Virus record (IMG/VR): IMGVR_UViG_3300025645_000028
Span: 1 to 35,471 of that record
Origin: a virus
Strand: one strand, 5' to 3'
DNA length: 35,471 nucleotides
How positions within the stretch are numbered: the first letter of the stretch is position 1; every line of letters begins with the position of its first letter. Shown piece by piece: positions 1-35,471 of this stretch. The notes beneath the pieces were generated by a model, which was not told the DNA's origin, searched no databases, and was given only the letters and a program-made list of their open reading frames with translations. The position numbers were made by a program, and so were the translations under genes.

Positions 1-127
1 CAATGGGCGCAATGGGTGTTGAAGCTGAAGTAGTCGAAGCGCAACTATTGAAGGTTCAGTCTGCTATGGCTATCGCTCAGGGTGTGCAAGGTATCAAAGA
101 AGCTATACCGAGCTTTAAAGCGTTGAC
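1..127. repeat. Terminal direct repeat marking a circular assembly
   Basis: These 127 bases are identical to 35345-35471. The tape-measure reading frame continues without a break from the right end of the window into the left end. The repeat is therefore best read as an assembly overlap of one k-mer length on a circular or circularly permuted molecule. The unique genome would be 35,344 bp. A genuine packaged terminal repeat is not excluded, but one lying inside a tail gene would be unusual. Confidence 0.93.
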
Positions 128-1685
128 TGCTGGAATAATGAAAACGGCAGCAGCTCAAAAAGCGTTAACCATTGCTCAAGGGATTGGTGCAGTAGCTACA
201 GAGGTTCTTAATGCGGTTATGAATAGTAACCCTATTCTCTTATTGATAACAGCGGTTGCTGGACTTGCTTATGCATACAGAGAGTACACAAATGTGATTG
301 CAGATGTGGAAGAAATGAACGAAAAACTAAACGATTCTCTTGAGCGACAAAACAATCTACTAGATAAAACTATTGCAAAGATTAGAAAAAGCTCAGAGCA
401 AAGGCTTAGACAGTTAGAACTAGATGGAGCTAGTGAGAAGGTTCTACACGAGGAGAGACTTAGACAGATAGAAGAAGAAAACTTAATACGTAAAGCACAA
501 GTAAGCGAGGTTAAGTTTCAGGTAGAGGAAAAATCCAAAATATTAAAACTTGCACTAAAGCACGATGACAAAGAGCTTGCAGAGTCCACAGCTCAAGAAA
601 TAAAAGATATAGAAAAAAAATACGAAGAGTTACGTCTACTAGATGGAGATTACTTACAGGACAAGCAAGAAGAAGATAATAAATACCAAGAGACAGTTAA
701 CACTAACAGAGAAAAAGACGTAGCGAATTATAAAGCGTATACCGAAAAGAAAAAAGCATACGATGAAAAGAGGCTACAAACTAAGAGGGAGATTGAGGAT
801 AAAGTTTTAGAACTTCAAGCAGATACAGAAGTAAAGGAGCAAGAATTAAACGTATTAAAACTAGAACGCTACAGAGCTGACACTTTAAAAAATACAGAGC
901 TAACCGAGTCTGAAAAAACAGAGTTAATAGCTCTAGCGGAAGAGGAGGCTTGGCAAAAAAGAAAAGAGATAGCAAATAAGTATAAAGCGATTGACGATGA
1001 AGAATTAAAAGTAGCACAAGAATTTGAAGCACTAAAAAAACAAACGGAACTTGAAGAGTTAGAAGCGAGACTTGCAGCAGAGCAAGAAATCTACGACAGG
1101 GTAAGGGATGAACAATTAGAAAAAGACAAAGCTGCTGCCGAGCAGAAGAAAGCTATCACTTCGGCAGGACTAGATAGTGCTATGGCTTCTTTGGAGTCTT
1201 TACAGTCTCTAAATGAATTAGTGACACAGAGCGAATTAAAAAACGCAGAAGGTAACGAAGCAAAGCAAGAAGAGATTAGGAAAAAATCTTTTGAACGTAA
1301 CAAGAAGTTACAAATCGCAATGGCTGTAATCTCAGGAGTTCAAGGTGTGATTAATGCGCTAACAGCTCAAAGTACAATTCCTGAGCCTTTTGGAACTATC
1401 TTAAAAGTTGCTTCTGCTGCTGCTATTGGAGCGACTACAGCTGTAAATATTGCAAAAATAAAAGCTAGTACATATCAAGGTGGTGGCGGTGGTGGTGCAA
1501 GTGCTTCTATAACATCTGCTCCTAGAATGCCTAGTTTTAACATTGTAGGAAACAGTCCACAGAATCAACTAGCGCAATCGTTAGGAAGTCAAGAACAAGA
1601 ACCAATTAAAACTTATGTTGTAAGTGGTGAAGTATCAACAGCGCAGAGCTTAGATAGAAATAGAGTAAGGACAGCGAGTTTATAA
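3..1685 (+). CDS. Tail tape-measure protein, 3' part (560 of 671 residues)
   Basis: This is the larger part of the tape-measure gene, which begins at 35014 and crosses the window ends. The joined product is 671 residues. The part here opens with a small-residue, Ala/Gly-rich hydrophobic stretch, with a likely membrane segment near local residues 75-92 (PILLLITAVAGLAYAY). Long charged coiled coil follows, rich in Glu, Lys and Gln (about 100-400), then a second hydrophobic stretch (about 440-485), a Gly run and a polar tail. This layout is typical of proteins that set tail length and help DNA enter the cell. Its position directly after the other tail genes agrees. There is no lysozyme or peptidase domain that I recognise. 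The ATG at base 3 is internal and not the real start. Confidence 0.85.
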   Translation: MGAMGVEAEVVEAQLLKVQSAMAIAQGVQGIKEAIPSFKALTAGIMKTAAAQKALTIAQGIGAVATEVLNAVMNSNPILLLITAVAGLAYAYREYTNVIADVEEMNEKLNDSLERQNNLLDKTIAKIRKSSEQRLRQLELDGASEKVLHEERLRQIEEENLIRKAQVSEVKFQVEEKSKILKLALKHDDKELAESTAQEIKDIEKKYEELRLLDGDYLQDKQEEDNKYQETVNTNREKDVANYKAYTEKKKAYDEKRLQTKREIEDKVLELQADTEVKEQELNVLKLERYRADTLKNTELTESEKTELIALAEEEAWQKRKEIANKYKAIDDEELKVAQEFEALKKQTELEELEARLAAEQEIYDRVRDEQLEKDKAAAEQKKAITSAGLDSAMASLESLQSLNELVTQSELKNAEGNEAKQEEIRKKSFERNKKLQIAMAVISGVQGVINALTAQSTIPEPFGTILKVASAAAIGATTAVNIAKIKASTYQGGGGGGASASITSAPRMPSFNIVGNSPQNQLAQSLGSQEQEPIKTYVVSGEVSTAQSLDRNRVRTASL

Positions 1686-1692
1686 AATTCCA

Positions 1693-1727
1693 AATCCCCT
1701 GAGTTACCTATTTTTACTCAGGGGATT
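1693..1727. terminator. Bidirectional terminator between convergent genes
   Basis: A perfect 12-bp inverted repeat (AATCCCCTGAGT at 1693-1704, ACTCAGGGGATT at 1716-1727) has an 11-nt loop. It starts 8 bp after the tape-measure stop and lies about 25 bp beyond the end of the minus-strand ParB-like gene, so it can serve both transcripts. U-tracts are short on both sides. Confidence 0.8.
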
Positions 1728-1752
1728 ATCTAACTATTTTAAAGGTTCTTTG

Positions 1753-2499
1753 TTATTTTTTTTGAATACTTCTATATGTTTTTAACTGAGTATTTAACCA
1801 AGGTCTAATCATTTCTACAGAAGATAATAACGGGCTATCTTGTTTAGCTAACTCCTCTAGTTGTAAAAATAAGTAGTTCATTTCTTGTTTATTGTTTTTT
1901 ACTTTTTGATGTACAAACGTACACACTCTATTTATGGTAAACGCTTGAAATTTAGCACCTCCGTAAGTAGACTTTAGCCTAAGAAAATTATCGTTTAAAT
2001 ACTCGCTAAAATCTAAGTTTTTTATTTCGCTTCTTCCATCTTTAAAACATTGATTAGTTCCAGAGTTGAAGTAGATATTCAACACGTTACCTACTGAAAA
2101 TACATTTTTCGACTTTAAATATTTACCATAAACAAAGTTATAGGCGTCTTTGTTTCGAGAAAAGCTTTTTAAATAATCTAATGCGCCCCATGCTCTATTA
2201 GAGTTATTTAAACTGATAATGTATTTTTGAGACATATCCAAGTCACTTGTATCTATCCAATCAACAATATAAACCGGTACGCTTGATAGATTCAGTTGCT
2301 CAGCAGCTAGAACCCTATGATGCCCCTCTATAATATTTCCTTTTTCATCTATAATAACAGGAGATAACCAACCGAACTCTTTTAGTTTTTTAGCAAACTT
2401 CTCAGTGTGCTTTACAACTATATCTCTATTAACTAAAGATTGAGTTAATTTACTGATTGGGTAATTTGCTTCAAATAATCCTTTTTTTAGATTCTTCAT
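1753..2499 (-). CDS. ParB/sulfiredoxin-fold nuclease-like protein (moron)
   Basis: The 248-residue protein has a ParB N-terminal-type domain. Residues about 12-85 contain a segment with GWLSPVIIDEKGNIIEGHHR followed by VLAAEQL, matching the ParB box that normally reads G(E/H)RR with a following Ala-rich helix. No helix-turn-helix or ParA partner is visible, so plasmid-type partitioning is unlikely. Lone ParB-like proteins in phages are often nucleases or CTP-binding regulators. The C-terminal 150 residues are not recognised. It is one of only two minus-strand genes, placed between tail and head blocks. It has its own consensus promoter (2527-2556) and a terminator shared with the tape-measure gene. 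That autonomy suggests a moron expressed apart from the late programme. Fold confidence is good; function is open. Confidence 0.7.
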   Translation of the reverse strand: MKNLKKGLFEANYPISKLTQSLVNRDIVVKHTEKFAKKLKEFGWLSPVIIDEKGNIIEGHHRVLAAEQLNLSSVPVYIVDWIDTSDLDMSQKYIISLNNSNRAWGALDYLKSFSRNKDAYNFVYGKYLKSKNVFSVGNVLNIYFNSGTNQCFKDGRSEIKNLDFSEYLNDNFLRLKSTYGGAKFQAFTINRVCTFVHQKVKNNKQEMNYLFLQLEELAKQDSPLLSSVEMIRPWLNTQLKTYRSIQKK

Positions 2500-2526
2500 A
2501 ATTTAATTTTTAGTTATTAATTTCTT

Positions 2527-2556
2527 CAAATATATATAAATAATTCCAATTGACAA
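2527..2556 (-). promoter_or_regulatory. Promoter of the ParB-like gene
   Basis: On the minus strand TTG (2554-2556) is followed by exactly 19 bp and then TATATTTG (2527-2534). This is a perfect match to the Bacteroidota -33/-7 promoter TTG-N19-TAnnTTTG. The box lies 27 bp upstream of the ATG at 2499. Confidence 0.8.
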
Positions 2557-2585
2557 CAAAAAACATAAATAAAAGTCAATTAAGT

Positions 2586-3164
2586 ATGCAAGAAATCGAA
2601 TTAACAATAAGAAACGAGAAAGAAGATGGGGTTTTTGCCGTGTCTTTGGTAGAGTCTCCAGCGATTGAAGAGAACTTTGTAGCGTTAAGCTCTGAGGGTG
2701 TAGAGTTAAAGGTTGCAGATGAAGAAAGGCGTATCGTAGTAGGCATGGCTTTAGTGCCTGAGAAACGTATTTACAGAAAGCAGAAAGGCAAAGAGTTTAA
2801 CATTTGGTTTAGTAAAGAAACTATTGCAAAGACTCAGGAGCTTTATATGCGTAATCTAAACGCAAACAATGTAACAGTAGAACACGAGCGACCAATCAAA
2901 GGGGCTACGGTCATTGAAAGTTGGATAGTAGAAGATACTAAACACGATAAAAGCAATTTATACAACCTTAACGCAGTTGAAGGTGCTTGGTGTATTATGA
3001 TGAAGATACACAACGACGAAGAATGGGAGAAAGTTAAAAGCGGAGATTACAAAGGTTTCAGTATTGAAGCAATGTATCAAGGTTTCGAGCAATTACAATC
3101 TAAGGAGTTAACAGAAGAAGAACAATTATTAGAAACTATAAAAAACATAATAACAAATGGCTAA
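2586..3164 (+). CDS. Prohead protease, XkdF-like serine protease
   Basis: A 192-residue protein related to the XkdF family of putative phage serine proteases, which cleave scaffold and capsid precursors inside the prohead. It shows the family features GMALVPEKRIYR (about 53-64), a FSKETI segment, TVEHE with a candidate catalytic His at about 100, and GFSIEA with a candidate Ser at about 159. The reading frame can be opened upstream to a TTG at 2550. I prefer the ATG at 2586 because the extra 12 residues look unrelated and the ATG has the same TTAAGT-ATG type of context as the gene at 7990. It overlaps the next gene by 8 bp and lies upstream of the scaffold and major capsid genes, as expected. 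Confidence 0.78.
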   Translation: MQEIELTIRNEKEDGVFAVSLVESPAIEENFVALSSEGVELKVADEERRIVVGMALVPEKRIYRKQKGKEFNIWFSKETIAKTQELYMRNLNANNVTVEHERPIKGATVIESWIVEDTKHDKSNLYNLNAVEGAWCIMMKIHNDEEWEKVKSGDYKGFSIEAMYQGFEQLQSKELTEEEQLLETIKNIITNG

Positions 3165-4500
3165 AAACACATTGTTTAAAGTACAGGCAGAATGTATAGA
3201 CGACGACTCTAGCTTAGCTTATGAGTGTGGCGCATTATATGTTAAAGATGAAGAGTTAATAGTTCACGCTGGCGGTATATTTAAAAATATATCTAGCTCG
3301 GCTTTACAGAATCAAATAGTTGTTAATCAATCTAATTTTGCCGAAACTTTAGGAGGTGTTATTGATTCTACAAAGGATTATTTTTTAGATGGTATTATTG
3401 ATATGGGGACTACACAGATAACCGTGCCTACTACTGGAATAACTTTAAGAGGTTACAGTTTTGATTTAAGCGGTTTGATTTCTAGCGAAGATAATTATAC
3501 TATGTTCATTAGTGAAAGCATTGCTATCGGTTCGGGCAATGTATTAGGTTTTGACTATTACATAAGCGTTACAGGTACATCTTCAAAGGTTTACGAATTG
3601 TACGATGCGAATGGGTTTAACGCTTTTGAATTTCAAAGAGTTAATTTCATTGATTGTACTTCTTTAGGTGATATTTACGACTACAGACAAGGGTTAGAAA
3701 CTGGAACGGGTAGATTTGGCGGTTCACCATCATTAACACTGCACGGCAATTGGTTAGGCGGTTATAGAATAACAACTTCGATTGTTCGTGGAATGTCAGA
3801 CACTACAACAGAGCCATTATTTAAGGCTGGAACTTCTTTTGTGATGAATAGTAGGTTTTTAACCGATATTAATGTTGACCTAGGAACTTTACAACCGTTT
3901 TTTGATTTCTCAGATGTTAATTTTCCTAACCCTTCAACACTAGAATTAAGAGGCACTATTGTAACACGTGACGGTGTTATATCTCCGAACGATATAAACA
4001 CAACGCCAAACATAGAAGCGTCAAATTTATCATGTAGCTGGAGACATAATAACGGAATACCTAATACTTTTATCGGTGGCGTATCGACGTTAACTACGGA
4101 GATAGAGACAGGTGTTACAGGTGGATTGCCCTTTATACTTTTGGGTACTTTTACTAATTCGGATTTGCAGCATTTTGATAGTCCTTCAAACGGTCAGTTA
4201 AGACATTTAGGCTCTAACCCTAGAGAATATACTGTGAACTTTGACTTTATACTTGATGGAGGGCAAAACGATGAATACAAGCTAGAGTTAGTTAAAGATG
4301 ATGGTTCTTTAAGTGTGGTATATCAACAAACAAGAGTCATCAACAACTTGCAAGGTGGACGAGATGTTGCATACTTTACAGGATTAGCAAATCTAATATT
4401 AAACCAAAACGACTTGGTGTATTGGCAAGTGACAAACATAACGGATAATACAAATTGCACTCTGGAATTAGATAGTTCTTGGAGTGTTGAAGAAAGGTAA
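3157..4500 (+). CDS. Probable fibre or decoration protein, beta-helix-like
   Basis: A 447-residue protein with no enzyme motif that I can see. The middle (about 85-290) is rich in Thr, Ser, Gly, Val and Asn, with short repeated strand-like segments (for example ITVPTTGITLRGY) that resemble a right-handed beta-helix. The last 110 residues look like a separate beta-sandwich (EYTVNFDF to the end). Such architecture is common in surface-exposed phage fibres and head decorations. The gene overlaps the protease by 8 bp and precedes the scaffold, so a head-fibre or head-decoration role is plausible. This is inferred from composition and place, not from recognised homology. Confidence 0.45.
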   Translation: MAKNTLFKVQAECIDDDSSLAYECGALYVKDEELIVHAGGIFKNISSSALQNQIVVNQSNFAETLGGVIDSTKDYFLDGIIDMGTTQITVPTTGITLRGYSFDLSGLISSEDNYTMFISESIAIGSGNVLGFDYYISVTGTSSKVYELYDANGFNAFEFQRVNFIDCTSLGDIYDYRQGLETGTGRFGGSPSLTLHGNWLGGYRITTSIVRGMSDTTTEPLFKAGTSFVMNSRFLTDINVDLGTLQPFFDFSDVNFPNPSTLELRGTIVTRDGVISPNDINTTPNIEASNLSCSWRHNNGIPNTFIGGVSTLTTEIETGVTGGLPFILLGTFTNSDLQHFDSPSNGQLRHLGSNPREYTVNFDFILDGGQNDEYKLELVKDDGSLSVVYQQTRVINNLQGGRDVAYFTGLANLILNQNDLVYWQVTNITDNTNCTLELDSSWSVEER

Positions 4501-4558
4501 TGTATAAAAATAAAACAGATTAATATACAATTAGTTAATTAATTAAACAACAAAATAT

Positions 4559-5161
4559 ATGAACAAAGCAGAAACAACATTAGATAAAATTAAGATTGCT
4601 TTAGGCTTGAAGTCTGAAGAGGTTAAGATGGCATCTATGAAATTAGAAGATGGTGTTACCATTATCGAAGCAGAAATGTTTGAAGCTGGACAGCCTGTTA
4701 TGATTGTAACAGAAGATGACCAACGAATTGCACTACCTGAAGGAGAGTACGTTTTAGAAGATGGAATGGTTCTTAAAGTAGTTGAAGAGGGTGTAATTGA
4801 CTCAATCGGTGAGAAGGTAGAAGAAGAGCCAATAGTTGAAGATGAAGTAGCAGCGTCAGACTCAGCAGAACAAACGGTAGCAACGCCTAAGAAAGTAATC
4901 GAAGCGGTTACAAAAGAGAGTCACTTTTCAAAAGAAATGCCTGACTCAGTATTAAAAGCTATTGCAGATGTAGTAGATGCTAAATTAGCTGAGTACAAAG
5001 CGGAACTTTCTAAAGAAGAAGTAGAGCTTTCAAAAGAAGCGGAAGAGTTAGAGTTAGAAGCTATTAAGCCTATCACTCCAAATCCTGAGAAAGCAAACAA
5101 AGTAGAATTTAATAAACAAAATAGTTCATTAACGAGTTATTTAAACAATTTAACAAAATAA
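4559..5161 (+). CDS. Probable head scaffolding protein
   Basis: A 200-residue, very acidic, low-complexity protein lying between the protease and the major capsid protein (3 bp before its ATG), the usual place of a scaffold. Residues about 25-80 form a compact beta-rich segment (VTIIEAEMFEAGQPVMIV). The middle is disordered (VEEEPIVEDEVAASDSAEQ), and about 110-170 is predicted helical with repeated Lys-Glu pairs, suiting a coiled-coil scaffold core. A short polar tail could touch the capsid. The assignment rests on context and composition. Confidence 0.6.
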   Translation: MNKAETTLDKIKIALGLKSEEVKMASMKLEDGVTIIEAEMFEAGQPVMIVTEDDQRIALPEGEYVLEDGMVLKVVEEGVIDSIGEKVEEEPIVEDEVAASDSAEQTVATPKKVIEAVTKESHFSKEMPDSVLKAIADVVDAKLAEYKAELSKEEVELSKEAEELELEAIKPITPNPEKANKVEFNKQNSSLTSYLNNLTK

Positions 5162-5164
5162 ATA

Positions 5165-6109
5165 ATGGCAACAACAACAACAATTACGAGTAACTACGCT
5201 GGCATCGTCGCTGGTGAAATTATCGGAAAAGCATTTAAAGAGACTCAAACTATCTCTCAAAACTTAGTAACAGTATTACCAAACGTAGCTTACCAAGCTT
5301 CACTGCGTAAGATTGAGTACACAAATGGAAAAGTAGATTACACTTGTGGGTTTACACCTGAAGGAGCAGTAGATTTATCAGAGAAACTGTTAGTTCCTAA
5401 GAAAATCATGAATCCAATTCAATTGTGTAAAGAAGATTTCCGTCACGTATGGGATAACGCAACAATGGGATTCTCTGCTCACAACGATGACTTACCAAAA
5501 GATGAGTCTACAGCGTTACTTAACGAAATATTAAAAGATACAGCAGTAGCAGTAGGTGGTGAGATTTGGACAGGTGACTCTGCGGTTTCAGGTCAAATCG
5601 GTGGATTCATTCCTAAGTTCGTTTTAGATGGCGATGTAGTAAAAGCAAACAACGGTATTGTACCAATTGGGGCAGCTATCACAAAAGCTAACGTTCAATC
5701 TGAGATTGAAAAAGTAATCGACGCAATTTCTTTAATTGATGGTTTACTAGGTAGAACTGACATCGTATTTGGAGTGTCAAGAAATGTAGCAACTGCTTAT
5801 ATGCAAGCTTTAGTTTCTGCTGGTATCTCTAACGGTTTAGGAGGTGCAGATATGGACTTGTACTACGGAGCATACAAAATGACTATTATCGATGACTTAC
5901 CATCAAATACAATCGTATGTTACCAAGTTAAAAACCTTTACTTCGGTACTGGATTAATGCAAGATTTCAACGAGATGAAATTGGTAGATGAGGATGAAAT
6001 CGGATTATTGACTGGTCAAGTTAGAGGTAAAATGGTTTACACAGGAGGTACGCAATATGTGAATTCAACTGAAATCGTTTGGTACTTGTCTTCTACAACA
6101 CCAGCGTAA
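5165..6109 (+). CDS. Major capsid protein, HK97-fold
   Basis: A 314-residue protein that would form the icosahedral shell. The N-terminal part (TTTTITSNYAGIVAGEIIGK) resembles capsid proteins with a short N-arm and no long cleaved delta domain. A central segment carries KIEYTNGKVDYTCGFTPEGA (E-loop-like). The C-terminal half (DIVFGVSRNVATAYMQAL, then MTIIDDLPSNTIVCYQVKNLYFGTG) has the pattern of the HK97 A-domain. It follows a scaffold-like gene and is followed by its own terminator, consistent with high-level expression. Codon use is cleaner than in its neighbours, with few rare codons, as in abundant proteins. Confidence 0.8.
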   Translation: MATTTTITSNYAGIVAGEIIGKAFKETQTISQNLVTVLPNVAYQASLRKIEYTNGKVDYTCGFTPEGAVDLSEKLLVPKKIMNPIQLCKEDFRHVWDNATMGFSAHNDDLPKDESTALLNEILKDTAVAVGGEIWTGDSAVSGQIGGFIPKFVLDGDVVKANNGIVPIGAAITKANVQSEIEKVIDAISLIDGLLGRTDIVFGVSRNVATAYMQALVSAGISNGLGGADMDLYYGAYKMTIIDDLPSNTIVCYQVKNLYFGTGLMQDFNEMKLVDEDEIGLLTGQVRGKMVYTGGTQYVNSTEIVWYLSSTTPA

Positions 6110-6129
6110 TAACAAACTTAACAATTATT

Positions 6130-6159
6130 AAAGGGGTGGGTGATTGCCTACCCTTTTTT
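6130..6159 (+). terminator. Terminator after the major capsid gene
   Basis: AAAGGGGTGGG (6130-6140) pairs with CCTACCCTTT (6147-6156) over 10 bp with one bulged G. A T-run follows (6154-6159). A very similar hairpin follows the next gene. Confidence 0.75.
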
Positions 6160-6183
6160 ATTAACTTATAAAATTATAATAAA

Positions 6184-6723
6184 ATGGCGTGCGATTTAAC
6201 AGCAGGGAGAACAGAACCTTGTAAAGATGCGGTTGGTGGATTGAAGAATATTTACTTTACCAACTATGACGAGATTACTGGTTACACATACGATGTAACA
6301 GACACAGATATGGTTGCAACCGTGACAGGTGCAGTAACTATTAACGCTTACAAGTACGAGCTTAAAGGTGCTAACGTACTAGACGAAAACGTGACAAGCT
6401 CAAGAGATAACGGTACAACATTTGTTGAACAGTCTCTAACGGTTGTATTGAAGAAAAAAGACGTAGCTACTCATAAAGAGATTAAGTTACTTTCTTACGG
6501 TAGGCCTAGAGTAGTTGTTGAAGATTACAACGGTAATTATTTCTTAATGGGATTAGAACACGGTGTAGAGCTTACGACGGCTGCGATTAGTTCAGGTACT
6601 GCAATGGGAGACTTAAGCGGTTACACGTTGACTCTAGTAGGTATGGAGAAAATACCAGCTAACTTTATTGACGCTTCAAGCGAAGCAGACTTAGCAACAG
6701 TTGGGTTTACAGTAGTAGCGTAA
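6184..6723 (+). CDS. Probable major tail tube protein
   Basis: A 179-residue protein beginning MACDLTAGRTEPCKDAVGG, a start I associate with tail or structural proteins of Bacteroidota phages. It is rich in beta-strand-like segments and has no enzyme motif. The pattern DGTTFVEQSLTVVLKKKD-like followed by YGRPRVVVEDYNGNYFLMG (about 85-125) suits a tube-protein beta-sandwich. It has its own flanking terminators on both sides (6130-6159 and 6736-6763), as expected for a highly produced structural protein. It lies next to the capsid gene rather than the tape measure, which is unusual. A head-decoration role is the main alternative. Confidence 0.5.
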   Translation: MACDLTAGRTEPCKDAVGGLKNIYFTNYDEITGYTYDVTDTDMVATVTGAVTINAYKYELKGANVLDENVTSSRDNGTTFVEQSLTVVLKKKDVATHKEIKLLSYGRPRVVVEDYNGNYFLMGLEHGVELTTAAISSGTAMGDLSGYTLTLVGMEKIPANFIDASSEADLATVGFTVVA

Positions 6724-6735
6724 TTATTAACTTTC

Positions 6736-6763
6736 AAAGGGTAGGTTTAATCGCTTACCCTTT
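6736..6763 (+). terminator. Terminator-like hairpin after the tail-tube gene
   Basis: AAAGGGTAGG (6736-6745) pairs with CTTACCCTTT (6754-6763) over 10 bp, including one G-T wobble, with an 8-nt loop. The hairpin closely resembles the one after the capsid gene. The downstream T-run is short, so termination may be partial and allow the next gene to be read. Confidence 0.6.
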
Positions 6764-6778
6764 ACTAAAAAAATAAAA

Positions 6779-7135
6779 ATGAGTAATTTATTAAAAGCCC
6801 TAAATGAGTTAGGAGAGGTTAAAATGTCTAGCGATGTTATCGAATTAGCAGGAGTTAGTGATATTAAAAAAGCACAAACAAAAGCTACAAACGAATGGGA
6901 GACAGGGCAAAAGCAAGAAGCTAAGATTGCACAAATAGCTACAGATGCCATTAACGGGTACAAACAGGCTAGAATATCTTATAACGAAGTAGTTAAAGGT
7001 GTTGCTACTATTAAGGCGCAAGCTAAAGAATTAGGTTTAGACTTGCCAAAAGATGTTGAAGCAATGGCAAAAAGAGCTAGTGAATACATTAAAGAGGGTG
7101 AAGCTAAAATCAAAAAGCTTCAATCGGCTAGGTAA
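6779..7135 (+). CDS. Uncharacterised helical structural-region protein
   Basis: A 118-residue protein that appears all-helical, with heptad-like spacing over residues about 28-118 and a strongly charged C-terminus (KEGEAKIKKLQSAR). It has no recognised domain. It is the last gene before a strong terminator, 16 bp after the hairpin following the tail-tube gene, and belongs to the head-tail block. A tail-assembly or minor head function is possible but not shown. Confidence 0.6.
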   Translation: MSNLLKALNELGEVKMSSDVIELAGVSDIKKAQTKATNEWETGQKQEAKIAQIATDAINGYKQARISYNEVVKGVATIKAQAKELGLDLPKDVEAMAKRASEYIKEGEAKIKKLQSAR

Positions 7136-7158
7136 CAAATAAAAAGGAGAACATATCT

Positions 7159-7190
7159 AACCCGTAGCTTTAATTAGTTACGGGTTTTTT
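7159..7190. terminator. Strong terminator between convergent genes
   Basis: AACCCGTA (7159-7166) pairs with TACGGGTT (7179-7186), extendable by two pairs across one mismatch, and is followed by TTTTTT. It ends the 6779-7135 gene on the plus strand. It also lies just beyond the stop of the minus-strand HNH gene. Confidence 0.85.
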
Positions 7191-7195
7191 GTTGT

Positions 7196-7924
7196 TTATA
7201 GAATCTTATCCCCCTTACTTAAATTATCTTCTGCCCAAAGCGGTTGAAGGTTTTTGTAATTAAACAAGGTTTCCATTTCTTGTTTTGTTTCCGCAATAGC
7301 TAAAGGCTTTATATGGTCAATATGCCATTCACCATAATTATTCCAATTCATCCCCTTTGTAAATTGCATCTCAATATGCTTTTTAGCCACCTCAAAAGTG
7401 CATCCTAAAAGTTTTGCTGTAGAGGTGTTTTTTTTCATATTCCTATATTTAAATGCTTGGTATATTCTGTTTCTTAAAGAATATTTTAAAGTCCTAATTT
7501 CTGATTTTCTTAAATCAGCATACTCTTTTTTATAATCTCTAACCCTATTTTTTTGTTGTTTTTTGTAAGTTTCAGAATTTCTGATGTACTCAGCTCTTTT
7601 TCGTTCTTTATAAACACCATCTTTTTTCAACTTTTCCCTATATTTTTTACCTGATTCCGATTTGCAAATTTTACATAAACCATATTTACCATCCTTGTTA
7701 GTTCTTACATTACTAAATTCATCAAACGATTTTACAGTATCGCATTTTGGGCAATATTTTTTATTTTCTTTTTTTAATTGTTCCTTCCAATAAGTGCCTT
7801 TTTCCTTTCTTGTACGTTCATTATTACAAGACTTGCAAGTCACATTAAGCCCATCAGAAAACCGTTTATTTCTACAGAAATCTTGGGTTTCTTTTATTTT
7901 TTTACAAGAGTTACACTTTTTCAT
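7196..7924 (-). CDS. HNH endonuclease with zinc ribbons, homing type
   Basis: A 242-residue nuclease. The N-terminal half holds four CxxC pairs (KKCNSC, CKSC, CPKC, CKIC), which would make two zinc ribbons. A long basic helical linker follows. The HNH core is C-terminal: WHIDHIKPL supplies the first His residues, NYKNLQPLWAEDN supplies the Asn, and the protein ends at NLSKGDKIL. This is the usual layout of free-standing phage HNH homing enzymes. The frame can be opened upstream to a GTG at 7930. I choose the ATG at 7924 because a promoter box ends at 7930, which also makes the mRNA nearly leaderless. The gene is antisense to all its neighbours and has its own promoter and terminator. Confidence 0.83.
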   Translation of the reverse strand: MKKCNSCKKIKETQDFCRNKRFSDGLNVTCKSCNNERTRKEKGTYWKEQLKKENKKYCPKCDTVKSFDEFSNVRTNKDGKYGLCKICKSESGKKYREKLKKDGVYKERKRAEYIRNSETYKKQQKNRVRDYKKEYADLRKSEIRTLKYSLRNRIYQAFKYRNMKKNTSTAKLLGCTFEVAKKHIEMQFTKGMNWNNYGEWHIDHIKPLAIAETKQEMETLFNYKNLQPLWAEDNLSKGDKIL

Positions 7925-7929
7925 AGTCA

Positions 7930-7959
7930 CGAATATATATAAATACTTTCAATAAACAA
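7930..7959 (-). promoter_or_regulatory. Promoter of the minus-strand HNH gene
   Basis: On the minus strand TTG (7957-7959), exactly 19 bp, then TATATTCG (7930-7937), one mismatch from TAnnTTTG. The expected transcription start is within a few bases of the ATG at 7924, so the message would be leaderless or almost so. Confidence 0.6.
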
Positions 7960-7989
7960 ACGAAAACTTTAAAATATAGTTATTTAAGT

Positions 7990-8310
7990 ATGATTATCTT
8001 AGAAGAAAGCGCATTAACACAAGAGTTTAACATTATACCACGCAAGAACGCAGCGGATAAAGTTGTGATTACTGGTATTGAAGGAGATACAGAGTACTTA
8101 TTTACACCTACTTACACAAGTTATTACATGACTGTAAGCGGTATCTTTAACTTAAAAGAAGGACAGCAGTACACTTTTATAGTTTACGATGACACAGACG
8201 AAGTACACAGAGGTAGAATCTTCTGTACTAATCAAGATATAAACAACTTCTCTATAAACGATGGGGAATATACAGAAACAACAAGTAACAACGATTTTAT
8301 TATAGTATAA
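7990..8310 (+). CDS. Conserved phage structural-region protein, unknown
   Basis: A 106-residue, mostly beta protein beginning MIILEESALTQEFNIIPR. It includes YYMTVSGIFNLKEGQQYTF and a C-terminal IFCTNQDINNFSIN stretch. I associate this type of protein with the region just upstream of the portal in Bacteroidota phages, but I know no established function. It abuts the portal gene without any spacer (TAA followed directly by ATG), so the two are co-translated. Confidence 0.6.
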   Translation: MIILEESALTQEFNIIPRKNAADKVVITGIEGDTEYLFTPTYTSYYMTVSGIFNLKEGQQYTFIVYDDTDEVHRGRIFCTNQDINNFSINDGEYTETTSNNDFIIV

Positions 8311-10083
8311 ATGGAAAAGAAAAATACAAATATTCACGTTCTTAATTTGGCAACTTACGAGAAGCCAGAAGTAGTAGAGCAACGTAATAAAGATTGGGTA
8401 GAATATGGTAAAAATAACGACTACTACGACTGGCTTATTAAACGTTATAAAAACTCTACTACAAATAACGCTATCATAAACAACATTACCAGGTTAATTT
8501 ATGGTCGTGGAATACACGCTTTAGACGCTTCAAGAAAGCCGAACGAGTACGCAATGATGAAAGCTATGATTTCGCCAAAAGCATTGCGTGGTGTTGCCTT
8601 AAACTTCAAAATGCTAGGGACTGGTTATACACAAGTTCACTATAATAAGAAGCATACTAAAATACTAAAAGTCGATTACATACCAACTAGAAACATTCGA
8701 CCAGAAAAGTGTAACGAAAACGGAGAGATTACTGGTTATTGGTTTAGTGATGACTGGGACGACGTAAGAAAGAACGAGCCAGTAAGATTTGATGCATACG
8801 GAACAAGTAAAAGCGACATTGAAATAGACGCAATTCAGTTTGATTCAATCGACATGAAATACTTTTCAGATGTTGATTATCATGGTGCTTTACCTTACTG
8901 TGTTCTTGAAGAAGAAATTGCAGAGTATCAAATTAACGATGTTCAGAACGGCTTTAGCGGTACTAAGGTAGTAAACTTTAATAACGGCATTCCTGACGAA
9001 GAAGCACAGAGACAAATATCTAAGCAAGTTAAGACACAATTAACAGGTGCGCGAGGTGATAAGACTATTATAGCATTTAACGCTAACGCTGAAGCTGCAA
9101 CAACGGTTACAGACATACCTTTAAACGATGCTCCGGAACATTACCAATATTTATCTACTGAATGTCAAGCGAAGATATTAAACGGTCACACGGTTATTAG
9201 TCCAATGCTTGTAGGAATCACAATAGATAATAATGGCTTTAGTTCTAACGCTGATGAGATAGAAATGGCTACTAAGGTTTTTTACAATCAAGCAATTGTA
9301 CCTTTTCAAGAAGCTATTTTGGAACGTATAGAAGAATATTTAGCGTTTAACGGTGCAGTATTAGACTTGTATTTCAAACGTCTTAACCTTACTGACTCAA
9401 TCGAAGAGAAACAACAAGCAAAAGAAGAACAGTTAAAAATGAGTAGCGACTTTGATTCTATTGTTGCAGAGTTCGGAGAAGATGAGAGCGAAGATTGGGA
9501 GTTAATCGACGAAAGAGAAGTAGATTACGATGCAGAAACAGAATTAGATGCACAAGTTCAGGAATGGGAGAATGAATTAAAACAACCTAAAACAGCTTTG
9601 AGTAAGTTGTGGAATTTCGTATCTACTGGAAATGCAAATGCAAATAGAAAAAGCGCACAAGACAAAGAAATAGACGGTTTTTACTTTAAAGTGCGTTATC
9701 AATATACAGGAAATACTAACCCAGAACGCGGATTCTGTAAAGCTATGATGAGCGCAAGTAAACTTTATCGAAAAGAAGATATTGAAAGAATGGGTAGCCA
9801 AATGGTTAACGCTGGATTTGGTGAAAACGGAGGTAATTTTTATGATATTTTTAAATATAAGGGCGGGCCTCGATGTCATCATAAATGGGTTAGAAAGACG
9901 TTTGTAAGTGCTAGTAAAAAACAGAACTTACTTAACCCAGAAGCTAACACTATAAGCACAAACAAAGCTCGTAAATTCGGATACAGACCAACTAATTCAA
10001 AAGAGGTTGCTATGAAACCGAACGACATGAAATATAAAGGTTTCAGTCCAAACAATACTAACAGACCAATAGACGCAAGATAA
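8311..10083 (+). CDS. Portal protein with C-terminal extension
   Basis: A 590-residue protein whose first 400 residues look like a phage portal. There is a helical N-terminus (KNNDYYDWLIKRYKNS), then NAIINNITRLIYGRGIH, then YTQVHYNKKHTKILKVDYIP, and a stem-like region with ISPMLVGITIDNNGFSSNADE (about 300-325). Portals form the ring at the unique vertex through which DNA enters. After an acidic linker (about 385-440) there is an extra domain, about 450-590, containing FCKAMMSASKLYRKEDI and YKGGPRCHHKWVRKTFV. The latter resembles the C-terminus of Mu gpF-like or minor head proteins. The fusion may join portal and minor head functions. The stop overlaps the next start (TAATG). Confidence 0.78.
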   Translation: MEKKNTNIHVLNLATYEKPEVVEQRNKDWVEYGKNNDYYDWLIKRYKNSTTNNAIINNITRLIYGRGIHALDASRKPNEYAMMKAMISPKALRGVALNFKMLGTGYTQVHYNKKHTKILKVDYIPTRNIRPEKCNENGEITGYWFSDDWDDVRKNEPVRFDAYGTSKSDIEIDAIQFDSIDMKYFSDVDYHGALPYCVLEEEIAEYQINDVQNGFSGTKVVNFNNGIPDEEAQRQISKQVKTQLTGARGDKTIIAFNANAEAATTVTDIPLNDAPEHYQYLSTECQAKILNGHTVISPMLVGITIDNNGFSSNADEIEMATKVFYNQAIVPFQEAILERIEEYLAFNGAVLDLYFKRLNLTDSIEEKQQAKEEQLKMSSDFDSIVAEFGEDESEDWELIDEREVDYDAETELDAQVQEWENELKQPKTALSKLWNFVSTGNANANRKSAQDKEIDGFYFKVRYQYTGNTNPERGFCKAMMSASKLYRKEDIERMGSQMVNAGFGENGGNFYDIFKYKGGPRCHHKWVRKTFVSASKKQNLLNPEANTISTNKARKFGYRPTNSKEVAMKPNDMKYKGFSPNNTNRPIDAR

Positions 10084-10634
10084 TGAGTTACCCTTTATTT
10101 ATAACAACAGAAGATATACCAAAGTTTACAGCTTTAAACGGAAACACAGACGTAGATAAGTTCGTACAGTTTGCTAAGATTGCACAAGATATTCACATAC
10201 AAAACTTCTTAGGCTCTGACTTGTTCGAGAAGATTAGTGACGATATTACAAATGCAACCTTGGCAGGTGACTATTTAACGCTTGTAACAAACCATATTAA
10301 ACCAATGCTTATACATTACTCAATGGTGGAGTATTTACCTTTCGCTGCGTACACAATCGCTAACAAAGGAGTTTACAAGCATGGAACAGAGAACGGAGAG
10401 ACGGTCGAAAAGAACGAAGTAGATTATCTAGTAGAGAAAGAGCGGGATATTGCTGAACACTATACACAAAGATTCGTTAAATATATGTGTAAAAACTCCG
10501 CTTTATTTCCTGAGTATAGCACAAACACAGAAGAAGATATGCGACCAGATAAGCAAGCGTTTTCTAGTGGTTGGGTTTTGAATCGTAGAGCAGATATTGA
10601 GGATGAATTAAGATATAACAATTTAGAATTATGA
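10083..10634 (+). CDS. Probable head-tail adaptor
   Basis: A 183-residue, largely helical protein (IPKFTALNGNTDVDKFVQFAKIAQDIHIQNFLG near the N-terminus) immediately after the portal gene, whose stop overlaps this start by one base. Many Bacteroidota phages have a protein of this size and style here. By position it matches gp6/gp15-type adaptors that dock under the portal ring. The C-terminal part (VLNRRADIEDELRYNN) is polar. The role is inferred from position and helical content. Confidence 0.6.
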   Translation: MSYPLFITTEDIPKFTALNGNTDVDKFVQFAKIAQDIHIQNFLGSDLFEKISDDITNATLAGDYLTLVTNHIKPMLIHYSMVEYLPFAAYTIANKGVYKHGTENGETVEKNEVDYLVEKERDIAEHYTQRFVKYMCKNSALFPEYSTNTEEDMRPDKQAFSSGWVLNRRADIEDELRYNNLEL

Positions 10635-10726
10635 AGAAGGTTTATAAGCCTAAAGAAGAAAATATAAAGAAACTAGAAATTTATTTAAACAAACAGAAAG
10701 ACAATGGCAGACAGCAAGATAAGTAA
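10631..10726 (+). CDS. Small basic protein, 31 residues
   Basis: Begins MKKVYKPKEENIKKLEIYLN and ends at NGRQQDK. Its ATG overlaps the preceding stop (ATGA) and its end overlaps the next start by 23 bp, so it fits the packed head operon with no gap. It would be Lys-rich and mainly helical. Function unknown; reality is supported only by the start overlap and the lack of other use for this stretch. Confidence 0.45.
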   Translation: MKKVYKPKEENIKKLEIYLNKQKDNGRQQDK

Positions 10727-11321
10727 CTTACCAACAGCAACAGCTTTAGATGGCACTGAAGTTTTACCAATAGTTCAAAGCACTACTACAAAGCAAGTAA
10801 CAGCTCAGACATTAGGAGGAACTGTTCTATTTAATGGAATGGTTAACGACTCGTTAACAAGTGTGCTAGACGACTATTTAACCTTTACTTTGCCATCTGC
10901 TATAAGTACACCGACTTTAGTAGCTGGCGACAGGGTAGAAATAGAAATGTCATTTTTTGTAAATACTGCCCCTCCTTCTGGTGGTTTTGGTTTATATTTT
11001 GAATGGAATAATATCACTTACACTCCGTTTTCTCAAACTACACCTACTTACGCAAATAGCGTGTTAAAGTTGCCGTTTGATGAAATGAGAACTAACATAA
11101 AAGTAACAGTAGATTACTATTCAGCCTCTAGTTATTACGTACAATGGGAGCAGAAAATAACTGACGATGCTGTTATGTTAAACAACTATACTAACGGTGC
11201 TTGCGGATTCATGGAGGGAACGGACGATTTAAACTTAGCGACAGCTTTTAGGGTTGAGGCTTTTATAACAGGAGGTGGTGAAGTAACATTAGAACATCTC
11301 TATATTAAACATACAAAGTAA
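10704..11321 (+). CDS. Fibre-like protein with tail-fibre N-terminus
   Basis: A 205-residue protein starting MADSKISNLPTATALDGTEV, followed by LPIVQSTTTKQVT. This module (K-I-S-x-L-P-x-A-x-x-L-x-G-x-E/D-x-x-P-I-V-Q) is frequent at the N-terminus of phage tail or head fibres, where it ties the fibre to the particle. The rest is a Thr/Tyr-rich beta-structured domain that could bind a receptor or glycan. It sits between the adaptor and the holin and overlaps the holin start by one base. A head-fibre or tail-fibre role is likely; the ligand is unknown. Confidence 0.6.
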   Translation: MADSKISNLPTATALDGTEVLPIVQSTTTKQVTAQTLGGTVLFNGMVNDSLTSVLDDYLTFTLPSAISTPTLVAGDRVEIEMSFFVNTAPPSGGFGLYFEWNNITYTPFSQTTPTYANSVLKLPFDEMRTNIKVTVDYYSASSYYVQWEQKITDDAVMLNNYTNGACGFMEGTDDLNLATAFRVEAFITGGGEVTLEHLYIKHTK

Positions 11322-11755
11322 TGCAAAAAATATTACCATTTATCGAAGCTTTTATAGGTGTCTTAATCATATTCTTTTCACCAGTTGCAGGAATGATTTT
11401 AATAGTTGCAATATGTACGCTTTTAGATACTGGCTTCGGTGTTTGGAGAGCGTACAATAAAAAGGAAAAGGTATGCTCTAAGGCTTTTAGATTTGGATTT
11501 GTGCCTAAATTGTTCTCTTATGTTGGTGCAGTCATGCTTGTTTATACTTCTGACTTTTTTATAATTAACGACCTTACACAAGTAGTAGTAAGCGTTGATT
11601 TTCTAAGTACAAAACTAATAGCCTTAACTTTAATATCTATTGAAGTTCGTTCAATGGATGAGTCTTTTAAAGCAGTTAGAGGTTGGTCGTTTATCGAGAA
11701 GATTACAGGACTACTTTTTAAGATTAAGAACATTAAAAAACATATTGAAGAATGA
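11321..11755 (+). CDS. Holin, phage holin family
   Basis: A 144-residue membrane protein with strongly hydrophobic segments at about 7-36, 59-75 and 90-108. It carries the family signature LLDTGFGVWRAYNKKEK (about 34-50), a conserved Asp followed by an aromatic-basic loop, as seen in toxin-secretion/phage-lysis holins. It would form the inner-membrane lesion at lysis. It is the first of three consecutive lysis genes and overlaps the following peptidase start by 4 bp (ATGA). Confidence 0.75.
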   Translation: MQKILPFIEAFIGVLIIFFSPVAGMILIVAICTLLDTGFGVWRAYNKKEKVCSKAFRFGFVPKLFSYVGAVMLVYTSDFFIINDLTQVVVSVDFLSTKLIALTLISIEVRSMDESFKAVRGWSFIEKITGLLFKIKNIKKHIEE

Positions 11756-12129
11756 GATTAACAAAGAATTTTACACTAAGCGAGTTTGATTGTAGAGACG
11801 GTTCGGTAATGCCTCCTGATGTGTTTAGCAATGTTGTAAAACTAGCTAAAGAACTACAAGTACTTCGTGATTTTATCGGTAAATCAATTATTATCAATTC
11901 AGGCTACAGAAGTCCTGATTATAACCGTAGTATTGGCGGTGCTTCACGCTCTCAGCATTTGCTAGGCAAAGCCGCAGATATTAGAGTTGACGGAATAAGC
12001 CCACGAGAACTACGAGGGATAATCGAAGAGCTTATAAAGGACAAGCGATTAAATTTTAAAGGCATTGGAGCTTATGCAAATTTCACACACGTAGACATAA
12101 GAGATAAAAAAGCACGCTGGAATGGTTAG
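11752..12129 (+). CDS. Endolysin, peptidase M15 family
   Basis: A 125-residue zinc peptidase of the M15A type that would cleave D-Ala-containing cross-bridges in peptidoglycan. Motifs: NFTLSEFDC at the N-terminus; GYRSPDYN (51-58), typical of the family; SQHLLGKAADI with zinc ligands His69 and Asp76; and THVDIR with the third His ligand at 113. There is no signal peptide, so release depends on the upstream holin. It overlaps the downstream spanin gene by 8 bp. Confidence 0.85.
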   Translation: MRLTKNFTLSEFDCRDGSVMPPDVFSNVVKLAKELQVLRDFIGKSIIINSGYRSPDYNRSIGGASRSQHLLGKAADIRVDGISPRELRGIIEELIKDKRLNFKGIGAYANFTHVDIRDKKARWNG

Positions 12130-12580
12130 AGTCTTAATACTTATACTTTTACTTTCTTCGTGTTCGATGAATCACCACTTAACTAAAGCGGTCAAGAAAG
12201 GTTACAAAGTCGAAACGGTTACTAAAGAAGTACGCTTAACTGATACGTTAACTATCAACGGCAAAGATTCAATTATAGAGCGAATGGTAAAAGTAGATTG
12301 TCCTGAGCCAGTAATACAAACTAGATGGCGTGTAAGGTTCGATAACAAGCGATTTAAGGATAGTTTACAAACGGTTAAGCAAATGTATTCAGACAGTCTT
12401 AGAACAGCCATTAAGACGGCTAAGATTGAGCGAGCGATAAATAAGCAAGACGAAAAGACAGCGAGAACGGTAGTACGTCAAGAAAATAAGCGTTCTTTTT
12501 GGTGGTTATGGCTACTTATCGGGTTCGCTATAAACTTTATTTTGAAATTTCTTTTAAGATTTTACGGAATAATTAAATAA
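12122..12580 (+). CDS. Probable unimolecular spanin
   Basis: A 152-residue protein with a short hydrophobic N-terminus ending in the lipobox LSSC (Cys14) and a single C-terminal membrane segment (about 126-141, FWWLWLLIGFAINFIL). The charged stretch between them (15-124) is helical and Lys/Glu-rich. A lipid anchor at one end and an inner-membrane anchor at the other is the hallmark of a u-spanin such as T1 gp11, which joins and fuses inner and outer membranes in the last step of lysis. The position after holin and endolysin supports this. The C-terminal end is Lys/Arg-rich, as expected on the cytoplasmic side. No separate i-/o-spanin pair is present. Confidence 0.72.
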   Translation: MVRVLILILLLSSCSMNHHLTKAVKKGYKVETVTKEVRLTDTLTINGKDSIIERMVKVDCPEPVIQTRWRVRFDNKRFKDSLQTVKQMYSDSLRTAIKTAKIERAINKQDEKTARTVVRQENKRSFWWLWLLIGFAINFILKFLLRFYGIIK

Positions 12581-12616
12581 TTTGATTAACTTAGATTTTT
12601 CATAGTTTAAATTTTT

Positions 12617-12646
12617 AGTCCCCTTGCTTATGTGAGGGGATTTTTT
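12617..12646 (+). terminator. Terminator of the late/lysis transcript
   Basis: TCCCCT (12619-12624) pairs with AGGGGA (12635-12640), with flanking weak pairs and a following T-run (12641-12646). It lies about 40 bp after the spanin stop and directly before a new promoter. Confidence 0.82.
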
Positions 12647-12654
12647 GTTTACGC

Positions 12655-12684
12655 TTGTTTATTAAATATATATTCTTATCTTTG
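12655..12684 (+). promoter_or_regulatory. Promoter of the metallophosphoesterase operon
   Basis: TTG (12655-12657), exactly 19 bp, then TATCTTTG (12677-12684), a perfect match to the Bacteroidota consensus. GGAGG (12684-12688) lies too close to the expected transcription start to act clearly as a ribosome-binding site. It is placed right after the lysis terminator and drives the genes at 12704 and 13070. Confidence 0.85.
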
Positions 12685-12703
12685 GAGGAATAAATTTAAA
12701 ATT

Positions 12704-13066
12704 ATGGATTTAACAGGAAAAGCAAAAAAGCAGTTTGAAGAATGGTTTGCCGAATTAGTCAATAGTGATACAAGTGGGTATTTAGATGATATAATTTTTA
12801 TAATGTCAACACAAACATATTCATTTTCAGACCTCCCTGACCCTATGAAGTGGGGCGTGTATGTAGACTTTTTTGATAGTGTTGGGGTGAATATATCAGT
12901 ATTGCCGTATTGGGAAGGAAGATATGTGAGAGGTTTTGAGCCTTCTATTTATGAAGATGGAAAAACACCTTTAACATTATATCAACAAGATGATGTATTC
13001 ACAACCAGACCAGAAGCAAGAATAGCAGCGATTGAAAAAGCAAACGAAATAGTAAACAATAGATAA
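12704..13066 (+). CDS. Conserved Bacteroidota-phage protein, unknown
   Basis: A 120-residue protein beginning MDLTGKAKKQFEEWFAEL. Its C-terminus has FTTRPEARIAAIEKANEIVN, a helical segment seen in many small Bacteroidota-phage proteins that open the same way. It has no known function. The frame can be opened upstream to 12632, but that start lies inside the terminator and upstream of the promoter box. The ATG at 12704, 20 bp after the box, is therefore the real start. It is co-transcribed with the metallophosphoesterase, whose ATG follows 3 bp after the stop. Confidence 0.75.
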   Translation: MDLTGKAKKQFEEWFAELVNSDTSGYLDDIIFIMSTQTYSFSDLPDPMKWGVYVDFFDSVGVNISVLPYWEGRYVRGFEPSIYEDGKTPLTLYQQDDVFTTRPEARIAAIEKANEIVNNR

Positions 13067-13069
13067 ATT

Positions 13070-14104
13070 ATGAAAGAGCAACACAGACCAAGATTAACGC
13101 CTGACGAAGTAGAAGCAGTTAATAACTACAGACGCTTAAAGGATGAAGCAGAGGCGCAAGGATTAGACCCTGCCTCAGTTAAGCAAGCATGGATTAAAAC
13201 AGATGAAGCTAGCTTATTTGTAAAGAATCCAAACTTTAAAACGGTTGAAGAATTAAGAGTTGACAATCTATTTGACGAAATCGTAAAGGAATGTCAAAAC
13301 TATTCACCTAAATATCCAAAGATTAAACGTAAACCTTCAAAAGATGGGCATTGTTTAGTTGTTGACCCTGCCGATATTCACATAGGAAAACTTTGCAGTA
13401 AGTTTGAGGTAGGTAAAGACTATAACCAACAGATAGCTGTTAAACGTGTTTTGGATGGTGTACAAGGTCTTTTAGATAAGTCTAGTGGTTTTCACTTAGA
13501 TAAGATTATCTTCATTGCTGGTAACGATATTTTACACACTGATAATGCAAAGAGACAAACAACAAGCGGAACTCCACAAGATACAGATGGAATGTGGTAT
13601 GATAACTTTCTAACTGCTAAACAACTTTATATTGATATACTAGAAATGCTTATGCAAGTAGCGGACGTTCACTTTGTGTTCAATCCAAGTAATCACGATT
13701 ACCAAAGCGGTTTCTTTTTAGCTCAGTTAATAGAGTCACACTTTAGAAAGTCTAAGAACGTAACTTTTGATTGTTCTATAAGCCACCGTAAATACACAAT
13801 GTACGGTAATAGTCTAATCGGTACTACTCACGGAGACGGTGCGAAGCAAGCAGACTTAGGTAGTTTAATGAGTGTTGAAGCTAAGGATATGTGGATTAAA
13901 GCAGAACATAGATATTACTATACGCACCACGTACACCACAAGACAGCTAAAGATTATATTAACGTAACAGTTGAGAGTTTACGCTCTCCAAGTGTTAGTG
14001 ACTCATGGCATTATAGAAATGGCTATGTATCACCTGAAGCAGTAGAAGCGTTCGTACACTCTAAAGAACACGGACAAATAGCAAGATTAACACACTTATT
14101 CTAA
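13070..14104 (+). CDS. Calcineurin-like metallophosphoesterase
   Basis: A 344-residue enzyme with the full metal-binding set of the calcineurin superfamily: DIH (Asp102, His104), GND (151-153), a variant GNHD box reading SNHD (207-210), THGDG (His254) and HHVHH (about 286-290). The substrate could be DNA, a nucleotide or a phosphoprotein. The N-terminal 90 residues are helical and not recognised. The variant SNHD box keeps the catalytic His. It is transcribed separately from the lysis genes and ends at a strong terminator before the early region. Confidence 0.8.
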   Translation: MKEQHRPRLTPDEVEAVNNYRRLKDEAEAQGLDPASVKQAWIKTDEASLFVKNPNFKTVEELRVDNLFDEIVKECQNYSPKYPKIKRKPSKDGHCLVVDPADIHIGKLCSKFEVGKDYNQQIAVKRVLDGVQGLLDKSSGFHLDKIIFIAGNDILHTDNAKRQTTSGTPQDTDGMWYDNFLTAKQLYIDILEMLMQVADVHFVFNPSNHDYQSGFFLAQLIESHFRKSKNVTFDCSISHRKYTMYGNSLIGTTHGDGAKQADLGSLMSVEAKDMWIKAEHRYYYTHHVHHKTAKDYINVTVESLRSPSVSDSWHYRNGYVSPEAVEAFVHSKEHGQIARLTHLF

Positions 14105-14126
14105 CCATTATACCCGACAAGGTGAA

Positions 14127-14157
14127 GCCGTTACTTTAATTAGTAGCGGTTTTTTTT
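14127..14157 (+). terminator. Strong terminator after the metallophosphoesterase
   Basis: CCGTTACT (14128-14135) pairs with AGTAGCGG (14142-14149), 8 bp with one wobble and a 6-nt loop. Eight T residues follow (14150-14157). It separates this operon from the early operon. Confidence 0.88.
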
Positions 14158-14165
14158 CGCTCTGA

Positions 14166-14181
14166 AAACCCTGTAAACCCT
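14166..14181 (+). promoter_or_regulatory. Direct repeat upstream of the early promoter
   Basis: AAACCCT occurs at 14166-14172 and again at 14175-14181, a 9-bp period, about 41 bp upstream of the early -33 element. It could be a binding site for a regulator or for alpha-CTD-type contacts. This is suggestive only. Confidence 0.3.
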
Positions 14182-14221
14182 AGAAACTTAAAAATAATTA
14201 TATATTTTTTCACTTTTTTCA

Positions 14222-14251
14222 TTGTCAGTTTAAATAACTTCCGTAGATTTG
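14222..14251 (+). promoter_or_regulatory. Main early promoter
   Basis: TTG (14222-14224), exactly 19 bp, then TAGATTTG (14244-14251), a perfect Bacteroidota consensus. The region just upstream (about 14185-14220) is very A/T-rich with T-tracts, like an UP element. The first gene starts 30 bp downstream. Confidence 0.88.
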
Positions 14252-14281
14252 AATATAACAAAACGGTAAAACAATTAAATT

Positions 14282-14569
14282 ATGATAACAAGAGACCAAT
14301 ACAACAGTGCGCTAGACATTGTGGAGGCGTATCACTCACAATTATTTAAAATTAAGACTGAAAGCCCTAAAGAATTACTAATAGATTGGCTTGACAGGGT
14401 TGAGTTAAGTACTAGGACTAATAACGGGTTAAGGTTATTGTCAAGGTGGCATGATAACTTACTATTTGTAGACGATTTAAACAAAGCTAATTTCTTAAAA
14501 GGAAAACACCTTGGACAAAAGAGTTGGACAGAGTTTAGTGACGAGAGGGATTATAGAAAAAACAAATAA
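14282..14569 (+). CDS. RNA polymerase alpha C-terminal-domain-like protein
   Basis: A 95-residue protein whose residues 38-87 match the helix-hairpin-helix domain at the C-terminus of the RNA polymerase alpha subunit. VELSTRTNNGLRLL corresponds to LELTVRSANCLKAE of E. coli, and NFLKGKHLGQKSWTEF corresponds to ELLKTPNLGKKSLTEI. The residues that touch promoter DNA in E. coli (Arg265, Asn268, Gly296, Lys298, Ser299) have counterparts at Arg45, Asn48, Gly78, Lys80 and Ser81. The alpha N-terminal assembly domain is absent. As the first early gene it could compete for UP elements or bind activators and redirect host transcription. That function is inferred; the domain match is clear by eye. Confidence 0.75.
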   Translation: MITRDQYNSALDIVEAYHSQLFKIKTESPKELLIDWLDRVELSTRTNNGLRLLSRWHDNLLFVDDLNKANFLKGKHLGQKSWTEFSDERDYRKNK

Positions 14570-14572
14570 ATT

Positions 14573-14755
14573 ATGAAGCACGTAGACAGAATAGAGCAAG
14601 CAATTAAGCAAATTAGAACGCAGTTAAACTGCACTAACGAAATGTACAGCCCAGCAAGAACACAAGAATACTGGACAGCAGTACAGAAAGCAGAGAAAGA
14701 ATTTGACGTTTCAGGCGTTAAGTTAGATTTAATTATACAATGTTTAAATAAATAG
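14573..14755 (+). CDS. Small early protein, 60 residues
   Basis: Not recognised. The product looks helical (RIEQAIKQIRTQLNC, then TQEYWTAVQKAEKEFD) with no membrane segment. It sits 3 bp after the alpha-CTD-like gene in an AAATT-ATG context and is part of the early operon. Small helical early proteins of this kind are often host-takeover factors, but nothing here shows that. Confidence 0.7.
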   Translation: MKHVDRIEQAIKQIRTQLNCTNEMYSPARTQEYWTAVQKAEKEFDVSGVKLDLIIQCLNK

Positions 14756-14760
14756 AAATT

Positions 14761-14976
14761 ATGATTGTAAAAACAAAATGGTATATCTACCTAACAGATG
14801 AAGATTTAAAAGATACAGCAAAAGATAAAGATATTACAATGCTTAGTCGTTACGACTTTAAAAGATTGTCAGACGATTATTCAAACAAAGCATATTACAT
14901 AGAGTACGAAGGAAAAAAGGGTAGTATTGTTTTAAAGAATAAGTTAACAACTATAGCTGGAACAATTAACAAATAG
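14761..14976 (+). CDS. Small early protein, 71 residues
   Basis: Not recognised. Lys- and Tyr-rich, probably mixed alpha/beta (WYIYLTDEDLKDTAKDKDIT near the N-terminus). It is separated from its neighbours by 5 bp on each side and has the GAAATT-ATG start context shared by this operon. Confidence 0.68.
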   Translation: MIVKTKWYIYLTDEDLKDTAKDKDITMLSRYDFKRLSDDYSNKAYYIEYEGKKGSIVLKNKLTTIAGTINK

Positions 14977-14981
14977 AAACT

Positions 14982-15350
14982 ATGACAATTTACGAAGTTA
15001 ACGGAATATTTTTCACCGATTTAGAACAAGCAGAATTACACGCATTAGGAACGCACTACAAGATTAAGCACCACGCTATTAACGATAGTGAACACTTAGA
15101 AGTAGAAAGAGACGGTTTCGACGTTTACATAATAGACGAGAACAACAACAAGACAGAAGTAGAGTACTCTTTACACGTTCGAGATATTACAGACTTCTCA
15201 ATTGATGGAACGGTAATGATACACGACTACGAGAACATAAAAGTAAAAGGTTTTCCAATAGAGACAGCTGCGATTTCTGACAGATTAAAAGAAGAGATTG
15301 AAGGAATGGTACAAAGCTGTATTGATGATTTAAACGACGAAACATTATAA
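14982..15350 (+). CDS. Early protein, 122 residues, unknown
   Basis: Not recognised. An acidic protein with MTIYEVNGIFFTDLEQAELH at the N-terminus, a likely strand-helix start, and a beta-rich middle (FDVYIIDENNNKTEVEYSLH). The end is helical and acidic. It lies within the early operon with 2-5 bp spacers. Confidence 0.68.
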   Translation: MTIYEVNGIFFTDLEQAELHALGTHYKIKHHAINDSEHLEVERDGFDVYIIDENNNKTEVEYSLHVRDITDFSIDGTVMIHDYENIKVKGFPIETAAISDRLKEEIEGMVQSCIDDLNDETL

Positions 15351-15352
15351 TT

Positions 15353-15754
15353 ATGAAAGTAGAAAAATTAGAATTAAAGCATTTAGTATCTTACTTGCCT
15401 TATGGATTAACGTGGTTTTGCTTAGACCAAGATAGCAGAGAATTTGAAGAACTACCAACTTGTAAGCTATACGATTTAGAAAAACAAACTTTAGAAATTG
15501 GAGGTATGGACATTGATTTAGATGAATTACCATATCCAAACGGGTTAACAATCAAACCAATCCTTCGCCCTTTGTCGGATTTGAGAATGTTTGTTTCGTT
15601 CTCAGTACTAGACAATTTAATTGGCGTTGATGTTTACACGGATAAACTAACATATATCGAACTATCTTATTTATTCCAAAATCACTTCGACGTATTCGGA
15701 CTAATCGATTCAGGGCTTGCAGTTGATATTAACACTTTGAAACATGAGAAATAG
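15353..15754 (+). CDS. Conserved Bacteroidota-phage early protein, unknown
   Basis: A 133-residue protein with HLVSYLPYGLTWFCLD near the N-terminus, LTIKPILRPLSDL in the middle and FDVFGLIDSGLAVDINTL near the C-terminus. I recognise this combination as common in Bacteroidota phages and prophages, without a known function. It has no catalytic motif. It overlaps the next small gene by 11 bp. Confidence 0.75.
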   Translation: MKVEKLELKHLVSYLPYGLTWFCLDQDSREFEELPTCKLYDLEKQTLEIGGMDIDLDELPYPNGLTIKPILRPLSDLRMFVSFSVLDNLIGVDVYTDKLTYIELSYLFQNHFDVFGLIDSGLAVDINTLKHEK

Positions 15755-15887
15755 AAGCAGTGCGGATAACATTACCTTAGTAATCCTAGCTATCGGAGTG
15801 TTAATGATTATCTTCTTTAGTCTTAAAAGCTACAAGAAGCCAGCAAAAGGATATACATTAAGCGAATTTGAAACACAAACAGATTGA
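15744..15887 (+). CDS. Small single-pass membrane protein, 47 residues
   Basis: The product has a hydrophobic segment at residues 10-26 (TLVILAIGVLMIIFF-type) flanked by Arg at the N-terminal side and Lys at the C-terminal side. That suggests one membrane pass in an N-in or N-out hairpin-free form. It overlaps the previous gene by 11 bp and ends 1 bp before the next ATG. Possible roles include superinfection exclusion or membrane targeting, but none is shown. Confidence 0.6.
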   Translation: MRNRSSADNITLVILAIGVLMIIFFSLKSYKKPAKGYTLSEFETQTD

Positions 15888-15888
15888 T

Positions 15889-16113
15889 ATGACACCAAAA
15901 GAAAAAGCAAAGGATTTAATATTTTCTGTAGTAGGATTATCTATTTGCAAAGGAATTAACAAAGAACAAACAAAACTACTAGCAAAACCACTAGCAAGCC
16001 TTATTGTAGACGAAATAGACTTAGCAATAGATTTTGATTGGATGGAGGTTCAGAATTTAGATAGACAACATAATTATTGGCAAGAAGTTAAAAAAGAAAT
16101 AAAGAAACTATGA
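15889..16113 (+). CDS. Small early protein, 74 residues
   Basis: Not recognised. A predicted helical protein (EQTKLLAKPLASLIVDEIDL) with an amphipathic centre. An upstream TTG at 15868 is in frame, but the ATG at 15889 fits the packing better: it follows the previous stop by one base. It overlaps the next gene by 4 bp (ATGA). Confidence 0.62.
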   Translation: MTPKEKAKDLIFSVVGLSICKGINKEQTKLLAKPLASLIVDEIDLAIDFDWMEVQNLDRQHNYWQEVKKEIKKL

Positions 16114-16289
16114 ACATACTAGATAAAATACAAGCAACATTCACACATACTAGCAAGCTAGAAGAGAAAGAGAATGTGTACGTTAAAGTAAGAACGGTGG
16201 ACGCAAATGAAGGCGCAACGTTTAACGATAGAGCGCAAGGATTACAGGAGTTTAAAGAGAAAAGATTAAAACAGTTAAAAAACAAATAA
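16110..16289 (+). CDS. Small basic early protein, 59 residues
   Basis: Not recognised. The N-terminus reads MNILDKIQATFTHTSKLEEK and the C-terminus is Lys/Arg-rich and helical (EFKEKRLKQLKNK). The start overlaps the preceding stop (ATGA) and the stop lies 1 bp before the methyltransferase ATG, so the gene fills the operon exactly. Confidence 0.6.
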   Translation: MNILDKIQATFTHTSKLEEKENVYVKVRTVDANEGATFNDRAQGLQEFKEKRLKQLKNK

Positions 16290-16290
16290 G

Positions 16291-16944
16291 ATGAAAGTAA
16301 CAGATAAAATAACAGTGACACAAGAAGACAACATGGAGTTAATGAGCCGTTATCCTGACAACTATTTTGATTTAGCTATTGTTGACCCGCCTTATGGGAT
16401 AGGTGCTGACAAAGCACAAAATGCTGGGGGAGATAAATGGGGGTATAAAGAGTATAAAGACACAGACTGGGATAGCGGAATCCCTTCTGCTGAATACTTT
16501 AAGGAATTATTCAGAGTTTCTAAAAATCAGATTGTGTGGGGAGGGAACTACATGACAGATTTCCTGCCTCCATCAATGTGTTGGATGATATGGAATAAGA
16601 TGCAGAGGGGGTTTAGTTTAGCCGATGGAGAAATGGCGTGGACATCTTTTAATAAAGCTATGAGGATATATGACCTGTCAAGAGGGGCTGCTATACAAGA
16701 AAACAATAAAGGATTAGATAAGTTTCACCCAACAGCAAAACCCATAAGTCTTTATCATTGGTGTTTAGAAAAACTAGCAAAAGAAGGGGATAAAATACTA
16801 GACACTCATCTTGGCTCTGGTTCAATCGCTCTAGCCTGTCATGATTATGGCTTTGAATTAACAGCGTGCGAACTAGATAAAGACTATTTCGACGCAAGTA
16901 TAAAACGAATTAATAATCACGTATCACAACAAAGACTATTCTAA
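16291..16944 (+). CDS. Orphan DNA adenine-N6 methyltransferase
   Basis: A 217-residue class I methyltransferase. The catalytic DPPY motif is at residues 32-35 and the SAM-binding motif I, LDTHLGSGS, at 170-178, with TAKP just before. The order DPPY then SAM motif is that of beta-class amino-methyltransferases; the small size suggests no large target-recognition domain. There is no restriction enzyme beside it. It would methylate phage DNA, most likely to evade host restriction, or act in replication timing. The recognition sequence cannot be read from the gene. Confidence 0.85.
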   Translation: MKVTDKITVTQEDNMELMSRYPDNYFDLAIVDPPYGIGADKAQNAGGDKWGYKEYKDTDWDSGIPSAEYFKELFRVSKNQIVWGGNYMTDFLPPSMCWMIWNKMQRGFSLADGEMAWTSFNKAMRIYDLSRGAAIQENNKGLDKFHPTAKPISLYHWCLEKLAKEGDKILDTHLGSGSIALACHDYGFELTACELDKDYFDASIKRINNHVSQQRLF

Positions 16945-17087
16945 TGACATACGAAATAAGAACACCTGACGGACGCAAACTAAAAGTTGAAGCAAAGAGT
17001 CGAGGGAACGCAATAAAGCAAGGAGAGAAGATTACAGGGGTAAGAGTAGAGATAATTGACAATATTAAGATAAAATGGAAAGACTAA
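16944..17087 (+). CDS. Small early protein, 47 residues
   Basis: Not recognised. Beta-like opening (MTYEIRTPDGRKLKVEAKSR) and a Gly/Lys-rich basic middle. Its ATG overlaps the methyltransferase stop by one base and its end overlaps the next gene by 13 bp. Basic character and short length could suit a nucleic-acid-binding accessory to the methyltransferase or to replication, but there is no direct evidence. Confidence 0.58.
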   Translation: MTYEIRTPDGRKLKVEAKSRGNAIKQGEKITGVRVEIIDNIKIKWKD

Positions 17088-17413
17088 GAAAATACATAGC
17101 AGAAGAAGGACTAGACCAACGTAACAGAAAACGACAAGTTGTTTACACAAGATTCTATTTAGCTGCATGGTTAAGAGACCAAGAGCCTGAAGCAACTTTA
17201 GAATGGATAGGTTCATTCTTTAACAATAAGCACGACTGGACTATTCACGCATTAACAGAATACGACAAGTATAAAGACGACAAGTTGTTTTTAAGCTACA
17301 CTAGACACGTTAGAAGCCAGTTTGTTATGGGTGAGACTGACTTCGGAATTAATCAAAGTATGTTAATGTATCAGATTTTAGCAAAACAAAATAGCAGATT
17401 AGTAGTTATTTAA
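17075..17413 (+). CDS. DnaA domain IV-like DNA-binding protein
   Basis: A 112-residue protein whose central part resembles the DNA-binding domain IV of DnaA. RFYLAAWLRDQEPEATLEWIG corresponds to the first helices and FFNNKHDWTIHALTEYDKY to the signature that usually reads RDHTTVLHA. The AAA+ ATPase domain of DnaA is missing. It precedes the replisome organiser and helicase genes, so it may bind the phage origin or an early operator. The similarity is short, so a generic helix-turn-helix protein is the alternative. Confidence 0.48.
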   Translation: MERLRKYIAEEGLDQRNRKRQVVYTRFYLAAWLRDQEPEATLEWIGSFFNNKHDWTIHALTEYDKYKDDKLFLSYTRHVRSQFVMGETDFGINQSMLMYQILAKQNSRLVVI

Positions 17414-17424
17414 GTATAAATTGC

Positions 17425-17432
17425 TATATTTG
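17425..17432 (+). promoter_or_regulatory. -7 promoter box of RNA copy A
   Basis: A perfect TATATTTG. The -33 position 19 bp upstream reads TAG (17403-17405) rather than TTG. Copy B has the same TAG-N19-TATATTTG arrangement. Confidence 0.65.
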
Positions 17433-17524
17433 CAGTTCAAGTAACGTAGGACTTACTAGAAATTTTATTGAAACCTCTGTTGAACGATGCCTTTCCTACG
17501 TGGCTAATTCGACAGGGGTTTTTT
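17433..17524 (+). ncRNA. Pseudoknotted leader or small RNA, copy A
   Basis: This stretch of about 92 nt begins at a TATATTTG promoter box and ends in a terminator. The terminator stem pairs 17471-17484 with 17508-17521 (14 bp, two wobbles) and runs into six T residues. Its 23-nt loop contains TCCTACGT (17494-17501), which pairs perfectly with ACGTAGGA upstream (17444-17451). The two stems interleave, so the RNA would form a pseudoknot or switch between two folds. The connector AGAAATTTTA lies at 17458-17467 and is identical in copy B. The transcript ends 14 bp before the replisome organiser ATG. It may therefore be a free small RNA, or an attenuator for replication genes. I match it to no family that I know. 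Confidence 0.68.
17471..17524 (+). terminator. Terminator hairpin of RNA copy A
   Basis: A 14-bp stem (17471-17484 with 17508-17521) ending in a six-T run (17519-17524), with a 23-nt loop. It lies between the DnaA-like gene and the replisome organiser. Confidence 0.82.
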
Positions 17525-17538
17525 AACGCATTATAATT

Positions 17539-18237
17539 ATGAGTAATCAAGGATGGATAAAGCTCCATAGGGGGTTATTAGATTGGGAATGGTATGACGA
17601 CGTAAATACTAAAATAGTGTTCTTACATTTGATTTTAAAGGCTAATCACAAGGAAGTAAAGTACAGAGGCGAAACTATAAATGTTGGTTCTTTACTTACT
17701 GGTCGTGAATTATTATCTAAGGAAACTGGGTTAAGCGTGCAACAAATTAGGCGTGCGATTTCCAACCTAGAAACAACCAGAGAAATAACCACTAAAAAAA
17801 GCAGGAAAGGTACTGTTATTCAGATAGTTAAATACAAAGATTATCAAGTGGCAACCAGTAAAACAACCGCAAAACAACCACAAAACAACCAGAAAGCAAC
17901 CACTAACAAGAATGATAATAATGAAAAGAATGAAAAGAAACTTAGTGACTTTGAATTTTTCTGGGAGAATTACCCTACAAAAATTGGTAAGGCAAAGTGT
18001 TTAAAAAAGTTCTTAGATTTAAAGCAAGAAGATGTAGACAAGATAAAATCAACTATAAAAGATTTTGCTGCTTATAAACAATTTAAAGGTTGGAATCATC
18101 CAAACCCTGAAACGTATCTAAATCAAGAACGTTGGAATGATGAGATAAAAACACAAGAACATAAACAAAAAGATTTACCAATTGACCCTATAGTGGCACT
18201 AGCCCAAAAGGCAATGAAAGAAAACGGACTGATATGA
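17539..18237 (+). CDS. Replisome organiser / replication initiation protein
   Basis: A 232-residue protein of the phage replisome-organiser type. The N-terminus WIKLHRGLLDWEWYDDVNTK, followed by LHLILKANHKE, is a hallmark, and a winged-helix segment follows (LLSKETGLSVQQIRRAISNL, about 57-77). A Gln/Asn/Lys-rich linker (about 105-140) leads to a C-terminal DnaD-like or helicase-loading part (FFWENYPTKIGKAK onward). Such proteins bind the origin, frequently within their own gene, and load the helicase encoded next. The two genes overlap by 4 bp (ATGA). Transcription has to read through the terminator of RNA copy A or begin elsewhere. Confidence 0.78.
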   Translation: MSNQGWIKLHRGLLDWEWYDDVNTKIVFLHLILKANHKEVKYRGETINVGSLLTGRELLSKETGLSVQQIRRAISNLETTREITTKKSRKGTVIQIVKYKDYQVATSKTTAKQPQNNQKATTNKNDNNEKNEKKLSDFEFFWENYPTKIGKAKCLKKFLDLKQEDVDKIKSTIKDFAAYKQFKGWNHPNPETYLNQERWNDEIKTQEHKQKDLPIDPIVALAQKAMKENGLI

Positions 18238-19148
18238 TTTTAGAGAAAGGAAGTGACAACGATTACTTATTAGACTACAGACACGATAGAATACCTTTAG
18301 GACTTGGTATCGGTTGTGACTTAGATAAGCATTTACGATTCAAGCGAGGGCAGTATAACGGAGTTTTGGGAGGGAATAATGTTGGTAAGACTTATTTTAT
18401 GGCTTGGTATTTTTTATGTTTAGCTGTAAAGCATGGTTTAAAGTTCGGGCTTTGGATGGATGAGAATAAAAAAGGGCGTGTTATGCGTGATTTAATCCAA
18501 TGGTACACAGGCAGGCATTTTAAGACCTTAACAGATGAAGAGATTTTAAAAGCTGGGGGAGTTATAGAGTGTTATTTCTTTTTTATAGATAACAAGGAGC
18601 TTTATAAGCCTGAGGACTTACTTAACTTGTTCGAGACTAAAAAACCTGACGGAGTACTTTTAGACCCTTTCAACCAACTTAATAGACCTGTAGGATACAG
18701 CGAGAATGTGCCTTTTATAAGAAGTTTAAAGCATTGGTGCAAGACTACAGATACAGCACTTTATTTAACCATGCACCCGAACACAGAGACACAACGTAAA
18801 AGTTCACAATATCCTGACGGTCACGAATGGGAGGGGCAACCAATGATGCCGCTTAAACACAATGCAGAAGGAGGTAGTACATTTAGCAACATGAGTGACG
18901 ATTGGATAAATTTAAACAGATTAAACAAACTTGAATCAATGAAATACTTTACTATGGTTGATATTGACAAGATAAAAGATGTAGACACAGGAGGTTCGAT
19001 AACAAACACAGATACATACTTAATGTTCTTTTTTAATAACGGTTTAGGCTTTACGATAAACGGAGTAAACCCATTAGCAGAGGTTCAGTCAAAATGGCAA
19101 GTTAAACCAATATCAAATAAAATCAGCGTATTAGGCGAGGATTTCTAA
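18234..19148 (+). CDS. RecA/DnaB-fold replicative helicase or loader
   Basis: A 304-residue ATPase with Walker A GGNNVGKT (46-53), Walker B-like VLLDPFN (141-147, Asp144) and a sensor segment LYLTMHPN with a conserved His. The fold is that of the C-terminal domain of DnaB/RepA-type helicases. It lacks the DnaB N-terminal primase-binding domain. It follows the replisome organiser with a 4-bp overlap, so the two probably open and extend the phage origin together. A purely loading or recombination ATPase is the alternative. No primase or polymerase is encoded, so host enzymes must be used. Confidence 0.72.
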   Translation: MILEKGSDNDYLLDYRHDRIPLGLGIGCDLDKHLRFKRGQYNGVLGGNNVGKTYFMAWYFLCLAVKHGLKFGLWMDENKKGRVMRDLIQWYTGRHFKTLTDEEILKAGGVIECYFFFIDNKELYKPEDLLNLFETKKPDGVLLDPFNQLNRPVGYSENVPFIRSLKHWCKTTDTALYLTMHPNTETQRKSSQYPDGHEWEGQPMMPLKHNAEGGSTFSNMSDDWINLNRLNKLESMKYFTMVDIDKIKDVDTGGSITNTDTYLMFFFNNGLGFTINGVNPLAEVQSKWQVKPISNKISVLGEDF

Positions 19149-19158
19149 ATTATTTATA

Positions 19159-19166
19159 TACATTTG
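19159..19166 (+). promoter_or_regulatory. Candidate -7 promoter box
   Basis: A perfect TACATTTG 11 bp after the helicase stop and 25 bp before the ATG at 19192. No TTG lies at the expected -33 position, so the promoter may be weak or need an activator. Confidence 0.5.
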
Positions 19167-19191
19167 TGTTAGCATTAGTAAAATTATAATT

Positions 19192-19458
19192 ATGGAGCAG
19201 AAAGAAATGCAAATACCAACAGATATAGCAAGATTTAATTTTGGCTACCTTGGTGCGGAGATTCAATGGTTAAACCCATTTGATTCTATATCAATTTTTG
19301 AGTTAAGGAATAACAAAAACGAATTAATTTATAAGGCATATTTACAAACTGAACCGATTACAATATTTGATATTGAAAAATATATCACTGAGTCATATTC
19401 GGTAGAAATAAAAAACATTGCAAGTGGTGAAATTAAATTGTATAGTATCGCTTATTAA
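19192..19458 (+). CDS. Small protein, 88 residues, unknown
   Basis: Not recognised. Predominantly beta-like with aromatic residues (FNFGYLGAEIQWLNPFDSIS) and an Ile-rich end. It has its own candidate promoter box, an ATAATT-ATG start context, and is followed by structured noncoding DNA. It lies between the helicase and the NinG group. Confidence 0.65.
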   Translation: MEQKEMQIPTDIARFNFGYLGAEIQWLNPFDSISIFELRNNKNELIYKAYLQTEPITIFDIEKYITESYSVEIKNIASGEIKLYSIAY

Positions 19459-19460
19459 TG

Positions 19461-19497
19461 CTAACACCAAACTAAACAACTGCGAAGTTGTGTTTAG
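19461..19497 (+). repeat. CTAACACCAAACTA motif with hairpin, copy 1
   Basis: The 14-mer CTAACACCAAACTA (19461-19474) occurs again at 24045-24058. Its last bases start a hairpin: CTAAACAAC (19472-19480) pairs with GTT/GTTTAG (19487-19497) with a 2-nt bulge. It follows the 88-residue gene directly. It may be a 3' processing or termination element. Confidence 0.5.
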
Positions 19498-19513
19498 TGA
19501 CTGTTATTAACAA

Positions 19514-19541
19514 GTCAAGTTTAAAGAGTAAATAACTTGAC
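19514..19541 (+). promoter_or_regulatory. Inverted repeat upstream of the 111-residue gene
   Basis: GTCAAGTT (19514-19521) and AACTTGAC (19534-19541) form a perfect 8-bp inverted repeat with a 12-nt spacer. It ends 13 bp before the ATG at 19555. It could be an operator or a translation-blocking hairpin. There is no T-run. Confidence 0.5.
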
Positions 19542-19554
19542 ATAAAAAAGAAAT

Positions 19555-19890
19555 ATGATAAATTTAGAATGGCATACGGAAGATATTTACACTGATTACT
19601 TGTTAGGTTTTAAAGATGGTAAAACTTATGTTCTCGGTGATGTGACACAAATAGAAAGTAAAGTTAGAGAAGACGAGAACGGAATAAGGACGCAATTTGA
19701 ATATGAAGTTGAAACTGTAAATAGAGATAAAATTAAAGCCACTCTTTGTATTTGTTGCACATACTACAAAGAGCCTGTTTTGTGGGTAGATTTTACCGTA
19801 CAAGAGAATGAAGATAATTGTATTGATTTAGGTGGATTTAATAACAGAAACTTTGCGAAAAAACTATTAGAAGACGAGGTTAAGATATGA
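19555..19890 (+). CDS. Protein of 111 residues, unknown
   Basis: Not recognised. A beta-rich acidic protein with a CICC cluster (ATLCICCTYYKEP, about 61-74) that could bind metal. It overlaps the following gene by 4 bp (ATGA). An inverted repeat lies just upstream of its start. Confidence 0.65.
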   Translation: MINLEWHTEDIYTDYLLGFKDGKTYVLGDVTQIESKVREDENGIRTQFEYEVETVNRDKIKATLCICCTYYKEPVLWVDFTVQENEDNCIDLGGFNNRNFAKKLLEDEVKI

Positions 19891-20159
19891 TAACATTTGA
19901 AAAAGAAACAGACGTACATTGGAAAGTACTTCGCTACGGTTCACCTATTGGAAGTCTAGGAATCAATAAAGCGTCTCTAAGAGTCTATATCGGTGACAGT
20001 GATATATTTGTATATCGAAAGAACGTAAACACGTCAGAACGGCTTAAAATGGTCTTAGAAATGATTTATCAGCAGAAGGAAGGAGTACAAAAACGATTAG
20101 AGAAGATGGAAGTAGATAACAGTATTAAATTTAAAAGTAAAGAATATGCCAAAATGTAA
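19887..20159 (+). CDS. Protein of 90 residues, unknown
   Basis: Not recognised. A mixed alpha/beta protein with a helical, charged C-terminal half (MIYQQKEGVQKRLEKMEVDN). It overlaps both neighbours (4 bp and 14 bp) and is translated with NinG, so it may be a small accessory of recombination. There is no motif to support this. Confidence 0.65.
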   Translation: MITFEKETDVHWKVLRYGSPIGSLGINKASLRVYIGDSDIFVYRKNVNTSERLKMVLEMIYQQKEGVQKRLEKMEVDNSIKFKSKEYAKM

Positions 20160-20664
20160 AAACTGCGGAAATAAATTCACGCCAGTAAGCTTTAACAGAA
20201 AATACTGCATCGAGAATGAGTGTAACGATTTATACTACGAAGAACTAAAAAAGAAGATGTTCAAGAGTTGGAATAAAGAAAAGAAAGTCAAGAAAGAGAA
20301 TCTTCAAACAGTTCAAGAACTCATGAAGCTAACGCAGATAATCTTTAACAAGTGGATTCGAGAACGTGACAAAGGGCAACCGTGCATAAGTTGTGGAAAT
20401 ACTACACATAAAAAAGTAAACGCTGGTCACTTTGTAGCAAGCGGAAAGAGTAAGTTTTTGACGTTTAACGAGGATAACGTGCATCTACAATGTGAGTACT
20501 GCAATACGCACTTACACGGGAACTTAATTGATTATAGAATCAACCTGATAAACAAAATAGGCTTAGAGCGTGTGGAATGGTTAGAAGCTAACAGGCATAA
20601 AACAAAGAAGCACACGAGAGAAGAATTAAAAGAAATTCAGGAAAAATATAGAAGTTTGAAATAA
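20146..20664 (+). CDS. ninG: NinG/Rap-type recombination nuclease
   Basis: A 172-residue protein with the layout of lambda NinG (Rap). A zinc cluster lies at the N-terminus (CKNCGNKFTP with Cys4 and Cys7, then CIENECND), a basic linker follows, and then a CISCG...HFVASG...LQCEYCN segment with a His-rich metal site (about 84-125). Rap is a structure-specific endonuclease acting on recombination intermediates. The Rad52-like annealase and YqaJ exonuclease encoded further on would make its substrates. The ending EELKEIQEKYRSLK is typical of the family. Confidence 0.82.
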   Translation: MPKCKNCGNKFTPVSFNRKYCIENECNDLYYEELKKKMFKSWNKEKKVKKENLQTVQELMKLTQIIFNKWIRERDKGQPCISCGNTTHKKVNAGHFVASGKSKFLTFNEDNVHLQCEYCNTHLHGNLIDYRINLINKIGLERVEWLEANRHKTKKHTREELKEIQEKYRSLK

Positions 20665-20670
20665 AATGCT

Positions 20671-20678
20671 TATATTTG
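20671..20678 (+). promoter_or_regulatory. -7 promoter box of RNA copy B
   Basis: A perfect TATATTTG just after the NinG stop. The -33 position exactly 19 bp upstream reads TAG (20649-20651), the same departure from TTG as at copy A. Confidence 0.65.
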
Positions 20679-20761
20679 TCTTGTGTCTGGTCGCACGATA
20701 AGAAATTTTACAATTCCAATCAATGAAGCGACGACCAGCGTGGATTTGGTTGGTTTTTTTT
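20679..20761 (+). ncRNA. Pseudoknotted leader or small RNA, copy B
   Basis: A stretch of about 83 nt with the same design as copy A. It follows a TATATTTG box. Upstream CTGGTCG (20687-20693) pairs with CGACCAG (20732-20738), which lies in the 22-nt loop of a terminator hairpin. That hairpin pairs CCAATCAA (20716-20723) with TTGGTTGG (20746-20753) and ends in eight T residues. The connector AGAAATTTTA (20701-20710) is identical to that of copy A, while the sequences of both stems differ. This is the covariation pattern of a conserved RNA structure. The transcript would end 4 bp before the ATG of an AP2-HNH nuclease. Confidence 0.68.
20716..20761 (+). terminator. Terminator hairpin of RNA copy B
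   Basis: An 8-bp stem (20716-20723 with 20746-20753, one wobble) followed by eight T residues (20754-20761). It lies immediately before the ATG of the following HNH gene. Confidence 0.75.
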
Positions 20762-20765
20762 ATGT

Positions 20766-21257
20766 ATGGAAATTTGGAAAGATATTCCTAATTACGAGGG
20801 GATGTATCAGGTTAGTGATTTAGGTAGGGTTAAAAGCCTTAAGAGAAAAGGATGTAAAAACGATAAGATTCTTAAAAATAACACTGATAATTATGGGTAT
20901 CGAAATGTAAACCTATCTAAAGACAAGGTGTTAAAAACGTTTAAAGTTCATAAGATAGTGGCAATAATGTTTTTAGGTCATGAGCCAAACGGACATAAAG
21001 TAGTAGTTGACCACATAGATAACGATAAGTCAAATAATAAGTTAAGCAATTTACAATTAATAACACAACGAGAGAACTTATCTAAAGACCGTAAAGACTG
21101 TTCGTCAAAATATATAGGTGTATCTTGGAGCAAGGCGTCTAATAAATGGTTGTCTCGTATTTTAACAAATGGAAAACCAAAGTTTTTAGGTTCTTTCATA
21201 GACGAATTAGAGGCTGCTGAAGCATATCAAAAAGAATTAAAGAAAATAAATATATAA
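20766..21257 (+). CDS. Homing endonuclease, NUMOD4-HNH-AP2
   Basis: A 163-residue free-standing homing-type nuclease with three recognisable parts: the NUMOD4 motif at the start (EIWKDIPNYEGMYQVSDLGR), an HNH core (VHKIVAIMF, then VVVDHIDNDKSNNKLSNLQL, about 75-102) and an AP2 DNA-binding domain (KYIGVSWSKASNKWLSRI onward). The terminator of RNA copy B ends 4 bp before the ATG, so expression needs read-through. The insertion separates NinG from the rest of the recombination block, as expected for a mobile gene. Confidence 0.87.
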   Translation: MEIWKDIPNYEGMYQVSDLGRVKSLKRKGCKNDKILKNNTDNYGYRNVNLSKDKVLKTFKVHKIVAIMFLGHEPNGHKVVVDHIDNDKSNNKLSNLQLITQRENLSKDRKDCSSKYIGVSWSKASNKWLSRILTNGKPKFLGSFIDELEAAEAYQKELKKINI

Positions 21258-21262
21258 AAAGC

Positions 21263-21293
21263 TTGCGAGAACGAAAAAGAATATATATATTTG
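21263..21293 (+). promoter_or_regulatory. Promoter of the recombination operon
   Basis: TTG (21263-21265), 20 bp, then TATATTTG (21286-21293). A perfect -7 box with a spacer one base over the usual 19. It precedes the gene at 21313 and the recombination genes that follow. Confidence 0.75.
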
Positions 21294-21312
21294 ACGAAAC
21301 AAATTTAAAGTT

Positions 21313-21504
21313 ATGAATAAAAGACAAATGATTCTTATAGCTAGAATGGCTATTGATAAAAACATGGATTATGAAACGCTGAAGTATTGCGATTCTATGT
21401 ATGGTTGTGAAGATTTAACAGATGAAGTTTACGAGTATGTGATTGAAGCTAGAGATAATGGTTATATATGGTTTCGTAAAGAGTATGAAGAATTTTTAAA
21501 GTAA
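21313..21504 (+). CDS. Small acidic protein, 63 residues
   Basis: Not recognised. An acidic, probably helical protein (MILIARMAIDKNMDYETLKY, then CEDLTDEVYEYVIEARDNGY). It is the first gene after the 21263 promoter, in an AAGTT-ATG context. Confidence 0.65.
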   Translation: MNKRQMILIARMAIDKNMDYETLKYCDSMYGCEDLTDEVYEYVIEARDNGYIWFRKEYEEFLK

Positions 21505-21509
21505 ACAAT

Positions 21510-21674
21510 ATGATAAAGAGTAGAATATACAAGCTCGAACAGTCGCAACTAGATATTATCAAAGCTGATAACAAGTCTAAAGGGTTGAGTTCGACGAATC
21601 AATCAGCGGTTAAGGTGGCTGTTGAGAATTTAGTAAAAACAATTAAAAGAGAGAACGATGAAAATAGGAGATAA
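21510..21674 (+). CDS. Small basic helical protein, 54 residues
   Basis: Not recognised. Begins MIKSRIYKLEQSQLDIIKAD and ends TIKRENDENRR. It lies 5 bp after the previous stop and overlaps the next gene by 17 bp. A single continuous frame fills the gap between two genes, which supports it being real. Confidence 0.55.
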   Translation: MIKSRIYKLEQSQLDIIKADNKSKGLSSTNQSAVKVAVENLVKTIKRENDENRR

Positions 21675-22047
21675 GGTAAGGATTAGTAAGGATAGTGAAT
21701 TTTATAGATTCCATGATAAATTCAATCCTGTCAATATTGATGGTGTTTTAGATGAGATTATTTCGGATAATCATGATTACAATTACAAAGTAAAATGGAA
21801 TAATGGTAAGTGTAATGGTTATAGGTTAGAAGATTTAGAACTAATCGAAGAACGCCCTGAACGATACGCTTCAAGAGAGGTTAACGGCATGGACGTTTTA
21901 GACTTGATTAACCATTGGAACTTAAACTTTAGCGAAGGAAACATCTTAAAGTACCTGCTACGTGACAAAGGCGAAGATATAAACGACTTTAAGAAGATAG
22001 TAGACTACGCAAATAGAGAGGTTAAACGATTGGAAGGTTGTAAATAA
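21658..22047 (+). CDS. DUF3310-like protein with SH3-like N-terminus
   Basis: A 129-residue protein. The C-terminal 55 residues (VLDLINHWNLNFSEGNILKY, then LLRDKGEDINDFKKIVDYANREV) match the DUF3310 pattern, often annotated as a nucleotide-kinase-like phage protein. The N-terminal 60 residues (KIGDKVRISKDSEFYRFHDK, then YKVKWNNGKCNGYRLEDLEL) look like a KOW or SH3-like barrel. The fusion could tie a small nucleic-acid-binding module to DUF3310. The true reaction of the family is uncertain. Confidence 0.68.
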   Translation: MKIGDKVRISKDSEFYRFHDKFNPVNIDGVLDEIISDNHDYNYKVKWNNGKCNGYRLEDLELIEERPERYASREVNGMDVLDLINHWNLNFSEGNILKYLLRDKGEDINDFKKIVDYANREVKRLEGCK

Positions 22048-22079
22048 ATAGTATTAACTTTAACAAAAAAATAGAAATT

Positions 22080-22367
22080 ATGGAAAGAGAAGAGTTTTTA
22101 AACGAGAGAGAAATACTTAATAATGAGATTAAGTATCTGAACAAGAAAAAGGAAACATTAAAAAAGTATTATATCAATAAGTCTAAGCCATGTGATTTAA
22201 ATGATTTTATAGAGATAGTGTTGTCTTCTGGAAGAAAAGTAACTGGTAAGGCAAAGTCTTTCGGGATATTGTCAGATAAAAGAGTGCATGTGACAGCTTA
22301 TAAGCACGGAGCTAAAACAATGTATATAACTACTCCAAACCAAAGTGTAACTTTAACAAAAAAATAA
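22080..22367 (+). CDS. Small coiled-coil/SH3-like protein, 95 residues
   Basis: An N-terminal helix of about 30 residues rich in Glu and Lys (REILNNEIKYLNKKKETLKK) is followed by a small beta domain (EIVLSSGRKVTGKAKSFGIL) that ends SVTLTKK. I do not recognise a named family. It is 3 bp upstream of the Rad52-like gene and shares the GAAATT-ATG start, so it may assist recombination. Confidence 0.65.
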   Translation: MEREEFLNEREILNNEIKYLNKKKETLKKYYINKSKPCDLNDFIEIVLSSGRKVTGKAKSFGILSDKRVHVTAYKHGAKTMYITTPNQSVTLTKK

Positions 22368-22370
22368 ATT

Positions 22371-22967
22371 ATGGGAACATTTGAAGAAGTATTAGAAAAA
22401 AGAAAGCAAAACGAAACTGAGGACGTAATACCTCACAATCAAGATTTAAGCTTATTAAGTATGCCGTTGTCTATTGAAGATATTGACTTTAGGGTTCAAT
22501 CAGTTAACAAGGGCGGTTACGCTACAATTTTAGCTTATAAGGATGCTAGGGTTGATATGAATAGACTTGATAAGGTTGTTGGTTCTATGTTTTGGAAAAG
22601 AGAGATGTTAGATGACAATAAAAGATGTAGAGTATCTATTTACAATAAAGACCTTAAGGAGTGGATATGTAAGGAAGATGTAGGTACTGCTAGTATGACT
22701 GAGAAAGAAAAAGGTTTAGCTTCTGATAGTTTTAAACGTGCTTGTTTTAATTGGGGTATAGGTAGGGAACTATATGATTATCCATTGATAAGTATAAAGT
22801 TAAAAGATAACGAATTTGACAATGTGACAAAGAAAGCTACTTTCGGATTCAAGTTAAAGGAGTGGATTTGGTTTAGTCAGTTTAATAATGGTAAACTGAA
22901 CTATTTAGCTGCAAAAGATGAGACTGGCACTTTAAGGTTTGAACATGGTAAATATTTAAAAAACTAG
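22371..22967 (+). CDS. Rad52-family single-strand annealing protein
   Basis: A 198-residue annealase of the Rad52/22 type. The diagnostic region ASDSFKRACFNWGIGRELYD is at 117-136, preceded by a KGGYATILAYKDARVDMNRL strand-turn element (48-67). It would anneal complementary single strands exposed by the exonuclease encoded 1 bp downstream. Together they form a two-component recombinase comparable with lambda Beta and Exo. It is shorter than eukaryotic Rad52 and lacks its C-terminal half, as is normal in phages. Confidence 0.82.
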   Translation: MGTFEEVLEKRKQNETEDVIPHNQDLSLLSMPLSIEDIDFRVQSVNKGGYATILAYKDARVDMNRLDKVVGSMFWKREMLDDNKRCRVSIYNKDLKEWICKEDVGTASMTEKEKGLASDSFKRACFNWGIGRELYDYPLISIKLKDNEFDNVTKKATFGFKLKEWIWFSQFNNGKLNYLAAKDETGTLRFEHGKYLKN

Positions 22968-22968
22968 T

Positions 22969-23754
22969 ATGATGAGTGATTTAAAAATAAGAGCGTCACA
23001 GCTCGGAAAGATAATGACCGATGATTCAAGCGCAAAGATAACAGACAAGCAACTCTCCACGCTGGGGGGATTGCTGTCTAAAATAAAGCTAACTGAGAAG
23101 CAAGCGGAGTTAAGAGACACATTACTGTTAAAGCGTGACGCAGAACCACAACTATCTACAGGCGCAAAGACTTACATTCGTGAGTTATGGCTAGAGAAGA
23201 ATTACGGAGTTCGCAAAGAAATAAACTCAAAGTACATAGACAAAGGTAACGAAGTAGAGGATTTATCTATCGAGTTAGTAGAAACTATGTTAGAAGTAGG
23301 TAGATGCTTCAAAAACGATGAATGGTTTAATAATGGCTACGTACACGGAACACCCGACGTAATCACTGATACTTGCGTTATAGATGTCAAATCTAGCTGG
23401 TCTGCTTCAACGTTCCCGTTCTTTGATACTGAACTAAAGAATACTACTTACGAGTGGCAGTTAAAGGCTTATATGTGGCTTACTGGAATACATAAGAGTT
23501 ATTTAAGTTATTGCTTAGTACCAACGCCTGAGATGTTAATACAGGATGAAATACGTAGAGAGTCTTGGAAGCGTGGAGAGGGCGGTGAAGTGTCTGATGA
23601 AGTAGAGCAAGAAGTTAGACAGTTTCACAACTTAGATAACATACCAATTTGGGAGCGTGTAAAGAGTTTTGAAGTGTTACTTACTGGCGAGGATATTAAA
23701 AAGATTAAAGAAAAAGTAGAATTAGCTAGGGAATATTACAAAACATTGAATTAA
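22969..23754 (+). CDS. YqaJ-type lambda-exonuclease-like recombinase
   Basis: A 261-residue PD-(D/E)XK exonuclease. KGNEVED (92-98) gives the first acidic residues, HGTPDV (126-131) the metal-binding Asp130, VIDVKSSW (137-144) the core DxK, and YEWQLKAYMWLTG (161-173) the conserved Gln and helix. The enzyme would resect double-stranded ends 5' to 3' for the annealase encoded just upstream. The 20-residue insert near 190-215 is Glu-rich and not recognised. Confidence 0.85.
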   Translation: MMSDLKIRASQLGKIMTDDSSAKITDKQLSTLGGLLSKIKLTEKQAELRDTLLLKRDAEPQLSTGAKTYIRELWLEKNYGVRKEINSKYIDKGNEVEDLSIELVETMLEVGRCFKNDEWFNNGYVHGTPDVITDTCVIDVKSSWSASTFPFFDTELKNTTYEWQLKAYMWLTGIHKSYLSYCLVPTPEMLIQDEIRRESWKRGEGGEVSDEVEQEVRQFHNLDNIPIWERVKSFEVLLTGEDIKKIKEKVELAREYYKTLN

Positions 23755-23807
23755 CCTTAACGGTAGGTATAGTTAGTGCCGATTTGATAAACTAAAATTT
23801 AATCAAA

Positions 23808-24038
23808 ATGACAAAAGAAGAAATAATAAAAGAACTTGATGAACTTGGAAACGTGCTTTACAATAAGTTTGGTACAGATGGTTACCTTGAAAGATGTACT
23901 ATACATGATTTGAAAACCAAAATTAAGGCATTAACTATACCTGTTGTTAGTAATAGTTATTCTGACTGCTGCGGTGCTATAATTGACACGGATGAACAGA
24001 GTCTAGATATATGCACTAACTGTGGTGATAGGATATAA
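23808..24038 (+). CDS. Small zinc-ribbon protein, 76 residues
   Basis: An N-terminal helix (KEEIIKELDELGNVLYNK) and a C-terminal zinc-ribbon with CCGAII and CTNCGDRI (Cys pairs at about 54-55 and 69-72). It lies downstream of the exonuclease after a 53-bp gap and upstream of the CTAACACCAAACTA repeat. It could bind nucleic acid or act as a small regulator. Confidence 0.65.
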   Translation: MTKEEIIKELDELGNVLYNKFGTDGYLERCTIHDLKTKIKALTIPVVSNSYSDCCGAIIDTDEQSLDICTNCGDRI

Positions 24039-24044
24039 TTATTA

Positions 24045-24082
24045 CTAACACCAAACTAGGAAACTGTTTTAATATTTCTTAG
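24045..24082 (+). repeat. CTAACACCAAACTA motif with hairpin, copy 2
   Basis: The same 14-mer as at 19461-19474 lies at 24045-24058. It again leads into a hairpin, CTAGGAAA (24056-24063) with TTTCTTAG (24075-24082), one wobble. An alternative pairing joins ATTACTA (24041-24047) with TAGTAAT (24080-24086). It lies 6 bp after the stop of a small gene, just as copy 1 lies 2 bp after one. Confidence 0.5.
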
Positions 24083-24112
24083 TAATTATTATGGTAGTTA
24101 GAATTAAATTAG

Positions 24113-24120
24113 TATATTAG
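24113..24120 (+). promoter_or_regulatory. Candidate -7 box of the SSB gene
   Basis: TATATTAG, one mismatch from TAnnTTTG, 24 bp before the SSB ATG. There is no TTG at the -33 position, so the promoter may be weak or activated. Confidence 0.4.
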
Positions 24121-24143
24121 CAAACAAACAAATAAATAAGAGG

Positions 24144-24482
24144 ATGAATTACAAAATGACAGGCGTAATCGCCACAATCGGAGAAAAGAAAACGTTAGAC
24201 AACGGAGCAGTAGTATTAGAGTACACCGTTAACGAAACAGGCGAGAACGGATATGTAACGCCGTTTAGCTTTAACATTTACAAGGGAGCAGACTATGCCG
24301 AGTTTGTAGATAAGTTTATTGAGTTTAACAAAGTAGGCGACTCAGTAGAAGTAGAGTTTAATATCCGTGGTAAAGAGTACAACGGTAGAATCTACAATAA
24401 TCTAAGTCATTGGAGATGCGACAAAGTAAGTGCAGGAGAGCCAGTAGCACAAGGAGAGGGAGAAGATTCTTTACCCTTTTAA
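24144..24482 (+). CDS. ssb: DUF3127 single-stranded-DNA-binding protein
   Basis: A 112-residue OB-fold protein of the DUF3127 type, the SSB-like family common in Bacteroidota. MTGVIATIGEKKTL starts the domain, with VEFNIRGKEYNGRIYNNLSHWRCDKV near residues 71-95. The tail ends EGEDSLPF, an acidic end matching the SSB tail that recruits recombination and replication partners. It would protect single strands made by the helicase and exonuclease. Confidence 0.82.
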   Translation: MNYKMTGVIATIGEKKTLDNGAVVLEYTVNETGENGYVTPFSFNIYKGADYAEFVDKFIEFNKVGDSVEVEFNIRGKEYNGRIYNNLSHWRCDKVSAGEPVAQGEGEDSLPF

Positions 24483-24501
24483 CCTAAACTAAAGCCATAC
24501 G

Positions 24502-24527
24502 CCCCGACTCTTTAAATAGTTTCGGGG
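24502..24527 (+). terminator. Hairpin after the SSB gene
   Basis: CCCCGA (24502-24507) pairs with TCGGGG (24522-24527). The T-run after it is poor (ATTTGG), so this is either a weak terminator or an attenuator between SSB and the 24552 gene. Confidence 0.5.
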
Positions 24528-24551
24528 ATTTGGTGGTAAAAAAGAGATATT

Positions 24552-24704
24552 ATGTACACAATTTACAGGTTAGAAGTTGATATTGTTAGCGGTTATGTGG
24601 ATTACACAGAAGAACAAATGGAAGAATTAGTAAAAGATGCTATAAATAGTATTAGGGCTTCTAAGTTAACAGTTGCGGAAATAGAGTGCATAGATAAAGA
24701 CTAA
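24552..24704 (+). CDS. Small acidic protein, 50 residues
   Basis: Begins MYTIYRLEVDIVSGYVDYTE and continues into a helix rich in Glu. The stop overlaps the next ATG by one base (TAATG), which supports translation. Not recognised. Confidence 0.58.
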   Translation: MYTIYRLEVDIVSGYVDYTEEQMEELVKDAINSIRASKLTVAEIECIDKD

Positions 24705-24937
24705 TGAAGTACTCAGAGATAATAGAATCAATCCTAAGCTATCCTAACGGAGCTATAACAACACTTAATAACGTGTATTTCCAAAACATTCACGAAACTG
24801 TTAAGCACTACGCCTTAGTTAACTTTAAAACAGAAGGAGCGCAGATGTGTAAGGAGCAAATGATTGATTTATTAGATAGCTTAGAGAGTAAGAAATGTAG
24901 GTTAATGGCTGTAAATGCTAAAAAGAAAATAGGATGA
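24704..24937 (+). CDS. Protein of 77 residues, unknown
   Basis: Not recognised. Mostly helical, with two Cys residues. It overlaps the 50-residue gene and the next HNH gene (ATGA), so the three are translated together. Confidence 0.65.
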   Translation: MKYSEIIESILSYPNGAITTLNNVYFQNIHETVKHYALVNFKTEGAQMCKEQMIDLLDSLESKKCRLMAVNAKKKIG

Positions 24938-25332
24938 AGTGTAAGTCGTGTAACAAAGAAACAGAACATTTAGAAGCACATCATATTGTACCGAAATCAA
25001 GAGGGGGTAGCGATGATGAGGGCAACTTAATAAAATTGTGTTCAGATTGTCATGGGTTAGCTCATGATGTTGCTTTCGTTAGTGAAAGAGGTGGCTTGTT
25101 AAATGAGGCGATAGTTAAATCTAAAATTAAAGACGACATAGATAAAGAATGGCTGACTAATAACGAAGACTTAATCAATGACAAGATGTGGGAGCTGTAT
25201 GATAAGAATGAAGATGAACACATGCTCATACTATTACTTATGGAGCGTGGAAGATTTACAGCTTCACATATTAGAAAATGGTATGAGAATGGTAGAGTAA
25301 CTATTAAGACGTCCATAACATTTAAAGATTAG
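24934..25332 (+). CDS. HNH endonuclease, compact form
   Basis: A 132-residue protein with a clear HNH core in its first 45 residues: CKSC (Cys3, Cys6), then LEAHHIVPKSRGGSDDEGN with the paired His at 16-17, then LIKLCSDCHGLAH with Cys36/Cys39 and His40. The rest is helical and ends in a short helix-turn-helix-like segment (FTASHIRKWYENGRVTI). It sits near the terminase genes; HNH proteins there sometimes help DNA packaging. It could equally be a homing enzyme. The tight overlap with the upstream gene argues for a resident rather than a recently inserted gene. Confidence 0.75.
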   Translation: MKCKSCNKETEHLEAHHIVPKSRGGSDDEGNLIKLCSDCHGLAHDVAFVSERGGLLNEAIVKSKIKDDIDKEWLTNNEDLINDKMWELYDKNEDEHMLILLLMERGRFTASHIRKWYENGRVTIKTSITFKD

Positions 25333-25352
25333 ACATAAAAGACATTAAAGAC

Positions 25353-25458
25353 GCTAAATAGTTAGCATAACAATTTAATTTATAAATCGTTTTGTTAATA
25401 TTAAGTAGGTGACTGCCGTACCACCTGAGACCGTTCATTAATTTGTTCGGTCTTTTTT
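25353..25458 (+). promoter_or_regulatory. Structured leader upstream of the 25465 gene
   Basis: This noncoding stretch holds, in order, GCTAA-ATAG-TTAGC (25353-25366), an AACAATTTAAT segment (25369-25379), a hairpin AGGTG/CACCT (25407-25411 and 25422-25426) and a terminator. The terminator loop contains ATTAATTTGTT (25437-25447), complementary to 25369-25379 with one mismatch. That recalls the loop pairing of the two pseudoknotted RNAs, but the connector sequence is missing and there is no clear TAnnTTTG box. It may be an attenuator for the sigma-like gene operon. Confidence 0.4.
25428..25458 (+). terminator. Terminator before the sigma-factor operon
   Basis: AGACCG (25428-25433) pairs with CGGTCT (25448-25453) with a 14-nt loop. 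Six T residues follow (25453-25458). The next ATG is only 6 bp further, so the downstream genes need read-through or a start within the U-run region. Confidence 0.85.
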
Positions 25459-25464
25459 GTTTAT

Positions 25465-25689
25465 ATGGTTAAAAATGATTATATTGCAAGCATGGAGGAA
25501 ATATTATTCGTATTAGAGTATAAGGTTAAAGGCGAGCTGTTCGTTAAGAAGTTTTGCTACGATGAAAAGTGCTTAGACGCTTTAGATGGATTGCTATACA
25601 TTAACAGTCTAGAAGGTTCAGAGTTAACGATAAGTCGTAAAGCGTTAGAATATAAGATAGAGCGACCTTTAAGAATTGATGAACAATAA
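25465..25689 (+). CDS. Protein of 74 residues, unknown
   Basis: Not recognised. The ATG used lies 6 bp after the terminator T-run; an internal ATG at 25492 is an alternative start that would leave room for a leader. The protein appears to be beta-rich and acidic. It precedes the sigma-like gene by 30 bp. Confidence 0.6.
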   Translation: MVKNDYIASMEEILFVLEYKVKGELFVKKFCYDEKCLDALDGLLYINSLEGSELTISRKALEYKIERPLRIDEQ

Positions 25690-25719
25690 ACAAAATACAA
25701 CAATTTAAGTTATATAAGT

Positions 25720-26325
25720 ATGGATTGGTTTAATAAGGTAGCTTCTAAACATAACGACTTTCTAAACATAGTACGGTCATTTCCTGAGAATAGAGGCAAC
25801 GATAACTACGAGGATATAGTGCAAGAGTTTTATATTGAACTGTCCGAACTAGGAAAGAAGAAGCACAAGAAAGGAGACAAGCGAGTAAATCCAAAGTATG
25901 TTAATATGCCTACTTGTAAAAGAGTACTTCAGGAAGATGGAGAGGTTAACATGGTTTATATGTGGATTACGTTAAAGCGTGTATCTATGCGATTACTTAA
26001 AGAGGATAGCAAAAGAAGCGAATACTTTGTAAGACTAGGGGAAGGATTTGAAGGAACGGACAACGAACCAATAGAAGATGAGAGAGCGTTTGATAAACTT
26101 ATTAACCTAATAGACGAAGAAGTTAATTCGTGGCACTGGTACGATAAGATGATGTTTGACACCTATATTAAAGACGAGAAAAGTATGAGAGGATTAAGTG
26201 AGGATACTAATATAAGTTTAACAAGTGTATTTAACACATTGAAGAACTGTAAGGATAGAATAAGAGAAAGCGTATCAGAAGATTACGAAGATTATAAGAA
26301 CCAGGATTTTGAACTAATTAAATAA
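25720..26325 (+). CDS. Sigma-70-like factor, probable late-gene regulator
   Basis: A 201-residue protein with the plan of a small sigma factor. Near the N-terminus NYEDIVQEFYIELSEL resembles sigma region 2, which melts the -10 element, with basic segments after it. Near the C-terminus YDKMMFDTYIKDEKSMRGLS leads into a helix-turn-helix (EDTNISLTSVFNTLKNCKDR, about 157-176) like region 4, which binds the -35 element. The match is by pattern only; a helix-turn-helix regulator without sigma function is possible. It stands directly before the terminase and structural genes, where no TAnnTTTG promoters are seen, which fits a late-gene role. Confidence 0.55.
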   Translation: MDWFNKVASKHNDFLNIVRSFPENRGNDNYEDIVQEFYIELSELGKKKHKKGDKRVNPKYVNMPTCKRVLQEDGEVNMVYMWITLKRVSMRLLKEDSKRSEYFVRLGEGFEGTDNEPIEDERAFDKLINLIDEEVNSWHWYDKMMFDTYIKDEKSMRGLSEDTNISLTSVFNTLKNCKDRIRESVSEDYEDYKNQDFELIK

Positions 26326-26327
26326 AT

Positions 26328-26765
26328 ATGATTAAAGACGAAGAATATTACAATAACTTAGATAAGAGGACTAAGGAGTACAAAGATTGGAGAGACTCGC
26401 AAGGGTTTGAAGAGTTACCACCTGAAGGACTAGGAGATGTTATTGAAAGCATTACGGAAGTAACAGGGATTAAGAAGTTAATTAAAGCTGTTTGGGGTGA
26501 TGACTGCGGTTGTGACGAACGTAAAGCAAAATTGAACGCAATACTTAAATTTAAAGTAGAATGCTTAGAAGAAAGCGAGTACGAATACTTAAAAGAGTTT
26601 TTCGATGGAAACCCGCAACAGGTAAAACCAAGCGAATATAAGAAACTGGTAACGATTGCAAGACGTATCTTTAACAGAAATATTAGCGATTCAATGGGTT
26701 GCGGTGGATGCGTTAGAGACGTTGTGAACAGATTACAAAGAGTTTACGAAACTTATAACGATTAA
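26328..26765 (+). CDS. Conserved Bacteroidota-phage protein near terminase
   Basis: A 145-residue protein with GDVIESITEVTGIKKLIKAV (about 36-55) and GDDCGCDERKAKLNAILKFK (about 57-76), plus a CGGC pair near residue 124. I recognise this as a recurrent Bacteroidota-phage protein next to the terminase genes, with no established function. The Cys clusters could bind metal. It lies 2 bp after the sigma-like gene. Confidence 0.7.
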   Translation: MIKDEEYYNNLDKRTKEYKDWRDSQGFEELPPEGLGDVIESITEVTGIKKLIKAVWGDDCGCDERKAKLNAILKFKVECLEESEYEYLKEFFDGNPQQVKPSEYKKLVTIARRIFNRNISDSMGCGGCVRDVVNRLQRVYETYND

Positions 26766-26790
26766 TCAAATAATTAAATCATATTAGAAG

Positions 26791-27219
26791 ATGGATAAAA
26801 GGAAAAATAACGGAGGAAAATCTACGAAATCAAAAAAAACAATAGACAGAAGAAGAAAAATATCTGTTTCAAACAATGAGCATGTAAACGCTTTTTGTGA
26901 TAAAATATCAGATGAAGTTAAAGTATTTTATGAAATGGCTTATAAGGGTTTTTTAGATAAACATATAAGACATGGTAAGTACTATGTTTATTTTCACTAC
27001 CACAATAGTGAGGTTGTTTATATAGGTAAAGGAAGCGGAGAAAGACTGTTTAGTTGTAATAGAGTTAATGATGAACATGTAGAATTAATTAATAATGGAT
27101 ATATAAAAGAAGTTATTATTGCAAATGATTTAACTAACGAAAACGCGTTGCTAATTGAGAGTACATTGATAAAATCTCTAACACCAAAATACAATACTAA
27201 TGGATGGAAGAATAAATAA
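26791..27219 (+). CDS. GIY-YIG homing-type endonuclease
   Basis: A 142-residue GIY-YIG nuclease. YYVYFHYHNSEVVYIGKG gives the first two motifs, GSGERL the catalytic Arg, and ALLIESTLIKSLTPKYN the catalytic Glu with the C-terminal Asn. Its first 25 residues (MDKRKNNGGKSTKSKKTIDR) resemble the start of the terminase small subunit encoded next (MDGRINNGNKGHSTKAKGAD). The gene seems to have entered at the 5' end of the small-subunit gene and to carry a copy of that end. It overlaps the small-subunit start by 20 bp. I know of no role for it in packaging. Confidence 0.8.
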   Translation: MDKRKNNGGKSTKSKKTIDRRRKISVSNNEHVNAFCDKISDEVKVFYEMAYKGFLDKHIRHGKYYVYFHYHNSEVVYIGKGSGERLFSCNRVNDEHVELINNGYIKEVIIANDLTNENALLIESTLIKSLTPKYNTNGWKNK

Positions 27220-27496
27220 TGGTAACAAAGGACACTCTACAAAGGCAAAAGGAGCAGACAAGAGAAAGAATCAATACAAAGAGCTACTAGACCTTGCCTC
27301 AACTCCTGAAGATGTCGTAGAAGTGATTAAAACGCTTAAAGAAAAAGCGATAACAAAACAAGACGTTAACGCTATTAAGTTATTTTTAGAGTATTACTTA
27401 GGTAAGCCAAAAGAGACTAAGGATATTAATCTTAGCTCTAGTGAAGCGTTCAATATAAAAGACATCTTTAAGATTGAGTCAGATACAGATAAATAA
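27200..27496 (+). CDS. Terminase small subunit
   Basis: A 98-residue protein. The N-terminus (RINNGNKGHSTKAKGADKRK) is basic and low-complexity, as in many small terminase subunits of Bacteroidota phages. Helical segments follow (YKELLDLASTPEDVVEVIKT, then AIKLFLEYYLGKPKE), the latter being a recurrent motif. It would recognise phage DNA and start packaging. The stop lies 20 bp into the large-subunit gene. It is short for the family, which is often 130 or more residues, so a start further upstream inside the GIY-YIG region cannot be excluded. Confidence 0.65.
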   Translation: MDGRINNGNKGHSTKAKGADKRKNQYKELLDLASTPEDVVEVIKTLKEKAITKQDVNAIKLFLEYYLGKPKETKDINLSSSEAFNIKDIFKIESDTDK

Positions 27497-28682
27497 GAAG
27501 TATAATTTACTAGGTTCAGACAGTAGATATTTTGTAATAACAGGAGGGAGGGGAAGCGGTAAATCGTATTCCCTTAACTCGTTTCTACTATTACTTACTT
27601 ATGAGCCTGACCATGTAATACTATTTACACGTTATACACTTACTTCTGCTCACGTTTCTATTATTCCTGAGTTCATAGATAAGATTGAAACAGCAAAGGC
27701 CTTAGATGACTTTAAAATCACTAAGGACGAGATAGTAAACCTACGTACTGGGAGTAAGATATTGTTTCGAGGTATTAGAACGAGCGCAGGAACACAGACA
27801 GCCAACCTTAAATCATTGGCTAATGTTACTACATGGGTATTAGATGAGGCTGAAGAGTTAGTAGATGAGGATGTATTCGATAAGATTGATTTTAGTATCA
27901 GAGCGAAAGGAATACAGAACAGAGTTATCCTTGTATTGAATCCAGCAACTAAAGAGCATTTCATTTATAAACGATTCTTTGAGCAACGAGGTGTACAAGA
28001 TGGAAGCAACAGAGTTTTAAAAGATACTACTTATATCCATACTACTTACCTGGATAACTACAAACATCTTTCCGAGTCTTTTATTAGACAAGTTGAAAGC
28101 ATGAAGCAAAACAACGCTAAGAAATACGAGCACGTTATTTTAGGTGGTTGGTTAGATAAGGCAGAGGGTGTAGTGTTTACTAATTGGAAGTACGGAGAGT
28201 TTAACCCTAACAACTTACAAACGTCTTGCGGTATGGACTTTGGTTACAGCGTTGACCCTGACACATTGACCGAAGTAGCAATAGACAAAGCTAAAAAGAT
28301 AATCTACCTTAAACAACATATCTATTCAAAAGGATTACAGCCTCACGTACTGGCAAGTATGATTTTAAACAAGGTAGGTAAGAAGTTGATTATTGCGGAT
28401 AGTGCAGAGCCTAGATTGATTGACGACTTGAAGTATAAAGGCTGTAACATTCAAGCAGTGAAGAAGGGAACGATTGAGTCAGGTATTACAATGATGCAAG
28501 ATTACACATTGATATTAGACAAGGATAGCACAGACATTGCTAAGGAGTTAAACAATCACGTGTACGCAGATAAGGGTAGTAAGTTGTACGTTGACAATTA
28601 TAACCACGCTATTGATGGTATTCGATACAATGTAACGTATCACTTAGACAACCCAAACAAAGGGCAGTACTTTATATCATAA
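27474..28682 (+). CDS. Terminase large subunit
   Basis: A 402-residue packaging motor. The ATPase part has Walker A GGRGSGKS (24-31) and Walker B WVLDEAEE (Asp124, Glu125). The C-terminal nuclease carries Asp255 in GMDFGYS, Asp309 in IIADSAEP and Asp381 in NHAIDGIRY. The start is a TTG; no ATG lies between it and Walker A, and the protein length before the motif is normal, so the TTG is the likely start. It overlaps the small-subunit gene by 23 bp and is followed by a 44-bp gap before the tail genes. Confidence 0.92.
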   Translation: MSQIQINKKYNLLGSDSRYFVITGGRGSGKSYSLNSFLLLLTYEPDHVILFTRYTLTSAHVSIIPEFIDKIETAKALDDFKITKDEIVNLRTGSKILFRGIRTSAGTQTANLKSLANVTTWVLDEAEELVDEDVFDKIDFSIRAKGIQNRVILVLNPATKEHFIYKRFFEQRGVQDGSNRVLKDTTYIHTTYLDNYKHLSESFIRQVESMKQNNAKKYEHVILGGWLDKAEGVVFTNWKYGEFNPNNLQTSCGMDFGYSVDPDTLTEVAIDKAKKIIYLKQHIYSKGLQPHVLASMILNKVGKKLIIADSAEPRLIDDLKYKGCNIQAVKKGTIESGITMMQDYTLILDKDSTDIAKELNNHVYADKGSKLYVDNYNHAIDGIRYNVTYHLDNPNKGQYFIS

Positions 28683-28726
28683 AAAAAGCCGACAATACAA
28701 AAAGCAAAAAAAATAGTTAATTAGTT

Positions 28727-29401
28727 ATGAAAGCACAGATTACAATACCTGATAACATTAACGAAATTAGCCTAGGACAGTATCAAAAGTTCCTTAGTGT
28801 AGCTGATGGATTAGAGGGAGAGTTTTTAAACCAGCGAACGGTTGAGATATTTTGTCAAGTACCTTTTACTAATGTTTTAGTAATGAAGCGTAAAGACGTT
28901 AAAGAGATTGCGGAACATATCACAGCGTTGATAGGTGGTAAAGCGGAGTTTATTCATAGGTTTAAGATTAAGACTCAGGAGTTTGGATTCATGCCTGACA
29001 TGGAAGCAATGACTTCGGGAGAGTTCGCAGATTTGACAGCTTACATAGGTAAAGAAGAGAACCTCCACAAAGCGATGGCTGTTATGTTTAGACCGATTAC
29101 AATCACGCATAAAGACAAGTACGAGATAAGCGAATATAACGGCTCTAAAGAGTTCGGGGACTTAATGAAGTTTATGCCTTTAGGAGTCGCGCTTGGTGCG
29201 GTTGTTTTTTTTTACAATTTAACGAGCGACTTGTTGAACGCTACCCAACACTCTATACTGGCGGAAGTGGTGAAGGAGATTACAGCAGAGCAGCACAATT
29301 CGGTAAAAAATGGGGATTCTACCAAAACTTCTACACACTCGCTCAAGGAGATATTAGACGATTTAATGAAGTTACAGCCATCGGTATACACGAATGTTTA
29401 A
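28727..29401 (+). CDS. Tail assembly chaperone, unshifted form
   Basis: A 224-residue protein with TIPDNINEISLGQYQKFLSV at the start, VMFRPITITHKDKYEISEYN in the middle and a hydrophobic MPLGVALGAVVFFYNLTSDL segment (about 149-168). This looks like the gpG-type chaperone found upstream of the tape measure. Translation without slippage ends at 29401. A -1 shift at the T9 tract (29205-29213) makes a longer form. Five genes separate it from the tape measure, more than usual. Confidence 0.72.
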   Translation: MKAQITIPDNINEISLGQYQKFLSVADGLEGEFLNQRTVEIFCQVPFTNVLVMKRKDVKEIAEHITALIGGKAEFIHRFKIKTQEFGFMPDMEAMTSGEFADLTAYIGKEENLHKAMAVMFRPITITHKDKYEISEYNGSKEFGDLMKFMPLGVALGAVVFFYNLTSDLLNATQHSILAEVVKEITAEQHNSVKNGDSTKTSTHSLKEILDDLMKLQPSVYTNV

Positions 29402-29469
29402 CGTACTTATCATTTGAGAAAGAGAAAAACGAATTGGAAGCAGCATTGATTAAAAAGAACTTTAAATGA
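28727..29469 (+). CDS. Tail assembly chaperone, -1 frameshift form (247 residues)
   Basis: The first 162 codons are shared with the unshifted form. At T-TTT-TTT inside the T9 tract the ribosome can slip back one base and continue for 85 codons. The new tail contains AAQFGKKWGFYQNFYTLAQG, then DIRRFNEVTAIGIHECLTYL and SFEKEKNELEAALIKK. That is the conserved second part seen in other Bacteroidota phages. This -1 frame has no ATG of its own before the shift, and its stop overlaps the next ATG (ATGA at 29466), the normal gene junction in this genome. This matches the gpG/gpGT pair of lambda in principle. Confidence 0.75.
29205..29213 (+). other. Programmed -1 frameshift slippery tract (T9)
   Basis: Nine T residues. 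In the zero frame they read GTT TTT TTT TAC. A -1 slip from T-TTT-TTT gives TTT TTT TTA and opens the 85-codon extension. I did not identify a stimulatory hairpin downstream by eye. Confidence 0.72.
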
Positions 29470-30989
29470 AAACATACTACAACATATTAGACACTATTAA
29501 GAATCAGTTACTACAAGATAACGATTGCAACAGTGTAACAGAGGGGAGTATCTGGGAAATTGATTTAGATAAGCAAACGATTGCGCCTTTATCGCACATT
29601 CAAGTAAACAACGCCACAAGACAAGGGAGTACTTATGTATTCAATATTTCTGTGTTCTGCATGGATATAGTAGACAAAAACCCTAAAGCAACAATTAATA
29701 AATTCAGAGGTAACGATAACGAACAAGATGTGCTTAACACACAGTTAGCGGTTGGTGCTAGGTTGGTTGAGTTGATGGAGCGTGGAGATTTAAGAGATGA
29801 TAACTTTGCTTTAAGTGGGGAGCCTACTTTTGAATCATTTACAGAACGCTTTGAAAACTTTTGGGCAGGTTGGACTGTAACCTTTGATGTTCAAGTTCCT
29901 AACGAGATGACTATATGCGATAACGTTATACCTTCGGGAGATTGTCCAGATGCTACTTATACAATAACAGATTTAGATGGAAATACTTTATATACTGGTA
30001 CTATTGCGAGTGGCTTTTCAACTACTCAGGAAATAAACAACTCTACAGCAGTACTTAAAAACACTCTAGGTACAACGATAAGCACGACTGAAATACTAGC
30101 GGAAGGAAGCGAAGAAATAACAGCACCAAACGCACTTGTAGGCTTGTTAAATTCAGAAGGTTCAGTTATAGGTGGAGACAGTTTTCCGAGCGGTACAGCT
30201 TCAAACATGACAGCACCCGATGGAATGGCAACAAATAGCAATGCAACATATTCATTAAGCGTTCCTAGTGGTGGTATATCTTCACTACCTGACGTTACAA
30301 ATATAGATTCGGACGGGTTGCCAGTAGTTACGCCAGCTCAAACACCTTTTGTTTGTACGCCTTGTGGGGGTGGTGGCTCTGTTGGTATGAAGCTGATGAA
30401 AACAGGTAGAACTGTCAGTTACTTAACAGGTGATGATGGTGACTTACAAAACGGTAGAGATACGGACTTTTTCACTTTAGACGGTTTAAATGGATTCGGA
30501 ACAAACGCAAGGTTCACCGATGAACTAGGTAATTATGTAGACTCTACATCTTATTATAATGCAGACGGTTCTCCAGCTTTATATTATACTGTATTCCTAA
30601 ACAAAGTAATGATTGATTGGAGCACTTACGACGGTGTAAATGTTCTAGGTTATTACTATAATGAAATATCGGGAACAAATAGGAATTTTAGCGATTATCT
30701 AGCGTGGTGCAGTGCGTTGTCTGTACTTTCATTAAGTTGGCGAGCGATTAATAAAAGGGAATTAGAAAATTTAATTAACCCTGATTATCAAGGTGTGACA
30801 AAATACCCTCCAATTAGTTCTTTAGGTTTATGGGGTGGTTCTGTATGGTCGAATACTAACCATGTATCACAAACTAATTATTATTATAAATTAAGCAATT
30901 ACGGTGGTAGCGTGTCGTTAGGTATAGATACTGGCGTTGCGAAATGCGTTGCAGCTCGAAACTTCACTTTAGCAGAACTAGGACTATAA
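29466..30989 (+). CDS. Tail-terminator-like protein fused to lectin-like domain
   Basis: A 507-residue protein with three parts. Residues 1-155 look like a tail terminator or completion protein (YNILDTIKNQLLQDNDCNSV, then SIWEIDLDKQTIAPLSHIQV, then STYVFNISVFCMDIVD). About 155-310 is a linker with immunoglobulin-like or bacterial repeat character, ending in a Gly-rich CGGGGSVG. About 310-507 resembles a DUF1566/Lcl C-type lectin-fold domain: SWRAINKRELENLI, SVWSNTNH and a C-terminal AKCVAARNF correspond to the usual W-R-L-P, S-x-V-W-S-S-T and Y-V-R-C-V-R. The last part could bind a host surface glycan. Such a fusion at the tail-head joint would be unusual. Confidence 0.6.
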   Translation: MKTYYNILDTIKNQLLQDNDCNSVTEGSIWEIDLDKQTIAPLSHIQVNNATRQGSTYVFNISVFCMDIVDKNPKATINKFRGNDNEQDVLNTQLAVGARLVELMERGDLRDDNFALSGEPTFESFTERFENFWAGWTVTFDVQVPNEMTICDNVIPSGDCPDATYTITDLDGNTLYTGTIASGFSTTQEINNSTAVLKNTLGTTISTTEILAEGSEEITAPNALVGLLNSEGSVIGGDSFPSGTASNMTAPDGMATNSNATYSLSVPSGGISSLPDVTNIDSDGLPVVTPAQTPFVCTPCGGGGSVGMKLMKTGRTVSYLTGDDGDLQNGRDTDFFTLDGLNGFGTNARFTDELGNYVDSTSYYNADGSPALYYTVFLNKVMIDWSTYDGVNVLGYYYNEISGTNRNFSDYLAWCSALSVLSLSWRAINKRELENLINPDYQGVTKYPPISSLGLWGGSVWSNTNHVSQTNYYYKLSNYGGSVSLGIDTGVAKCVAARNFTLAELGL

Positions 30990-31459
30990 TGTTAGAAGAA
31001 GTACAAAAGGAAATGTCAAGATTTGGGAAGAGCGTAGTTAAACAGTCACGCTCTAACCTTACACGTAAAGGACATAACGACACGAAGGACTTGTACAACA
31101 GTTTAGGTTACGATTTAAACGTACACAAGAACTCGTTTAGCTTGTCTTTTTATATGGCTGAATATGGAGCGTATCAAGATGAAGGGGTAAGAGGTGCTTA
31201 CAGTAACAAACGCGCGCCAAACTCACCGTTTAGATATAAACGAAACAAACCAATCGGAGGTAAGCCATTTGAGAAATGGGCAAAACGTAAAGGGATAAGC
31301 CCTTGGGCAGTTGCTAGGTCTGTATGGACTAAAGGGTTAAAGCCTACATTATTCTTCACTAAGCCATTTGAGAACGCATTTTTACAATTACCTGAAGGAT
31401 TAATAGAACAGTTCGGATTAGATATAGACACATTTTTAGAAGAAACTTTAAATAATTAA
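30989..31459 (+). CDS. HK97 gp10-like neck/tail-completion protein
   Basis: A 156-residue protein with SRSNLTRKGHNDTKDLYNSL near the N-terminus and FYMAEYGAYQDEGVRG (about 55-70), the pattern of HK97-gp10-type proteins at the head-tail joint. The C-terminal part (PFEKWAKRKGISPWAVARSV) is basic. The open frame extends 15 codons further upstream, but the ATG at 30989 overlaps the previous stop (TAATG), the usual junction here. Confidence 0.72.
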   Translation: MLEEVQKEMSRFGKSVVKQSRSNLTRKGHNDTKDLYNSLGYDLNVHKNSFSLSFYMAEYGAYQDEGVRGAYSNKRAPNSPFRYKRNKPIGGKPFEKWAKRKGISPWAVARSVWTKGLKPTLFFTKPFENAFLQLPEGLIEQFGLDIDTFLEETLNN

Positions 31460-31461
31460 TA

Positions 31462-32514
31462 ATGCCAACATACAAACAAGTAAACGCAAGAAGTCCTTAC
31501 ATAGTTAGTGCAACAGGAACAGCTGGTCAATCAGTAGAAATAGAGTTATTCTTATGGAACTATCCAGACTCAGAGCCTGCAACATATCAAAAAGTATTAT
31601 CTAAGCCTATACCAAGTACTAATATAACTACGGTACACTTTGATTTAAGCCCTTATCTTAGAGAATATATTGACACGGTTAACTTCGTTCCTAACGCTTC
31701 AACGTCTCCAATAGATGCTGATGATGGTTCTTATTGTTATGCACGTGCTAAAGTGTACGTAAACGGTTTTGTAACAGATAACGAATACTTACTAGCCTTA
31801 GACGGTTACGGTTATTTTGACGAAGGTTATAATCCTATTGATTCACCTGTGTTACTTACTGAGGGAGAGTATTATGTTAAGCAAGGAGGTGACACAGGAA
31901 GTATTTATGTTTATAATGACGATAATCATACATGGGAAGCAAAGTATGTTTCTTTAGACGGAACTACTGCTTCTGTTAACGGTTTGTTTAATGGTGTATC
32001 GGCACAGGTTACAAGGTTACCTTATATCACAGCTTCACACGTTGGAACAGGTGGGAGTGAAGTAATAATATTTAAAGATACTGTAGAATTTGCTTCGTTT
32101 ACTTTTAGGGAGATATGCGAGCCTAAATACACGCCTGTAACTTGTGACTTTAAGAATAAGTTTGGCGTATGGCAAAGGATAGTATTCTTCAAGGTATCTA
32201 AAAGTACTATGCAGATGTCTAATAACGAATACCACTTAATGCCAACAAGTATTGATTACGACACTACGCAAAACGTTCAACAGTCGTTTAATTCAAACGG
32301 TATAGAATCAATCAAGGTTAACACTGGATGGGTTCCTGAGTCTTATAGCGAGGTTATTAAACAACTTACTTTTAGTGAGTCAATAAGATTAGACGGAAAG
32401 CCTGTTAATATAAATACAAAAAGCATTGATTTATTTAAAGCGATAAACGAAAGAAATATTAATTATACGATTGATTTTAACTACGCTAATCATATGATAA
32501 ACTACGTACAATAA
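31462..32514 (+). CDS. Tail/baseplate protein, possibly distal tail
   Basis: A 350-residue, mostly beta protein. Features include the SVEIELFLWNYPDSEPATYQ segment and FREICEPKYTPVTCDFKNKF followed by VWQRIVFFKVS at about 215-245. It lies between the gp10-like neck gene and the 788-residue tail protein. By position it may be the distal tail protein that joins the tube to the tip. It abuts the next gene with a one-base overlap (TAATG). I do not recognise an enzyme domain. Confidence 0.5.
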   Translation: MPTYKQVNARSPYIVSATGTAGQSVEIELFLWNYPDSEPATYQKVLSKPIPSTNITTVHFDLSPYLREYIDTVNFVPNASTSPIDADDGSYCYARAKVYVNGFVTDNEYLLALDGYGYFDEGYNPIDSPVLLTEGEYYVKQGGDTGSIYVYNDDNHTWEAKYVSLDGTTASVNGLFNGVSAQVTRLPYITASHVGTGGSEVIIFKDTVEFASFTFREICEPKYTPVTCDFKNKFGVWQRIVFFKVSKSTMQMSNNEYHLMPTSIDYDTTQNVQQSFNSNGIESIKVNTGWVPESYSEVIKQLTFSESIRLDGKPVNINTKSIDLFKAINERNINYTIDFNYANHMINYVQ

Positions 32515-34880
32515 TGAGAGAAGTACAATTATACATAAACAATCAAAGAGTAGATTTATTTAAGGATGAGAAGATACAAATCACTTCAACTATACAAAAC
32601 ATTCAAGACATTTCTAAGGTCTTTACGGATTTTTCTCAATCGTTCACTGTTCCTTGTAGCCGTAATAATAATATTATCTTTGATTACTTTTACAACAACG
32701 ATGTCAATGGTAGTTTTAAAGCTAAAGAATTGGCTGACGCAAGAATTGAAATCAATAACGTTCCTTTCCGAAAGGGAAAAGTGCAACTCGAAGGCTCAGA
32801 GATAAAGAACAATAAAGCAGAATCATACAAGATTACTTTCTACGGTGACGTTGTAACGCTTAAAGACTTGTTTGGAGATGACAAGTTACAAGATTTAAAC
32901 TATGACGCTATTGCATTTGAATATACAGGGGACAACGTTAGAGACACTTTAACAGATACTACTGATATTCCTGTTCGCTTTCCTTTGATAAGCTCAGAGA
33001 GAGTATGGGAATACGGTGTAGGAGGTGCTGAAGATATAAGTACAGCGGGAGGGCGTATAGTTTATAACGAATTATTTCCAGCGATTAAAGATAAAGCTAT
33101 TATAGACGCTATAGAGACTAAATACGGTGTAACTTTTAGCGGTAACTTTCTAAATTCTGAGTACTTTCAAAAGTCTTTTACTTATTGGAAAAACGCAAAG
33201 GAAGCTAAGATTTCAGGGAGTACAAAGATGTTTGAATTTAACGATACAGCACCAAAAACTCCTTTAATAAATAATGAAATTCTAAATAATTATATACCGT
33301 TACCTGCGACAGGTTTAAGTGGTTCTGCTGTTCATCAAATAAAAGTGTCTATTAACGCTTCACCTACTATTAATTACTTCTTAGACACTTACAAAAACGG
33401 TGTGTTATTAAGCACTCAGGAAGGAACTGGTGGAGGCTATCACTACATCATACCTAACGTACTTAATAATCCTTCTTTAAGTGATGTTTACACTGTCGGA
33501 ATAAGGGGACAAGGTAATGTTGCAACCGTAACAGGATTTGTAGAATATAGATTTATATACTATACAATAGTAGGAGGTGTTTTGACTACAAACGTTGATG
33601 AATGGACTGCGAATATAACACCGATAACATTAGACACAGATGTTAATTTTAACTTTACATCACCTGATATTACGGTTAGTGATTGGTTTAGCGGAATACT
33701 TAAAGAGTTTAATTTAACGTGTTATCCTTTAGATGAGAATTTAGACTTTCAAATAGAACCGTTAGAACAATGGTACAATTACGGTGGAGAACTAGACATA
33801 ACGCCTTATACTGAGATTGAAAGTATACAGGTAGATAGACCAAAACTTTACAAGAACATTTCTTTTGAGTGGCAAGATACTAAAGCTTTTTTAAATGAAT
33901 CTTTTGAAGGTTTCTTCGGTAGAAAGTACGGAGAGTTAAAAGAGCAGTTTGAATATAACGGTGGAGATTTTAAAGTAAAGTTACCATTCGAGAATATGTT
34001 ATTTAATAAGTTCGATAGTACAGATTTACAAGTAAGTTACTGTTTAGATAGTGGAGTAGGTGGCAAATCATACATACCAAAACCTGTTAAGTTATTCTTA
34101 GATGAGTCTGTAGCTTGTAGTTTTTACTTTTATGATTCAACAGCAGCGAATGAAGTGACTTCTTACGTGCCATTTGGTCAAGACCAAGTTTATAATTTAC
34201 AAGACTATTCGCAAAACTTTGGTTTAGATATTTCGAGTCTAAAGTTAGACCCTATAAATAATTCTTTATACAGAACATTTTACGAAGCTTATATTCAAAA
34301 CTTATTTAACGATAAAACAAGAGAGGTTACTGTTAAGTGTCATTTACCATTAGAGCAATTAACACTATTAACGTTAGATGATGCTATAATATTACGAGAT
34401 AAGAAGTACAGAATTAACGAAATGAAAACCGAACTAACAAGCGGAGAGGTAGAGTTGGTTTTGCTTAGTGATTGGGTAGTAAGCAAGGGCGTAGTTCCTG
34501 CACCAACTGAGCCTTTAACTGGTGACGGTGGCGTGATTGTCGTTCCTGTAAAACCTATTAAACCAAACAAGCCAGTAAAACGCTTTGACGGTGGCGGTGG
34601 GTATGTTGAAATAGAAGCACCTTTAGAGACTGCCTTTGTAACTGGTTCGCCTGCTTTACCTGCAACTTTCACAGGTGAAGATACGATAGAGTTTACTATT
34701 GCTGAGAATACGACAGGCTCGGAAAGAATCCAGACTATACCTGTAACTTACTACGATGTTCAAGGAAATGTAATCAAAGAGACATACATTACCATAACAC
34801 AAAAGACTAATGATAGTTATTTACTTAAAGAGGATGGAAGTTATTTATTACTCGAAGATTTAGGAAAAATAATATTATGA
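32514..34880 (+). CDS. Large tail-tip/baseplate protein
   Basis: A 788-residue protein. The N-terminus (REVQLYINNQRVDLFKDEKI followed by QITSTIQNIQDISKVFTDFS) and the following ITFYGDVVTLKDLFGDDKLQ segment are typical of large Bacteroidota-phage tail proteins that occupy the place of the tail-associated/hub protein. A Pro/Lys/Gly-rich hinge (about 660-700) leads to a C-terminal beta domain that ends in LLKEDGSYLLLEDLGKIIL. No lysozyme or protease domain is visible. It is followed by a small gene that overlaps its stop (ATGA). Confidence 0.6.
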   Translation: MREVQLYINNQRVDLFKDEKIQITSTIQNIQDISKVFTDFSQSFTVPCSRNNNIIFDYFYNNDVNGSFKAKELADARIEINNVPFRKGKVQLEGSEIKNNKAESYKITFYGDVVTLKDLFGDDKLQDLNYDAIAFEYTGDNVRDTLTDTTDIPVRFPLISSERVWEYGVGGAEDISTAGGRIVYNELFPAIKDKAIIDAIETKYGVTFSGNFLNSEYFQKSFTYWKNAKEAKISGSTKMFEFNDTAPKTPLINNEILNNYIPLPATGLSGSAVHQIKVSINASPTINYFLDTYKNGVLLSTQEGTGGGYHYIIPNVLNNPSLSDVYTVGIRGQGNVATVTGFVEYRFIYYTIVGGVLTTNVDEWTANITPITLDTDVNFNFTSPDITVSDWFSGILKEFNLTCYPLDENLDFQIEPLEQWYNYGGELDITPYTEIESIQVDRPKLYKNISFEWQDTKAFLNESFEGFFGRKYGELKEQFEYNGGDFKVKLPFENMLFNKFDSTDLQVSYCLDSGVGGKSYIPKPVKLFLDESVACSFYFYDSTAANEVTSYVPFGQDQVYNLQDYSQNFGLDISSLKLDPINNSLYRTFYEAYIQNLFNDKTREVTVKCHLPLEQLTLLTLDDAIILRDKKYRINEMKTELTSGEVELVLLSDWVVSKGVVPAPTEPLTGDGGVIVVPVKPIKPNKPVKRFDGGGGYVEIEAPLETAFVTGSPALPATFTGEDTIEFTIAENTTGSERIQTIPVTYYDVQGNVIKETYITITQKTNDSYLLKEDGSYLLLEDLGKIIL

Positions 34881-35023
34881 TAGACAAATTACTAGAATTG
34901 CTTACTCAGGATGAATGGTTAGGAGTTAGTAAAAACATTGATATAGCCAAAGGTAAGTATAAGATACCTAAAAACCTAAAAGAGAAACGCGAACAAGTTA
35001 AAAGAGAAAAAGCATGGCTATAA
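34877..35023 (+). CDS. Small protein before the tape measure, 48 residues
   Basis: Begins MIDKLLELLTQDEWLGVSKN and ends in a basic helix (KEKREQVKREKAWL). Its ATG overlaps the stop before it and its end overlaps the tape-measure ATG by 10 bp, so it is translationally tied to both. Not recognised; a small tail-assembly factor is a reasonable guess. Confidence 0.6.
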   Translation: MIDKLLELLTQDEWLGVSKNIDIAKGKYKIPKNLKEKREQVKREKAWL

Positions 35024-35471
35024 AGAAATATATCGACATTGAGGTAAACACTAAACAAGCTGTCAAGTCATTAGATGATTTAGGAGGTAGTTTTGAGGAC
35101 GTTTACGGAGAGATACAGCCATTAAACACTGTTATAGGTGAGTTAGAAGATAGGCTTTACCAAATGGCTGGAAATGGTGAACAAGCAACCGAAGAATTTA
35201 AGCTACTTTCTAAACAAGTTGGTGACTATAAAAAGGTTATTATAGATACTGATTTAGCGATTGATTCAATGGCTCAGACTACTGCTCAGAATTTGGGCGG
35301 TGCTTTGGGTGGTGTAACTGCTGGCTTTGAGTTAGGAGCGGGTGCAATGGGCGCAATGGGTGTTGAAGCTGAAGTAGTCGAAGCGCAACTATTGAAGGTT
35401 CAGTCTGCTATGGCTATCGCTCAGGGTGTGCAAGGTATCAAAGAAGCTATACCGAGCTTTAAAGCGTTGAC
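35014..35471 (+). CDS. Tail tape-measure protein, 5' part
   Basis: The real start (ATG at 35014) of the tape-measure gene that runs off the right end and continues at base 3 on the left. It opens MAIKKYIDIEVNTKQAVKSL, with helical segments about 25-85 and a Gly/Ala-rich stretch up to the join. Together the parts give 671 residues. By the usual rule of about 1.5 angstroms of tail per residue, that suggests a tail near 100 nm. Confidence 0.85.
   Translation, partial: MAIKKYIDIEVNTKQAVKSLDDLGGSFEDVYGEIQPLNTVIGELEDRLYQMAGNGEQATEEFKLLSKQVGDYKKVIIDTDLAIDSMAQTTAQNLGGALGGVTAGFELGAGAMGAMGVEAEVVEAQLLKVQSAMAIAQGVQGIKEAIPSFKAL
35345..35471. repeat. Terminal direct repeat, right copy
   Basis: Identical to bases 1-127. 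It marks the overlap by which the circular genome closes. Confidence 0.93.

Follow-up and report, generated by a model that had tools for sequence, protein, structure and literature searches.

The window analysed here, that is, the whole stretch of DNA, is a 35,471-bp virus record in which two copies of a short structured element were located (Table 1). Copy B lies within the interval from ninG to an HNH gene and is composed, in this order, of a TATATTTG box, a first hairpin (P1), a linker that is A-rich then U-rich, a terminator-like hairpin (P2) and a U8 tract; copy A shows the same order of parts and precedes a DnaD-like replication gene. All the parts that a sequence-only reading had placed in copy B were recovered where it had placed them. 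The same reading had assigned an AP2-HNH gene downstream: its HNH nature is borne out by Pfam (NUMOD4 + HNH_3), while an AP2 domain was not detected. A gene for a Rad52/22-family single-strand annealing protein is found in the same cluster.

Table 1. Coordinates of the two copies, their parts and neighbouring genes in the window, and of a second conserved hairpin in other phages.
Feature	Position	Strand	Remarks
Copy A, whole	17425-17526		
-7 box TATATTTG, copy A	17425-17432	+	
P1 hairpin, copy A	17440-17457	+	stem AGTAA/TTACT, loop CGTAGGAC
5' kissing strand ACGTAGGA, copy A	17444-17451		
Linker AGAAATTTTATTG, copy A	17458-17470	+	
P2 terminator hairpin, copy A	17472-17520	+	13-bp stem; z -3.5
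3' kissing strand TCCTACG, copy A	begins 17494		in P2 loop
DnaD-like helicase loader/replication gene	17539-18237	+	downstream of copy A
NinG/Rap endonuclease gene	20146-20664	+	upstream of copy B
-7 promoter box TATATTTG, copy B	20671-20678	+	Bacteroidota-type
Copy B, whole	20679-20761		
P1 hairpin, copy B	20681-20698	+	5-bp stem TTGTG/CACGA, 8-nt loop TCTGGTCG
5' kissing strand CTGGTCG, copy B	20687-20693	+	
Linker TAAGAAATTTTACAATT, copy B	20699-20715	+	holds AGAAATTTTA at 20701-20710
P2 terminator hairpin, copy B	20716-20753	+	arms CCAATCAA 20716-20723 and TTGGTTGG 20746-20753; 22-nt loop
3' kissing strand CGACCAG, copy B	20732-20738	+	in P2 loop
U8 tract of intrinsic terminator, copy B	20754-20761	+	
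NUMOD4-HNH_3 homing-endonuclease-like gene	20766-21257	+	downstream of copy B; Pfam; start codon 4 nt past U-run
Rad52/22-family annealing protein gene	22371-22967		
Hairpin around GGTAATCTTAAAACC, other phages	L183:10471; L184:10357; L175:12755; L180:1368; L052:4705; L091(-):507; L099:7020; L104:7377; L245		past U-run in L245

The element had been described as a pseudoknotted RNA. The pairing between its loops is real (in copy B, the P1 and P2 loops are complementary over 7 bp, CTGGTCG/CGACCAG), but the topology is one of intramolecular kissing hairpins rather than of a plain pseudoknot, because in both copies a hairpin, P1, has the 5' kissing strand as its loop, as judged from folding and by-eye pairing. 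A promoter element with TAG at 19 nucleotides upstream of the box, also proposed from the sequence, is not conserved across 37 homologues, where the only recurring features are TATATTTG, which the search imposed, and a T-rich dinucleotide immediately 5' of it. The box nonetheless precedes members found without requiring it.

Considered in isolation, copy B is ordinary: its nested folding without the kiss is unremarkable compared to shuffled sequences (z -0.47), and AGAAATTTTA alone occurs at chance frequency (13 matches vs 14.9 expected, one mismatch allowed). Both observations would suit two unrelated terminators, each preceded by a heptamer complementary by chance, and it is therefore the family-level statistics that decide against chance. 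A first scan of IMG/VR, which used the box, the linker and GTGG and demanded neither kiss nor terminator, recovered phage loci, and in members for which no T-run had been required, P2 is followed by at least four consecutive U. With a second pattern limited to promoter, linker and T5, a kiss of at least 7 bp was present in 42 of 59 distinct matches, versus 7% when the upstream and downstream halves were swapped between loci. Altogether, these scans, in which the kiss was not required, yielded dozens of phage loci, among which about 18 different kissing sequences of 6–9 nt occur, each matched in the P2 loop; the addition of protein-, BLAST- and model-anchored searches raised the number of distinct 5' kissing strands to 37. 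Moreover, a descriptor using neither linker nor promoter returned 88 raw matches in 1.24 Mb, compared to 2.8 in shuffled sequences (about 30-fold); it overlooks weak-P1 and AU-only variants. The second copies that it revealed in L028, L073, L108 and L109 carry TATATTTG, although the box was not requested, and the linkers of members reached by such other routes are degenerate, A-rich/U-rich versions.

The paired regions are too divergent for a MAFFT alignment of all members to be usable, and covariation was examined instead with a sub-group alignment (A2) and our own descriptor. In A2, P1 and the kiss show 21 cells changed on both sides vs 7.2 after shuffling, and the covariation reaches 0.565 against 0.141 for shuffled and 0.055–0.185 for slid alignments, with two rows being out of register by one base; the P1 pairs themselves covary. 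In 38 members, which have 37 distinct 5' strands between them, 99% of the kiss is paired, compared to 47% when strands are exchanged. Since part of this set was chosen by complementarity, the members anchored by pattern, BLAST or model provide the cleaner evidence. Model R1, built on P1 and a portion of P2 and blind to the kiss, was trained on a set including copy B (E = 1.2e-10) and excluding copy A, which it detected in the window with E = 1.5e-4. Other members outside the training set are Polaribacter P12002L (E = 2.5e-9), the HNH element of tooticki (4.5e-8), L204 (1.5e-7), and L188 and L199 (both about 2e-4); the kisses of members found in this way are new yet intact. Most tellingly, the elements of the cultured Flavobacterium phages tooticki6-1 and mumin6-1, retrieved by BLAST, differ at 9 of 95 positions, of which four make up two adjacent compensated kiss pairs, and morran9-1 has a third compensated version. 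Among close cultured relatives, the kisses read GTGAGACG/CGTCTCAC, GTGGAACG/CGTTCCAC and GTGAGAAG/CTTCTCAC, with pairing intact despite double changes.

These family-wide statistics and the covariation contradict the chance reading, which the compensatory changes in cultured relatives already refute and to which we attach virtually no probability. The sequence-only reading had argued for selection on structure and had named the contrary outcome, namely only two copies and stems breaking in close relatives; the searches gave the opposite, with dozens more members and pairing that survives double changes. As dozens of related phages keep loops that differ and still match perfectly, comparative evidence confirms the kissing-hairpin RNA as a real family under selection on structure. 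Both copies of the window display the full set of family features, i.e., the box, P1, the A/U linker, P2 with its U-run and the loop complementarity.

Regarding its distribution, the family has cultured members in Flavobacterium phage 11b, the vB_FspS_ phages (Muminvirus/Lillamyvirus), Cellulophaga phages phi19:1 and phi10:1 and Polaribacter phage P12002L, while further members come from many IMG/VR contigs. Two copies with differing kisses per genome are found in the window, L245/L048, L028, L073, L108 and tooticki. A scan of 84,980 prokaryote genomes from GTDB with a matched pattern produced 35 matches, and not one of these had a credible kiss, vs 28 of 32 for viral sequences, from which we conclude that this is an element of phages, seldom or never present in the prophages sampled. 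A model search of Flavobacteriaceae genomes was empty as well, but it is weak since few candidates were scored per genome.

At every locus whose context was read, an open reading frame follows on the strand of the element, its start codon usually lying 4–60 nt beyond the U-run and, measured from the stem, mostly 9–60 nt away. The type of site occupied by copy A is conserved, the next gene encoding a DnaD-like protein, a replication initiator, a primase/helicase or an SF2 helicase, and this linkage spans unrelated lineages having unrelated P1 and P2 sequences. The type of site occupied by copy B is the one before HNH genes: the strict descriptor passed directly upstream of 14 of 59 HNH homologues, four more apparent members were recognized by eye (L192, L210, L222 and L237) and the element also precedes the HNH gene gp32 of tooticki. 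The suggestion of a common control element thus fits, with replication genes and HNH genes preceded by it in several phage genera. The suggestion of a mobile cassette fares less well. It agrees with the position before related HNH genes, but the sole candidate empty site is not clean: tooticki has both the element and the HNH gene, filifjonk has neither, and the SSB gene that follows differs as well, so that a joint insertion of element and HNH gene is not proven. For this reason, we do not regard the mobility of copy B as proven.

No part of the window matches Rfam 15 at E ≤ 1, and an Rfam search of 13 HNH loci returned only tRNAs and a sub-threshold abiF match away from the element. HEARO, or IscB omega RNA, resembles the element in being an RNA adjoining an HNH gene; this candidate was rejected given the lack of an Rfam match at that threshold and an HNH gene of the NUMOD4-HNH_3 type, not IscB. 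Homing genes of T4-like phages (I-TevI, segB, mobE) are limited by leader RNA structure or terminators, but these leaders either hide the ribosome site or amount to simple hairpins (PMC2988022), whereas the present element has a promoter box of its own and ends in a kissing-loop terminator. One promoter of Gifsy-1 gives both the terminated sRNA IsrK and a read-through mRNA (PMC4825925), an arrangement that our element would share, its phage promoter serving the downstream genes by read-through as well as producing a short RNA that terminates. IsrK differs in belonging to a Salmonella prophage and in pairing in trans with orf45, and the text consulted describes no intramolecular P1–P2 kiss (PMC4825925). 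We found no sequence relation between the two, nor any description of a flavophage RNA of kissing-hairpin shape in the open-access literature. Hence, this is apparently a new regulatory RNA family among phage leader and small regulatory RNAs, with an unusual architecture, an intramolecular kissing loop joined to an intrinsic terminator. It is widespread in Bacteroidota phages, several of them cultured, and absent from Rfam and from the open literature searched.

As for its function, we consider it about an even bet that the element is a promoter-leader-terminator gate, which would release a short stable RNA and allow limited read-through to the downstream gene. Transcription would start from the -7 promoter and the first nucleotides would fold as P1, followed by the single-stranded A/U-rich linker and by the intrinsic terminator P2, whose loop would kiss the P1 loop over 7–8 bp. 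Termination at the U-run would turn most transcripts into compact RNAs of about 80–90 nt with both ends protected, while the remaining minority would continue into the gene lying a few nucleotides further on, be it a replication initiator/helicase or an HNH homing gene. The kiss would govern the way in which P2 folds, and with it the frequency at which polymerase stops. Placed in front of the replication operon and of homing genes, the element might then act as both an expression gate and an insulator. Its nearest working counterparts are IsrK of Gifsy-1 and the leader hairpins or terminators of the homing genes of T4-like phages. The gate draws on a terminator-like end, a promoter-like box right before P1 and a start codon just beyond, all of which are observed; proximity to the downstream gene is weak evidence for cis control, as compact phage genomes place genes after any intergenic element. 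We do not call the element a riboswitch or a classical attenuator, because in 19 members nothing upstream competed for the P2 5' arm better than shuffled sequence does (mean p 0.58); the classical two-state model, which needs an alternative pairing that excludes the terminator, was rejected on this 5'-arm result. The family also provides an entry point to the way in which phages of Bacteroidota, where gene control is little understood, time replication operons and restrain homing endonucleases. The rapid, compensated turnover of the kissing pair makes loop-swap mutants a direct test of function.

The kiss, compatible as it is with the terminator, fits a stand-alone trans-acting phage sRNA equally well, an alternative that we hold to be unlikely. 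The 80–90 nt RNA would be the product, the kiss would close a seed in the P1 loop until a target RNA or protein is met, and the neighbours would be incidental. A promoter box directly 5' of P1 and a terminator-like end in the members read speak for it, as do a kiss and a P2 able to coexist, a P2 5' arm without competitor and an A/U linker that could serve as a protein site. Yet, the kissing loop is hypervariable among close relatives, which is not expected of a seed whose target is conserved, nothing else in the window is complementary to the copy A kiss, and a few families of downstream genes recur beside different element sequences. We are more doubtful about an intermolecular dosage control, in which terminated RNAs would kiss nascent leaders of their own type and promote termination before replication genes, much as antisense RNAs control the rep genes of plasmids, with loop diversity separating co-resident elements and competing phages. 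One RNA does have both complementary loops, which turn over fast in a compensated manner, the element does sit before replication genes, and predicted cross-kissing is much weaker than self-kissing in most two-copy genomes tested. There is also a precedent in the P4 CI RNA, which halts transcription of replication genes through pairing with seqA/seqC (as summarized in PMC4825925). The likeness would extend to RNA pairing with premature termination before phage replication genes, but the CI RNA is processed from a leader and pairs in trans, whereas here both partners are loops in a single short RNA that carries its own terminator. Against dosage control, the intramolecular kiss should out-compete the one in trans, predicted cross-kissing is substantial in the L245/L048 genome (-9.2 vs -11.4/-10.4 kcal/mol for self-kissing), and HNH genes have the element too.

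Still less probable is a processive antitermination or polymerase-binding RNA (cf. HK022 put and Bacillus EAR), whose folded 5' RNA would modify the elongating polymerase and let it pass its own and later terminators. An RNA starting at the promoter, a compact fold, a recurring linker and a place in front of long co-directional operons are compatible with it, but conserved bases are few and single-stranded, and such an RNA would be superfluous ahead of a single HNH gene. Moreover, put RNAs are not known to carry a terminator of their own, which further counts against this reading. Beyond these alternatives, it is conceivable, though rather speculative, that the self-matching and rapidly changing loops are private address tags by which a phage's, or a cassette's, leader RNAs sense their own kind through RNA–RNA contact. 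If true, replication and homing genes would be under dosage- or superinfection-specific control without cross-talk between elements.

Returning to the gate that we favour, in unrelated flavophages where a small open reading frame follows the U-run, a second conserved short hairpin around GGTAATCTTAAAACC is present between that run and the start codon (Table 1), a position which suggests that read-through leaders matter. This hairpin is possibly a separate leader element or a protein site.

Several other observations were made in the course of these searches. The kiss of L025:6436-6538 is shorter (6 bp) and compensated with respect to L018, GGGCAG/CTGCCC becoming GTGCAG/CTGCAC. Another pseudoknot-like RNA, devoid of a U-run, precedes HNH genes in L178 (13090-13195) and L195; it reads TCGTAGC-GAAGTCTAATTAACTTC-...-CCTGCTACGATTCTTTAAC and its outer stem covaries (TCTATGTT/AACATAGA vs CTCAAGT/ACTTGAG). 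A third type of structured leader, GTAGCCCATCGGGG...CCCGATGAGGCTAC, occurs about 100 nt upstream of HNH genes in L187, L193 and L197, and has no Rfam match in L187 or L197. Finally, positions 4337-4372 of L222 (- strand) match the Rfam family abiF just below threshold (36.5 bits vs a cut-off of 37), and the same phage contig carries an HNH gene whose kissing-type leader is richer in GC.
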